64,000 nt of DNA, from the NCBI GenBank assembly GCA_963580285.1, contig OY757011.1, forward strand, positions 165,755,406 to 165,819,405. Direction: 5' to 3'. The notes below the pieces were generated by a model that saw nothing but the letters and a program-made list of their open reading frames with translations, ran no database searches and was not told the DNA's origin. The translations under genes were made by a program, and so were the position numbers. Source of the DNA: Lucinisca nassula. Taxonomy: Eukaryota; Mollusca; Bivalvia; Lucinida; Lucinidae. Position 1 is the stretch's first letter. The number at the start of each line of letters is the position of its first letter. Shown here piece by piece: positions 1 to 64,000 of this stretch.

Positions 1-300
1 GATTTACATCTTCTAAACAAACAGTTTTATTCAGGCTATCAGACAAAGTCAACAAACGTCTGATACTTAATGACTTAAAGAGTAAGTCAATACACATTAC
101 ATATAGCGCATCTGTTGTCTGTTACCAAAACATGATACGCTGCATTTTACGGTAAAATAAATTCTAATGTACTTCTGTATATAATTCGGCGACGTCTGAT
201 TGGATATCGTTAAATTTTCGGCCGTATATCCTTTGATATACTTTCGGAAACCCGACGTCGTCACGTAACGTCACTTTCCACTGGCTTGTATTTGGTTTTA
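1..300. other. unassigned intergenic sequence
   Basis: I see no gene or recognisable repeat here. The only reading frame (minus, about 164-412) runs into the adjacent foldback element and has no recognisable domain. Confidence 0.5.
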
Positions 301-577
301 CATCACGTGAACAAGTCCGTAAAATGAACGCCCCACTAAACCCCACTTTATATAGAGACAACCGGGGTTTGCGGGGGTATACATTATTTTTCTTATTTCT
401 GCTCCAAGACATAGGTTGTGGGTACTCGTTAGAACCGCCTCAATGAGGCGGTTCTAACGAGCACCCACAACCTATGTTTGCAGTATAAATAAGAAAAATA
501 TCAAGGATTTTCATCAGAAAAGTAGCCAATTTAGAGATGTGAAAAAGGCACTGTAACATGGGTGTGCTATCATAATG
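301..577 (+). mobile_element. foldback MITE, family P1
   Basis: This is the first of at least a dozen copies of a ~280-bp non-autonomous element, called P1 here. It opens with CATCACGTGAACAAGTCCGT, has a TATATAGAGA motif, and is centred on a near-perfect palindrome (about 413-478) whose arms read GTGGGTACTCGTTAGAACCG and its complement around CCTCAATGAGG. It closes with a GGGTGTG...TAATG end. Copies lie in both orientations, and some share the alternative end CATCACGAAAACACGCCTAT, so there are at least two subfamilies. No coding capacity is seen. I infer a DNA-transposon-derived MITE; the parent transposase is not in this window. Confidence 0.8.
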
Positions 578-583
578 TGCAGC

Positions 584-872
584 ACATAGTAGTTTGTTTG
601 TTTGCATTGGAGTTTTAGGTCATTTTTGAGCCGGTCAGTTTACCTATCCACACCTTTCCTAGGCAGGCTTATACATAAGCGGTTAACAAGTACAGTGCAC
701 ATTCTTTCGCCATAAACTGAATACTGCCCTTCTTTAATCAGCGGAAGGTAGAATGACCGTAGAAAAGATTTAATGATCAAACTTCACGAAAAAATGTTGC
801 CGACTCCGGTAGGTATCGAACCCGCGTCCTCCTGATCACCAGTCAGACGCGCTTTGAGCAAAATAATTTTTA
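584..872 (-). mobile_element. tRNA-like SINE, family SD
   Basis: Read on the minus strand, it starts with a tRNA-like head that has a B-box-like GGTATCGAACCC complement near 815, and it ends in a tail of TTTGTTTG on the plus strand (CAAACAAA on its own strand). A second copy lies at 11287-11545 in the opposite orientation and shares GAAAGAATGTGCACTGTAC and the GAGCCGGTCAGTTTA segment. The dispersed paralogue and the tail support a SINE rather than a tRNA gene. Confidence 0.6.
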
Positions 873-904
873 AAGACTAGAACTGTGTCAATACGACACA
901 GATG

Positions 905-950
905 CCCCCGCAACACACACACCAAAACACACACACACACACACAAACTA
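905..950. repeat. CA-rich microsatellite
   Basis: An imperfect (CA)n tract. Confidence 0.8.
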
Positions 951-999
951 ACTAATATTACAATAACACCTGTCATTGGACAGTATAACTCGCCTGCAA

Positions 1000-1430
1000 A
1001 AGTGTCCTTGAGGTCATTGGCATAGATTTGTGTATTGCTGATTAAACCTTTGAAAAATAACTATCATCATACCAAATATGAACTCAATCCATCAAATGGT
1101 TTGGGAAACATGACCTCTTAAAACGTTAACATTAAAAATTTCTAAGTCTGCAACCTGAACCTTGAGGTCATGGGGCAGTGACGGGGTTATGGCTGAATGA
1201 AACTTTTGACCTGGATCTATCATCATTCCAAATATGAAGCGAATCCATCAATTGGTTCGGTAAATATGCGCTCTCAAAAGACATAACATTAATAAGATGA
1301 AAAAGGGTCATAATTCTCCAAATGATAGGCGGACTTCACCCCCAAATCGAACTTGACCTGTATTTCGTGACTTTATATCTGTGTATGAAATTTGAATGCA
1401 ATCCATCAATCTTTTAAAAAAGGTATTTTC
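1000..1430. repeat. degenerate ~165-bp tandem repeat
   Basis: The phrase AAATATGAA..CAATCCATCAA recurs at about 1070, 1233 and 1385 with a spacing near 160 bp. Each unit carries a TTGAGGTCA-like motif. It resembles the repeat units at 41.5-42.1 kb in style but is more decayed. Confidence 0.5.
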
Positions 1431-1449
1431 AAGGAAACCATTCTTACAT

Positions 1450-2790
1450 GATGTAATTCATGCTTCACGGCGGGGTTCGCTTAAACGTTGCCCTTGTCCT
1501 GATGTTATTCATGCTTCATGACGGGGTTCACTTAAACTTTGCTCTTGACCAGATGTTTTCATGGTTCACGACGGGGCTCACTTAAACCTTGCTCTTGACC
1601 TGATGTTATTCATGCGTCACGACGGGGTTCACTTAAACTTTGCTCTAGACCTGATGTTATTCATGGAATACGACGGGGTTCACTTAAACTTTGCCCTTGA
1701 CCTGATGTTATTCATGCTTCATGACGGGGTTCACTTAAACTTTGCTCTTGACCTGAAGTTATTCATGGTTCACGACGGCGTTCACTTAAACTTTGCTCTT
1801 GACCTGATGTTATTCATGGTTTACGACGGGGTTCACTTAAACTTTGCCCTTGACCTGATGTTATTCATGCTTCATGACGGGGTTCACTTAAACTTTGCCC
1901 TTGACCTGATGTTATTCATGCTTCATGACGGCGTTCACTTAAACTTTGCTCTTGACCTGATGTTATTCATGGTTTACGACGGGGTTCACTTAAACTTTGC
2001 CCTTGACCTGATGTTATTCATGTTTCATGACGGGGTTCACTTAAACTTTGCTCTTGACCTGATGTTATTCATGCTTCACGACGGGGTTCACTTAAACTTT
2101 GCTCTTGACCTGATGTTATTCATGGTTTACGACGGGGTTCACTTAAACTTTGCCCTTGACCTGATGTTATTCATGCTTCATGACGGGGTTAACTTAAATT
2201 TTGCTCTTGACCTGATGATACTCATAGTTTACGAACGCGGTCAATTAAACTTTGCCCTTGACCTGATGTTATTCATGGTTTACGACGGGGTTCAATTAAA
2301 CTTTACCCTTGGCCTGATGATAGTCATGCTTAACGACGGGTTCACTTAAACTTTGCTCGTGACCTGATGTTTTTCACGCTTCACGAGGGCTTCACTTAAA
2401 CTTTGCTCGTGACCTGATGGTAGTCATGCTTCACGACGGGTTTCACTTAAACTTTGCTCGTGATCTGATGTTTTTCACGCTTCACGACGGGTTTCACTTA
2501 AACATTGCTCGTGACCTGATGTTTTTCACGCTTCAAAAGGGGGTTCGCTTAAATTTTGCTCGTGACCTGATGGTATTCATGCTTCATGGCGTAGTTCACC
2601 TTAACTTTGCTCTTGGCCTCGTGACCTGATGTTATTCATGCTTCACGACGGGGTTCACTTAAACTTTGCTCTTGACCTGATGTTAATCATGCTTCACGAC
2701 GGGGTTCACTTAAACTTTGCTTGTGATCCGATGTTATCCATTCCACTTAAACTTTGCTCGTGGTCCGACATTATTTATACTCCAGTTAAC
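1450..2790 (+). repeat. 51-bp minisatellite, about 25 units
   Basis: Units of about 51 bp contain TTCACTTAAACTTTGC, then a CTTGACCTGATG block, then TTATTCATG. Because 51 is a multiple of three and one frame lacks stops, a frame of 262 residues (1561-2349) stays open, built of a 17-residue repeat (DGVHLNFALDLMLFM plus two variable residues). Two shorter frames continue it. The variable pair alternates in a partial three-unit pattern (VY, LH or FH, LH), suggesting a 153-bp higher-order period around 1820-2170. The 3' units diverge (TTGCTCGTGACC). I see no promoter, signal peptide or flanking exon, so I call it a minisatellite, with coding possible but unsupported. Confidence 0.85.
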
Positions 2791-2889
2791 GTTACATAAA
2801 TTACCTTTAATATTTACACTCGTTTTTACATTATTTTCCATTCATTATGTAACGCAAATCTCTGGTTGGAGGGCTAAAATTGAAACAAC

Positions 2890-3123
2890 TCATCACGAGA
2901 ACAAGTCCGTGAAATGAACACCCCCTTACACCACACTTTGTATAGAGAAAACTGGGGTTTACGGGGGCAAACATTATTTTTCTTATTTTTACTCCAAGAC
3001 AAAGGTGGACCTATGTTTGCAGTATTTATAAGAAAAATTAATTTCACGGATTTTCATCAGAAAAGTAGCCATTTTTGAAATGAGAAAAAATGCACTATTT
3101 CGTACGGGTGCGTTATCGTAATG
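2890..3123 (+). mobile_element. foldback MITE, family P1, core deleted
   Basis: Both P1 ends are present, but the central palindrome is collapsed to a short GACAAAGGTGGACCTATG segment. This copy shows that the hairpin core can be lost while the arms remain. Confidence 0.75.
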
Positions 3124-3298
3124 TAAACAACTGCACGCATCTTTCCTATTAACAGCGGAAAACCGTCATTGTCCAACCATAATGGAGAGGACCATGGTTT
3201 ATTTTTGACGCCACTTATGATCGTGTGACGCCGTATGAGTCAATGCACTCAATGAGAGTATGGACAACATTGGCGTCCTGATAGTTTCTGCCTGAATG

Positions 3299-4816
3299 TA
3301 TACTCAGCTTCAATGAAAACGCACCACTTTTAGAATTTTGATTTCTTTGGTTTAAGGTAAAAATGACTGACTTTTTCAACTGATAAATACGTTATTGAAA
3401 AGTTGTCACCGAAGCAAGTTTGTTTGACACGAATACTGCGTGATTTTCATGATGTGCATGTGCACGTGCAAAATGCAAAAAATGCAAAATTTTCGTAATC
3501 ACGATATTTTTGGCACTTTCTTTACTGTCATTATAAGATCCGGATTCTTTACGTTAAAAGGCTAGCAAAACATTTCATAAGAACAAGCCAATGGGACGTC
3601 TAAGTAACGTCGATCGTCATCGTGCCCTCGGTATGGTTGAATGTGGGCTTTCATACCGCCAAGGTGCAGAGCGTATAGGTTGTTCGCACACTAAGATTGC
3701 TCGATTGGTTGAAAGGCACAACGCTACGGGGTCTGTGGACGATAGACAACGCCCTGGACGTGAACGTGTTACTACACGTCAGCAGGACCGGTACATTGTT
3801 TTGAATTATTTACGCAACCGATGTAGGGCGTCCGTGGAAAATGCCCAGGAGACACTTGGAACCCATAACCTACGCGTAAAAGCCTTAACTGTACAGCGGC
3901 GTCTCTAGGAACGCGGTATTTCTAGCCTTAAGTCGTATAGTGTGTGTGTGTGGGGGCGGGGGGGGGGGGGGGTACGTTTTGACGGCGGAACATCGAATCA
4001 ATCGATTTAATTGGTGTCGATAGCGTATCCGATGGACACAACAGCGTTGGCTTGATATACTGTTCACGGACGAGTCCCTGTTTTGTGCTGAAATGTTTGA
4101 TAGGCGGCGCAAAGTATGGCGTCGTCGTGGGGAGCGATTTCAAGACTGTTGTGTTAAACAGATGTTACGTCGGGGTGGTAGTAGCGTACTGGTGTGGGAA
4201 GGGATCTTATGGTGCCACAAACGTTGATGGCAATTTGACGGCACGTCGGTATATCGATGAAATCTTAGAGCCTGAGGTGGTAGCGTTTTTACGCAATAAT
4301 GGTGACATTACGCTTTTCCCACAGGACAATGCACGTGCTAATTCTGTGAGGCTAGGCATGGACTTTTTCAATCAAAATGGTGTGCAAGTTCTTCCTTGGC
4401 CTGCGTTTTCGACGAATTTAAACCCAATTGAGCAGCTTTGGGACCAGCTCGGAAAACGTGTGTACAGCCAACGTCATCCGCCAATCAACCGTCAGCAGCT
4501 TGCCATGGCGCTGCAGGAAGACTGGGACAACATCACACAAGACTAGTTACAGCGTTTAATTCGAAGCACGATGCCAAACACTTGATGTTAATGGTGGACA
4601 TACCCGGTATTAGGATATGTGAATTTGGTTATTCGGGTGTGTGGACTTATTCGAGTCTCTGTACCTCTGCATACAATGAAATGCTGTAACTCTGTAGTGA
4701 GTCTATGGATATGTTAGTGATAATTCATTAAACGTGATCAAATGCTGGACATATTGTGATTCAATTAAAATTTGAGGTATAGTACTAGTGGTGCGTTTTC
4801 ATTGAATCTTAGTATA
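3299..4816 (+). mobile_element. Tc1-like DNA transposon with both TIRs
   Basis: A ~1.5-kb element bounded by ~30-bp inverted repeats. The left end reads TATACTCAGCTTCAATGAAA and continues AACGCACCACT; the right end is its complement at 4787-4816 with two mismatches. TA lies at both outer edges, as expected for the TA target of Tc1/mariner elements. The transposase (3591-4546) is in the middle. The length matches ordinary Tc1 elements. Intact ends with a broken transposase mean the copy could be moved only by a transposase supplied in trans. Confidence 0.85.
3591..4546 (+). pseudogene. Tc1-like transposase, frameshifted
   Basis: The first ~105 residues (3591-3908) are a paired-type helix-turn-helix region (YRQGAERIGCSHTKIARLV) followed by the basic linker typical of Tc1 proteins (RQRPGRERVTTRQQDRYI). 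The catalytic part lies in two other frames: FTDESLF with WRRRGERF near 4063-4140 (first Asp), and FPQDNARAN with STNLNPIEQLWDQLGKR near 4318-4455 (second Asp and Glu, 34 residues apart, DD34E). At least two frameshifts break it: one in a GT/poly-G expansion at about 3941-3972, which replaces normal coding sequence, and one near 4205-4220. A TAG also ends the first part at 3906. The family normally cuts and pastes at TA; this copy cannot make a full protein. Confidence 0.85.
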
Positions 4817-5040
4817 TTTCGATATATAAATGGTCTCTTGTCAGAATACACATAAACCTGGGTCGTTTTAGTTTTCTGGTTCATTCAGCAAAACCTATAT
4901 AATTAGTCAATTAAGGAACATTTCACGATATTATGTAAATTTATTTTGCACTGTACAAATAATTCATGGCTTTTTTAGGAAAAAAAGTGTTTCTATCATG
5001 TGATTACATATTAATTGGAGTTTCTTGCATACCATGATTT

Positions 5041-5300
5041 CATATCACCTAAATAAACGCCCTTTAAACCTCACTCCGTATGGAGAAAAGTAGGGTTTAC
5101 ATACGTATACATTATTATTATTATTTAATTTTGCGCAAAAACAGAGATTGTGGGAATTCGTTAGAACGATGCGGTTCTAATGAACACCAACAAGCTATGT
5201 TTGGAGCAGAAATAAGAACAAAATCATCCTTTCTCTTCTTAAAGCAACAAAACAAAACAAAAAAAACAACATTTTGGGCAACTGGAGCACGTTATCATAC
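5041..5300 (+). mobile_element. foldback MITE, family P1, diverged
   Basis: A diverged P1 copy with a shortened palindrome (TCGTTAGAACGATGCGGTTC, about 5157-5180). It abuts the next P1 copy. Confidence 0.6.
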
Positions 5301-5301
5301 A

Positions 5302-5529
5302 CATCATGTTTACAAGTCCGTTGAAATGAATACGTTCCTAAACCCCACTTTAGAGAAAATTAAGATTTACACGGGTATACATTATTTTTACTCCAGGACA
5401 TAGGTTTTGGGTACTTGTTAGAAACGCACACCTTACGTTTGGAGTATAAATAAGTCTTTTTATCGGAAAAGTAGCCATTTTTGATAAATAATGGAATGTA
5501 CTATGTCATACGGGTGTATGGTCGTAATG
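5302..5529 (+). mobile_element. foldback MITE, family P1, half-core
   Basis: A P1 copy in direct orientation right after the previous one. The right half of the palindrome is largely missing (GTACTTGTTAGAAACGCACACC). It ends with the GGGTGTATGGTCGTAATG edge. Confidence 0.65.
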
Positions 5530-5538
5530 GTGGCATGC

Positions 5539-5738
5539 TTAACCCTTTTTGCACCAAATGGAATCTTCCTCCTTATATATTGCAGGTTGTGTTAGCTTTA
5601 AGATTTATTTAGAAAATAGCTGGACTTTTCGCAAATTGTGTAGTCCCTGATCAGACGCCGCGTTCTGTGGCGTCTGATCTGGGGCTGCACTGTTTGCCAG
5701 GTTACCCGTTTAGGGCTTTCTGGTACAAAATGGGTTAA
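5539..5738 (+). mobile_element. TTAA-flanked palindromic MITE, family P2
   Basis: A 200-bp element beginning TTAACCCTTTTTGCACCAAA and ending TGGTACAAAATGGGTTAA. TTAA flanks and CCC/GGG ends are the layout of piggyBac-type elements. The centre is a hairpin, GATCAGACGCCGCG / GTGGCGTCTGATC (about 5649-5680), nested inside a second inverted pair related to CAAACAGTGTAG and CTACACTGTTTGCC. Related copies lie at 56060-56288 and 58280-58443, with isolated cores elsewhere. Confidence 0.75.
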
Positions 5739-5739
5739 T

Positions 5740-6520
5740 GTGCTTACATTAATTACAAACAATCATTGTTGAGAATTCGATTATCAGATCAAATCATGAA
5801 CAATCACAAAAGGCACGGCCTCTTATTTTCCTCTTATTTCCGCAAAGAAAAAAGTTTAAGATCGGATTAATTAAAAAGATATCCGTGGATTCCGGCTTTT
5901 CCTCTGATTAGAATAAAAGATATTCCGTCAATATTATTATTCTGTTTCTGTGAGGCATCGTTTACAGCAGTTTTGGAAAGTTGTCCTGTCGCATTATTAT
6001 CAGTGGTGTCAGCCTTATTTTGTTCATTGTATTTTTTTTTCGAACGTTTGAACCAGAGTAGCCGCTTTCTGCATTGCTGATCGCGGTCTACATTGTTTGC
6101 GATTGTCCTTAGATGGGTATGCATGCGTTAACCTTTGAGTTGAAAAGATAATCTCTTCGATTTCATCCTGACTTTTGATAAGCACAGAAGGTTGCAGTCA
6201 ATAATCGGTTGAATTAGATTTTAATAATTTAACACTTTAATCTTTTTGACTCAGCGAATCAGCAGGGCATTCTTATTTTGCGTGATCATCATTTATATTT
6301 CATGGATGTTGCCCTTGGAGCAACCCCTTTCTTCAGTTTGTGAAAGTTTCAAGTTTTCTCCACCCCCTGAGACCCCGCCCTCTAATGATAGTAAATAATA
6401 TCAATAACCAGGATTCTGACCAGTCTTGGCTTTATTTGTTTTTCCCATGCACAAAACCCTCGCCTCATTCCCACTTTTTCGAAATTCCGTACCAGACTAG
6501 TCGAGTACATAGAGGAGGAC
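5740..6520. other. unassigned intergenic sequence
   Basis: A minus frame of 85 residues (5867-6124) has no recognisable motif and AT-rich composition. I see nothing else. Confidence 0.4.
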
Positions 6521-6750
6521 CGAACGGGCCTCCGTTGCCTAGTGGACAAGAGCGCTGACTCTTAAACATAAGGTCTCTCACCGCATTGGGTTCGAGCTTG
6601 GCTCGGGTCACATGTGAGACGCCAAGTTCTGCAACGGAAGGTCAGGTGGTTTTTCTCCGGGTACTCCGGTTTTCGCCCACCTCTGATTAACGATCGGCTC
6701 GATATGAGTGAAATAGTCTTGAAAGGGCCGTAATATCAAAAAAAAAGAAA
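6521..6750 (+). mobile_element. tRNA-like SINE, family SE
   Basis: The head reads GGGCCTCCGTTGCCTAGTGG (A-box-like) followed by GGGTTCGAGC (B-box-like). The body, with CATGTGAGACGCCAAGTTCT and ACTCCGGTTTTCG, is shared with the copy at 25331-25520. It ends CTTGAAAGGGCCGTAA and an A-rich tail. Confidence 0.7.
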
Positions 6751-6754
6751 AAGA

Positions 6755-7640
6755 GGACGACGTGTTATTGCTTGTGGTAAGATACAATAAAATAGGAGAA
6801 ATGGGAACACCTTCAGGGTAGGCAACTCCTGCAAAAGAGCAAATTCTTTCCTTTAAGAGTAGACCCCTTTTCAGTGGGACGGGGCTTGTAGAAAAGCGAA
6901 CAAGAAGTCGCAAAAGTTGTCTCCCTTTGAAAAATGGCGGAAAAAAATGTGCCAGGTGTTCCCATTCCCCTTAAGAGTATCTGAAAATGTAGTCTGTCAA
7001 TGTCGTATGCTACGACTACTTGCATATCTTTCAAACAAATTTCTTGCATACAGACAAACAGTGTGGACCCTGATTAGGCTGCGTCTCTATCTTGTATGGA
7101 ACTAGTCCGAGTTCATAGAGGAGAACTATGTTATTGCTTGTGGCCTGATCCCTTCGATAAGATCGCCCCCGCCCATCGGGGCTTAAAGAAATATTTGGGC
7201 TGCATGATGCTTCCACGCAGAGCTAAAACCGACCGCACACAAGTACTGGTCAATCGCTTAGAGGCGAGTAGGACCGTCCATGCTTATACACTCTATTGGT
7301 TTCATTGGGCGACAGAGGTTGAGATGTCATTTCATCTCAATGTCGGGTAAAAGTCCCACAAAAATTGGAAGCAACGTCTCCCTCAAATATACAAACAAAC
7401 AAACAAACCTTCGATGAGATATAATAAAATAGGGTAAACCCTTAAGATGCCCAGAAAACCTGCATCTGAAAATGTCGTCTGTTCATGTCTTCTGCAACTT
7501 TTTCAATCATATTTTTGCATTCAGACAAACAGTGTGGTCCATGCTCAGGCTGCGCATGTATCTGGTATGGAACTAGTCCGAGTATATAGGAGACGTCTAT
7601 GTTATAGCTTGTGGCCTGACCCATTCGTTACAATAAAATA
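6755..7640. repeat. tandem ~225-bp duplication, first full unit split by a retroposon
   Basis: Two units (6969-7163 continuing at 7408-7436, and 7440-7640) share CTGAAAATGTAGTCTG-type starts, CAGACAAACAGTGTGG, TGGAACTAGTCCGAGT and ACAATAAAATAGGG. A partial third unit precedes them at about 6757-6800. Only the first full unit contains the SA retroposon at 7165-7407, so the second unit is an empty-site control. Confidence 0.7.
7165..7407 (+). mobile_element. short retroposon, family SA (CAAA tail)
   Basis: SA is the commonest repeat in the window (about 20 copies, full length ~300 bp). On this strand it starts GCCCCCGCCCATCGGGGCTT, passes GCATGATGCTTCCACGCAGA, GTACTGGT and CATCTCAATGTCGGGTAAAA, and normally ends TTGACGGGGACGTTAAACCT and (CAAA)n. 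Here it is slightly shortened and ends in four CAAA units. It is flanked by CCTTCGATAAGAT on the left and CCTTCGATGAGAT on the right, a 13-bp target duplication with one mismatch. The long variable target duplication plus a simple 3' tail indicates LINE-style retroposition. The head is not clearly tRNA-like. Confidence 0.8.
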
Positions 7641-7644
7641 GGGT

Positions 7645-7870
7645 TAAAATAGAAGTGAAGGCAATGATCAGGAGTCGAAGCTCCGATCAGAGACACCAAA
7701 GGGAAAGAAACACAAACATGAAATAACTAGACCCTAATGGAAACACCAATCGCGGAATGCCAAAAGGATAGTTACTTTCCCCCAAAATGACCAACTGGTT
7801 ATCCAAATAAAAAAATATAAGCGATACACACACTCAAAGACAAACCATAACAAAGACGAACCACCTTGGA
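7645..7870 (-). repeat. dispersed repeat RF
   Basis: Complementary to the repeat at 46530-46822 and related to 42477-42790 and 35560-35720. Shared marks are GCAATGATCAGGA, GACACCAAAGGGAAAGAAAC and CCAACTGGTTATCCAA. It may be a retroelement 3' region; I cannot name it. Confidence 0.5.
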
Positions 7871-7886
7871 ACAGTCAGAAAAAGAA

Positions 7887-8092
7887 TTTGAGGTTTTACG
7901 TCCCCGTCAACACTATCTGGGTCATTTTGGAGACGTTGCTTCCGATTATGTGGGACTTTTACCAGACTCTAAGACGAAATGACATCTCATGCCCTACCGC
8001 CCAAAGAAACAACTTTTCCTGGACAGACTTAGACCAAGTAACTGGTTTTCCAGTACTCAGTTCGGTCGATTTCAGGTCTGCGCGGAAGCCCC
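7887..8092 (-). mobile_element. SA retroposon, 5' truncated
   Basis: Reads GAGGTTTTACGTCCCCGTCA onward, which is the SA 3' end on the minus strand. It stops in the middle of the element where the next P1 MITE begins. Confidence 0.7.
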
Positions 8093-8110
8093 GTGCAAAA
8101 CAGAGTAGTT

Positions 8111-8365
8111 CACATCTCCAAAATGGCCATTTTTCTGATGAAAATCCGTGATATTTTTCTTATAAATACTGCAAAAATAGGTTGTGGGTGCTCGTTAGAA
8201 CCGCCTCATTGAGGCGGTTCTAACGAGTACCCACAACCTATGTCTTGGAGTAAAAATAAGAAAAATAATGTTTACCCCCGTAAACCCCAGTTTTCTCCAT
8301 ATAATGTGGGGTATAGGGGGGGGGGGGGGGGGCGGTCTTCATTTCACGGACTTGTTCACGTGATG
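8111..8365 (-). mobile_element. foldback MITE, family P1
   Basis: A P1 copy in minus orientation with an intact palindrome (about 8180-8243, arms around CCTCATTGAGG). It carries a poly-G run at about 8319-8332 and ends ACTTGTTCACGTGATG. Confidence 0.8.
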
Positions 8366-8430
8366 TACTGGTAAAAAATCAAATAACATATATTCACCAG
8401 GACCTGTGATAAGGGAAATTAGTGCCTAGG

Positions 8431-8747
8431 TTTTTGTTTTGTTTGAATTGATGTTTTACGACCCCGTCAACACTATTTAGGTCATTATGGAGGCGATGAT
8501 TCCAATTTTGTGGGACTTTTACCCGACATTGAAATGAAATGACATTTCAAGCCCTTCCGCTAAAACAAACCAATAGGGTTATTAAGCAGGGACAGTCAGA
8601 CTCATGCCACTTTGCCTGGGCAGGCTTAGACCTTCTTTGCGGTTTACCATTACTCATGTGCGGCCAGTCTCATCTCTGCGTGGAAGCACTATGCAGCCAA
8701 ATCTATTTCTCCAAGCCCCAAACCCCGATGGGCGTGGGGGCAAATCC
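8431..8747 (-). mobile_element. SA retroposon, near full length
   Basis: Runs from TTTGTTTTGTTTGAATTG (tail complement) through TGTGGGACTTTTACCCGACA to CCCGATGGGCGTGGGGGC. Confidence 0.75.
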
Positions 8748-8749
8748 CT

Positions 8750-9820
8750 AGGTAAATTACCCTATCCAGTTTTGAAATATATTAAAGCCACTCATAACGC
8801 AATTTATAAATCACTAAGCTGCGGACCCTGGCCATGCAGGTGAGCGGAGCATTGTGCTGTTGTATGCGGGAGAAGCAGTCTTGAATTAACGTTTTTTTCA
8901 GATAGACATTGTTGTATCATCCGCATATATTAGAGGGAGTGGTGAGGTGAGGCGGAGGTGTGGTGTATTATGTGTCAATGGGGCGTCCAACTGGTATTGT
9001 TCCACATTTAGACAAGGTCTTCTGTCCTTGCAGCAGGTGAGGGTAGATAGCGAATGTTGATACTTCTTCAGTTTCTACACTTCCATTCATTTTCTTTTTT
9101 CTCCTCCGTCATTCACTTTCATTCCCTCTACTGCCTGTTCTATCTCTTTTCTCGCTTTCTCTGGGAGATGAAACAAAATGGCCCACAAAGTTTGAAGTGC
9201 CGTTAAACTCAAACACAACAACAACGTAAGACCACAATTCATTCAGGACGGACCTGTGGATTTCCCTCACCATTTTTCTGTAATGGTTTGCGGACTGGTT
9301 GGCTGAGGCTGTGTTTGGACGCAAGTCTAGATCGACCACGGCTGGTTGGCCCGCGGCCTCCGAGGGTTTTCTATAATCTAGGGTCTAAAGCTGTCCGATG
9401 TTTTACCTTCTGTTCATTCGGGGACGTGATAAGGCGTTCTGATATGCGCCCCCAAAGTCCACTCAACCCACCATTGACTGGCGCAAATTATCGGGTACGG
9501 CCTTTTTCGATGCATCGGTACGTGTGACATACTCCCACGCAATGGGGCTTTCTGCTTCATGTGACTCGAATTGATAGGCCTGCGACCTGAGGAGTAAAGT
9601 GCTAACATTACGTTTAAAAGTTTAAATATCCATACTTACTAGAACTTACTTGTTCTGTTCTAATTTTTGCTAAACATTCTAGACAAAGTGCGTCTGCCAT
9701 TTTAGGGATTATCACACTGGTATGGGAGTAGGGGCGTGCTGTTTGGACATTGGTTTCAGACACGGGCCTCTCGCCCCAGCCTTGATAGCCAATGTCCTTT
9801 CAACGTTTAATGTATATATT
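8750..9820. other. unassigned intergenic sequence
   Basis: About 1.1 kb without a recognisable repeat or gene. Reading frames are short and overlapping, and none shows a motif I know. Confidence 0.4.
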
Positions 9821-9822
9821 TG

Positions 9823-11128
9823 TGAATTCCATTGGCTTGAAGAAAGTTTTGAGTAAGTACAGCACTATGAGCCCGCAAAAAGATACCCCGGATTCTGAGC
9901 GTATAAAATAAATGGAACCACGTGAGGCCACAGCACTTGATTGATTTATTAACGTCGCGGTGTTAAGTCAGGGTCCAAGCCATGATCTTGAAAATTCAGA
10001 ACATGAAGCTGCGTTCGCTAACCATATGCGATTCCTCCCCATACAATTACGCTTGTTCCACGCCGTCTGTCACGCACTATTACGCACGCATCGCGTCGGC
10101 ATACCTTCCACCAGGACGTCGATATCGGCTTGATTCATTCAGAAGAGCGATTCGTCACTAAAACATGTCAGTCGCTTACACGCCAATTTACGTCGTTCAT
10201 GCACCAGCGTAAGCGTTCCGTCCTGTGTCGACGCGTTAACTTTGATCACGATAGGGACGTCTAGCTCTAAAACCTGCATCGCGTAAGGGCGACGTACAGG
10301 GCCAGCTTTTATTAGTCGGTTGTTGAGACACCTTGTTTGTCCTCAGCTGCTGGCTGGATGCGTCAGACCAATATATCGATATTGACGTACTGACGTCGGT
10401 CTTCCGCTACGTGGACGTCCGCTAGCATCTCCTGTAGCAAGATGACGCTCCAAGATTTCTTCCAAATCGTAAAATAAGATTTGAAAAAATAAACGAGAAA
10501 CAACTTCAGGCCGACGACTGATCATAGACATGTGACACCGAAAATCAGAGGCAACGTCATCCGCTTTTCGATCAGCTCCTAACTGTCCAGGGGCACGCTC
10601 ACGCTCCCTTAATGATAGACGTTGCATTACGCTCTGACTTAATGCTTTGTTTGTTTTATTTAAGGTTTAACTCCCTGTCAACACTGTAAAAGGTCATTTT
10701 GGAGACTTTGCTTCCAATTTTGTGGGACTTTTACCCGACAGTGAGATGAAATGACATCTCAGGCCCTGCCGCCCAATGAAACCAGTAGGCTTTATATTCA
10801 TGGACGGTCCGACTCGCATCACTTTGCCTGAGCAGGCTTCGATCCTCTAAGCGGTTTACCAGTACTCGTGTGTGGGTCGGTTTCAGCTCTGCGTGGAAGC
10901 AGCATGCCACCCATCTATTTCTTCAAGCCCCAATGGGCTGGGGGCTGCTAATTGAGAACAAATTTTATTTTCCTCTTTGCTAGGCACGACCTTGCATTAC
11001 ACACCAAAATTTTGGTCCTGAACATGTGGTTTATATCCGTACTGGTGTAAAGGTGGTGCATGTGATCGACGTGGCCGGACTGGTAATCAGAAGTCACAGA
11101 TGATTGATTTAACTTTTAGCTTAAGGGA
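9823..11128 (-). pseudogene. decayed Tc1-like transposon (copy 1)
   Basis: The minus strand encodes a degraded Tc1 transposase. The N-terminal linker (GRPRSGRPTSVRQYRYI, about 10395-10445) is in one frame, and a DES-like first catalytic site (complement of TCAGAAGAGCGATTCGTCAC) lies near 10140-10160, with many stops in between. The segment is paralogous to 61881-63357 over its length: both begin TGAATTCCATTGGCTTGAAG and share CCACGTGAGG, GACGTACTGACGTCGGTCTT and TGATCCTGAACATGTGG-like stretches. The second catalytic Asp and Glu are not found. A SA retroposon sits inside this copy. Confidence 0.65.
10648..10950 (-). mobile_element. SA retroposon inside a Tc1 relic
   Basis: A full-length SA copy whose junctions fall between sequences that are contiguous in the paralogue near 62855 (GATGCTTTTTGAGAACAAAA), so the empty site is seen directly. 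No long target duplication is visible here. Confidence 0.75.
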
Positions 11129-11286
11129 ATACTGAATTGATGCAATTGATTATGATCGATTTTTATAAAATTACATTTCCTTTTGCTTATCAGTATAATG
11201 ATGCATTCTGGTATTTTTATTCGTCTGAAAATTATTACTTTTGTGTTTACTTTCACTCCAGAAGCATTCAAGGGACGGTCATGACT

Positions 11287-11545
11287 GGTTGATGGGTTCG
11301 ACACCTGCCGGGGTCGGCAACATTCTTTCGTGGAGATTGATCATGAAATCTTTTCTGCATTCATTCTCTCCCTTCCGCTGATTCAAGAAGGGCAGTTGTC
11401 AGTTTCTGGCGAAAGAATGTGCACTGTACTGGTTAACTGCTTATGTATAAGCCTGTCCAGGAAACTGTGGATAGATAAACTGACCGGCTCAAAAATTACC
11501 TAAAATAGTGTTGACTGGGCCGTTACACTCCAATACAAACAAATG
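11287..11545 (+). mobile_element. tRNA-like SINE, family SD
   Basis: Opposite-strand paralogue of 584-872. The head contains GGGTTCGACACCTGCCGG and the tail is CCAATACAAACAAA. Confidence 0.6.
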
Positions 11546-12127
11546 ACTGGTTGAATGTTATTCTCTATTGACACGGCGGTCAGTGTAATTAGTCAAAATG
11601 ATTAAAACTTGGTTTCGACCCGAACGCTTCCTTAAGTTTATCACACGCCATCATGTCTACAAAATAAACAGGTATTCTGGGTTAAACGATGCTAACTTCC
11701 TTCCCATAATACAGTAGATCTCTTTTTTACGGCGTAGCCGTTATGGTTTTGCTTTTGTCCTACATTTTTCGTTACTCCATTGGTCAATACAACCACATGT
11801 CCAAGGAGATGACCATTTCATTGGTCAATGATTTGCATAAATAAATCTACTCAAAAAAATACGACAGTTTACCGAAGTTTTAACCTAGGAGCTGTTTCAT
11901 TTTTTATGTGAGACATGAATGAAAAATATATACAGTTTCGGCTTGCTCACCGTCTTGTCCTTTGATGACGATACGTCATATGTATAATTGGGATTCTAGT
12001 GAATTCTGTAACTGCTGCGGTGAATAGCTATTTTTTACCTAATTTCACGTGGTTGGTCTATATAGCGAAAGGAACCATTACGCGAAAGGAAGGTTCCTTT
12101 CGCGAAAGGAAGAATTTTCTGCGAAAG
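11546..12127. other. unassigned; short GCGAAAGGAA repeat cluster at its end
   Basis: No gene seen. Between about 12064 and 12132 the motif GCGAAAGGAA recurs in both orientations (TTCCTTTCGCGAAAGGAA is self-complementary at about 12091-12110), a small hairpin-prone cluster. Confidence 0.5.
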
Positions 12128-12270
12128 GAATTGTTTGTTTGATTTGAGGTATAACGTCCCCATCAACACTGTGTAGGTCATTTTGGAGACGTTGCTTCCA
12201 AGTTTGTGGGACTTTAACCGACATTGAGATGAAAGACACCTCAAGCCCTGTTGCCAAATGAAACCAATAA
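12128..12270 (-). mobile_element. SA retroposon, 5' truncated
   Basis: Contains only the SA 3' half (GTTTGATTTGAGGTATAACG to AAATGAAACCAATAAAG). Confidence 0.7.
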
Positions 12271-12442
12271 AGAGATATAGCATGACAAAAACATGTAATA
12301 ATCGCATTACAAATTGACAGATGTTTAATTTACAATATATGCTAAATAAAAGTTGCAGTGTATCATTTGTCTTCAGCATACTTTATCTCCTCCATTTTAA
12401 CACAAAATGGACATTTTCGAATATCATTAATGTTATATATAT

Positions 12443-12663
12443 GTGGAGCGCGGTGGTGCAGTGGTAAAGCATCGGCCTCGGGATCGAGAGGTACCGGGTT
12501 CGAACCCCACGAGCGGCAAGTGTTGTTTCCTTGAGCAAGAGACTTTATCCACATTGCTTAGTACTGGTTCTACCCAGGAAAAGAGGGCCACATGGAAGAT
12601 TAGTACTAGTTTACTAAATGTGTTACCCTCTATAAATAAGGTCGATTATTATTATTATTATTA
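12443..12663 (+). mobile_element. tRNA-derived SINE with (ATT)n tail
   Basis: The head GCGCGGTGGTGCAGTGGTAA (A box) and CCGGGTTCGAACCCC (B box) folds like a tRNA, but it is followed by a ~150-bp unrelated body and an (ATT)n tail. TTATATA lies on both sides. This is a SINE, not a tRNA gene. Confidence 0.75.
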
Positions 12664-12709
12664 TTTATATAAATTCTGAAAAGGAATAAGTGTAATTTGA
12701 GTTTTAGTT

Positions 12710-13057
12710 AGGTGCACATAAGATCAAGTTTCCGTCCGTTTGTCTGCTCGTCCGTTTGTTCGTCCGTCTATGCGTTTACGTTCACCATAGCGACAACCCT
12801 AAATGTTAACCCTAGAATTTGTGTTCAAAAACAGTGAATGCTAACGTTTTCTTATTTGTTGTGCATATACTTGAGATCATATGCTCTTGAAATGAGGTCA
12901 TGTTTTTAACCTTGACCTTTTACATTGACCTTAGCTCAAACAGGCGGGACACCGCCCTCTGCAAAGCTATTTTTCCTCGCGTGACATCTGAATTGTTTGA
13001 ATACAGTAAACCATTTCATAGCTAGACAATTGTTGCTGTCACTATTGTAGCTCATAT
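12710..13057. other. unassigned repeat-like sequence
   Basis: Opens with GTCCGTTTGTCTGCTCGTCC-type low-complexity sequence and contains TTGACCTT motifs, the style of the GTCCCCG-type elements elsewhere in the window. No gene is seen. Confidence 0.4.
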
Positions 13058-14131
13058 TGCACGACCCGCAGAAAAAGCGACCGACTGAAGTCGGTTGATT
13101 TTCTAAGAGTGCCCTAAAATCACCGTGTCATTCTGTCAGTCTGTCTGTCCGTCCGTAACCCGTTTGTGAAAATTGGTGATAGTGACTTAACCGCTTGGAA
13201 TATTTAAACAATTTTTGGCATACTGATAGATATCAATGAGATCTAACCAATGAACTTGCGAAATATTACATTCCATTTAGTATAGCCTCGCCGAGGCGAA
13301 AAATGTGAAAATTTTCGAACTGCTTCTCCTCGGAAACCGTTGGGCCAATTGACGTCAAATTTCATATGGAGGCTCTATGGGATGGGGGAAACCAAAATTT
13401 GCTCATGGGGTTCAGGTCACATGACCAAAATGGCCACCAGGCCATATACGGTCTGTCTGTCTGTCCGTCCGTAACCCGTTTGTGAAAATTGGTGATAGTG
13501 ACTTAACCGCTTGGAATATTTAAACAATTTTTGGTATACTGATAGATATCAATGAGATCTAACCAATGAACTTGCGAAATATGACATTCCATTTAGTATA
13601 GCCTCGCCGAGGCGAAAAATGTGAAAATTCTCGAACTGCTTCTCCTCGGAAACCGTTGGGCCGATTAAGGTCAAATTTCATATGGAGCCTCTATGGGATG
13701 GGGGAAACCAAAATTTGCTCATGGGGTCCAGGTCACATGACCAAAATGGCCGCCAAGCCATATATAGTAAAAACCCTTCAAAATAGTCTTCTCCAGAACC
13801 ACTGGGCAGATTTCCACGAAACTTGATAAATAGCATCTGGGACGTAGGCCCATCATAAATTGCTAAAATGGTGACCCTGGGTTGACCTTGACCTTCTTTG
13901 TGCCTAGGTCAAACTTTGACACATATGCTTTTGTATTGGAAAAGTGAGAATTCATTTTTTCCTGCAAACGATTCAGAAAACAGTACAAAAGTATAAGATA
14001 TATTTTTGCTCCTTACGATAAGGCGCATTTATTGGGGGAACCGTTTTAGGTCCAGGTCACATGACCAAAATGGCCACCATACCCATATATGGTAACACTC
14101 ATAAAGCTAAAAGCATCCGGCGGGTCGTGCA
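13058..14131. mobile_element. TIR element (TGCACGACCCGC) with internal duplication
   Basis: Bounded by the 12-bp inverted pair TGCACGACCCGC (13058-13069) and GCGGGTCGTGCA (14120-14131). Inside, a ~312-bp unit starting GTCTGTCTGTCCGTCCGTAA is present twice in direct orientation (about 13138-13449 and 13450-13763), each with GCCTCGCCGAGGCG. A diverged part follows with TTGACCTTGACC. No transposase frame is present, so it is non-autonomous, and its class is not clear. Confidence 0.7.
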
Positions 14132-14202
14132 CTTCAGCTGAAGCACTGGTTTCTAAACAACCTTCCAATTAAATCTACGCCGCATATCTTTTTTAAAGAT
14201 AT

Positions 14203-14546
14203 TGTAACATATCAGCCCCCATCAGTATTGTTCAGGAAGTATAAAGCCTGAATGACTGTATCACTATAGTACGCTACAAGTAGAGTTAACTTGACTCTGA
14301 GTGTGGAATCAGTCGAATGTGTTGCACACTCAGGCTGGTTTCTCTCATTTCATTCGTACGACAAAGGGATTCAATGTTGACAAATTGCACCGTCTGTCAT
14401 TTCTGTTGTTTACGATCCGTACAAGTAATTGTGACCATTAAGGCATCTATCGGCTGAACAGACAATTGAGGCAATACATAAACAATGTCTCTGGACAATA
14501 ATTACCTTTTAAAAAGAGTGTTATAAGTTAAAATCCAAGTTTTTCT
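14203..14546 (+). repeat. 5' LTR remnant (U3 part)
   Basis: 344 bp that match 23938-24281 in the 3' LTR with no difference that I can see. The match stops at TTTTTCT, where the inverted segment begins through about 4 nt of shared sequence (TTCT). Confidence 0.9.
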
Positions 14547-14862
14547 CCAGTTCTCAGAGTCCGTAATCATCGATTAATGCCAGAAATAAAGTTAAGGGAT
14601 GAAATCCGGGGTATGTCCCGAAATTCGGGTAAACCGGTCAAAATCTGGGAAAGCTTCCAAAATCTGGGAAAGCTTCCAAAATCTGAGAAAGCTTTATAAA
14701 AACTGGGAAAATCATCAAAGACAGAGACTTATCACACTGGTATGTTCCCTAGGAACCCTCTCCAGGTCTATTCTCCACTCTGAAATCCGGGAAATAAGTT
14801 TTGCCCGATTTTCTATACCTCTCTCATGGTGCTTTTCCCAATTTTCTCGACCTTGCCACTTG
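14547..14862 (-). repeat. inverted 316-bp LTR segment in the 5' LTR
   Basis: Reverse complement of 24500-24815, with both copies exactly 316 bp. It contains three near-identical AAATCTGGGAAAGCTTCC units. In the 3' LTR this segment follows the TATA region; here it joins U3 directly to gag. Missing between the joined parts are the counterparts of 24282-24499 and 24816-25240, the primer-binding site, and the beginning of gag. Confidence 0.9.
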
Positions 14863-15768
14863 TATGATGGTCAGTCCGACATTGACGAGTATCTTACTCA
14901 ATTCAATATAGTAGCAGAAATAAATCAGTGGAGTAGCGAGACCAAAGCTCTACATTTGGCAAGCAGTTTGACGGGTAGTGCACGGTCTTTACTAAGCGAA
15001 GTAGACTCGGAACACAGGCGCAACTTTTCAAGCTTGGTGTCCGCCTTACAGTGCAGGTTCGGAACTGTAAATAGAGCTGAAGTGTACCGAGCACAACTTA
15101 AAAATAGAGTGAGGCAAAGGGGGGAAACCATTCCCGAATTGGCTCAAAACGTTAAAAAACTAACCAGACAGTCTTATCCGGGCGCAAGCTCAGATTTGAT
15201 AGACACTTTGGCACTAGATCATTTTATTGATTCTTTGCTAGATTCAGAAATGAGACTGAGATTGCGAGAATGCAGTCCGAAAAGCATTCAGGAAGCCGAA
15301 ACTTTAGCAGTGAAAATGGAAGCGCAACGAATAGCTGATAGACAGCGTAGTAAGAACGTTGGGTCACTAAGCGAGACCTCTGAGACTGATAAATGTTCGA
15401 GCGAAATGAGGAAAATGGCTGAAACTGTGCATGGACTTGTTGAGAGTGTTGAAAAATTGCAGAAGGGACAAAGGTCAGCGGAATATTTGCCGAGACCTAA
15501 AAACGGGAACAATAACAATTTTTTCGGACAAAACAGGTCACATAGACCTAACCCAGATTTTAATTCCAGAAATCGGTTCAGGGGTAATAACTGGCAAAGA
15601 AACAGACCACAAGGGGGTCAAAACAATAGCAGATTTGCGAGACCCTACGAGCAGCGAAATGGTGATAGCCGACCGACCGAGCACCCTGATAACGCATTTC
15701 AACCTCGCCGACAGGGAAACGAAAACGGGTCAAGTCTGAGGACCGCAGCTCGACCTTTAACAATGTAA
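14599..15768 (+). CDS. gag: Gag, with an N-terminus taken from inverted LTR
   Basis: A 389-residue frame. Residues 1-88 are translated from the inverted LTR segment and are not Gag-like. Retrotransposon Gag sequence begins abruptly at residue 89 with YDGQSDIDEYLTQF and IVAEINQW, the usual start of the gypsy Gag capsid region, so the original start codon has been lost. The middle is helical and the C-terminal ~90 residues are rich in Arg, Asn and Gly (RNRFRGNNWQRNRPQGG). I see no CCHC zinc knuckle, so nucleic-acid binding probably relies on this basic tail. Gag forms the particle that packages element RNA. The frame overlaps pol by about 50 nt in the -1 frame. Confidence 0.8.
   Translation: MKSGVCPEIRVNRSKSGKASKIWESFQNLRKLYKNWENHQRQRLITLVCSLGTLSRSILHSEIREISFARFSIPLSWCFSQFSRPCHLYDGQSDIDEYLTQFNIVAEINQWSSETKALHLASSLTGSARSLLSEVDSEHRRNFSSLVSALQCRFGTVNRAEVYRAQLKNRVRQRGETIPELAQNVKKLTRQSYPGASSDLIDTLALDHFIDSLLDSEMRLRLRECSPKSIQEAETLAVKMEAQRIADRQRSKNVGSLSETSETDKCSSEMRKMAETVHGLVESVEKLQKGQRSAEYLPRPKNGNNNNFFGQNRSHRPNPDFNSRNRFRGNNWQRNRPQGGQNNSRFARPYEQRNGDSRPTEHPDNAFQPRRQGNENGSSLRTAARPLTM
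15714..15720 (+). promoter_or_regulatory. -1 ribosomal frameshift site GGGAAAC
   Basis: The heptamer G GGA AAC is in the correct phase (GGA AAC are Gag codons), the canonical X XXY YYZ slippery sequence. The -1 frame is open from here without a stop through all of pol, and the Gag stop follows at 15766-15768. Partly complementary stretches downstream (GGTC..GACC) could form the stimulatory structure, but I did not fold it. Confidence 0.8.
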
Positions 15769-18700
15769 GGTCCAAAATTGTTCAGCTTAATAACACCGGA
15801 AATGACGATGATGGTTATTTTGTTCGTGCTACCGTAAATGGAAAAACAGTGACGTTGTTATGCGATTCAGGTGCGAATGTGACAATTCTAAATAGCTCAT
15901 TACTAAATACATGGGGAGAGAGAATGGAACCTTGCCTAACTCCTGTAAATACACAATTACTTACGGTAACCGGGGAAACTAAACCATTTCATGGAAAAGC
16001 AGTTGTTCAAATTAGACTGGGGAAATGTACTTTTCAGCATGAGGTTCTGTTTGCAGACATAACCCATGATGGGATCCTTGGCATTGATTTCATGATCACG
16101 AATAAATGTGATTTAATGATAAGCAGAAGCTGCCTGAAAGTAAAGGGAGTGGAAATTCCTTGCTTTATGAGCAATGGTGTCCAACCGCAATGTTGTAGAG
16201 TAGCTTTAGTAGAAAATGTGAGTGTACCCCCTGAGTCTGAGGTGATCGTTTCTGGAAAACCGCTGGATAATCTGGACAGGAGTAGATTAGGCATAGTAGA
16301 ACCGTCTAATAACTTTGTGCAGAAAACTGGTGTAATGGTAGCGAAGGTTTTGGTAGACCCCAAACTTGGAAACATTCCCCTACGACTGGCTAATTTTAGC
16401 AATGAACCAATTATGGTAAATAAAGACACGGTAACGGCAGTTCTGCTGCCTGTAGAGTCGGTAGACAGTGATAATGGTAATTTCTCCCGACAGTCCCAAG
16501 TTAATGAAAGCAGTGATACCCCCACTGATTTGCCTGAACATCTGGCACCATTATTTGATAGATCATCCATTAACTTAGACATGTCACAGAAATCTAGATT
16601 ACAGCAATTCCTGATTAAACATCAGGATATTTTCTCTAAAAACTCCAGTGACATAGGGCATACTACGTTAATTGAACATCATATAGATGTACAAAATGCC
16701 AAACCCGTGAAAAAGATCCCTTATAGAATACCCCTTGCAAAACGAAAAATCGCTGAGCAAGAGATTCAGAAAATGGTAGAAGATGGTATCATAGAGAAGT
16801 GTCCCCAGAGTGCTTGGAATGCTCCTGTTGTTATGGTCACTAAACCTGATAATTCTATTAGATTTTGTTGTGACTTTCGTGGTCTTAATGAGGTGACTGT
16901 TAAGGACTGTCAAGCCCTTCCTAGAATTGATGACAGTCTTGACGCTTTGTCAGGATCAAAATGGTGGTCCTGCCTCGATATGAAAAATGGTTATTGGCAG
17001 GTCGACATTGCTGAAGAAAATAGACATCTAACTGCATTCTCTATACCTGGGGGTGAGCAATGGCAATGGCGGAAGCTAGCTTTTGGCCTCTGCAACTCTC
17101 CTTCTACCTTTACTAGGCTTATGCAGATGGTATTTTCTGGCCTTCTTTGGAAAGTAGTCGTTTTGTACTTGGATGATATCATCTGCCATTCAAAGACATT
17201 CGATGAGCAATTTACTAACTTAGAAATGGTCTTTGAGAGGCTGAGAAAAGCTAATCTAAAACTAAACCCCAAGAAATGCCACTTATTTCAGAAAGAGGTA
17301 ACTTTTCTCGGACATACAATCAATGAAAATGGTGTAGGAACTTCTCCTGATAAGATCCGAGCTGTTAAAAACTGGCCCACCCCAAAAACTGCTAAGGAAG
17401 CAAAAAGTTTTATATCTTTGGCAAGTTACTATCGGTCATATGTTTACCAATTTGCTACAATTGCAAAGCCTATTCATCAGCTTGCTGAAAAGAATAAAAA
17501 CTTTGAATGGACCGAGGAATGTGAAAAGTCTTTTCAGATGATAAAGGATACCTTATGCAGGGCCCCTATCCTCGCTTTCCCCACTGAAACTGATCCCTTT
17601 GTTTTAGACTGTGATGCTTCTAATGTAGGACAGGGGGCCGTGTTGTCCCAGATTCAGAATGGTGAGGAGAAGGTTATCTGTTATTTTAGCAGATGTTTTT
17701 CGAGAGCTGAAAGAAACTACTGTGTCACTCGCAGGGAACTGCTGGCCGTAGTAAATTCTATAAAACACTTCCACCATTATCTTTATGGAAATAGATTCAC
17801 AGTTAGATCTGACCATGGTAGTCTTCGTTGGTTGTTGAATTTTAAAATCTTGGATGGACAGTTAGCTAGAATGTTGACGTTCTTATCTGCATATGATTTT
17901 TCTATTCAGCATAGAGCAGGGAGACTACACAGCAACTGTGACGCTTTGTCAAGGAGGCCCTGTGTAGAAGTAAACTGTAAATATTGTGAACGGGTAGAGA
18001 GCAAGTTCTCAGGAGAACAGGTGGAAAATGATCAAGAAATGGTCTCTGTTAATAGGATTAGGCAGACTGGTAGTTCGTTGGTTACTTCCAGTAAAGTATT
18101 AGGATTTTACTTAGTACATATTTTGAGTTGTATTCTGGCAATAGCTGTGGCTTCGGTTCCCACTATTTGGACCAGTATAGTTAGCTACATAGAGAAAGGA
18201 GTAGAGGTAATAAAGATGTCTGGAAAGATGTCTTGTCTGATTAGTGAACAGAGGGTTCCTCCTGACCAAAGATTAAGAAGTGAGTCAGGGAGGCCTAAGA
18301 GAGACTCAATGAGTGGAAACAGAGCTAAGAAATTAGGGAAAATTAGAGAAGTTGATAGTGTATCAACAGGTAATAGAAACCAATCTTTCTGTGGTTGTGG
18401 TAAGGTTAGTATAAACGAAGGAATAGAAAACTCTGAGCCTAAACCTGGAACTTCCAGTGACGATAACCCCGACAGTCCTGGTTCCGAAACCAGTTTAGGT
18501 AATAATGGTAATAGCCACATACGTAGGAAAGATAGTACTGAAGAAGTAGATATAGACTGGGAAAACTTTGATTCTGTTAAGATGAGAGAGTTACAGTTAG
18601 CAGATCAAGTGTTGAAAAAGTTGCATGACTGGAAAGAGAGTGGAAAGAAGCCAGAGTGGAGTGAAATAGCTGACCAGGGTTTGGAAATGAAATACTATTG

Positions 18701-19910
18701 GCATATGTGGGAACTTCTGTATTTGCGAGACGGAGTGATATATCGGAGGTGGGAAAACTTTAATGGGAAAGAGATAAAGTACCTTTTGGTTGTCCCTAGA
18801 TCTCTACGAAGATTCATTCTTTGTCATTTGCATGATAGTACTGCTGGTGCCCATCTTGGTATTTCAAAAACTTTGTACAAGGTAACAGATAGATTCTTTT
18901 GGTATGGTTTAAAGGGAGATGTAGAGGATTGGTGTAGAGAATGTGAGATCTGTGGATCAAAGAGAGTAGCTCAAAGAAAAGGCAAAGCCCCAATGAAGCA
19001 GTATAACGTTGGTTTACCTTGGGAAAGAATAGCCATAGATTTTATGGGTCCTCTTCCTCGGACGACCTCTATGAATGGCAATGCCCCGAAAAGATATCTA
19101 ATGGTCATTGGTGATTATTTCACGAAATGGACTGAAGCCATACCACTGGAGAATCTTGAGGCGAAAACGGTTGCAAGAGCGCTTATAGATAATATCATCT
19201 GTAGGTTTGGCACCCCACTTTTCATTCATACTGACCAAGGTGCTTCCTTCGAAAGCCTATTATTTCAGGAAGTCTGTCAGATTCTAGGGATTAAGAAAAC
19301 TAGGACTACTAAGGCAAGACCCCAGTCCGATGGAATGATAGAAAGGGCCAATCGAACCATTATTAACATGTTGTCGGCCTTTGTTTCAGAACACCAAAGA
19401 GATTGGGATCAATATGTTCCTTTAGTGATGATGGCCTATAGATCTTCGGTTCATGAATCAATTAAAATAAGTCCAAGTATGATGGTATTTGGTAGAGAAC
19501 CCCGATTACCTATTGACTTGATATTCGGTGAGCCTGAAAGGGAAGAGGCAGAGCGGTTACATGGAAGTCAGTATGCTAGCCAGTTGAGAGATAGGCTATA
19601 TGATGTGCATGAGTTTGCAAGAAGAAGAATGCAGATTTCGAGCGATGCTATGAAAAGACAATATGACCTCAAAACCAATATGAGAGAGTTCGAAGTCAGT
19701 GACGCAGTCTGGTTGTACGACCCGGTTCGAAAAGTAGGTTTAAACCCGAAATTACAGAGACCTTGGAAAGGTCCTTTTAAAGTGATAACGAAAATATCTG
19801 ATATCCTATATCGAGTTCAAGAATCGCCGAGGCATAAGCCACGCGTCGTACATCATGACCGGCTAAGAAAATATACTGGAAGGGATCTGCCAGTCTGGTT
19901 CAGGCAGTAA
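15720..19910 (+). CDS. pol: Pol polyprotein (protease, RT, RNase H, integrase)
   Basis: Intact and most likely made as a Gag-Pol fusion by -1 frameshifting; there is no ATG at its beginning. Domains in order: aspartic protease with LLCDSGAN (~15855); reverse transcriptase with KWWSCLDMKNGYWQ and the YLDD active site (17166-17177); RNase H with DCDASNVGQGAVLS and RRELLAVV (~17610-17960); a ~200-residue spacer with a hydrophobic segment (~18088-18186); the integrase zinc region with H, H, C, C (~18828-18960); the integrase core with IDFMGP (~19036), HTDQGASF (~19228) and the catalytic Glu in MIERANR (~19340); and a C-terminal WKGPFKV GPY/F-type module. No chromodomain is seen. It ends TAA and is followed in the same frame by two TGAs, so readthrough into the next ORF is unlikely. 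Confidence 0.92.
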   Translation, partial: RKRVKSEDRSSTFNNVRSKIVQLNNTGNDDDGYFVRATVNGKTVTLLCDSGANVTILNSSLLNTWGERMEPCLTPVNTQLLTVTGETKPFHGKAVVQIRLGKCTFQHEVLFADITHDGILGIDFMITNKCDLMISRSCLKVKGVEIPCFMSNGVQPQCCRVALVENVSVPPESEVIVSGKPLDNLDRSRLGIVEPSNNFVQKTGVMVAKVLVDPKLGNIPLRLANFSNEPIMVNKDTVTAVLLPVESVDSDNGNFSRQSQVNESSDTPTDLPEHLAPLFDRSSINLDMSQKSRLQQFLIKHQDIFSKNSSDIGHTTLIEHHIDVQNAKPVKKIPYRIPLAKRKIAEQEIQKMVEDGIIEKCPQSAWNAPVVMVTKPDNSIRFCCDFRGLNEVTVKDCQALPRIDDSLDALSGSKWWSCLDMKNGYWQVDIAEENRHLTAFSIPGGEQWQWRKLAFGLCNSPSTFTRLMQMVFSGLLWKVVVLYLDDIICHSKTFDEQFTNLEMVFERLRKANLKLNPKKCHLFQKEVTFLGHTINENGVGTSPDKIRAVKNWPTPKTAKEAKSFISLASYYRSYVYQFATIAKPIHQLAEKNKNFEWTEECEKSFQMIKDTLCRAPILAFPTETDPFVLDCDASNVGQGAVLSQIQNGEEKVICYFSRCFSRAERNYCVTRRELLAVVNSIKHFHHYLYGNRFTVRSDHGSLRWLLNFKILDGQLARMLTFLSAYDFSIQHRAGRLHSNCDALSRRPCVEVNCKYCERVESKFSGEQVENDQEMVSVNRIRQTGSSLVTSSKVLGFYLVHILSCILAIAVASVPTIWTSIVSYIEKGVEVIKMSGKMSCLISEQRVPPDQRLRSESGRPKRDSMSGNRAKKLGKIREVDSVSTGNRNQSFCGCGKVSINEGIENSEPKPGTSSDDNPDSPGSETSLGNNGNSHIRRKDSTEEVDIDWENFDSVKMRELQLADQVLKKLHDWKESGKKPEWSEIADQGLEMKYYWHMWELLYLRDGVIYRRWENFNGKEIKYLLVVPRSLRRFILCHLHDSTAGAHLGISKTLYKVTDRFFWYGLKGDVEDWCRECEICGSKRVAQRKGKAPMKQYNVGLPWERIAIDFMGPLPRTTSMNGNAPKRYLMVIGDYFTKWTEAIPLENLEAKTVARALIDNIICRFGTPLFIHTDQGASFESLLFQEVCQILGIKKTRTTKARPQSDGMIERANRTIINMLSAFVSEHQRDWDQYVPLVMMAYRSSVHESIKISPSMMVFGREPRLPIDLIFGEPEREEAERLHGSQYASQLRDRLYDVHEFARRRMQISSDAMKRQYDLKTNMREFEVSDAVWLYDPVRKVGLNPKLQRPWKGPFKVITKISDILYRVQESPRHKPRVVHHDRLRKYTGRDLPVWFRQ

Positions 19911-19927
19911 CGTTGAAAGTGAGACGT

Positions 19928-19946
19928 GTCCTTCTTTCTATTCCAG
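19928..19946 (+). promoter_or_regulatory. predicted 3' splice site ahead of ORF3
   Basis: GTCCTTCTTTCTATTCCAG is a pyrimidine tract ending in CAG, placed 18 nt after the pol stop codon and just before the first zinc finger. gypsy-like elements make Env from a spliced RNA with an acceptor in this position. The donor and leader exon would lie upstream, and in this copy may have been lost with the 5' LTR. Confidence 0.55.
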
Positions 19947-21901
19947 ATAATCAACTACTACTGTGGGATCTGTGAAGATCTGCCTTTTAACACCAAGGCC
20001 AAATGCATAACCCACCTGCGGGAACAACATGCAGGATTTCAGTACAAGTGTACCGTCTGTAAAAAACTCTACAGGAGGAACGACAATCCCCATGCCTGCA
20101 ATGCCAAGCCAGGCGATTATTTACTTATTGCTACCGCTACGGGTGACAAAGGGGAAGTGGCTCAAAGGGCACTTGAAATGTTCATGGCGAATGCCAAAAA
20201 GAATCTGGTGGTTGAGAGGCGGGGTTATAAACCCAATCTTAATCAACCGTTTGGCTTCAATAGTAGGTTAGGGAGACCCTTGAACGCTCCTCCAGAAGAT
20301 CTGACCTCTGATTTCATTCAGAGGAAGCGTACAAGGCCCTCCCTACCCTATCAAGGAAAATGCAGGAGATTATCCGCCTCCTCAACCTCCACCATCTGCT
20401 CTACTTCCTCCTCCACCTCTACCTCTTCTTCTTCATCTTCATCTACAATATCGGCAATAGCTACTGCCTTAACTCTGGGCCGCTCTCCTTTTCACTCAAA
20501 TCCCGGCATGTCGCCGATATTGAGTGAAGAGGAGAGGCTAACAGAAATAGGGTTGAACTCTTTGGAGTTCAACGACTATGAAGAAATGACGGGATGCCCA
20601 GAGCCCGTATTATGCGAGGAGAGAGAGGAGAAAGAAAAACAAGAGAAAGAAGAGAATGACAGAAAGGAGAAAGAAAGGAAAGAAAGAGAGCGGAGAGAAA
20701 AAGAACTAAAGGAGAGAGAAGAAAAAGAAAGAAAGGAAAAAGAGGAGAATGATAGAAAAGAGAAAGAAAGGAAAGAGATAGAGCAAAGAGAAAAAGAGCG
20801 AAAAGAGAGAGAAGAAAAAGATAGGGAGAGAGAGCAAAAAGAGAAAGAGGAGCAAGAACGAAAAGAGAAGGAAAAGAAGGAGAAAGAAAAAAAAGAGAAA
20901 GAGGAGAAAGAACGAAAAGAGAAGGAAAAAAGGAGAAAGAGAAGAGAGAAAAAGAGGAAAAACAACAAAAGGAGAGGGAAGAGAAAGAAAAGATGGAGAA
21001 AGAGAAAAAAGAGAAGGAGAAGAAGGAAAAAGAGCAAAAAGAGAAAGAGGAGAGAGAACGGAAAGAGAAGGAAAGAAAAGAAAAAGAGAAGAGAGAAAAA
21101 GAGGAGAAAGAACGAAAAGAGAGGGAAGAGAAAGAAAAGATAGAAAGAGAGAAAAAAGAGAAAGAGGAGAGTGAAAGGAAAGAGAAGGAAAGAAAAGAAA
21201 AAGAGAAGAGAGAAAAAGAGGAGAAAGAACGAAAAGAGAGGGAAGAGAAAGAAAAGATAGAAAGAGAGAAAAAAGAGAAAGAGGAGAAAGAACGAAAAGA
21301 GAAAGAAGTGAGGGAAAAGAAGAATAAAGAAAAGAAAGAGAAAGAGGAGAGAGAACGCAAGGAAAGAGAGGAGAAGGAAAGGAAAGAAAAGGACAGAAAG
21401 GAAAAAGAAGAAAAAGAAAGAAAGGGAAAAGAAGAGAAAGAAAAGAAGGAAAAGGAGAACCGAGAGAAAGAGGAGAAAGAAAATAGGGAAAGTGAAGTGG
21501 AAGAAAAGACAACAAAACCAAAACGAAAAAATATTAAGATCCCCTCCCCCACCCATAAAAAACTTGAACAAATCCATACGGATCAAACTAGCAGAATAAC
21601 ATTAGATGTGGGTGGGACCAAATTTTATACTTGTGAGAGGACACTAACCTCAGTCCCAAGTCTCCTCTCACGAATGCTTTCAAAAAACTCCCCTATGACC
21701 CCTGTAAATAACATGTATTTTTTTGACCGTGACCCCCAGACCTTTACCCATATGTTAACTTTTATCCGCACTGGCGAAGTCCTACCCCGAAATATTGAGC
21801 AGTTATTGAATTTACGAGTGGAAGCGAAATTTTTTGAGTGCGAGAGATTACTAAACATGATAGACAGGAAGTTGAGAGGAGAAGTTGGACTGGATGAGTG
21901 A
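19947..21901 (+). CDS. ORF3: zinc-finger / charged coil / KCTD-type BTB protein, with one frameshift
   Basis: No ATG precedes the first domain, so translation would need a spliced 5' exon; the first in-frame Met is ~80 residues in. Order: zinc finger C-x2-C-x13-H-x4-H (YYCGICEDLPF..HLREQH, from 19962), a second finger-like C-x2-C-x10-H-x-C (20043-20096), a basic region, a Ser/Thr run (20388-20450), ~290 residues of Glu/Lys/Arg repeats, then a KCTD-type BTB/T1 domain (21593-21860; ITLDVGGTKFYTCERTL, FFDRDPQTFTHML, FIRTGEVLP). The frame breaks by -1 near the A6 run at 20926-20931; both sides keep the same Glu/Lys style, so this is a recent indel or base-calling error. BTB/T1 domains assemble homo-oligomers and often recruit Cullin-3. 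Possible roles in particle assembly, host interference or targeting are inference. A poly(A) run starts 11 nt after the stop codon. Confidence 0.8.
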
Positions 21902-21912
21902 CAGGGAGTGTA

Positions 21913-21962
21913 AAAAAAAAAAAAAAAAAAAAAAAACACAAAAAAAAAACACAAAAAAAAAG
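21913..21962 (+). repeat. poly(A)/A-rich tract after ORF3
   Basis: An uninterrupted run of about 24 A followed by (A)nCAC units, immediately 3' of the ORF3 stop. It could be the scar of a captured polyadenylated cDNA or simply a homopolymer expansion. No AATAAA precedes it. Confidence 0.6.
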
Positions 21963-22141
21963 AGAGTGAGTGGGTTTGACTGTAAATGAAAGGTAGTATG
22001 AATGTAAAGGGCACAAATTAGTTTACAATCATTTACATTTTCAAGGCAGTAGCTGTATCTTTTAATCATGTCCCAAGTTTACTTAACGCAACAAGAAATA
22101 ATTTGAATGTAAAACAGCATAAGTTTGAGTGTTGATGAATG

Positions 22142-22275
22142 GATGAAATTGTGACAGTGACGGTGGGGGACATGTCAGTCTCTAACCGAGCTGTTTACAA
22201 TGCATGAGTGCGAGTGTGATGGAAAAGGATGAAATTGTGACAGTGACGGTGGGGGACATGTCAGTCTCTAACCCA
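22142..22275 (+). repeat. direct repeat in the retrotransposon 3' region
   Basis: A ~48-bp block starting GATGAAATTGTGACAGTGAC and ending GTCAGTCTCTAACC occurs twice, 85 bp apart. Confidence 0.8.
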
Positions 22276-22464
22276 AGTATGGACAATGGTGAGGGTGAGA
22301 ACAATAATAATAGAGAGGATATAATACCTAATAAACCTTAAGGATACCTATATTCTGATACATCTATACATATCTAAAGCTCCATGAACCCTTCCCCCTA
22401 ACACCGTTAAAAAAAAAAAATGCTCAGAAAAATTCACAATCAAAGATTACAAAACTGACTGGTA

Positions 22465-22746
22465 TTGCATGGCTTGGGTTATCCTCCTGTTGAGAAAAAG
22501 ATGCACATCCTCCTGCTGAGAAAGAGATGCACAGGAAAATCCACAAACAAAGATTACAACTGCATAAATGGTGAAGAAGGGAAAGCAATGCTCAGGGCTA
22601 TATTTGATTGTATCTCCTCTTCTGTACAAAACACCTACAGGAGAGACGTATGTACTTCGAACACCGACGTAGAGAAAACACTACAAGTACTATACTGTAC
22701 TGAGACTGATCCATGGCTGAAGAGGTCAGCCTTTAAGGAAAACTGA
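22465..22746 (+). other. short reading frame in the retrotransposon 3' region
   Basis: A 93-residue frame (starting MHGLGYPPVEKK) between ORF3 and the LTR. It runs into the 37-bp repeats, contains an internal near-duplication (LLLRKRC), and has no recognised domain. It is probably non-coding. Confidence 0.25.
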
Positions 22747-22925
22747 TCCATGGCTGAAGATGTCAGCCTTTAAGGAAAACTGATCCATGGCTGAAGATGT
22801 CAGCCTTTAATGAAATTGGTTCAATGGCTGAAAATGTCAGCCTTTAACGAAAACTGTTCCATGGCTATAGATGTCAGCCTTTCAGGAAAACGGTTCCAAA
22901 GTTGAAGATGTCAGCTGTAAATAAA
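22709..22925 (+). repeat. 37-bp tandem repeat, ~6 units
   Basis: Units read GATCCATGGCTGAAGATGTC then AGCCTTTAAGGAAAACT and decay toward the 3' end. They lie inside the retrotransposon. Confidence 0.85.
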
Positions 22926-23377
22926 CAAGGACGATGGTGACCAAATGGTGTGCTTTTGGTCTTCTAGGTGATAATAAACAGTTGTTTCTATATACTGTCT
23001 ATATACAGGTAAACTTTAAAGTACTTTAAAGTAAATTTAAATTAACTAAGCAACTTTTACTTGCGCTGAATGCAAGAAAGTGTGAAAAATAATTACAAAA
23101 TAGGCATATATATGACTCTGAACAAGAGATAACACATGTGGACTCTTTAATAAGAGCTTTATGAAGCTATAAACAGATCAAACTAACTTAAAATAAGAAA
23201 CTATGAAACTACGTTTAGATGTTTATTCACATAAATATGAACAATGAAACATTTAAACAGAACATTAAATGATTTTTACATAACAGGGATGCCGTGATTC
23301 TGTTTGTAAACACGGAATTGATTACTATTTATGATCTTCCCGAACTATAAATTCACCATTGGTTATCCCATTTCTAG

Positions 23378-23428
23378 GAGTGTATACTTGTATTAGCAGC
23401 GGTGGTGCTGGCACAAGTATACACAGAA
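23378..23428. repeat. inverted repeat in the retrotransposon 3' region
   Basis: GTGTATACTTGT and its exact complement ACAAGTATACAC flank a ~25-nt loop containing GCAGCGGTGGTGCTGGC. It would form a stable RNA hairpin ahead of the polypurine tract. Confidence 0.6.
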
Positions 23429-23924
23429 TAAAATGATTTATTCCTATTGAAGGCATTGGTGAATTTGTGGTTCATTAACTGCAATCTAGTACTGGCTATT
23501 CAGATTCTTGTGTTGCCTGTAGGGTTGCCAAACAAAATTAATCGTGAAGGACTCTATTCTTCATGGCATGCCTGTTGAAAAAAAAAAAAAACAATGACTA
23601 CATATGTAAGGAATGCAACATTATCCAAGTGATAAATCACAGTGCAGTTTCCCCCCCAAAAAAACTACAGTTCTCAATAACTTCAAGTAATATACAGTGT
23701 TTGGGTTCCCCCATTTTGGTACAGACACCCCTCACGCTTTCTGAAAATTGGTGCTACCAACTTTTAGAAAGCTGAAGGTCCTGAATATGCTGCATTCCTT
23801 AGTGTATGGAACATGACACAAAAATGACAGAACATTAATATACGGAACATATTTTGGTTAAGTGATACAAACTGATTGGTGGCTGAATTTAGCTTTAATT
23901 TTAATTGGGGACCAATTTTTTTCT

Positions 23925-23937
23925 AGGGTGGGGGTAG
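23925..23937 (+). promoter_or_regulatory. polypurine tract
   Basis: AGGGTGGGGGTAG lies directly against the TGTAAC start of the 3' LTR, the position where plus-strand DNA synthesis of LTR elements is primed. Confidence 0.75.
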
Positions 23938-25240
23938 TGTAACATATCAGCCCCCATCAGTATTGTTCAGGAAGTATAAAGCCTGAATGACTGTATCACT
24001 ATAGTACGCTACAAGTAGAGTTAACTTGACTCTGAGTGTGGAATCAGTCGAATGTGTTGCACACTCAGGCTGGTTTCTCTCATTTCATTCGTACGACAAA
24101 GGGATTCAATGTTGACAAATTGCACCGTCTGTCATTTCTGTTGTTTACGATCCGTACAAGTAATTGTGACCATTAAGGCATCTATCGGCTGAACAGACAA
24201 TTGAGGCAATACATAAACAATGTCTCTGGACAATAATTACCTTTTAAAAAGAGTGTTATAAGTTAAAATCCAAGTTTTTCTACTGTTCACATTTCTGTAA
24301 AGTTCTCCCGCCGCCATGTTGAATTTCCTTTTAGGAACGACCGCTTCGATTGGTTCATAGCTGGCAAGCCGGCCAATCGGAGTGGTTCTCATAAGGTATT
24401 ACCTTGGATAGAATAGAATGCTCGTGCCCCCAACCTAGCAACCCAGAGAGTATAAATACCCGGTGCAACGCAGCGTTCGGCACCAGTAGCCAGACTGTTC
24501 AAGTGGCAAGGTCGAGAAAATTGGGAAAAGCACCATGAGAGAGGTATAGAAAATCGGGCAAAACTTATTTCCCGGATTTCAGAGTGGAGAATAGACCTGG
24601 AGAGGGTTCCTAGGGAACATACCAGTGTGATAAGTCTCTGTCTTTGATGATTTTCCCAGTTTTTATAAAGCTTTCTCAGATTTTGGAAGCTTTCCCAGAT
24701 TTTGGAAGCTTTCCCAGATTTTGACCGGTTTACCCGAATTTCGGGACATACCCCGGATTTCATCCCTTAACTTTATTTCTGGCATTAATCGATGATTACG
24801 GACTCTGAGAACTGGAGAATCGTCCAGCGAGTCGTGGTTAAAGCTTTTTAACTTAAGAGAATTCCTTGCACAAGGAAATTTGGGAGAACGTGTCAGAAAT
24901 TGTCCAGTTTTTATTATATCTCGTCCGAAATTCTTGTTGTATGAGTTCTATCGAGAACTAAATTAATGTTGCACATAGTTAATGTGAGTTTCTTAATTTA
25001 AATATCTTGTAAAAATCGTTGTTTAAATCCTATGCTTGTACATTAAAAATCTGTTGAGTGTAAATTAATCTTGAGTCTACCATGTCCCTTGCCCGAACCC
25101 ACAACAAATCAGGATGGATAATGGAATCCTGGTTTTTCATGTAATGTTCCGACTCCTTTGACAGCGATAGCTCGGCCAAAGCAAATCCTGACCTCCTGAC
25201 GTATCTCTAACAAAGCTGAGCAAAGGGTCGGAGGGTTACA
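23938..25240 (+). repeat. 3' LTR (complete, 1303 bp)
   Basis: Bounded by TGTAAC and GTTACA and followed by the ATAT target duplication. The first 344 bp match the 5' LTR; 24500-24815 matches the inverted 5' segment. A promoter-like TATAAATACC lies at 24451. No reading frame in it is likely to be used: the minus frame at 24389-24763 only mirrors the segment now fused to gag. Confidence 0.9.
24451..24460 (+). promoter_or_regulatory. LTR TATA box
   Basis: TATAAATACC in the 218-bp part of the LTR that is absent from the 5' LTR. It is expected to direct transcription starting ~30 nt downstream. From this 3' position it could drive flanking host DNA, which holds SINEs here. Confidence 0.6.
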
Positions 25241-25330
25241 ATATTTCTTGTTCTGTCTATTTCGAAAATGGTAAGAGAGCTCGCTTGGATGACATTTTTC
25301 CCAAGAAGGATAAATGTACCTGTTTTTACG

Positions 25331-25520
25331 GGCCTGCGTGGCCTAGTGGCAAAGAGCAATGGCCCTTTCACAGCTGGGATTCGAGCATGGCTCTGGTCAC
25401 ATGTGAGACGCCAAGTTCTACGACGGAAAGTCGGGTGGTTTTTCTCTTGGTACTCCGGTTTTCGTCCACCTCTGATTATCATCGTTCGATATGACTAAAA
25501 TAAACTTGAAAGGGCCGTAA
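25331..25520 (+). mobile_element. tRNA-like SINE, family SE
   Basis: Same family as 6521-6750: GGCCTGCGTGGCCTAGTGG head, CATGTGAGACGCCAAGTTCT body, CTTGAAAGGGCCGTAA end. It is followed by a long poly-C run (to about 25550). Confidence 0.75.
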
Positions 25521-25684
25521 CCCCCCCCCCCTCCCCCCCCCCCCCCCCCCATAAATGTACCTGTCTTATGAATGTTTCGTTTCGTTAGTGCCTGTCGTTG
25601 CTAGTCGTTGTCATGGTGATGATTGGTGGTTTTGTTCACAAAACTGACGTGAACACATTAATACAACATACACATCACCATACG

Positions 25685-26263
25685 GGGCTTGGAGAAATAG
25701 ATGGGCTGCATGATGCTTCCACGCAGAGCTGAAACCGACCATACACGAGTACTAGGAAACCACTTAGAGGATCTAAGCCTACCCATGCAAAGCGGTGCGA
25801 GTGTCGGACCGTCCATGCTTATAAACCCTACTGGGTACCCTAAGCGTAGACTCGATAGCGCAGTGGTTAGCGCGTTCGACTCATGATCGAGAGGTTGTGC
25901 GTTCGAATCCGCCACCGGTATCGAGGTGTGTCCTTGGGCAAGTCACGTAATGACACTGCCCCACTCCACCCAGGTGTAAATTGGTAGCAGTGGTGTAAAA
26001 GCCACTGCCTCTCTCTCTCGCGCGCGCGTGAAAACACCCGGAATGAGTGTTCGAGAGCGATTCAATAAGCTTAAAGCTTTCATCGCAATCGAACTAAAAT
26101 AAATTAGTATAAACTAAACCCTACTGGTTTCATTGGGCGCCAGGTCTTGAGATGTTATTTTATCTCAATGTCGGGTAAAAGTCCCACAAAATTGGAAGCA
26201 ACGTCTCCAAAATGACCTATAGGCCTACAGTGTTGACGGAGACGTTAAACCTAAAATCAAACA
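25685..26263 (+). mobile_element. SA retroposon split by a SINE
   Basis: An SA copy in two parts (25685-25834 and 26115-26263, continuing into an A-rich tail to about 26276). ACACATCACCATAC on the left and ACACATGGCCATAC on the right form a ~14-bp target duplication with two mismatches. The interruption is the SINE at 25835-26114. Confidence 0.75.
25835..26114 (+). mobile_element. tRNA-derived SINE nested in SA
   Basis: The head GATAGCGCAGTGGTTAGCGC and TGTGCGTTCGAATCCGCC is tRNA-like, with CAT at the anticodon position (Met-like). An unrelated body with a CT/CG microsatellite and an AAATAAATTAGTATAAAC tail follow. The 13-bp target duplication TAAACCCTACTGG (25822-25834 and 26115-26127) is exact, so it inserted after SA did. 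Confidence 0.85.
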
Positions 26264-26513
26264 AAAAACAAAACACATGGCCATACAACACAAAGCGTAG
26301 ACTCAACCTTCTTGTACAAGCTTATACTTGTCGGACCCTGTTAAATGCGCAGCTCAGTCTAAAACCATTCTTATGTCGTGCACTACAATCAAGGAAATCA
26401 CATATGTGCTTACAAAAGTTAATCAGGTCTGCGATAGATTTGGATAGTGATAACAGTTTGGAGTAAATTCTTGCTACCGTATGGTTGAATTTTCTCGTCA
26501 CGTCTTTAGTGTT

Positions 26514-26795
26514 CATCACGTGAACAAGTCCGTGAAATAAAGACCTCCCCCCCCAAACCCCAATTTATATAGAGAAAACTGAGTTTACGGGGGTAAACAT
26601 TATTTTCCTTATGTCTGCTCCAAGACATAGGTTGTGGGTACTCGTTAGAACCGCCTCAATGAGGCGGTTCTAACGAGCACCCAAAACCTATGTTTGGAGT
26701 GTAAATAAGAAAAATATCACAATTTTTTATCAGAAAAATTACCTATTTTGAGGTTTGAAAAATGCACAATATCACACGGGTGTGTTGTCGTAATG
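26514..26795 (+). mobile_element. foldback MITE, family P1
   Basis: Full-length P1 with an intact palindrome (about 26632-26694) around CCTCAATGAGG. Confidence 0.8.
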
Positions 26796-26965
26796 TTAAG
26801 TTGGCCGTATAAGCTTTTAGATATCTTACCCTTTCAGCCCTTTAAGCACGGTGCAGATACCTATGCAAACAGTGTAGATCCTGTCGAGATGGCTCATCTT
26901 ATCCTGTCTACATTGCTTGCCATTCTGTTGTCGATTATTGGCTAGACACCCAATTAATTAATTAT

Positions 26966-27246
26966 TTGTTTGTTTGTTTTTAGGTTTGACGTCCACATCA
27001 ACACTTAATAGGTCATTTTGGAGACGCTGCTTCCAATTTTGTGGGGCTTTTACCCGACATTGAGATGAAATGGCATCCAAAGCCCTGCCGTCCAATTAAA
27101 CCAATAGGGTTTATATGCATGGACGATCAAACCCGCATCGCTCCAGGGCATGCTTAGAACCTCTATACGGTTAACCAGTACTCATGTGCGGTTGGTTTCA
27201 GCTCGCGCAGCCCAAGATATTTCTTCTAGCCCCGATGGGCGGGTGC
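26966..27246 (-). mobile_element. SA retroposon
   Basis: From the TTTGTTTGTTTGTTTTTAGG tail complement to CCCCGATGGGCGGG. A few internal bases are lost. Confidence 0.75.
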
Positions 27247-27249
27247 CGT

Positions 27250-28350
27250 CAATTTGCATGTAGTAGAATGGACGTGACAGAAGAGTGTACTTGAGAAACT
27301 CGTGGGTGAAATGTTGAAATCTTAATCTGACTATTTTAACTGTAGCAGAGGTAATTTCATCTTATTTATTATTATTATTTTGTTTCGTCACGGAAAACAC
27401 GACTTCACATTTCTTACGACCCATCTGCTACTGGCAGCTGATTCATATAAAATGCTGAGTCTAATCTCTGAAAGTTAAGTTAAAATTGAAATGTCGTCTG
27501 CTCCAAAACTTTGTGTGGCTCTTTTAGGATAACTAATACACTTACTGCGCCTAAAACTGAATAAAAACGGGACTACATTTTGTGCGGACTCATATTTCTT
27601 TGGCGGTCAAAGCCGGAACAAAGCCGGAACTACTTTAATACGCATTGGACAGCTAGAACTGACAGATGGAATCTGTCATTAATAATAGCTTATTCTGGCC
27701 AGCCTGGCGGGATAATTGCTGCAATTAAACTACAGTCACCCGAGAAAATTAACGTAAATTGCACCGGCAGTTAGTTGCATAGAATCTAGGGAAAAGGCGG
27801 CCTCCTTGTTTCAGGCAATAGATGTTTAAACATTTGCCCTATATGGGTCTATGTAAAACATGTGACCCCTGGGATGGGACCATTTTTTATCCCATGGCTA
27901 TAATTTAACACTTTTGGTAGAGTTCTACTGTCAAATATCAACTTGAGACCTAGGCCTTAGTTGTTTCAATTATTTAAATTTTTATTTTTTTTTTATTTTT
28001 TTTAAGGTTTTTGCAAATTTCCCCAACAGAACAGAGTTCTTCATGGAATGGAATTCCGGACAACATGCATATCAAAACAGCTCGCCTTGAGGTGACAAAT
28101 TTCCTTCCATATATATAGGGGTCTTTTACTTATAACCATTTCATTATGTTATTTGAGTTTCTAAAGAGGACTCTTCCATCTTTGAATCGGAATATGGACA
28201 GATCCATTTTTGTAAAATTGGAATTCAGATGAGTCATGAACCGACATCTTGGCAAACAGTGTCGATACTGATGAAACGGCCCATTATCTTTCATAGATAT
28301 CTGTATCGGTCTACAAAGTTGAAAGTCAAGTCCGTTATCCTATCACGCAT
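27250..28350. other. unassigned intergenic sequence
   Basis: About 1.1 kb, AT-rich, with a T-rich run near 27985-28005. A P2-like core fragment (TTGGCAAACAGTGTCGATAC) lies near 28250. No gene is seen. Confidence 0.4.
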
Positions 28351-28352
28351 CC

Positions 28353-28634
28353 CATCACGAAAACACGCCTATACAAATGCTTTGTAAACTTTGCCGCCGA
28401 AAAATAACGAAAATTTTAAGATGAAAAATTGTTATATTTTTTCTTATTTCTGTCCTAAAATATAGATTGTGGGTACTCGTTAGAACCGCCTCAATGAGGG
28501 TTCTAACGAGTACCCACAATCTATATTTTAGGGCAGAAATAAGAAAAATAATGTTTACCGCTGTAAACCACAGTTTTACTATATAAAAGTGGGGTTAAAT
28601 GGGACTAGAATTATATAGGCGTGTATTCGTGATG
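28353..28634 (-). mobile_element. foldback MITE, family P1 (ACACGCC subfamily)
   Basis: Has the subfamily ends CATCACGAAAACACGCCTAT and GGCGTGTATTCGTGATG, with a slightly asymmetric palindrome at about 28466-28525. It abuts another P1 copy with no intervening sequence. Confidence 0.8.
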
Positions 28635-28892
28635 CGAAGTGCATTCTTTCATATCTCAAAAATGGTGACTTTACTGATGAAAATTGTGACATCATTATTA
28701 TTATTATTATTTAAAACATAGGTTGTAGGTACTCGTTAGAACCGCCTCATTGAGGCGGTTCTAACGGGTACCAACAACCTATGTCTTGGAGTAAAATTAA
28801 GAGAAAAAGGAATACAACCGTAAACCCCAGTTTTCCCTTATATAAAGTGGGGATTACGGAAGTAATCATTTCACGGACTTGTTAAAGTGTTG
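28635..28892 (-). mobile_element. foldback MITE, family P1, abutting copy
   Basis: The classical P1 subfamily on the minus strand, with an ATT microsatellite at about 28695-28710 and an intact palindrome at about 28722-28783. Confidence 0.8.
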
Positions 28893-29202
28893 CTGTTTTT
28901 CTGAGTGGTTCAGTTTATAGAACTCATAAAACTTCTCCCCGCTCACCCTTACACTGTGTTAAATCGCACAAAATCTTCCAGACAGGTTTATTCCCCTTTA
29001 AAGAGTTAACGGAGGATAGATCAATATGGCATATTTTTCACCATTTTCACAAGGGAGTCACATTTATGGACTTGTTAGCTATCCTTAAACCCATATGTGA
29101 CAATGGAATCTTCTAACTGAATAAGTTTGGAGTGCTCCATTTCCAAATATAGAGATGTCAGATTTGTTTTGTTTGTGGTATATTTTACAAAAAATGAATG
29201 CA

Positions 29203-29275
29203 CCATAAGCAAACGGTGTAGTCCCAGATCGCGGCGTCTGATCTTGGTCTACACTGTTTGCCATTGTCGCATAAA
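29203..29275. repeat. P2 core fragment
   Basis: The palindromic core AGCAAACGGTGTAGTCCCAG ... GATCTTGGTCTACACTGTTT of family P2, without its outer TTAA ends. Confidence 0.6.
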
Positions 29276-29503
29276 CGGGGCGCTAAGCATATATGTGTTA
29301 AACTGGGCTCCTTCGAAAAGGGCTCTCCACTTAGAGGAAAGAATCATGGTTTCTTGCACACCAGATAAGGAGTCCGTGATAGAAATTCTGTTCTTACCCT
29401 GTTGTTCTTACCCAGGCAAACTACATAAGCCTAATGCTCGAAAAATAAACGTTACTATAAAATGAATTTTTTCGGTTGAGTAGTGCAAGACAAAGAACCT
29501 AAT

Positions 29504-29619
29504 ATGATGTTCTGTTGTAGATGGGCTTTTCCAACCCTCGGTATGACCGTGCTGAGAGAACCTCGTCGTAGCACGATCATGCCTTGGGTTGGAAACGCCC
29601 ATCTACAACAGAATCCCAT
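29504..29619. repeat. 50-bp-arm hairpin downstream of the orphan gene
   Basis: The left arm (29504-29553, containing CTGTTGTAGATGGGC and TTTCCAACCC) and right arm (29570-29619) are complementary with a handful of mismatches and a 16-nt loop. It lies ~110 bp beyond the 3' end of the minus-strand gene. It could be a solitary foldback element or a transcribed hairpin such as a miRNA precursor. Only one copy is seen in the window. Confidence 0.65.
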
Positions 29620-29730
29620 ATCAGATTCTTGTATGCTCCTTGGGAGCAAGTGTAGATTCCTACAGCTTTTTTTTTAAATAGTTATCTCCCCTGAAGATAA
29701 TCCAACCCCGTTTTCATAAGATTAACTTCG

Positions 29731-31302
29731 TCAATTTGCTTTCATGTAAGTCAAAACATTATTGTTTTCTAGAGTATCTGAAGCGTCTCCAGTGACGTTG
29801 ATACGTGCTAAATGCATAACTTCCTGTTGTTTCCTCTGTCTGATTTTCTCACTTCCACTTGAACGCGGTTTATCTGTCTCAAATAAGAAACGTCGCGGTT
29901 CTTCAGGAGGAATAGGACTGTTAGGGGGACAAGGCGTACCGTCTGCTTCTCGTTTAAAAAGATTACACATAGGACACTCAGTGCACGTGTGCGACGGAAC
30001 AACTATAGGTTTAAGGTTATTTGTCTGCATTGTTGTATAGCGAAGCACAGGTTTTTGAGTGTCTAGGTTCATATTGGAATGATGGCTGCATACAGAGTAC
30101 ATTTTCCTTGGACTTTCAAAGCCGCCATTTTCAACTGTTACCGGCCTTGACATGGACACTCTGGAGTTATTTTTGGTTCTACGTGATTGGTTGCGTGACC
30201 TCATTTTCATGATTTCATCATAACTAGGCCATGTCGGTTGCGTTTCAGTGTTTTTCAGTACTGCTGATAGCTCTCTAAGCTCATCCGAACCAGGCGATTT
30301 CAAGACCCTGTCAATCTCATTCATAGTAGATCCCAGGGTCAATGCAGTGTCCGGTCGTATGGCAACGGACAGCATAGGATCGTATTCTTCCTCATCAGTT
30401 GGAGCCTCGTCGTCACTTATGATACTCATTAACTTAAAATCACTGTTTAGGGCACCATAATTTGATACTGACTCCTGGTCTTCCGCAAATCTAACATATT
30501 GTCCCTTTTCCATAGCACAGAATCTACATTCTTCTTTAGGGCTGAGTTCAGGCTTTTTATTTGAACCGTTATTCCTAGGTGATTTGAGCACTTGTTTAGC
30601 GGGAAAAGACGGCGGTATATGTAATCCATTGGACGAGTTAATAGCAATGCCAGGAGGTGCAGTAAACTCATAATTTCTTATATTTGCCGTTTTAACATTT
30701 GCAGGTTTTAAGTTTGACTTATGCATGTCCATCAGTAGACGTAAATTTTCTCTTGTATTTTCTACGGCTTTATTGACTTCGGAATCGCCCGTGTAAGTTT
30801 TGAGATTTACCCGAAACAAAGGAAGATGAATCACTTTTTTGTTATATTCCTTCGCTTGCTTTAGAGGTGGAGATTCTTGTCCGTTGGCTCGTGCAGCAGC
30901 AATTTTGTATTTATGCTCAAAAGCTTGAGACTTTGATCTGCCAACACTAGGGAGGGGAGGGCTTTCCTTTCGTCCCTCAGCCTCTGTCGCGATATTTTGA
31001 TTTCGTTCACTGCGGGAATTACTCACAGAGGGCTCAGTGTCTGAAACTTTTAACATTTTAATTTCCGAAACACAGAATTGCCCAGATGAGCGCGTTTCTG
31101 AACTTTTCGCCGACAGTTTAGGCAAGCGTTCTCTCCTCTTTTCTGAGGATAAATTCCGCTCCTTGCGAACACTTCCCAGCGGGCGAACACATTGTAGTGG
31201 ATTGTTAGCGTCGGTGGAGCTGTATTTACTGAACAGCACTCGAAGAGGTCTAGCCTCTATTGACAGTCGATACTGATCGATTGGCATACCTTTTACTTTC
31301 AT
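29731..31302 (-). CDS. unrecognised, probably disordered host protein
   Basis: I do not recognise this gene. It encodes about 523 residues in one exon on the minus strand, with normal mixed codon use and none of the repeat signatures around it. The protein is hydrophilic, rich in Ser, Pro, Lys, Glu and Asn, with many basic and phospho-site-like stretches (KKPELSPKEECRFCAM, SIISDDEAPTDEEEYDPML). It has Cys pairs (ECRFCAM; HTCTECPMCNLF) that might bind metal, and no signal peptide or membrane segment. The ATG at 31302 is chosen as the first Met; a second Met follows four codons later (MPIDQYRLS). The frame is open ~110 nt further upstream without a Met, so a spliced 5' exon is possible. No AATAAA is seen just downstream. 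Confidence 0.75.
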   Translation of the reverse strand: MKVKGMPIDQYRLSIEARPLRVLFSKYSSTDANNPLQCVRPLGSVRKERNLSSEKRRERLPKLSAKSSETRSSGQFCVSEIKMLKVSDTEPSVSNSRSERNQNIATEAEGRKESPPLPSVGRSKSQAFEHKYKIAAARANGQESPPLKQAKEYNKKVIHLPLFRVNLKTYTGDSEVNKAVENTRENLRLLMDMHKSNLKPANVKTANIRNYEFTAPPGIAINSSNGLHIPPSFPAKQVLKSPRNNGSNKKPELSPKEECRFCAMEKGQYVRFAEDQESVSNYGALNSDFKLMSIISDDEAPTDEEEYDPMLSVAIRPDTALTLGSTMNEIDRVLKSPGSDELRELSAVLKNTETQPTWPSYDEIMKMRSRNQSRRTKNNSRVSMSRPVTVENGGFESPRKMYSVCSHHSNMNLDTQKPVLRYTTMQTNNLKPIVVPSHTCTECPMCNLFKREADGTPCPPNSPIPPEEPRRFLFETDKPRSSGSEKIRQRKQQEVMHLARINVTGDASDTLENNNVLTYMKAN

Positions 31303-31309
31303 TACCAAT

Positions 31310-32055
31310 AAAATATTTTCCTTAAGATTTGAAAACTTGTGTCAACAAAAATCTCGGTTGAAATTGAGTCATGAAAAACATAATCCACTTGCTCTCATTA
31401 ATTTACCTTTTATCTATATATTCCTCCTCAAAACAATCCATAAATTTCAATGGAGTATCAACACTTGTTATAAAATCTTTTTAAGAAACAGGAATTGATT
31501 GTACAATATTTTCAGACCATGTCAGGCATACGATAATTAAAGTGAGCATAAATTCCATTGGATTGCAATATAAAACAAGATTTTATATCTCATTTATTAC
31601 GTGTTAATAATGTATTATTGAACCAATGAGTCCAACATTAATCCTTCAAAACAATATTCACTTTGCTTTACAATTCTAAATTATACTTCCAGTTTCGGTC
31701 AATTGGTGATTTTATTCCATAATTATCCGTAAAATATATCCGAAAAAATATGTGAGACATATTGTGTGCTTTTTTATTCAGCTTCTCTTCAAACACATAT
31801 GCTATCCTTTGGTATTTTAAAACTTAAGGTGAATGAGTACAAGGCAAATATTTGCGCTATTTTTACGCTTAGCGCTCTTGGTAAAAAAAACTCAGCAGCC
31901 GACATTTTAAAATATTTGTCTTGTTTTACACAGAAAACAGATTTGCATGAAATGTCAAATTTGCATGAAATGTCAAAACCTGTTTTCAGGGAAAAATAAC
32001 AAAGTTGCCATCAATTTGTCGTCTGCTGGGTTAGCTTAGAGCGTGGCAAAGGTTA
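31310..32055. other. AT-rich 5' flank of the orphan gene
   Basis: No gene. AAATTTGCATGAAATGTC-type short direct repeats occur at about 31942-31976. No clear TATA or CpG-rich promoter can be assigned. Confidence 0.4.
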
Positions 32056-32060
32056 ACGCA

Positions 32061-32125
32061 CATCACGAAAACACGCCCACAATCTATATTTGGAGCAGAA
32101 ATAAGAGAAATATCACAATATATTA
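32061..32125. mobile_element. P1 fragment (ACACGCC subfamily)
   Basis: CATCACGAAAACACGCCCAC joined directly to AATCTATATTTGGAGCAGAA; the palindrome and left body have been deleted. Confidence 0.6.
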
Positions 32126-32129
32126 CATG

Positions 32130-32690
32130 CATAACAGAGAAATACCATGATTTCTATCAGACATAAACATGATATTTTCCTTTTAGCTAAGGAGATATAT
32201 TTCCTCTTACCCGGAGAAATAAATCTTTGTAGCTGGAACTACTTTTGACACAAGAAACAAGGTACTGCTTTTGCAATGAAATCGCTATATTCAAACGCGG
32301 GAAAGTTCAGACAAGTCGACGTTAATCATGACGTCATCTCAATGGCGTCTGAGAAGATAACAACAGACGTTCAGAATGCGTGGCGTTCGAGTAGGATGCA
32401 AGGTTGGAATGAAGATTATCTGGACATAACTACTGAATGAGGGGTACGTTTGTTTACCGTTCTCTCGCATTTTTAATCGTTTTATCACTATAATACTTTA
32501 TTTCTTCTATTTTCATGCACTACGATAGGCACCGCTTTCAAGATGGCGTCTATACAGTTTGTTTCAGTCAGCTTATGTGTCACTGCGCCCACTACCTTTT
32601 GCATAGACTGTATGTTAACAGTGAACTGTAAACAGAATTAGATGCAAAATGATCCATCAGCTCTATCAAATGCATGTAATATATAGTTTA
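32130..32690. other. unassigned intergenic sequence
   Basis: No gene or repeat recognised. Confidence 0.35.
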
Positions 32691-32694
32691 TTGA

Positions 32695-32845
32695 CTCAGC
32701 CGATTCGAAATATGGGATTTATAAACCTCGTGAGGTTGAACATCCAATAAAGAAACTCGTGCGCAAGCGCACTCGTTTCTTTATCGGATGTTCAACCTCC
32801 CTCGGTTTATAAATCCCATATTTAGAATCGGCTGAGTAATAAACT
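32695..32845. repeat. 151-bp near-perfect palindrome
   Basis: Arms of ~74 bp: GACTCAGCCGATTCGAAATA and ATGGGATTTATAAACC on the left, complemented on the right by GGTTTATAAATCCCATATTT and CGGCTGAGTAATAAACT. The centre is TGCGCAAGCGCA. It carries no coding sequence and is probably a foldback element distinct from P1 and P2. Confidence 0.8.
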
Positions 32846-32851
32846 CTATTT

Positions 32852-32918
32852 ATCATCTTAAAATTTTCGATTTTCAGCGGTAAAATTTACAATGTATTTA
32901 AATAGGCGTGTTTTCGTA
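32852..32918 (-). mobile_element. P1 end fragment
   Basis: Complement of the P1 ACACGCC-subfamily left end (AGGCGTGTTTTCGTAATAC). It faces the complete copy that starts at 33011. Confidence 0.6.
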
Positions 32919-33124
32919 ATACAGATAGACAAGTTTTGTGACTTCATGTATTGCCTCCCTTTGAGATGAGCTCTACTGAAAATGTAATGTTCTCTTAGCA
33001 GCAAAAACCTCATTACGCAAACACGCCTATACAAATACATTGCCACTTTTATCGCCGAAAAAATGAAAATTTTAAGATGAAAAATTGTGATATTTTTCTT
33101 ATTTCTGCTCATAATATAGATTGT

Positions 33125-33227
33125 CTGAATCTGAATAGCACATTCGAAGTCCCCACTCTACCTCAACCTCAAATACACAAGTACTATTTAAAATAATAGG
33201 TAGCTGATGGTTGGTCTCTCTCGTACT

Positions 33228-33284
<57 letters not shown>

Positions 33285-33784
33285 CTCTCTCTCTATTAAT
33301 CTTATAGATCTACATTATTCTTATACCTTACCTGCTGATAAATAAATAATCTAGTAGAAGTAACAAATCTGTAATCCCACTCAGAACTTACGTTGACGTG
33401 ACGTTGGTTAGACGTCGTATCAGAGGTACTTTGACTTTGTTGCAGCGTCACAACAACGTCGGTACAAAGTCACCCACAAACGAGATGCCGCATCTTCGTC
33501 GAAGCGACATCAACTCATGGTGTCGCATTGACGTTGAATCGACGTCTCAATGATGGCAACGTATGTATGTTGGGATAATGTTGTTAAATTGTATTTCTTA
33601 AGTGTTGTATCTCAAATACTGGATTCAACTATATCTATATATAAAACATGCTGTAAACAGTACCACTTGGAAAGGACCAAAATAGGCAACGCCTACGTCC
33701 AATCCAATGGTACATATATATACTCTTTTTGTGTGTATGTATGTTACCATGAAATTTCTAATAAATAAATAAATAAATCAATAA
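33125..33784 (+). mobile_element. 660-bp retroposon-like insert with (AATA)n tail
   Basis: Flanked by a 7-bp duplication AGATTGT (about 33118-33124 and 33785-33791) and ending in AATAAATAAATAAATCAATA, the signature of a non-LTR-type insertion. It contains a long (CT)n tract (33231-33295) and a block rich in GACGT/ACGTT motifs (33387-33545). No coding frame is found, so it is either a 5'-truncated LINE or a SINE-like element. Confidence 0.7.
33231..33295. repeat. (CT)n microsatellite
   Basis: About 30 CT units with two TTTC interruptions near the 3' end. Confidence 0.95.
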
Positions 33785-33959
33785 AGATTGTGGGCACTCG
33801 ATAGAACCGCCTCATCGAGGCGGTTCTAACAAGTACCCACAATCTATATTTTAGAGCAGAAATAAGAAAAATAAGGTATACCCCCGGAAACCCCAGTTTT
33901 ACTATATAAAAGTGGGGTTCAAGGGGGTCAAAATTATATAGGCGTGTTTTTGTGATGTG

Positions 33960-35555
33960 CACCTGAATCCTGTAAAAGTAAAACCCTAGAGATAAGGGAG
34001 ACGAAAATATTCTTGAAAGAGTTGTCACCCATGATAGTATATCTATTCTCCTAAGTTTGAACCACGTGTGATAGCCTTGCTAACCTAACCTACAGTATTT
34101 AAATCACGACATATATGTATTGTAATTTATAGAATTAAAATCTTTTAAGCTCCCGATTTAATTATTTCCTAAGCCTGCATTGTCCAAAAGCTATTTTCTC
34201 CTATTGTGTGTATCGCTCAGGGTAAACAGCTCAGAGTCGACAGTGAAAGCGATATCTGATCGAATCTTTTTTTGCGCTTTTCACAGCGAAAATTACAGCA
34301 TTTGTGATAATAATTACATATTATAGGGTGAAATAAATCTATCTCGTCTCTATCAATGTTTTCAATAACATCAATAAAATTGATTTTGATACAATCTTCG
34401 TGTTTGAGTTCATTACCTTGCTGTTAGGAAATAGAAGGAAAATCGCGCGATGCGCACCAATCTATCTATCTTTTTATATCGAACCATAATGCTTAGCATA
34501 TGTATACCCTGTCAGAAAGTAACTTTTCCAACTTTCGGGTGAAACCCACCAACTATCCTGTAGCTAGGCAGCATAGCTAGGCAGCAACGTTGAAAACAAG
34601 CTTGCATTTGCCCATACCTTTCTGCTCAATAGTTGTCTTGCCAGGTCATTTTTTTTTATTTATTATTATTTTTTTTTTTGGGGGGGGGGGGGGGGGTACA
34701 AAGATGAATTACAAGCAAGGTTTTAATGTATGAAGTTCTCAGGTTATCTCCCTTTCAATGAAGAGAAAATTATAGCAATTTTCGATCTGTTGTTATTTCA
34801 ATTTTTGAATTTTCTTCAAAAACGCTTTGTTACCACCATTGCTAATAACCATGATAAAATAGAGAAACTTCATGAAGCATGTAGCACTAACGATGGTGGC
34901 TTTCTATGGAGTTTCAAATGAAAGCAGCATTTTACATACAACTTCAAAGAATCGGAGCCCATGCGTGATCGCATATTTCTCCTAGCAGATGGAACTAAAA
35001 TTTCAAAACGTTTGTGAACAGAGACACAGAGGGTATCTAATGAAATGTTGCATGTATAAAAATTTAGAAATCTTTGGATTAGTCCAATTTTTATGGTGCA
35101 ATTTTTTAATGATTAATCTGCGAAAGAGACACAGTGACCCCTTGGGTTTTTAAAACAATAGCCTTTGATAACAAAAACAACTGGGTCTTTTGCATGGAAA
35201 AATGAGTCATTTAACCAAACCAAAACAAACTTCGTGTACTTTCATTTTAGTAACTATACACATTAACAATTTTATGTATAGGAACTTATTTGTATTTAAT
35301 GAATATTTATACCATCGGAAAAGTATTGGGTTCGACCCTTCATGATGGAACTGGTTGTTTTCTTCTGCTCTGACGCCGGATTGTTGTTGAGCCCTCAACC
35401 CTGATTCATGATAGTATTAATATATGACCATTTTACTATGTATTTATTTTGACTCGCTGTTGAGCTAGAAAGCCTCCAAGCGGATCAATTTGTTATTGTT
35501 GTTATGTTTGATATTGCACAAGAACTTAGGGCGAGGGCTGAAATTTCATAAAATT
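33960..35555. other. unassigned intergenic sequence
   Basis: About 1.6 kb without a recognisable gene. It holds a T-rich stretch and a poly-G run (34680-34696). Reading frames up to 63 residues have no motif. Confidence 0.4.
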
Positions 35556-35559
35556 TCAT

Positions 35560-35720
35560 CCCCATCCCCACCTCCAGTAGTTTTACTACTGGCCGTCCCA
35601 AGGCCGTCGTTCTTTTGCAGTGTCATATTTGTTAATTGGCTTTGTACCGTTGGTTCGTCTGTTTTTGCCTGTGCCTCCATGTCACTTACTTTCTTTAGGC
35701 GACACGAGATGGCTGCGTTC
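35560..35720 (+). repeat. dispersed repeat RF, partial
   Basis: Shares the ACTGGCCGTCCCAAGGCCGT and CTTTGTACCGTTGG style with 42477-42790. Diverged. Confidence 0.35.
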
Positions 35721-36567
35721 TTCCATTGTGGCATTTCCTGAAAGACCTTTTCTTACTAGTTTGCGCCTCTGCATTCTGTAATTTATTGCATTTTGTCGGT
35801 AAATGTATAAAGAACCAACTCTGCAAATTTTGCACCCATTAAAATTCTGATTGATAAGTTTGTGCAGTCAGGCGTATGGACCGTTTTTTTTGTACATGGG
35901 AGCCACCATACAAAAAATTGCACGTGGCGTGGTTGCAGGTGATCTTTCTCCTTACAAAGCGCGCCGTTTTTGCAAATGATCTTTCTCAGAATAGTCAGTT
36001 TTAAATGCCTGGAAGAAGCATTCCTGACGAAGTAAGGGCCCGGGTTATCCATATGTTAGAAAATGGAGTCATGGCAAATCAAGCTGCTATGCGAGCCGAC
36101 GTCCCAGGATTAAATCGAAGTTCTTCAAACAGGCTCAGTGAAAAAAACAGGATTGCTGTCGAAATGGAGACTCACACCGGTTAAAGTCGTCTGTTAAACT
36201 GACAGTGAGTGCCAACCTTTGACGGGCTACAGGAGTGGCAATCCACACTCGTACTGTATGTTACTGACTCCAATCTGCTGACATCAAGCTTCATAGACCT
36301 GGCCTGATGAACAAACTGACATCCCATCACAAACGAGAAAGGCTCGCTCGGTGGCATCACCGTCGCCATTGGAGAGGAATTAGCGGACAACATCGATTGG
36401 TCAGACGAATCGCGTTTCAACGTTGATTTCTACGACCGGCGTGAACGTGTATAGTCGGCGAGTGTTATGTTCCTGTAACCATAGCAGAACATCACATTAC
36501 CTTGGAGGCAGTGTTTTGGTTTGGGTGGCTGTGAGTTACACCCACAAGACTGGAAACATGGTGTGTT

Positions 36568-38364
36568 ACAACGCATAATGAAGTAATGTAGTAACTTCTT
36601 CATTTTGATTTTTATGTCCCCGGTAGCGATAGCGGGGACATATTGTTTTTGCCCTGTCTGTTTGTGGGTTTGTTGGTTTGTACGTGGACAACTTTAACGT
36701 TGGCCATAACTTTTGAACCGTTGGAGATAGAGCTTTCATATTTGGCCTGAAGGTTCCTCGTGACAAGACCTTCACATTCATGCAAAAAAAAAATTGACCT
36801 GTGACCTTGACCTTTGACCTACTTAAAAGAAAAAAATAACATTGGTCATAACTTTTGAACCACTTGAGATACAGCCTTTATATTTAGCATGTATGTTCCT
36901 TGTGACAATAGCTTTTCATTCATGCAAAAAAAATTTGACCTGTGACCTTGACCTTGACCTTTGACCTACTTAAAATAAAAAAATAACATTTTGGTCATAA
37001 CTTTTGATCGGTTTGAGATAGAGCCTTCATATTTTGCATGTAGGTTCCTTGTGACAAGACCTTCACATTCATGCAAAAAAATTTTGACCCATGACCTTGA
37101 CCTTGACCTTTGACCTACTTAAAAGAAAAAAATAACATTGGTCATAACTTTTGAACCACTTGAGATACAGCTTTCATATTTAGCATGTATGTTCCTTGTG
37201 ACAAAAGCTTTACACTCATGCAAAAAAAATTGACCTGTGACCTTGACTTTGACCTTTGACATACTTAAATAAAAAAAATACATTTTGGTCATAACTTTTG
37301 AACGGTTTGAGATAGAGCCTTCATATTTTGTATGTAGGTTCCTTGTGACAAGAGCTTTACATTCACACAAAAAATATTGACCTGTGACCTTGACCTTTGA
37401 CCTACATAAAAGAAAAAGTTAACATTGGTCATAACTTTTGAACCGTTTGAGATACAGCCTTCATATTTAGCATGTATGTTCCTTGTGACAAAAGCTTTGC
37501 ATTCATGCAAAGAATTTTGACCTGTGACCTTGACCTTTGACCTACTTAAAATAAAAAATACCATTTTTGTCATAACTTTTGAACGGTTTGAGATAGAGCC
37601 TTCATATTTTGCATGTAGGTTCCTTGTGACAAGAGCTTTACATTCACACAAAAAATTTTGACTGTGACCTTGACCTTTGACCTACATAAAGAAAAAGTTA
37701 ACATTAGTCATAACTTTTGAACCGTTTGAGATACAGCCTTCATATTTAGCATGTAGGTTCCTTGTGACAGACTCTTTACAGTCATGCAAAAATTTTGACC
37801 TGTGACCTTGACCTACTTAAAAAATAAACATTTTTTGTCATAACTTTCGAACCGTTTGGGATAGAGCTTTCATATTTGGCATGTAGGTTCCCTGTGATTA
37901 GAGCTTTTCATTCATGCAAAATGTTTGGACCATGACCTTGACCTTTGACCTGCTTAAAAGAAAAAATAAAATTGTTCATAACTTTTGAACCGTTTACGAT
38001 AGAGCGTTAATATTTGGCATGTAGGTTCCTTGTGACAAGAGCTTTACTTTCATGCATTTTTTTTTACCCGTGACCTTGACCTACTTTAAAGAAAAAAAAT
38101 ATTATTGTTCATAACTTTTGAACCGTTTAAGATAGAGCTTTCATATTTGACATGTAAGTTTCTTGTGTCAAGGGCTTCCCACACAAACAAAAATCTTGAA
38201 CTGTGAGCAATTTTGAATAAAAAATGACCATGCCCGGGGACATGTTCGTGTTTCACAAACACATCTTGTTTTATTTCATTATGCGTTGGTGTAGTCGACG
38301 CGAAATGAATTAAAAAAAATTATTTCATTTCGCGTTGATATGCACCATATCGACGCAAAATGAA
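36568..38364. mobile_element. palindromic P3 MITE interrupted by a larger element
   Basis: AACGCATAATGAAGTAATGT on the left (36570-36609) and TTTCATTATGCGTTGG on the right (38273-38288) are halves of the palindrome seen uninterrupted at 39169-39236. A further CGACGCGAAATGAA / TTCATTTCGCGTTGA inverted pair follows to about 38364. Confidence 0.65.
36616..38268 (+). mobile_element. GTCCCCG element with ~138-bp tandem repeats
   Basis: Starts GTCCCCGGTAGCGATAGCGG and closes CCCGGGGACATGTTCGTG..ACATCTTG. TTTTAT flanks both sides (36610-36615 and 38269-38274), a 6-bp apparent duplication. Inside, about 11 units of ~138 bp contain CATAACTTTTGAACCGTTTG, GTAGGTTCCTTGTGACAAGA and TGACCTTGACCTTTGACCTA. 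No transposase is present. Minus-strand frames here (MCECKALVTRNLH) only reflect the tandem unit. Confidence 0.75.
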
Positions 38365-38420
38365 GTAATGATGGAAGAACATAGCTGTCTACGAAAGGAG
38401 ACCAAAGGCTTAGGAAGCAA

Positions 38421-38629
38421 TACAGGTAAATTCCAATATAAAGACCACATTTGAGACAGTTCAAAAGTGGTCTTTAAGACCACATTTGAACAGTCCCAAA
38501 GATGGTCTTCCACAAGAGCACACTGAATGTCGCAATCACAAAGAAAATGTAACTTTAACCTTTAAAATATGCTTTAAAAACAAAATTTGTCTTAATTTTA
38601 GGTGGTCTTAATGGCGGAATTTCACTGTA
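38421..38629. mobile_element. palindromic MITE, family P6
   Basis: Ends TACAGGTAAATTCC and GGAATTTCACTGTA, with a central inverted pair GTTCAAAAGTGGTCTTTAAG / GACCACATTTGAAC. Related copies lie at 44825-44968, 56678-56766 and about 57223-57310. Confidence 0.65.
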
Positions 38630-38823
38630 TTTGATTATGTTAGTAGAGTTACAACTGAACGCCTTACGGTATTTTGGTCTCATGTCTGATGTTTTTCCCT
38701 CATTTGTGTTTTAAGGCTGAACACATGATCATGTAGTGCACACAACATTTGGGGTGGGGGACCATATTGGCTTGGACCAGTCCATGGCCAAGTTGTTTGT
38801 CCATCTATGCATCTTAAAAGGAG

Positions 38824-38999
38824 TGCGAGTGTGTTTCAGTTTCCGTCCCACCAACAGCTAAGGTCATACAAAGTAGCGAACTTTGTTTCAAGACTCATTC
38901 ATGCGGAAACGGGATCTCGGTTTCAAGACTGTGATCGATCCTGCTACCCCGGTTTATCAGGCGAGTAGCTATAGCATAACTACTACACCACATAGGCTT
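38824..38999 (-). mobile_element. tRNA-derived SINE, family SB
   Basis: Complement of SB: GTCCCACCAACAGCTAAGG at its 3' end, GATCGATCCTGCTACCCCGG (B box), and an A box near ATAACTACTACACCAC. It has a small internal insertion relative to other copies. Confidence 0.75.
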
Positions 39000-39026
39000 C
39001 TGTGTCTTATATGGAACTAGATACAA

Positions 39027-39236
39027 ACTGTCGACGCATAATTAAGTAAAATTAAGTATGCCACCTATCACCGCAAAATGAAATAATTCTTTCATTTTGC
39101 GCAAACCTCTTAGTATCGACGCATAATGAAGTAAAAACTACATTTTATTTCATTTCGCATCGACTTTACCAACGCATAATGAAGTAAAAATTTCAAAATG
39201 AAGAAATTACTACATTACTTCATTATGCGTTGTAAC
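39027..39236. repeat. cluster of P3 palindromes
   Basis: Two or three inverted units built on CGACGCATAATGAAGTA and TTCATTTTGCG. The last (39169-39236) is an uninterrupted CAACGCATAATGAAGTA...TACTTCATTATGCGTTG unit and serves as the empty-site reference for the copy at 36.6 kb. Confidence 0.65.
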
Positions 39237-39271
39237 AATGGTGGCGTTAAAATTACCGTGGTACCGTGCTT

Positions 39272-39436
39272 ATCTTAGAAGCCTCTGTGGTGAAGTGGTT
39301 ATGCTACTTGCCTTATAAACCAGGGGTCGTGGGTTCGATCCCGGGCTTCTTCAGACTTTGAATGAGTCTATAAACCGAGGTGCCGTCTCTGTATGATCTT
39401 TGCTGTTGGTGGGACGTAAAACTCAAATATACACAC
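39272..39436 (+). mobile_element. tRNA-derived SINE, family SB
   Basis: The head AGCCTCTGTGGTGAAGTGG (A box) and GGGTTCGATCCCGGG (B box) is followed by ACCGAGGTGCCGTC, and it ends GTTGGTGGGACGTAAAACTC. The target duplication ACCGTGCTT (39263-39271 and 39437-39445) is exact. Confidence 0.85.
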
Positions 39437-39875
39437 ACCGTGCTTCTCTCAAATGTACAGCCTCTTGTTTCTCAGTCTTGGCTAAATTTTCATGATGATT
39501 AAGCCCGTCCTTGACGGACAGGATTGTTACGGGTCACGTCTAGCAGCAAGGCTACAGATTCCATCCTGTCCAGCATCACCGCCGGATCTCTCAATCAAAG
39601 AGCAGCTATGGGACGTTAGAGAAGAGTTTTAGGAGATACACACAGTATCCGCATTCGTCAGCAGTAGTAGCTTGCATTATGTCATCAGGCGTCGCAGGTA
39701 GTTCCTCTGAGAACTGTACGGAATGTGATTATCATTATGAGATCTCGTGTGATCATGAACGCTTGTATAGACCATAACGGAGGCCACGCCACGTACTGAG
39801 TACGTCGCCACGTACTGAGTACGTTATGTATTCGTGTAAACGCCGTTTGTTTTGGCTGTAACGGAGACCACACCA

Positions 39876-40066
39876 GGGCTCCGTTTCACTAAACTTACTT
39901 AACGAAATTCGTAGACTTAAGAACACGACTTACGAAATTCTTAAGAAAATCGTAAGTGCGTTTCACTAACATCTTCATAAGAAATGAATGAAACGCAAAT
40001 TTTGAGTTACATTCGTAAGATCAAACTTTCGAAAATCTTAGACTTACGAAGTTTAGTGAAACGGCC
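39876..40066. mobile_element. palindromic MITE, family P5
   Basis: Inverted ends GGCTCCGTTTCACTAAACTT and AAGTTTAGTGAAACGGCC enclose further inverted pieces (CTTACGAAATTCTTAAGAAA, TCGTAAG). It is ~190 bp and non-coding. Confidence 0.75.
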
Positions 40067-40375
40067 GCCAGGTGCTGAGTTCCGACTAAAAACATTCAAA
40101 GCAGCAGCTATTCATGGGTTTGAAAGCATGGAAACATTTTCATTTTGCAGTTTACTAATTAAAGCAAATTTAATGTGATTTCCAATCACGATGATTTCCC
40201 ATCACGATGGTAAAAGTACAAACTTTGGACGGATATCCTTATCCAATATCGGGCATCGTTATTCTAAGCCGGCCATATTCCTAACAAAATAGTGATGCAT
40301 CTTTAGTCAGATAAGAATGTTGTTCCCAAAACCGCAAAGCAATTTACCATTGGGTAATTTGAATATTTATTAAAT

Positions 40376-40654
40376 CATCACGTGAACAAGTTCGTGAAAT
40401 GAACACCCCCTTAAAACCCACTTTATATAGAGAAAACTGGGGTTAACGGGGGTCTTCATTATTTTTCTTATTTCTGGTCCAAGACATAGGCTGTGTGTAC
40501 TCGTTAGAACCACCTCAATGAGGCGGTTCAAACGAGCACCCACAACCTATGTTTGCAGTATAAATAAGAAAAATATCACGGATTTTCCTGAGAAAAGTAT
40601 CCATTTTAGAGATGTGAAAAATGCACTATGTCACATGGGTGTGTAACCGTAATG
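40376..40654 (+). mobile_element. foldback MITE, family P1
   Basis: Full-length classical P1 with a palindrome at about 40488-40550. Confidence 0.8.
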
Positions 40655-41460
40655 TGAGAGGCAAAACAAATAGGAGTCGCGATACGCCGGTTTTTCCGAT
40701 GGCATATTTTTTTTTTTTCAGAGTGAACCAGCACATATGACAGTTGCTGTGTCATTTTGGGGTCGATTGTTTGTCTATCGACGTAAAGTTTCAAAGCGCA
40801 GTAGTTTAACGTTGCTGATGTCCACGTGATTATCACTGATTTGTCGAAATCCAGGTAACGTTTATTTGTAACCGCGCTATTATTGTCGCTGTGACGACAG
40901 ACTGTTGTATTAATAAAACTTAGACATGTCACATACGTTGAATATAGCAAACAGAGTAGACACAGACCAGAATGCGGCGTCTGTTCAGGATCTACACTGT
41001 TTGCTTAAAGTACAAGTACAGGAGCTTAAGGGTTAAAATAACAGACTCAGTCCTGGTTCAGGGCCATTTTTCCAGTCTACACCCCAGCCTAGGATTTTTG
41101 GCTTGCAGCGACGGCTGCAAGCCAGTTAGATTGGAAAAGTGGTTCCGGTTTTAGAATTCTCTTTCTATGTTATTTTGGATCCTCAGGTGTTTTTCTTTAA
41201 ACAAAAATCAGAGATACAGTCCGCTTTTTCCGGTGTTCTGGTGCCCTCACCCTATAGCCCAAAAGCTTTCGCATATTTTAAACGAATACAGGGTACCAGT
41301 TAAGTGAGAGATGGTCTAGTGAGAGAGCTATCGTTTCTGTGCGAAAGTTTAACTAAACACCGAAGCGAATTTTTCCGCTAGGCCACGGTCTACTCAGCAC
41401 TACCGTCAATACAGTTTACCTGACCACATTCATAAATCATCTGTGTAGCAGTATACAGTT
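40655..41460. other. unassigned, with a P2 core
   Basis: A P2-like core (TAGCAAACAGAGTAGACACA ... GATCTACACTGTTTGC) lies at 40947-41012, and a short GCTTGCAGCGACGGCTGCAAGC hairpin near 41101-41122. No gene is seen. Confidence 0.45.
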
Positions 41461-41514
41461 CACTCGATGGTCAAAACTCGATGGGTTTTGTTGAAAGTGT
41501 GGGTGCTCTATAGT

Positions 41515-42140
41515 AATCACTCTGTCCGTTCGTCTGTCTGTCTGTCCACAATTTTTTTATCCTCCATAACTTTCTTATTCCTGGATGGATTTAAATATAT
41601 ACTTGGCAGAAATGTTAGTGATGGAGTGTTGCGCGCAAGACTCAGGTCAGTACCTCAAAGGTCAAGGTCATACTTAGAGGTTAAAGGTCAAAAAAGGGTC
41701 TTTGTCGTGTCCAATCAATAACTTTGATATTCCTGGGTGGATTTAAATATTACTTGGCAGAAATGTTAACCATAATGTGGCGGAGTGTCTAGTGCAAGAC
41801 CCACAGCCGTACCTCAAAGGTCAAGGTCATACTTCGAGATAAAAGGTCAAAAAAGTGTCTTTTTATTGTGTCCAATCTATAACTTGTTTATACCTGGATG
41901 GATTTAAATATTACTTAGCAGAACTATTAACCATAATGTGACAGTGTGTCACGCGCAAGACCCAGGTCCGTACCTCAAAGGTCAAGGTCATACTTAGAGG
42001 TGAAAGGTAAAAAAACGTATTTTTTTATCGTGTCCGATCAATATCTTTCTTATTCCTGGATTGATTTTAGAATAACTTGACAGTAATGTTAATCATCATG
42101 AGAGGATGTGTTGTGCGCAAAACCCAGGTTGGTTTCTAAA
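41515..42140. repeat. ~160-bp tandem repeat, 3-4 units
   Basis: The phrase ATAACTTTCTTATTCCTGGA and relatives recur near 41567, 41718, 41879 and 42043, each followed by CCTCAAAGGTCAAGGTCATA. It begins with a GTCCGTTCGTCTGTCTGTCT lead-in. Confidence 0.7.
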
Positions 42141-42141
42141 A

Positions 42142-43264
42142 CCGAGTTATCCTGTTCAAAATGATTCTTTGAGCTATGTTCTTTCATTTCCTTGTTCTTT
42201 ATAGTTTTTCAACATCAACATTTTCCTACTCCTCTGGTAGCGTTGCCGGGGCCCTAGTCAGTTTCACTGACAGCTCTAAGTTATATTGAAGGTACTGCCA
42301 CCAATAAATGAACAAAGTTTACGGCGTACTGATAGTCAATTGGACTAGTTTTTATCTAGATTAAGATTCACCTTAAATACCTTTAATAGGCCTTCATGCG
42401 GACTGAACAAATCATTTGTCTAAATCGCGACGGAAGTAAGGGCGAGGATTGTGACCACGTAAAATCGGTTTAAGCCCCCCAGTGGAAATCTTTCCACTGA
42501 CCGTTCCAAGGCGGTTCTTCTGTGGCGATTTATTTATGTTGTTGTTTGTTATTTACTGTGTGTATTACTTGTGTCTTTTTATTTTGGATGGCCATATGGC
42601 CATTTTGTCGGAAAGTAACTGTCCTTATGGCCTTCCTTTGTTTAGGTTTCCGTTATGGTCTGGTCGCTTAATGTTTGTGTATCTTTCCCTTTGGTGTCTT
42701 TGATGGGTGGAGTAAGTTAATTGTATCGATTCCTGATCTTTGTTTTACTTCTACTTTTTTATACTGTTTATTTCTTTTTTAGACTTTCAGAGAAAAACTG
42801 TTAACATTGGTAAATAAAAATCAAAAATGAGTTCCTTTAAGAGCAATGAATACCTTCATAAGAAAGAAGATGGGCCATACTACGCGAGGGGGTGATGCAG
42901 TATGAAAAGATAGATAGATAGATAGTTTCGGCTAATAAAGCCTCATCAGTGACCCTGTAATGATCCGGCAAAGAAAGCCAGAGGAAACATACTGCAATTT
43001 TGCGAATTTCGAATAGGCAGTCGATTCAAAGACTGATATAAATCAAAATGGGGTCCAAATAATTAAAAACCTGTCTAGAGGTAACATTGTTTACTTTGGT
43101 TGTCTCTTGTTTATAATATTTTTATACTTTGCTAATAAAAGATGTTAACATTTAATGTCTCTTCCTCCTTCGTCTTATACTCCCTTGAATGTATATTTGT
43201 GTCGTCACCTAACAATTACATGTTTACTGGCCACATGACATGAATGTATACTCAATATGTATGG
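42142..43264 (+). repeat. mostly unassigned; contains dispersed repeat RF (42477-42790)
   Basis: CACTGACCGTTCCAAGGCGG and GGATGGCCATATGGCCATTT mark RF, shared with 46530-46822. A GATA microsatellite lies at 42907-42924. No gene is seen. Confidence 0.45.
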
Positions 43265-43492
43265 AAGACCGCCTCCGTGGTCCAGTGATTACGGTCGCTG
43301 ACTTGTAATCACTGGAGGGTCATGGGTTCGAGCCCCGCTACCGGCCATGATCGTTTATGTGAGAGCATTTGGTAATTTGTGTCGGAGGATCGGAGTCTAG
43401 TACTGGTACTTTCCAGGAACGATGGTTGGGAAACTGCCCGCCTGTATATGACTGAAAGATTGAACAGGCGTAAAACCTAGCAAAACAAACAG
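43265..43492 (+). mobile_element. tRNA-derived SINE (CAAAACAAAC tail)
   Basis: The head GCCTCCGTGGTCCAGTGATT and CATGGGTTCGAGCCCC, a unique body, and the tail GGCGTAAAACCTAGCAAAAC. TATGTATG on both sides (43257-43264 and 43493-43500) is the target duplication. Confidence 0.8.
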
Positions 43493-43499
43493 TATGTAT

Positions 43500-44220
43500 G
43501 ATGTGTTCTACCACATTATTGTCTCTCATAAATCTGTTAGGGACATTTATTTTGTTTTGTTTGTCCATTTCTTCTTGCCAAATCGCATATCGTCCATGCT
43601 CAATAAGTCCATTATCCCTCCTGTCTGTCTGTTAACAATGTCTTCTTCCAACTACTATTCAGATACTACTGAGCAAATTTCAATAAAACAGGGTCATCAC
43701 AATGATCCCTTACTATCATAGTTGGTCAAAAGTGAGAATGTGATCATTGGGTCACATGTCAATGCCTCAGTTACCTTAACATTGAAATATTTCTTCCAAT
43801 AAATGTCAGGGTAGTGCCACATAGAAAATTAACACCTCATGGGTTTGTCCATTCCAATGTGCAGATAAACCATATTTTGCCTTTGAGTACACTGCATCAA
43901 AAGTCTATGTTCCATTAACAAGAACAGTGCTTCCTAACCAGTACTTTCATCTACATCAACTCGTACATCCATGTGGCGGCAATATGGCTACATTTACACC
44001 AGGAACAGTACCCTTAAAACCAGGCAAGCCTTTCCTTTTAAAAGGAACCTTTATTTGTAGGTTTTTGATTGCTTTACTGCCGGAAACGGTGTCTACTATT
44101 GCGTTAAAGAGTACATTCCAGCGACGAGGAGTTACCTCCCCTACATGTTTGAGTCTACAACTCAAATTCATCTGCATATGGCTTGAATTGTGATCTCCTA
44201 TGACACTCCTCATTCGGCGT
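43500..44220. other. unassigned; weak minus-strand frame
   Basis: A minus frame of 85 residues (43956-44213; GEVTPRRWNVLFNAIVD, KVPFKRKGLPGFKGTVPG) looks more protein-like than its neighbours, and similar codons continue past stops toward 43780. It may be a decayed gene or transposon ORF that I do not recognise. Confidence 0.3.
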
Positions 44221-44226
44221 ATGTAT

Positions 44227-44491
44227 CATTATGAAAACACGCCTATTCAAAAATATTGGTAAAATTTTACCACCAAAAAATGATTTTTTTTTTTTTCAGA
44301 TAAAAATCCTGATATTTTTTCATATTTTTGCTCAAAACATAGATTGTGAGTACTCGTTAGAACCGCTTCGACGAGGCGGTTCTAACGAGTACCCACAATC
44401 TATATTTTTGAGTAGAAATAAGAAACCCCAGTTTTACTGTATAAAAGTGGGGCTGAGGGGGTCAAAATTATATAGGCGTGTTCTCGTGATG
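44227..44491 (-). mobile_element. foldback MITE, family P1 (ACACGCC subfamily)
   Basis: Ends CATTATGAAAACACGCCTAT and GGCGTGTTCTCGTGATG. The palindrome is at about 44340-44403 around GCTTCGACGAGGC. Confidence 0.8.
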
Positions 44492-44824
44492 ACAGATAAT
44501 TGTTACTCATCTATTGCTGTTCGGAAAGCATCTCTTTTGATTCTCAAGTTTTAAGCCCAATAAAATCAAAACAGAGTTAAGTTTCTGAAGGCAAGTTATA
44601 AACACAATGTCTTTTATGTTTTATTTCACTGCAACTTGCGTCAAATGGTGGTGGAAGAACGTCTCCCCGCGCTTCGTCATAGTACTGTCCTTCGGAATCA
44701 TTGAGTCCATTGTATTACATTGAAGTTCTGCTATAATGGCAAGACCGGTTAACATTAAGACGATTTGCTTTAAAGGCATATTTAAAAAGGTTTCAGCTTT
44801 CCCACATGCAGTGTGCGCTCGTAA

Positions 44825-44968
44825 GCGACCACCTTTGGAACAGTTCAAAATTGGTGATTAAGACCACTTTTGAAAGTCCCAAAGCGGCAACATTTGAAAC
44901 AGTTTAAAAGTGGTCTTAAAACTTTTAAACTGTCCTGAAGGTGGTCTGAATATAGGAATGTCACTGTA
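44825..44968. mobile_element. palindromic MITE, family P6
   Basis: ACCACCTTTGGAACAGTTCA and its inverted partners, ending ATATAGGAATGTCACTGTA. Confidence 0.6.
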
Positions 44969-45162
44969 TTGTTGAAAATGGAATGTTACTTAAGTCACGC
45001 GTTGGGTGGGGTGGGGGCGGTTGTGTGTGTGTGGGGGGGGGGGGCTTGCACACTACAGAACAGCTTTTAATGAGCCTCAGTAAAGTCGAGACACCGTTTT
45101 TTATTAAAAATCAACCCAATGGTTATAAGGACAAAAAAGGACAAAACATCTATTATTGCAGT

Positions 45163-45303
45163 GACGGTCCAACTCGCACCACTTTGACTGGGCAGGCTTA
45201 GATTCTCTAAGCGGCTTACCGGTACCCATGTGTGTTTTTTACAGCTCTGCGTGGAAACATCATGCATTCAATCTATTTCCCCAAGCCTCGTTGGGCGGGG
45301 CTC
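45163..45303 (-). mobile_element. SA retroposon fragment
   Basis: 5' half only (ACGGTCCAACTCGCACCACT to CAAGCCTCGTTGGGCGGGG). Confidence 0.65.
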
Positions 45304-45378
45304 TCCATGCATGTCTGCCCTGTAGCTGTTTGGCGCCACCACAGTATGAGATAAATAATGATTGAAGGAATACGTGTG

Positions 45379-45620
45379 TTTGTTTAAATTGAGGTTTTAC
45401 GTCCCCGCCAACACTATTAAGCTCATTTTGGAGACGTTGCTTACAATGTTTTGGGACTTTACCCCACGTTGAGATGAAATGACATCTGCCGCCCAAACAA
45501 AACAAAAGAGTTTATATGTAAGGACGGTTCGACTCGCACCACTTTTCCTGGGTAGGCTTAGACCCTCTAAGCGGTTTACCAGTACTCATTTGCTCGTGGA
45601 AGCATTGTGCAGCCAGAAGG
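45379..45620 (-). mobile_element. SA retroposon, incomplete
   Basis: TGTTTGTTTAAATTGAGGTTTT to the GCGTGGAAGCATTGTGCAGCC region, with small deletions. Confidence 0.7.
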
Positions 45621-45772
45621 ATGTGTGTGATAAATAACTATATGTCTATTAGAAAAATTAATGCTTTGTCGATATGCATTCACCGATGTATCATTGAAAC
45701 TACTCATTGTATTATTGTAGGGAGAGGGCTATCAAATGTTGGCATCCTTTTGTGCTTTGAAGCATGAAGACA

Positions 45773-46158
45773 TACGTTTCCTAAGACCTCCCCCAGAATG
45801 ACGGCACTCGACAAGGGGAAACAAGAAAACCAGCAGCAAGAAGACATACGTTTCCTGGAACCTCCCAAAGCTGACGGCACTCGACAAGTGGAAACAGGAA
45901 CATTAACAGCAAGAACTTAGAAGACAGGGGTTCCCTGGGCCCTCCACCAGCTGGTGGCACTCGGCAAGGGGAAACCAGAACAGCAACAGCAAGAAGACAT
46001 AAGTTTCCTGGGCCCTCCACCAGCTGACGGCACTCGACAAGGGGAAACATGAACAACAACAGCAAGAAGACATTAGTTCCCTAGGACCTTCCCCAGCTGA
46101 CGGCACTCGACAAGGGGAAAAGGGAACAACAACAGCAAGAAGACATTAGTTCTCTGAG
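45773..46158. repeat. 72-bp minisatellite, array 1
   Basis: About 5 units of the 72-bp repeat described at 48341-50655. Confidence 0.85.
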
Positions 46159-46159
46159 A

Positions 46160-46898
46160 TCTCCAATGAAACCCAAAGTTTATATGCATTGGACGGTTTG
46201 ACTCACACCACTTTGCCTGGGCAGGCTTAGTCTTATTAATGCCTCAGATTCTATGACGGTTCCAGCATAAAAGGTTACTGAGAATTAGAATAGAATATAA
46301 TCCTATGTAATGTTGGTTGGTGCCTGATGCTCTGTCTCTGGTCGGCCCCATCGGAGTCTAACCGTTGGTCTTTCTTTTGCTCCAGCATTTCAGTGGTTTC
46401 TTGCTGTCGACTCCTCGCCGTTGTTTCATCTCTATGGTTGTTTGATTTTGTGTTCTCGGAGAGTTAAGAGGCATTCATGACTGAACAATAAAATCGATTT
46501 ACAACCCCCCCCCCCCCCCCCCCCCCCCGTGGAATTCGTTTCACTGACCGTTAAAAGGCGGTTCTTCTATAGCGTTTTTTTTTTGTTTTGTTTTTTTGTT
46601 ACGGTTTGTCTTTGAGTGTGTGTATCGCTTAACTTTTTATTTTTGTTTTGGATAGCCAGTTGGCCATTTTGTATGAAAGTAATTGTCCTTTTGGCTTTCC
46701 GCTATTGATGTGACCATTCGGGTCTAGTTGTTTCATGTTTGTGTTTCTTTCCTTTGGTGTCTCTGCTAGGAGCTGTGGGTTAATTGTATTGGTTCCTGAT
46801 CATTGCCTTCACTTCTATTTTACCAGCACTCATGTGTTGTCAGTTTTAATTCTGTGTGGAAGCATCATGCAGTCCGATCTATTTCTTCAAGCCCCGAT
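46160..46898 (-). mobile_element. SA fragment split by an RF-type insert
   Basis: The SA halves (about 46165-46238 and 46823-46898) are separated by ~580 bp holding a poly-C run (46505-46528) and the RF repeat (46530-46822). In intact SA copies the flanking sequences GGCTTAGTCC and TTTACCAGTACTC are only a few bases apart. Confidence 0.6.
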
Positions 46899-47620
46899 GA
46901 CGGTACTCGACAAGGGGAAACGGGAACATCATAAAAAAAAAAAAAAAACATTACTTGCCTAGGACCTCACTAAGGCTGACTGCACCCGACAAGGGAAAAC
47001 AGGAACAACAACAGCAAGAAGAAAAATAGTTTCCTGAGACCTCCCCCAGCTGACGGCACTCGACAAGGGGAAACAGGAACAACAACAGCAAGAAGACATT
47101 AATTCTCTAGGACCTCCCCCAGCTGACGGCACTGGACAAGGGGAACAGGAACAACAACAGCAAGAAGACATTAGTTCCCTGGGACCTCCCCAGCTGACGG
47201 CACTGGACAAGGGGAACAGGAACAACAACAGCAAGAAGACATTAGTTCCCTGGGACCTCCCCAGCTGACGGCACTCGACAAGGGGAAAAAGGAACAACAA
47301 CAGCAAGAAGACATTAGTTCCCTGGGACCTCCCCAGCTGACGGCACTCGACAAGGGGAAACAGGAACAACAACAGCAAGAAGACATTAGTTCCCTGGGAC
47401 CTCCCCAGCTGACGGCACTCGACAAGGGGAAACAGGAACAACAACAGCAAGAAGGCATTAGTTCCCTGGGACCTGGCCCAGCTGACGGCACACGACAATG
47501 GGAAACAGGAACAAAAACAGCAAGACGACGTTAGTTCCTTAGGACCTCCCCAGCTGATGGCACTCGACAAGGGTAAACAGGAACAACAGCGGCAAGAAGA
47601 CATTAGTTCCCTGAGAGGCT
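46896..47620. repeat. 72-bp minisatellite, array 2
   Basis: About 10 units. Those between about 47150 and 47470 are nearly identical 72-mers, so this is the most recently homogenised stretch. The minus-strand Cys/Ser-rich frames here are by-products of the repeat. Confidence 0.85.
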
Positions 47621-47636
47621 GAGACTATGACTTGAA

Positions 47637-47792
47637 ACCAAAAAGGTGTTTATGCATTGGACGGTTTGATTCCCAGCATTTTGCCTGGGCAGGATTAGTC
47701 CTACTAATCGGTTTACCAGGACTCAAGTGTGGTCATTTTCAGTTCTGCGTGGAAGCATCATGCAGTCCGACCTTTTTCTCCAAGCCCCGATG
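47637..47792 (-). mobile_element. SA fragment between minisatellite arrays
   Basis: 5' half of SA. It joins the next array through the same CAAGCCCCGATGACGGCA junction seen at ~46896. Confidence 0.65.
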
Positions 47793-48092
47793 ACGGCATT
47801 CGACAAGAGGAAACAGAAACGTCGACACCAAGAAGACATTAGTTGCCTGGGACGTCCCCAGGCTGACGGCACTCGAAAAGGGAAAACAGGAACAACAACA
47901 GCAAGAAGATATTAGTTTCCTGAGACCTCCCCAGCTGACGGCACTCGACAAAGGGAAACAGGAACACCACAACAGCAAGAAGACATCCTCCACCAGCTGA
48001 CGGCACTCGACAAGGGGGGGGGGGGACAGGAACAACAGCAGCAAGAAGACATTAGTTCCCTGAGACCTCCCCAGCTAACGGCACCAGACAAT
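47793..48092. repeat. 72-bp minisatellite, array 3
   Basis: About 4 units, with a poly-G expansion near 48016-48026. Confidence 0.8.
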
Positions 48093-48340
48093 TTTGATTG
48101 ATTGATTGAAATGAGGTTTAACGTCTCCGTTGACACTAATTAGATCATTTTGGAGGCGTTGCTTCCAGTTTTGTCGGAACTTTTACCCGATATGACATCT
48201 CCAGCCCTGCCATCCAATGAAACCAAAAGGATTGCATAGGCACGCTTAGTCCTACTAAGCGGTTTACCAGTACTCACGTATGGTCAGTTTCAGTTCTACG
48301 TGGAAGAATCATGCAGTCCGATCTATTTCTCCAAGCCCCG
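48093..48340 (-). mobile_element. SA retroposon between minisatellite arrays
   Basis: A near full-length copy with a TTGATTGATTGAAATGAGG end in place of the CAAA tail. It joins array 4 through CCAAGCCCCGGTGACGGCAC. Confidence 0.7.
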
Positions 48341-50655
48341 GTGACGGCACTCGACAAGGGGAAACAAGAACATCAACACCAAGAAGACATTAGTTGTCTG
48401 GTACCTTCCCCAGGCTGACGGCACTCTACACAACAACAGCAACAAGGCATTAGTTTCCTGATACCTCCCTAAGAATGACGACACTCGACAAGGGTAAACA
48501 GGAACAACAACAGCAAGACATTAACTCCCTGGGACCTCCCCGAGGATGACGACACTCGACAAGGGTGAGCAGGAACAACAATAGCAAGAAGATATAAGTT
48601 CCCTGGGCCTTCCCCAGGATGACGGCACTCGACAAGGGGACACAGGAACAACAGCAGCAAGAAAATAATAGTTTCCTGAGACCTCCCTCAGAATGACAGC
48701 ACTAGACAAGGGGAAACAGGAACAACAACAGCAAGAAGACATTAGTTACATGGGACCTCCCCCAGGATGACGCCTCTCGACAAGGGGAAACAGGAGCAAC
48801 AACAGCAAGATGACAATAGTTCCCTGAGACCTCGCTAGCTGACGCCACTCGACAAGGGAAAACAGGAACAACAACAGCAAGAAGATACAAGTTTCCTGAT
48901 ACGTACCCCAGAATTACTTCACTCGACGATGTAGGCTGTGGGACAGGAACAACAATAGCAAAATGACATACCTTCCCTGAGACCTTCCCCAGGATGACGG
49001 AACTCGACAAGGGGAAACAGGAACGAAACAGCAAGAAGACATCAAGTTTCCTGGGACCTCCCCAAGGATGCCGGCATTCGACATGGACAATCAGGAACAG
49101 CAACAGCAAGAAGACAAGTTTCTTGGGACCTCCTCCCACGATTTCGGCACTCGACAAGTGGAAACAGAACCAACAATAGCAAGAAGGTATAACTTCGCTG
49201 AGACCTCACCCAGGATGACGGCACTCGATAAGGGGAAACAGGTACAACATTAGCCAGAAGACATTCGTTCCCTGGCACCTACCTAAGGATGGCGACATTC
49301 GACAGAAGGGAACAACAACAGCAACAGCAAGAAGACATAAGTTTCCCGGGACCTCCCCAAGGATGACGACATTCAACAAGGGGAAACAGGAACAACAACA
49401 GCAAGAAGACAAGTTTCTTGGGACCTCCTCTCACGATTACGGCACTCGACAAGGGGAAACAGAACCAACAACAACAAGAAGGTATAATTTCGCTGAGACT
49501 TTCCCAATCATGACGGCACTCGACAAGGGGGAACAGGAACAACATTAGCAAGAAAACATCAATTCCCTGGGATCTACCTAAGGATGACGGCATTCGACAA
49601 GGGGGAACAGGAACAACATTAGCAAGAAAACATAAGTTCCCTGGGATCTACCTAACGATGACGGCATTCGACAAGGGGGAACAGGAACAACATTAGCAAG
49701 AAAACATAAGTTCCCTGGGATCTACCTAACGATGACGGCATTCGACAAGGGGGAACAGGAACAACATTAGCAAGAAAACATAAGTTCCCTGGGATCTACC
49801 TAACGATGACGGCATTCGACAAGGGGGAACAGGAACAACAACAGCAAGAAGACATAAGTTCCCTGAGACCTCCCCCAGGATGACGGCACTCGACATGGGA
49901 AAACAGGAACATCAACAGCAAGAAGACGATAGTTCCCTGGGACCTCCCCCAGGATGACGACACTCGGCAAGGGAAAACAGAATCATCAACAACAAAAAGA
50001 CAAAAGTTTCTTGGGACCTCCCCGAGCTGACAGCGCTGGACAATGGGAAACGGGAACATCAACACAATGAGGACATTAGTTGCCTGGGACCTCACCATGC
50101 ATGACGGCACTCGACAAGGGGGAACAGGAACATCGACACCAAGAAGACATTAGTTGAATGGGACCTCCCACAGGCTAACGGCACTCGACAAGGGGAAACA
50201 GGAACATCAACACCAAGAAGGCACTAGTTGTGTCTGGAACCTCGCCAGACTGACGGTACTCGACAGAGGGAATTAGGAAAAAACAACAGCAAGAAGACAT
50301 GTTCTCTTTGACCTCTCCCACCTGACGGCAATCGACGGGGGAGGGGGAACAGGAACCACAACAGCAAGAAGACAATAGTTCCTTAAGACCTTCCTAGGCT
50401 GAAGACACTCGACAGGGGCACACAGGAACAACAACAGCAAGAGACCTCCCCCAGCTGACGGCACTCGACACGGGGAAACAGGATCTACAAGAGCAGGAGG
50501 ACATAGCTCCCTGAGACATCCCCTAGCTGACGGCACTCGACAAGGGAAACAGAAACAACAATAGCAACAAGAAGACGTTAGTTCCCTGTGACCTCCCAAG
50601 CCGACGACTCTCGACAAGGGGAATCAGAAAAACAACAATAGTAAGAAGACCTACC
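48341..50655. repeat. 72-bp minisatellite, array 4 (~32 units)
   Basis: The consensus unit runs AGAAGACATTAGTTCCCTGG, GACCTCCCCAGCTGACGGCA, CTCGACAAGGGGAAACAGG, AACAACAACAGCA. Units vary from ~65 to ~85 bp. Four nearly identical units with the variant GGGATCTACCTAACGATGAC lie at about 49560-49820, a local amplification. Because 72 is divisible by three, short frames stay open on both strands (EDISSLGPPQLTALDKG on plus; SSCCCCSCFPLSSAVSW on minus), but no long stable frame or gene signal exists. Confidence 0.9.
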
Positions 50656-50659
50656 AAAA

Positions 50660-51505
50660 TACAGTCGAAGTTCTGTGGCTCGTGGCGCGAACACCTTCGT
50701 TACTATGAGAACAGTTCGGGACAGCTGTAGTTTGAGCCACCGATTATAAACTACACCCAATCAGAGGACAATAAATGGATTATTGAGGGATTTCTTGATC
50801 TTCTTTCCGCCAATTAAAGGTATTTTGTGTGTACTCATTAAAATCGTCTCGGCGGGGTGATTCTGATGACTACAAAGAACATACATGTTCAAGATAAAAT
50901 AAGAAAAATTCCCTTTATTTTCCCAAGTATATTGATATAATGAGTTATCGGGACATAGGGGCTCAAAAATGAGTTCGAAATGTCCCTGGTAAACAAGCCG
51001 TCGGTGGTAGAGTCATGTAGCCAAAGTTCCAGACGCAAGCTTTAAAAATGAAAGTCAGTCAAAAATAATCCGAAACGTATAGCTAGATAACCAGAATAAA
51101 AGCCTGCGACATTAACATCAAGACCTGTCTTTAAAAAAAAAGATAAGAGGTATTCGGAGTTGCGCACATAAACGTTACAAATGAAAGGGAGTGGTCACTC
51201 TGTCAGTTCTGCTGAACATCGGATTACATCAATGCCTGGGCATATATTCAAAACAAATGCTTTGACACGTTTGTCTGACTAATACTTTAGTGCATTTTAT
51301 TCACTAGCTATTTAACTTTGAATCAGGAAGTCGCCAATAATATCTACTTGAAAACAATTGTTTTCAAAATGAGAAGACTTTATCCAGTGCGGACCATTTG
51401 ACGTTTTGACCATCACACGCAGAGCGTTAATCACAAAGTTTTTTTTTCCTTTTTGCTTAGAGCAAAGGGGCTTGACGTTACTTGTGAATCGTCTGCATCA
51501 CATCA
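50660..51505. other. unassigned, with a P1 core relic
   Basis: GTGTACTCATTAAAATCGTC ... GATTCTGATGACTAC (about 50828-50875) with a nearby AAAATAAGAAAAATT is a decayed P1 core. No gene is seen. Confidence 0.45.
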
Positions 51506-51745
51506 GGGGCCAATTGTTCAAAACTAACGACGTCGTTAGCTAACGTATCGTTAAAACTTTGGTCTTTAATTAATATGGCGAATATACTTATATTTATGCT
51601 GAAAAAATGTGAGCAGTTTTTGCCAATGCAAAAGCTGCTCACATTTTTAGCAAAAATACCACTTTATCAAATAGTGTACTAACGAGAACAGTAAATAGTT
51701 TGAAAACTAACGAACTTGTCAAGCTAAAGATGTTTTGAACAACTG
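51506..51745. mobile_element. palindromic MITE, family P4
   Basis: Ends CAATTGTTCAAAACTAACGA and GTTTTGAACAACTG. The centre is an inverted pair AAATGTGAGCAG / CTGCTCACATTTTTAGC. A decayed relative lies at 57917-58141. It ends ~110 bp upstream of the lectin start codon. Confidence 0.7.
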
Positions 51746-51853
51746 TACACAGGAAAAGATAGATTGTCGCCTGCTCTGGAATTTTCCAATTTGCTCTTGA
51801 AAGGTTAATTAAATTGTGAGGAAAGGATTGGTTCATTAAAACCAGTTTCGAAT

Positions 51854-52711
51854 ATGGTATCCAAAAAGGAAGCTGTTTCATTCTTTTTTCTAATGCTCTC
51901 ATATTCAACGGCCTCTAAGAGGCAACGTGCTGTTTTAAATGTTCGAAGGCAGTTAGAATACTTGGAATCTTTGATATACAGGAAAACGTTTACTCTCCGT
52001 GAACACCTTTTTCAATTACAAGAACAGATAAATGCCACTGCTTTTGCGAATGCGAATGTTGCCGACATGGATATTGAGGATTTAAAAAGTGCCATTAAAG
52101 GTGAAATCGGGAGTTGTACGGAAAATTTTAAAGCACTTGCGCATGGCTTTAGTCAAGAAAAGAAATTTGCGACTGACAGAAGAGCCCGGTTGCAGGAGGA
52201 ACTTCTATCGATTGTCGAGAATTTTAATCTGAAATTTAAAGTGCTGGAAAATAAGTTTTCAGCCATGGAAAGTGATTTCGAAGACTTCAAAAGAGAAGTG
52301 AATAGAACGATAAGTGAGCAGTTAGATAGAGGAAAGGAGATTCTTAACGCATGCCCATTAAACGGCTTCACTTGGAAAACGTCGTGCTACGTTCTAGACG
52401 TATTCAAAATGAACTGGACAAGTGCACAGGACGAATGTAAAGCTAGAGGAGGACAGCTAGCTATATTGGAAAGCGAAGAAGAAATGCGATTTGTACTTCC
52501 GAAACTTGGTCAGAATACGTGGGTAGGTGGGCACGACGCGTATGTAGAGGGTCGGTGGCGTTGGGCTGGAAAAGATGAAGAGATCCAAGTCTTACTTTGG
52601 GAACCGGGACAGCCTAATGGAACCGGAGATTGTTTAGAGGCATTTAATGGTGTATTGAATGATGAAAGATGTGCCGTCTTGAATAAATTTGTCTGTGAAT
52701 ATACTGTTTAA
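51854..52711 (+). CDS. secreted coiled-coil C-type lectin
   Basis: Encodes 285 residues, complete in one exon. Residues 1-21 (MVSKKEAVSFFFLMLSYSTAS) look like a signal peptide. Residues ~25-165 are helical, with a stretch suited to coiled-coil oligomerisation. Residues ~168-285 are a C-type lectin domain: CPLNGFTWKTSCYVL start, WTSAQDECKARGGQLAILES, WVGGHDAYVEGRWRW, and the C-terminal Cys pair in CLEAFNGVLNDERCAVLNKFVCE. The usual EPN/QPD calcium-sugar motif appears as QPN, and the WND triplet is LND, so calcium-dependent sugar binding is uncertain. Molluscs have large expanded families of such lectins, many used in immune recognition. The ATG is the first in frame and follows an AT-rich leader. 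Confidence 0.88.
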   Translation: MVSKKEAVSFFFLMLSYSTASKRQRAVLNVRRQLEYLESLIYRKTFTLREHLFQLQEQINATAFANANVADMDIEDLKSAIKGEIGSCTENFKALAHGFSQEKKFATDRRARLQEELLSIVENFNLKFKVLENKFSAMESDFEDFKREVNRTISEQLDRGKEILNACPLNGFTWKTSCYVLDVFKMNWTSAQDECKARGGQLAILESEEEMRFVLPKLGQNTWVGGHDAYVEGRWRWAGKDEEIQVLLWEPGQPNGTGDCLEAFNGVLNDERCAVLNKFVCEYTV

Positions 52712-52849
52712 ATCTGGTATTGAGATTATTGTGGTACGGATAGATGCTTGTGACTGTGTCTCGTTTTGGACCGCCAGGCTCTGCTATATTCGTAGTGATT
52801 TGAGAGATATAGAAGACAAATATCATTTTGCTTGTGTTTACTTTGTTTA

Positions 52850-52950
52850 GACTTGCGATGTAAATGCATCAGTTTTTGTTGTTTTTTTTTGTTTTTTTAG
52901 ACTTGCGATGTAAATGCATCAATTCTTTTTTTTTTTTTTTTTTTTTCATT
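52850..52950. repeat. 49-bp tandem duplication with T-rich tracts
   Basis: AGACTTGCGATGTAAATGCA occurs at about 52850 and 52899, each followed by a T-rich run. It lies in the likely 3' UTR of the lectin. Confidence 0.7.
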
Positions 52951-52952
52951 AA

Positions 52953-53118
52953 AGTTGTGAGTGAGTGTTTGAGTTTTACGTCCCACCAACAGCTAGGGTC
53001 ATACGGGGAAGGGATCTCGGTTTAAAGACTCATCCAAAAGTCTGGAGAAGCCCGGGATCGATCCTGCGACCCCTAGTTTACAAGGCGAGTAGCGTAACCA
53101 CTACACCACGGAGGCTTC
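52953..53118 (-). mobile_element. tRNA-derived SINE, family SB
   Basis: Full-length SB complement: GTGAGTGTTTGAGTTTTACG to ACTACACCACGGAGGCTTC. Confidence 0.85.
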
Positions 53119-53352
53119 CAACTAAACGTAGTGCAGTGCGTTTGAAGTGAGCAGACTATTGCTAGTAAGTGAAGACAACTAATAAAACTTGAAACTATTT
53201 TACCTATCCTCAGACGGCAAGCAACCCTATGGCCTTTTAGTTACTGCATTCTCTGAGGGCACTTAAAGGTCAATTTCTCACTTTACTATATCATATAAAT
53301 AGTTTGTTTGAGAAACGTGTACATGCTTTGTCTAAGTAAATATGATACTTAT

Positions 53353-53449
53353 TGGTTTTGGTTTTACGGCCCATTCGAGATCATATTTCACTTGAATATT
53401 TCGAGACGCTTGTTAATCAGAGGTGGGCGAAAACCAGAGTACCCGGAAT
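53353..53449 (-). mobile_element. SINE SE fragment
   Basis: Complement of the SE 3' part (TTACGGCCCATTCGAGATCA to GAAAACCAGAGTACCCGG). Confidence 0.55.
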
Positions 53450-53975
53450 AAAATGGTTACCTTGTCTTTCTATGTTTGTAGTGACTGGTGGCAACTTACT
53501 TCAGAGGCAAAACTTGGTCAATTTGGAGTGAAACAGTGTAAATTAATTACTTAAGTCTGGCTTTTATCTACTGGTAATTAATCGGGTGTTGATTAATCAC
53601 TTTTAAAACATTAAATGTCAAAGATAAAAAGAAAAAAAAAACTGGAGAATGAAGTTCGACAATTCATACTGAGACTGCCACAAACTTCGTGATACGAATA
53701 ATAAAACATTTATTGCATTCCATATTATGTTTATTATCATTAACTCTTATCTTGCTGTTCACGACAACCCCTATCTTTGCAAACAGTGTAGATCCAGATC
53801 AGATGGCTTCTGAAGAAGCCATCTGATCAGGATCTACTCCGTTTGGCATTCAGTTTATAAATTCGTAGCAATAAATTACATCAAGTAATTTGATTGAATG
53901 ATAGACAGAAATGGGTGTGGCTTAGATGAATATTCAGCAAGATAAGGGTTAATTGAAAAACGACGATGAATGATG
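53450..53975. other. unassigned, with a P2 core
   Basis: GCAAACAGTGTAGATCCAGA with GATCAGATGGCTTC / GAAGCCATCTGATC at 53778-53846 is a P2 core with a changed loop. No gene is seen. Confidence 0.5.
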
Positions 53976-53976
53976 C

Positions 53977-54257
53977 CATTACGATAACACATCCGTGTGA
54001 TATATTGCATTTTTCAAACCTCAAAAATGGTATTTTTTTTCTGATGAAAATATGTGATATTTTTCTTATTTCTGCTCCAAGACATAGGTTTTGGGTGCTT
54101 GTTAGAACCGACTCATTGAGGCGGTTCTAACGAGTACACACAACCTATGTCTTGGAGCGGAAATAAGGAAAATAACGTTTACCCCCGTAAACCACAGTTT
54201 TCTCTATATAAAGTGGAGTTTAGGGGGTCTTCATTTCACGGACTTGTTCACATGATG
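53977..54257 (-). mobile_element. foldback MITE, family P1
   Basis: Full length. The palindrome is at about 54082-54145. Confidence 0.8.
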
Positions 54258-54344
54258 CATATTAAGGGAATGCAACTCTTTTATAACTAGGGCTAGTTTT
54301 GTCACTCCTTGCGTCTACTTTCAAAGATATGCTCCTCTCTTTTC

Positions 54345-54510
54345 TTTTAAGAATGGAGAACATTATTTGCGTTAAAAGTTGATCAGATTCTTTCCTTAAA
54401 AGTCGGACAATCCTTTCCCTTAAAGGCGGGGCAAATTCTTTCCTTTAAAGGTGAAACAAATTCTTTCCTTTAAAAGTGGAAAATTTGTTTTTCCTTTATG
54501 AGTAGACCCT
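54345..54510. repeat. degenerate ~33-bp tandem repeat
   Basis: ATTCTTTCCTTAAAAG / CTTTCCTTTAAAGGTG-type units recur about five times. Confidence 0.6.
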
Positions 54511-54649
54511 ATAGATGTTCGAGGATCTTTGTATGGGTAAGTCATGGAAGTTGTTTCCCTTGTAAAATGGTGGGAAAAGAGTCAAGTACGGTTGAACTTC
54601 AATGTCTCGGACACCTTCGGAGCCATGAAAATTTGTTCAAATCAGTTTG

Positions 54650-54935
54650 TTTGTTTGTTTGTTTGAATTGAGGTTTTACGTCCCCGTTAACACTATTTAG
54701 GTCATGTTGGAGACGTTGCTTCCAGTTTTGTGGGACTTTTACCCGACACTGAGATGAAATGACATCTCATGCCCTACCGCCCATAGAAACCGCTAGGGTT
54801 TAAGGAGCGGTCCGACTCGCATCACTTTTCCTGGGCAGGCTTAGACCTAAGCGGTTTACCAGTATTCAAGTTCGGTAGGTTTCAGCTCTGCGTGAAAGCA
54901 CATTTCCCCAAGTCCCGATGGACGGGGCGATTGTT
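54650..54935 (-). mobile_element. SA retroposon
   Basis: A GTTTGTTTGTTTGTTTGAAT tail complement to CCCGATGGACGGGG. Confidence 0.75.
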
Positions 54936-55029
54936 TAGGTCAGGGGTAGTTCGAGCCACTGCGGGTTACTAACAGTAACTAGCCAGGAGGCATAACGGGA
55001 TAATATCTTCTCGGTGTTCTATAATATAA

Positions 55030-55092
55030 ATGTTTGTTCTGTATACTCATTAGAATCGCCTCATCGAGGCAATTTTAATGAGTACACACATC
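55030..55092. repeat. P1 core relic
   Basis: TGTATACTCATTAGAATCGC / CAATTTTAATGAGTACACA around CTCATCGAGG. Confidence 0.55.
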
Positions 55093-55094
55093 AT

Positions 55095-55378
55095 ACCGCC
55101 CATCGGGGCTTGGAGAAATAGATTGGGCTGCACGATGCTTCCACGCAGAGCTGATACCGACCGCACACGAGTACTGGTAACCCGCTTAGAACGTCTAAGC
55201 CTGCCAAGAGAAATTGCTGCGAGTCGGCCCGTCCATGCTTATAAACCATATTGGTTTCATTGGGCGGCAGGGATTGAGATGTGATTTCATCTCAATGTCG
55301 GGTAAAAGTCCCACAAAATTGGAAGCAACGTTTCCAAAATGACCTAGTGTTGACGGTGACGTTAAACCTCAAGTCAAA
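55095..55378 (+). mobile_element. SA retroposon
   Basis: CGCCCATCGGGGCTTGGAGA to AACCTCAAGTCAAACAAAC. ACACACATCATAC on the left and ACACACAGCATAC on the right form a 13-bp target duplication with one mismatch. Confidence 0.8.
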
Positions 55379-55630
55379 CAAACGAACACACAGCATACGT
55401 TCGTAAGAAATCATTAAATTATCCATTCTTCATTCTTGTTCTGCTTTGTAGGCGGAGTACCGAATAAAAGATTCTATTATATTTTGTTCTACACTATTCT
55501 AATCTTAGAGGCATTCCATATATAGGGACTCAAGAACGGGTTCGACTCAGATATGGTAAACGATTCATAGGTGTTCGAGCCATTGAAAGTCCACTGTATA
55601 TCCAAATCTTTACTTGTGGGATTTTACGGC

Positions 55631-55903
55631 CCCCGCCCACCGGGGCTGGAAGAAATAGATGGGCTGCATGATGCTTCCACGCAGAGCTGAAACCGACCCG
55701 CATACGAGTACTGGTTAACCGTTTAGAGGATCTAAGGCGGCGCGATCGGACCGTCCATGCATGTAAACCCTATTGGTTTCATTGGGCGGCAGGGCTTGAG
55801 ATGTCATTTCATCTCAATGTCGGGTAAAAGTCCCACAAAATTGGAAACATCTTCTCCAAAATGACCTTTAATGTGTTGACGGGGACGTTAAACCTCAAAT
55901 CAA
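55631..55903 (+). mobile_element. SA retroposon
   Basis: CCCCCGCCCACCGGGGCTGG to AACCTCAAATCAACC. TGGGATTT is present on both sides. Confidence 0.75.
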
Positions 55904-56059
55904 CCATGGGATTTCAGTTTTATACAAGGTTGCTAATCACGTCTTTATAAGAACAACTTTGCAAAGAATAGTTAATTCCCATAGAATATATTGTTATAGA
56001 AGATCAGTTGATGTTGGTGTTCAATATACAACAGCTATTCAATCCTTATACTACGTTAT

Positions 56060-56288
56060 TTAACCCTTTTTGTACCAAATGGAATCTTCCACCTTATATG
56101 CAGCAGGAGTCCATTTCAAAATTAAGGGGTGTCTGGTTGTGTTTTCATCAAAATCTATTTGGAAAATGACTGAAGTTTTAGCAAACAGTGGAGGCCCTGA
56201 TCAGACGCCGCGTTCTGCGGCGTCTGATCTGGGCCTGCACTGTTTGCCAAGGTACCCCTTTAGGGGTTTCTGGTACTCAATGGGTTGA
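56060..56288 (+). mobile_element. TTAA-flanked palindromic MITE, family P2
   Basis: TTAACCCTTTTTGTACCAAA on the left, GGTACTCAATGGGTTGA on the right (TTGA in place of TTAA), and a perfect core GATCAGACGCCGCG / GCGGCGTCTGATC. Confidence 0.8.
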
Positions 56289-56677
56289 GAACATGTAATA
56301 CACTATTTGGCACACAAACCAACATTGACAGATATTATCTGCATACACAGTTGAGGAAGACTAATATTTAACATGTTTTACAATTGTTCATAAGGCACTT
56401 TGAAGTTTAGTTTTAATGTACTGTGAATATCCTGCATGTTTTGTTGTGGAAATTGAAAGAAGGTATATATATTAATTTTCCTATCATTAACCCTTTCAAC
56501 CATGCTGACTATCTATCTTCAAATACCGTCGGGCACATTTGACCGAAACAGATACATATACAGTGCAGATCCAGATGACATGGCTTAAAATCGAGACTAA
56601 ATTTGCTTTTAAAAGCTTATTGAGAAGAGTCCAGTTATTCTTTCCTCGTGTTTTCTACACCCAATGTCTTCTTATAT

Positions 56678-56766
56678 GGGACCACCTTTGGGACTGTTCA
56701 AAAGTGGTCTTAAAGACCACTTTTGAACAGTTCCAAGGGTGGGCTTAATATAGGAATTTTACTGTA
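56678..56766. mobile_element. palindromic MITE, family P6
   Basis: GTTCAAAAGTGGTCTTAAAG and its complement GACCACTTTTGAAC form an almost perfect hairpin. The right end is AATTTTACTGTA. Confidence 0.65.
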
Positions 56767-56870
56767 TGTAATTTGCCATTTTGTTGATGTTTTTGCCTGA
56801 AACCACTGTCGGCAACAATGGGTCTGTCCAAATTCAAAGATGGATTGTAAGAAACGAAGAGATGTTATGT

Positions 56871-57172
56871 TTGTTTGATTTTAGGTTAAACGTCCCCGCC
56901 AACACTGTAAAGGTCATTTTGGAGACGTTGCTTCCAATTTTGTGGGACTTTTACCCGACATTGAGATGAAATGACATCTCAAGCCCTGCCGCCCAATGAA
57001 ACCAATAGGGTTTATAAGCATACACTCGTATAGGCCGACACTCGTACCGCTTTGTCCGGGCAGGCTTAGATCCTCTATGCGGTTTACAAGTCCTCGTGTA
57101 CGGGTCGGTTTCAGCTCTGCGTGGAAGCATCATGCAGCCCATCTATTTCTTCAAGCCCCGATTGGCGGGGGC
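56871..57172 (-). mobile_element. SA retroposon
   Basis: TTTGTTTGATTTTAGGTTAA to CCCGATTGGCGGGGGC, full length. Confidence 0.8.
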
Positions 57173-57222
57173 CGAAACGAAGGGATGTACGAGTTAAGTG
57201 AATAAAAGAAAAGGTTGAGAAA

Positions 57223-57310
57223 TACAGTAAATCGCCAATATTGAGACCACCGTTTGGAGTTCAAATATGGTCTTCAAAACCACGTTTGACATACACACAA
57301 GGAATGTAGG
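57223..57310. mobile_element. palindromic MITE P6, partial
   Basis: TACAGTAAATCGCCAATATT and GAGACCACCGTTTGGAG only. Confidence 0.5.
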
Positions 57311-57480
57311 AAAGAAAGTCACAGGAAAAAGTCACGGAAAAAGGTCCACGGTTTGGGTAGGAAAAAAAGTCACGGAAGAAAAGTCACAAAATCTGTTTTA
57401 TTCTTGTTCCTTGGTGTTATTTGAGTTACTGCTTTAAAGTACGATTAAAAAGTAATGACAATGACAAACGATGGCAGACA

Positions 57481-57601
57481 TCGAGTGAGTCTTTCAGTTT
57501 TACGTCCCACCAACAGCTAAGGTCATACGGAGACGGGACCTCGGTTTAACGACTCATCCGAAAGTCTGGAGAAGCCCGGGGTCGATCCTGCAAGGCTTCT
57601 A
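57481..57601 (-). mobile_element. tRNA-derived SINE SB, internally deleted
   Basis: The SB complement with the tRNA head cut from GGTCGATCCTGC straight to AAGGCTTC. Confidence 0.7.
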
Positions 57602-57916
57602 TGGCACACATCGAAGAATTTGTCTTAAATATTAGCTATAAACACGTCTTCGTGGAGTTTTTGTCTGTGGATGTACAATTAACATTCATCGTCTTAGAAA
57701 CTCATGTTATTACACCCCCTGTATACATGTACACAGACACTTGGGGCCTGAACTCAGGTGAGTGGTCATGGGCCGAACTGACCTCTTAAGAGTTCGATTT
57801 TTGCAAAGTTTTTCCATAGTTAAACATGACTAAGCACTAGAAAACATGTTTAAAAAGCTTAATCATGTCTAGAAAGCTTATAAATGAAAGTAGTTGTGAT
57901 GGCTATATAGCCCCTT

Positions 57917-58141
57917 TATAGAAACGACGTGGTTTCTTAACGTATTGTTAAAACTTTGATCACTTAATATGGCAAATATGCTAATCTTTTAGCTGGAAAA
58001 AAGTGAGCAGCGTTTGCAAAATGCAAAAGCTACTCAATTTTTTTCAGCAAAAGTAACAAAAGTTTAGATATTGTACTTGCTAGAAAGTTAACAATTTGGC
58101 CACCAACGAGCTTGTTAAGCTAACTATGCTTTGAGCAACTT
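57917..58141. mobile_element. palindromic MITE P4, decayed
   Basis: GAAAAAAGTGAGCAGCG / AGCTACTCAATTTTTTTCAG and GAGCTTGTTAAGCTAACTAT match 51506-51745. Confidence 0.55.
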
Positions 58142-58279
58142 TCTTTGACCTACACTCAGAGACAATCGACCCCCAGTACTCTCTGTGCTTTGATTTTCCC
58201 ATGACTTTCTTACTTGATGACACTGGATATAGAAAACATAAGAAAGATAACGGAAACTTTCGTTAAATAACCCATTTTG

Positions 58280-58443
58280 TACCGAGTCCCCCAGAACGGG
58301 TAATTGGCAAATAGTGCAGGCCCAGATCAGACGCCACGTTCTGCGGCGTCTAATCAGGGCCTACATTGTTTGCAAAAAGTTCAGCCATTTTCCAAATAAA
58401 TTTTGAAGAAAACACAACCTGACACCCCTAAATTTTGAAGTAG
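58280..58443 (-). mobile_element. P2 MITE, truncated, against a LINE relic
   Basis: The core AGATCAGACGCCACG / GCGGCGTCTAATC and the CCAAATAAATTTTGAAGAAA body match 56060-56288 in reverse. The right outer end is missing where the LINE fragment begins. Confidence 0.65.
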
Positions 58444-58718
58444 ACTCACAGGGGACTGTTCTTGGTCCGCTGCTATTCTCCCTGTACATTGATGATATTT
58501 CCACTAAGACTGTGTTTGCTATCGGGAAATCAGAGACACAGAGGACTCAATGAAACTTCAGAAGGACATAGATAGATAAGGATGTATGGCGCGAAAATAG
58601 GGCATGAGATTTCAGCCAGTTAAATGTCATATTATGCAGATAACTAGGAGAGAACAAATAAAATTGAGGCTTCATACACCTTAGAGGGAACGGTCCTCGA
58701 AAATGTGAATTCCATTAA

Positions 58719-61308
58719 GGGGATGCCAATGTACAAAAAGTGGGTGGGGTAATGGTGTGGTGTTCAAAATTTGTTTAATTGAATTTTGCAAAACTGTCAA
58801 GTTTTTTGAAAAGTTACTTGGCCTATAATTTATTTCAACTTATTCACATGTTCTATAAGAATTTTTTCAGAAATTCAGGAGTTATTGAGAAAAACATACC
58901 TCTCTTTATGTGCTTCAATCCATTTGCGTCCAAACACAATCTCCATGGTAATACAGCTAAAAATTTATTGCACAAATAGGTTCACAGGTTATTCTACTAC
59001 AATGTGTGAGAATGTCATTGCTCAAAAATATTCCACAGTAGAGTATACAGCAAATTTGTGCCCATACTGTGTATCAAAATAATACAATTTCCAGACATAT
59101 TTGTTGCTAAAAAGTAGTCTAGAAAAAAGGTATGGGGGACAATAACTGCTGCAGCTACTACAACTGAATCATTCGAAGTTTTAGTTGTCTCCCTTGTTTT
59201 CATGTCACTGTTTTGTTTGATTTGAATTTTAACGTCCCCGTCAACACTATATTGGTCATTTTGGAGAAGTTGCTTCCAATTTTGTGTGACTTTCACCCGA
59301 CATTGAGATTAAATGACACCTGAAGCCATGTCGCCCAAAGAAACCTTTATAGATAAGAGTAGGTACCTATCTGTAGCTGTTGGAGGATGTAGGAGAACCA
59401 GGTCCCATCCCTTTCAGTATCACCGTCCTAATGCTTACATGGATTGTTTTAAGAGACAATTACAACTTGGAATGGCCTTACAATCGAAGCTGTCTTTTTT
59501 GAGACAGTTGATGGGTTTCAGGCCAAAATATAATATCATAGGGTTGGGCAGGGGATAGGTATGGATTCCTTCCCCTGATGACTTCTTGTAAATAGTTTTA
59601 ATCTGCTGGTGGCAGTGTCACAAAGCTCTTTTTTGGGGATGGGGATTGAAAACTTTTTGTGCCACACCCCAAACCTGTTATCATGGTCAGAATCGACCGA
59701 AAACAGTATTGGGAGAAAAAAAACAAACAAAAGGGTTTATAAATAAGCATGGAGGGTCAGACTTGCACGGCTTTTCCTGGACAGGCTTAGATTCTCTATA
59801 AAACCGGTTTACCAGTCCTTGTGTGCTTTCGGATTCAGCTGTGCGTGGAATCATCATCCAGCCCATTTATTTTTTCAAGCCCAGATGGGCAGGGGGGCGG
59901 GGGGGGGGGGGGGAATGATTACTGTGTAGGCTTTCATCCTGCAAACCTGGTGTGCATGTAATGTACACCTGCGAGTAATGGTCAGATGTGACCGTTCGCA
60001 GTTTAAGTAGAAAGAAAGGATACACATTCAAAGGAGCCAAATTATTTTTGTCTCCCTTATCAACAAGTGTTTAAATTGAAAGGGAACAATTTTGGTCCTG
60101 TGGAGCAAATTCTTTCCTTAGAGAACTATGTATCTTTTTCAGGGCCACATATTTTAATTATAACAACATTGACAGTATGCCACAAAATAATTGCAGAGAG
60201 CACATAACTGCCGTCTTCTATTGACCACCATACATGTTTACATTTGGTCACGAGGTGTAGATTTACTATCAATAACGTAAATTAGACTAGATGTTGAAAC
60301 ACAAATAAGTGGTGTTTTTTCGACAATCGAACTCTTGAACTTATTCATTCTTACAGCAAAATCCATAATCTAAGTCTCTTTATTAATGCTTCCCTTGATT
60401 CACATGTCTACAGTGCAAAATTTGTGAAATTTGTTAACATGTTTTTTTTTTCAAAGGCTTGTCAAGGAAACCGGAAACACCTAAGGACTTCCATATCTGG
60501 TGACACGAACGCAAAAATATAGTCCCAAAATATTCAAATTTTTGAAGAATTACCATTTATTCAAGAACAATTTTAAGCAATTTAAGCACAAAAGTCATTT
60601 AGATTATGAAACAACAAAAACTTTGAGGACATATCGGAATTTTTCCGATGTTTTGTCCTAGCTCCGATTGAGGCGTAGTAATATTTATGTGATAAAGCCA
60701 TGACTTCCTCATGCTCAACAACAAATGTTTCAAATCAGCTGTTATGACTAAAAAATGACTATAAAATTGACTTGATGGATGATTAATCGTAAGTTTGTAA
60801 AATACTTAAACTTGCACAAAACGATGCAGAAAGGGTTCCTGTTTCACGGCGCATAGTTGTCATGTTACATCGTCGAGCCGATTTGGCGATCTGCGTTTCC
60901 AAATAAGTGTTGATATTTTGTTTACAAATCCCATGAATGAAAAATGGCGACCAAAGAACTTATGAAAAATATCTCGTGATAGCACAAATGTTTCTTAGAC
61001 AGGAGACAATTTTGGTTAGTAATACTCTAAGACATTGTAGTTCACCCTTCCAAGAACAGTACACTGTACATTTTAGGCCCTGAAAAATTAGGTAAATATG
61101 ACTTTGAGCGCAAATGCTGTCACCCTCATTTTTTGCATCGGCTGTGTAAACCTACAAGCAGTTTGATAATTGCTTATTAGATAATGTTATGTTTGAAGAC
61201 GTGTTACTTTCCAGTATATTCAAACTTTTTCTCCGACTCCGTGTTTTGGCTGAAAACAAAAGTCATGTTGAGGGGTACCCCACCCACTTTTTGTACTTCG
61301 GTAAACCC
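58719..61308. mobile_element. non-autonomous TTAA-flanked DNA transposon (2590 bp)
   Basis: TTAA lies on both sides (58715-58718 and 61309-61312). The terminal inverted repeats are ~33 bp: an exact 21-bp block starting GTACAAAAAGTGGGTGGGG (58731-58751 and 61276-61296) plus imperfect outer bases starting GGG. The interior has no transposase-length frame; it holds a split SA copy and AT-rich sequence. TTAA target use is the hallmark of piggyBac-type elements, but the GGG-first ends differ from the usual CCC, so the family is left open. Confidence 0.8.
59211..59893 (-). mobile_element. SA retroposon split by a ~380-bp insert
   Basis: SA parts at 59211-59346 and 59729-59893. The insert (59347-59728) ends in AAAAAAAACAAACAAAA and contains an 81-residue plus frame (59313-59558) with no recognisable domain. 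It lies wholly inside the TTAA transposon and is followed by a poly-G run. Confidence 0.6.
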
Positions 61309-61625
61309 TTAAATACCTTGCTGTGACAATCACACACGATTTGAGATGGAATACACACATTAGCAACATGTGTACAAAAGCGAATAGAACACTTGGGTCT
61401 CTGAGGCGAAATCTTTATCAGAGTCCTAAGGATGTGAAAGAGACAGCATATAAGGAACTTGTTCGCCCAATCTTGGAAAATGGTAGTTGCATCTGGGACC
61501 CAAGTGGAGAGGTCCCTAATGAAAATCAAAGCGCCAAAGGCACTCAAATGACAGATTCTATGAGAAAATCAAAACACTCTGAAAACTTACAGACAACCTT
61601 TCTAAAAGATCTTAAAATTTAGAAA

Positions 61626-61880
61626 AGTAGTTCTGCAAATTTCATTGTATGATATGTTTGCAGATGTCTATACACCGGTTGTATCGTGAAATGCCATTCG
61701 ATGTTTCATTTTGGAAAGAAACTATTTACGTTTTCAAAACCAAACATTAAAATTCAAGTTTTAACAATGCTACTGTCAATTAGTAACATTTTTGTCTGGT
61801 CGGTTGTGGATACCTCCCCTCAAAAGATACTCTATTTTTCACAAAGAGATCGGAGGAGAAAGGCTGGTCAGTCCAGCACA
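61626..61880. other. unassigned
   Basis: No recognisable feature between the LINE relic and the Tc1 relic. Confidence 0.4.
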
Positions 61881-62644
61881 TGAATTCCATTGGCTTGAAG
61901 ACATTTTTGAGTAAGAACAGCACTATAAACCTGCTGCATTAGATATCCCGGATTCTGAGCGTAAACAAATAAATGGAACCACGTGAGGTCGACACACTTG
62001 ATTGATGTAACGTCTCGCTGTTCAGTTAACGTCTCAGCCATGATCTTGAATGTTCTTAATGTCGCTAGCTACATGCAATAGCTCGACATACCATTTCGTT
62101 TATTCCATCCGATATGTCATGCTCTATTACGCACGCGTCGCCTCGGCAAACATTACACCTATATGTCGAAACATCCCGAAACGACAATCGGCGTGATTCA
62201 CGCTGAAGTGCGATGTGTCACTGAAACGCATATCACGCGGGTCGCTTAGACGCCAATATATACATGTACGTATTTCATGCACCAGCGTAAGTGTTCCGTA
62301 TTGTGTCGACGTCTTAATTTTGGTCACGACAGGGACGTCTAGCTCTCAAAAGAGCATCGCATAAGGGCGACGAACAGTGTCAGTGCTTATTAGCCGGTAG
62401 TTGAAACCCTTCGTTTATCTGCAGGTACAGTGAAGCAGATGCCGGCGGAAATCTGCTTCGCATATGCGTCTTGTCGGATGAATCGATCTTGACGTACTGA
62501 CGTCGGTCTTCCGCTACGTCGACGTTCACTAGCGCCCCCTGTTGATAGTAAGATGTCGCTCCAATAGACAAATAGATCACACACATGTGGCACCCAAAAT
62601 CAGAGTCAACGCCATCCGCTTTCCGACCAGCTTCTAACTGTCCA

Positions 62645-62814
62645 TTAGAAGCCTCCGTGGTGTAGTGGTTATGCTACTCGCCTTGTAAACCAGGGATCGC
62701 AGGATCGATCCCGGACATCTCCAGACTTTCGGATGTGTCTTTAAACCGAGGTATCGTCTTCGTATGACCTTAGCTGTTGGTGGGACGTAAAACTCAAACA
62801 CTCACTCACTCACT
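62645..62814 (+). mobile_element. tRNA-derived SINE, family SB
   Basis: AGCCTCCGTGGTGTAGTGG head, GGATCGATCCCGG B box, GTTGGTGGGACGTAAAACTC and (ACTC)n tail. Target duplication CTAACTGTCCA / CTAATTGTCCA (62634-62644 and 62815-62825); the single uninterrupted site CTAACTGTCCAGG is visible in copy 1 near 10578. Confidence 0.9.
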
Positions 62815-62986
62815 CTAATTGTCCAGGGTTTAATGAAAAATGTTGCATTACGTTCACACTTGATGCTTTTTGAGAACAAAATACAATTTCTTCTTTTCTA
62901 GTCACGACCTTACATCACACATCAAAAGTTTGATCCTGAACATGTGGTTTCTATCAGTGCTGGTGTGAAGGTGGTACACAGGATCG

Positions 62987-63288
62987 TTTGCCCCCGCCCA
63001 TTGGGGCTTAAAGCAATAGATGGGCTGCATGATGTTTCCAAGCAGAGCTGAAACCGACCCGCACACGAGTACTGGTAATTTGCTTAGAGGATCTTAGCCT
63101 GCCCAGGCAAGAGGTGCGAGTCGGACCGTCCATGCATATAAACCCTATTGGTTTCATTGGGCGGCAGGGCTTGAGAAGTCATTTCATCTTAGTGTCGGGT
63201 AAAAGTCCCACAAAATTGGAAGCAACGTCTCCAAAATGACCTATACAGTGTTGACGGAGACGTTAAACCTCAAATCAAACAAAACAAA
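62987..63288 (+). mobile_element. SA retroposon (reference copy)
   Basis: A complete SA flanked by an exact 11-bp duplication ACACAGGATCG (62976-62986 and 63289-63299). The empty site in copy 1 (near 11060) lacks it. This is the best evidence that SA moves by retroposition with a CAAA tail. Confidence 0.9.
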
Positions 63289-63499
63289 ACACAGGATCGT
63301 GGCCGACTGGTAACCATACGTCACGGTTGATTGATTTAACCTTTTAGCTTAAGGGCATGGCGCCTAAGCGGGTTGTAATCATGCAATCGTTTGGTTTTAA
63401 AATCAAAGCACCGAAAGTGTTGGTGGGATGTAGGTTGGGGTAAAAGTCCTGGGCTGAGATTAAACTGTTTAATTGAACTCTGAAATTCCAAACAAATAG

Positions 63500-63770
63500 T
63501 GAAGATTTTGATAAGAAGCGCGTTCGACAGCGTCCGAACTTGGTCTACACTGTTTGCCAAGCTCACCCTATGATTCCAGGATGACCCTCTTCAGTCTTAC
63601 CAAACAATCAACCCAAACATAGCCGGGTCGTTTGTTAGTCTTGGGTACATGTAAGTGTTATCTGTAAAATCTGCACTTGAATAAAATGTTCGATCTGACA
63701 AACAATGTAGACTGAGATTAAACGCCACAGAACACGGTGCTGATCTTGTTCTACATTTTTTGCATCAGCT
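63500..63770. repeat. two P2 core fragments
   Basis: GACAGCGTCCGAAC with GGTCTACACTGTTTGCC (63518-63560), and ACAAACAATGTAGACTGAGA ... CTGATCTTGTTCTACATTTT (63699-63760). The rest of the window end is unassigned. Confidence 0.5.
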
Positions 63771-64000
63771 ACTAACATCCGTTAAGTTTACACGGATCAG
63801 TCCAAGTCCTCGTTCATGACCAGCCTGCATTTAGAGACAATCGGCATGAGTGTTGTCAGTGCTTTTATTCACTGCCTTGAGATTTCGTGAGTGTACTCTT
63901 CCATCACTGAAGTTGGGCTCGTCCATTCTGCTAAATATGGCACCTAGAATTATATCACAGGACTTACACTGTTTGCATAGGTATCTGTACCATATTCAAG

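What the first reader, a model, noticed from the sequence alone, without database searches (positions are those of the whole stretch)
19947..21901. A KCTD/BTB-domain protein carried as a third ORF by a Ty3/gypsy retrotransposon
Seen: between pol and the 3' LTR, inside TSD-flanked ends, is an ORF with two C-x2-C zinc fingers, a Ser/Thr linker, a very long Glu/Lys/Arg coil and a C-terminal domain with ITLDVGGTKFYTCERTL and FFDRDPQTF, the signature of KCTD-type BTB/T1 domains. Known: T1/BTB domains oligomerise and many KCTD proteins are Cullin-3 adaptors; extra ORFs in this position of gypsy elements are usually env. Inference: a captured host gene replaced or supplied the env slot and might tether the particle or redirect host ubiquitination. 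I know of no described element with this set.
Basis: partly seen in the sequence, partly recalled or inferred. Interest (0 to 1): 0.92.

Follow-up and report, generated by a model that had tools for sequence, protein, structure and literature searches.

The report
Zinc-finger/BTB gene in gypsy retrotransposons
In one animal genome at least six families of a retrotransposon carry, where a retrovirus would keep its envelope gene, a conserved extra gene that joins two zinc fingers to a host-type BTB domain, and one copy records that the cell can splice this gene onto the element's integrase.

Summary
The window's element (14203-25240, 3' LTR 1303 bp, TSD ATAT) is a damaged copy: 5' LTR rearranged, ORF3 frameshifted in the coil. 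Its family (A) carries ORF3 in all 17 near-full-length places, each with the BTB. ORF3 is uninterrupted in 4 of 21 A and 3 of 16 B copies examined. ORF3 = two zinc fingers, Ser/charged linker, KCTD-type BTB_2 (Pfam E 6e-18). Six further BTB_2 places read in full (five kinds) all have this design behind an integrase end; relatives occur in other assemblies. ORF3 distances follow integrase distances (r 0.81 and 0.89); dN/dS in A is 0.12 (fingers) and 0.07 (BTB). So this is an old, selected gene, not a one-off capture. It lacks a membrane segment, so it is not env. A phase-0 splice acceptor precedes the fingers; one copy (1 of 40 scored) is a reverse-transcribed spliced RNA fusing integrase in frame to ORF3. 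Against: B's finger region shows no significant constraint, one or two BTB captures cannot be told apart, function is untested. Best reading: a spliced, BTB-oligomerised accessory protein acting on the element's RNA or integration complex. Cullin-3 use is open.

The parts
14199..14202 (.). target-site duplication ATAT (other copy at 25241-25244)
14203..14542 (+). 5' LTR remnant (LTR 1-340)
14543..14862 (-). inverted copy of LTR 563-882, identical to 24500-24819; stands where the rest of the 5' LTR, primer site and gag start should be
14863..15768 (+). gag, 5'-truncated
   Evidence: open frame; matches gag of L045 from about codon 132; weak Retrotrans_gag and SCAN matches under the cut-offs
15849..19910 (+). 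pol: protease, RT, RNase H, integrase
19695..19946 (+). candidate intron by analogy with L053: GTCAGT donor in integrase, CAG acceptor before ORF3 (252 nt, phase 0)
   Evidence: use in this family not observed
19947..21901 (+). ORF3 as a whole (frame changes inside the coil in this copy)
19962..20210 (+). N-terminal domain: C2H2 finger, C2HC finger and following TG-x-KG segment
   Evidence: conserved in other families and assemblies; Pfam zf-C2H2_4 only below its cut-off
20376..20500 (+). Ser/Thr-rich stretch
20617..21512 (+). Glu/Lys/Arg coil made of short tandem repeats; the frame changes here
21590..21898 (+). KCTD-type BTB_2/T1 domain
23921..23937 (+). purine-rich stretch before the 3' LTR (polypurine-tract-like, by eye)
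23938..25240 (+). 3' LTR, TGTAAC...GTTACA
25241..25244 (.). target-site duplication ATAT

Best explanation
ORF3 is a true, long-kept accessory gene of a diverse set of Ty3/gypsy-type retrotransposons. SHOWN: one design (two zinc fingers, variable Ser/charged linker, C-terminal KCTD-type BTB) in the env position; co-divergence with integrase; purifying selection in family A; no membrane segment; a phase-0 3' splice site before the fingers; one genomic copy made from spliced RNA in which integrase is fused in frame to ORF3. INFERRED: the BTB assembles ORF3 into a ring (four or five subunits, as known for T1/KCTD domains), which clusters the finger heads on the element's own nucleic acid. The likeliest job is handling of the unspliced genomic RNA in the nucleus (retention, export or packaging), as the spliced CERV protein does for Cer1 of C. 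elegans. This is a claim about how it works, not about kinship with CERV.
For: Fixed design over families. Presence in all 17 near-full-length family-A places. Other assemblies. Co-divergence with integrase. dN/dS. Acceptor and spliced copy. No membrane segment. BTB fold and ring-forming relatives. CERV analogy (spliced; zinc-finger-like loop; ring-capable domain; needed for gRNA export): PMC10309623, abstract and section 15.
Against: No function was tested, and RNA binding, oligomers and nuclear location are inferred. The only splice event seen joins ORF3 to integrase and is not a free ORF3 message. dN/dS of B's N-terminal region is 0.88 (0.43-2.13), not below 1. The solved-structure hits of the N-terminal profile to zinc fingers are weak (E 0.055 and worse). 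One acceptor in decayed copies is lost (L027) and one altered (L023). Seven relatives found by the N-terminus end in the coil with no BTB seen.
Confidence: 0.45

Rival explanations
1. Integration tether: splicing swaps the C-terminal tail of integrase for ORF3, so that part of the integrase carries fingers and BTB, which choose chromatin sites or oligomerise the integration complex, as a chromodomain does in chromoviruses.
For: Exact GT-AG junction integrase-ORF3 in L053, in frame; open frame of 2257 aa; GT at the same integrase position in 7 of 8 rows with that position read and in 6 of 6 of L097-L102; acceptor phase 0 in 9 of 9 rows.
Against: One such copy only (9 places, the query included, match unspliced throughout). 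L051/L054 lack GT there. The donor lies in a coding motif (Val-Gly-Asp), so its conservation may be for the protein.
Confidence: 0.25
2. Cullin-3 adaptor: the BTB recruits CUL3, and the fingers bring a host factor or the element's own protein for ubiquitination.
Against: Many T1/KCTD domains do not bind CUL3 (recalled). Kv4.2 scores as well by sequence.
Confidence: 0.15
3. Envelope substitute: ORF3 works in cell entry or exit as env does.
For: [quoted passage not shown]
Against: No membrane segment: highest 19-residue hydropathy 0.73-1.42 in six ORF3s; zinc fingers and BTB are intracellular domains.
Confidence: 0.03
4. One-off chimera or host gene hit by the transposon.
For: None found.
Against: Many copies in one place of the element, several families, other assemblies, selection.
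Confidence: 0.01

Closest known systems
Bdelloid rotifer LTR retrotransposons with captured ORF3s (PMC5408684, passages read)
   Same: Extra ORF after pol, of several host or viral origins, not always env; ORF3s said to be expressed from spliced messages
   Different: Those ORF3s are GDSL esterase, DEDDy exonuclease, env-like or TM/coiled-coil types; the text holds no 'BTB' and no 'zinc finger'
Cer1 of C. elegans and its CERV protein (PMC10309623, abstract and section 15)
   Same: Gypsy-type element, spliced non-env accessory protein with a putative zinc-finger loop and a domain thought able to form rings
   Different: CERV is described as unlike known proteins, with G-protein-like and M domains; no BTB named in what I read; no sequence comparison was made
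Chromoviruses (recalled; named in PMC12440569 passages)
   Same: A chromatin-type module attached to the integrase end, if the L053 fusion is a normal product
   Different: There the chromodomain is part of the primary pol frame; here the module is a separate ORF joined by splicing
Plant LTR elements with additional sense ORFs (PMC7264820, passages)
   Same: Conserved sense ORF between pol and 3' LTR, splicing reported for some
   Different: Described as env-like; the text holds no 'BTB'
Crypton-KCTD1 of jawed vertebrates (PMC3212892, passages)
   Same: Transposon-derived sequence and a KCTD-type BTB in one protein
   Different: There a Crypton domain joined a host KCTD gene; here a BTB is part of a mobile element's gene

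Membership tests
Ty3/gypsy LTR retrotransposon | LTRs with TG..CA ends and a short TSD | tested here: met
   TGTAAC...GTTACA, TSD ATAT
Ty3/gypsy LTR retrotransposon | domain order protease-RT-RNase H-integrase in pol | tested here: met
Ty3/gypsy LTR retrotransposon | clade within Ty3/gypsy by an RT tree | not tested
   no named reference RTs were at hand
env-carrying errantivirus/retrovirus | third ORF with signal and transmembrane segments | tested here: not met
   six ORF3s, highest hydropathy 0.73-1.42 over 19 residues
env-carrying errantivirus/retrovirus | third ORF from a spliced message | tested here: inconclusive
   acceptor conserved and used once, joined to integrase; no RNA data
KCTD/T1 (BTB_2) domain | Pfam BTB_2 over the curated cut-off | tested here: met
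   window 65.4 bits; L050, L052, L054, L055, P0008, P0010 50.7-65.2 bits
KCTD/T1 (BTB_2) domain | T1/BTB fold | tested here: met
Cullin-3 adaptor | binding to CUL3 | not testable with these tools
   -
CERV-like RNA export factor | needed for export of unspliced genomic RNA | not testable with these tools
   -
CERV-like RNA export factor | sequence similarity to CERV | not tested
   no CERV sequence was at hand
bdelloid-type captured ORF3 | GDSL or DEDDy enzyme or env domain | tested here: not met
   Pfam scans list only BTB and weak finger matches

The most novel reading that the evidence does not exclude
A splice-switched integrase: from one element RNA, splicing makes both a normal Gag-Pol and a Gag-Pol whose integrase tail is replaced by a zinc-finger/BTB module, so that a ring-forming host-type domain is packaged with the integrase and steers integration or host ubiquitin enzymes.
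Probability: 0.2. Interest if true: 0.93.

Novelty: new variant of a known kind. Interest (0 to 1): 0.82.

Why it matters
Extra genes of animal LTR elements are mostly read as env or left alone. Here one non-env accessory gene with a host-type domain has been kept through at least six families, is seen in several assemblies, and left a genomic record of its splicing. It gives a concrete case for how envelope-less retrotransposons gain regulatory or targeting proteins. It also warns that part of the 'BTB/KCTD genes' counted in such genomes may be transposon genes.

Tried and rejected
Readthrough of the pol stop into ORF3: rejected, since ORF3 shares the pol frame in A but not in B and stops lie between. 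Programmed frameshift in the coil: not supported, since some sister copies are open through the coil. A short leader exon from the gag start: an in-phase GT seen by eye in A has no clear counterpart in B; left open. Template switch as origin of the L053 junction: the C17 copy matches on both sides (100% over 173 bp, 98.4% over 617 bp) with the intron present, so none is needed.

Led nowhere: two viral-contig scans gave no relative; a protein search with the family-A BTB gave no hit among 19 candidates; the single-sequence fold had pLDDT 37; no tRNA gene in the window. Literature: eight searches listed no paper on a BTB/KCTD ORF in an LTR element. Only listings (10-20 rows of up to thousands) were seen, the library lacks most subscription journals, and Repbase was not searched. 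Papers: PMC5408684, PMC12440569, PMC6238403, PMC10294476, PMC7264820, PMC3212892 by passages; PMC8556966 by a word search without hits; PMC10309623 abstract and section 15; PMC3185573 listing only.

Limits of counts: one search scored 150 of 384 BTB_2 candidates; one search used 46 of those 150 rows typed in (a look through the other rows adds none), so 29 of 40 is a lower bound. One search scored 40 of 277 candidates and one search scored 40 of 4387. The 20 'host-like' BTB loci were picked as single, high-scoring places and not shown to be host genes. One search dropped three long rows (L066, L073, L074). Pieces with stops or short coverage were left out of dN/dS. In one search the integrase row of L053 ends in the fusion.

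Full report

IT IS A FAMILY TRAIT. LTR DNA has 40 scored matches of 59 candidates in the genome, many in pairs about 11 kb apart. The ORF3 N-terminal DNA has 39 matches; 17 are full length at 94-100% (family A, the window included), and a further set at about 69-73% is family B. The BTB DNA has 34 matches, among them all 17 of those places, one of them split by an insertion. Of 21 A-type copies examined (L009-L028, some of them more diverged, and the window) 4, and of 16 B loci 3, have ORF3 open from the acceptor to the stop after the BTB: 654-659 and 692-746 aa. The rest are broken by frameshifts, stops or insertions. Between A and intact B copies identity is about 77% (pol end), 51% (N-terminus) and 62% (BTB).

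IT IS SEVERAL FAMILIES. A BTB_2 search of the genome scored 150 of 384 candidates, with groups of equal frames: seven places with 905 aa, four with 835, six with 628-631. I read six such places in full (L050-L055; L051 and L054 are nearly alike, so five kinds): all six have two N-terminal fingers and a C-terminal BTB behind an integrase end, which in L050 is a short frame at the start of the stretch; in L053 the second finger lacks one Cys. A profile of A, B, P0001, P0004 and P0006 N-termini finds those of all six at E 2e-15 to 8e-21, and P0008 and P0011; P0009 and P0010, which start after the fingers, and 200 shuffles do not match. From the other side, of 40 copies matching the pol end of L053 at least 29 have a BTB_2 match 2.2-6.9 kb downstream on the same strand. 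In other assemblies seven N-terminal relatives (37-53% identity) end in the coil with no BTB seen; four BTB relatives of 636-737 aa bear BTB_2, and two of them keep fingers in whole or part.

AGE AND SELECTION. Over 15 pairs of six families, distances of integrase and ORF3 correlate (N-terminus 0.81, BTB 0.89), as expected if they travelled together; the pairs are not independent. In the BTB tree 29 of 32 element rows form one clade (99/98) next to L068 and L080, while the three A/B rows stand apart. Holding all 32 together is not rejected (p-AU 0.509, three long rows dropped), so one or two captures are both possible. Within A, dN/dS is 0.119 (0.069-0.206; 15 copies) for the N-terminal region, 0.071 (0-0.187; 7) for the BTB and 0.227 (0.124-0.429; 13) for the pol end. 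Within B it is 0.177 (0.078-0.367; 9) for the BTB, 0.399 (0.195-0.910; 9) for the pol end and 0.876 (0.427-2.125; 11) for the N-terminal region, which thus gives no evidence of constraint. Only unbroken pieces were used, which favours low values, and copies are not independent. Two A LTR pairs are 99.8-99.9% identical and one B pair 99.2%, so insertions are recent.

SPLICING. Between the acceptor and the first finger there is no ATG in the rows (A, B, L050, L051, L052, L055, L096); L052 has an in-frame ATG just before the acceptor, and P0001-P0004 begin with Met right before the finger, so direct starts are possible in some relatives. A pyrimidine-rich stretch ending in CAG or TAG stands right before a codon (phase 0) in 9 of 9 rows, with different bases in A, B and L096. 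Of 12 A/B copies printed, L027 has lost the AG and L023 has AAG. The copy at C10:122.37 Mb (L053) reads CATACAAA|GGGTTCCACTACC where sisters have CATACAAA|GTAGGTGATG ... TTTGTATTCTAG|GGGTTCC with about 1.4 kb between. In a search with the 1801-bp unspliced stretch, nine places (the query among them) match throughout and only C10 shows 1-213 and 1590-1801 abutting. Exact loss of a GT-AG stretch is the mark of a spliced RNA that was reverse transcribed and inserted. The fusion is in frame (open frame 2257 aa). The same donor position has GT in A, B, L052, L055, L096 and in 6 of 6 of L097-L102, but not in L051/L054; Val-Gly-Asp is a coding motif, so this conservation alone is weak.

MECHANISM. 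In six ORF3s no stretch is hydrophobic enough for a membrane, so the env reading fails. The plan, a nucleic-acid-type head, a charged arm and a ring-forming tail, is like that described for CERV, the spliced Cer1 protein needed to export genomic RNA (PMC10309623, abstract and section 15). I commit to an oligomeric nucleic-acid-binding accessory protein acting on the genomic RNA as most likely (0.45), then integration tether (0.25) and cullin-3 adaptor (0.15). Oligomers, nucleic-acid binding and nuclear action are inferences from what is known of T1/KCTD and zinc-finger families.

NOVELTY. LTR elements with extra ORFs are known (PMC5408684, PMC7264820), so this is a new variant of a known kind. 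Eight searches of an open-licence library listed no description of a zinc-finger/BTB ORF3 or of a splice-made integrase fusion; that does not prove absence from print.

Noticed in passing
window 14543-14862 and 24500-24819: A 320-bp LTR piece stands inverted at the 5' end, 100% identical to its 3' LTR counterpart: a recent rearrangement or an assembly error.
   Followed up: partly
window 21910-21962: A-rich run right after the ORF3 stop; could be a trace of capture through a polyadenylated RNA or a simple repeat.
   Followed up: no
window 22705-22926: Six tandem copies of a 37-bp unit in the long untranslated stretch between ORF3 and the 3' LTR.
   Followed up: no
L009, L013, L017-L019, L021: Several family-A copies lose the frame in the same part of the BTB: shared decay or a recurrent sequencing error.
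   Followed up: no
window 14863-15768: Gag shows weak SCAN-domain matches (E 2e-4 to 1e-3, under Pfam's cut-off).
   Followed up: no
window 13130-13764: Tandem duplication of about 314 bp, 96% identical, just upstream of the element.
   Followed up: no
window 4052-4546: ORF with NPIEQLWDQLGKR, which looks like a Tc1/mariner transposase end (recalled motif, no search).
   Followed up: no
window 1561-2349: Open frame of about 20-residue tandem repeats (DGVHLNFALDLMLFM).
   Followed up: no
window 51854-52711: 285-aa ORF with a hydrophobic start and a C-type-lectin-like end (by eye), likely a host gene.
   Followed up: no
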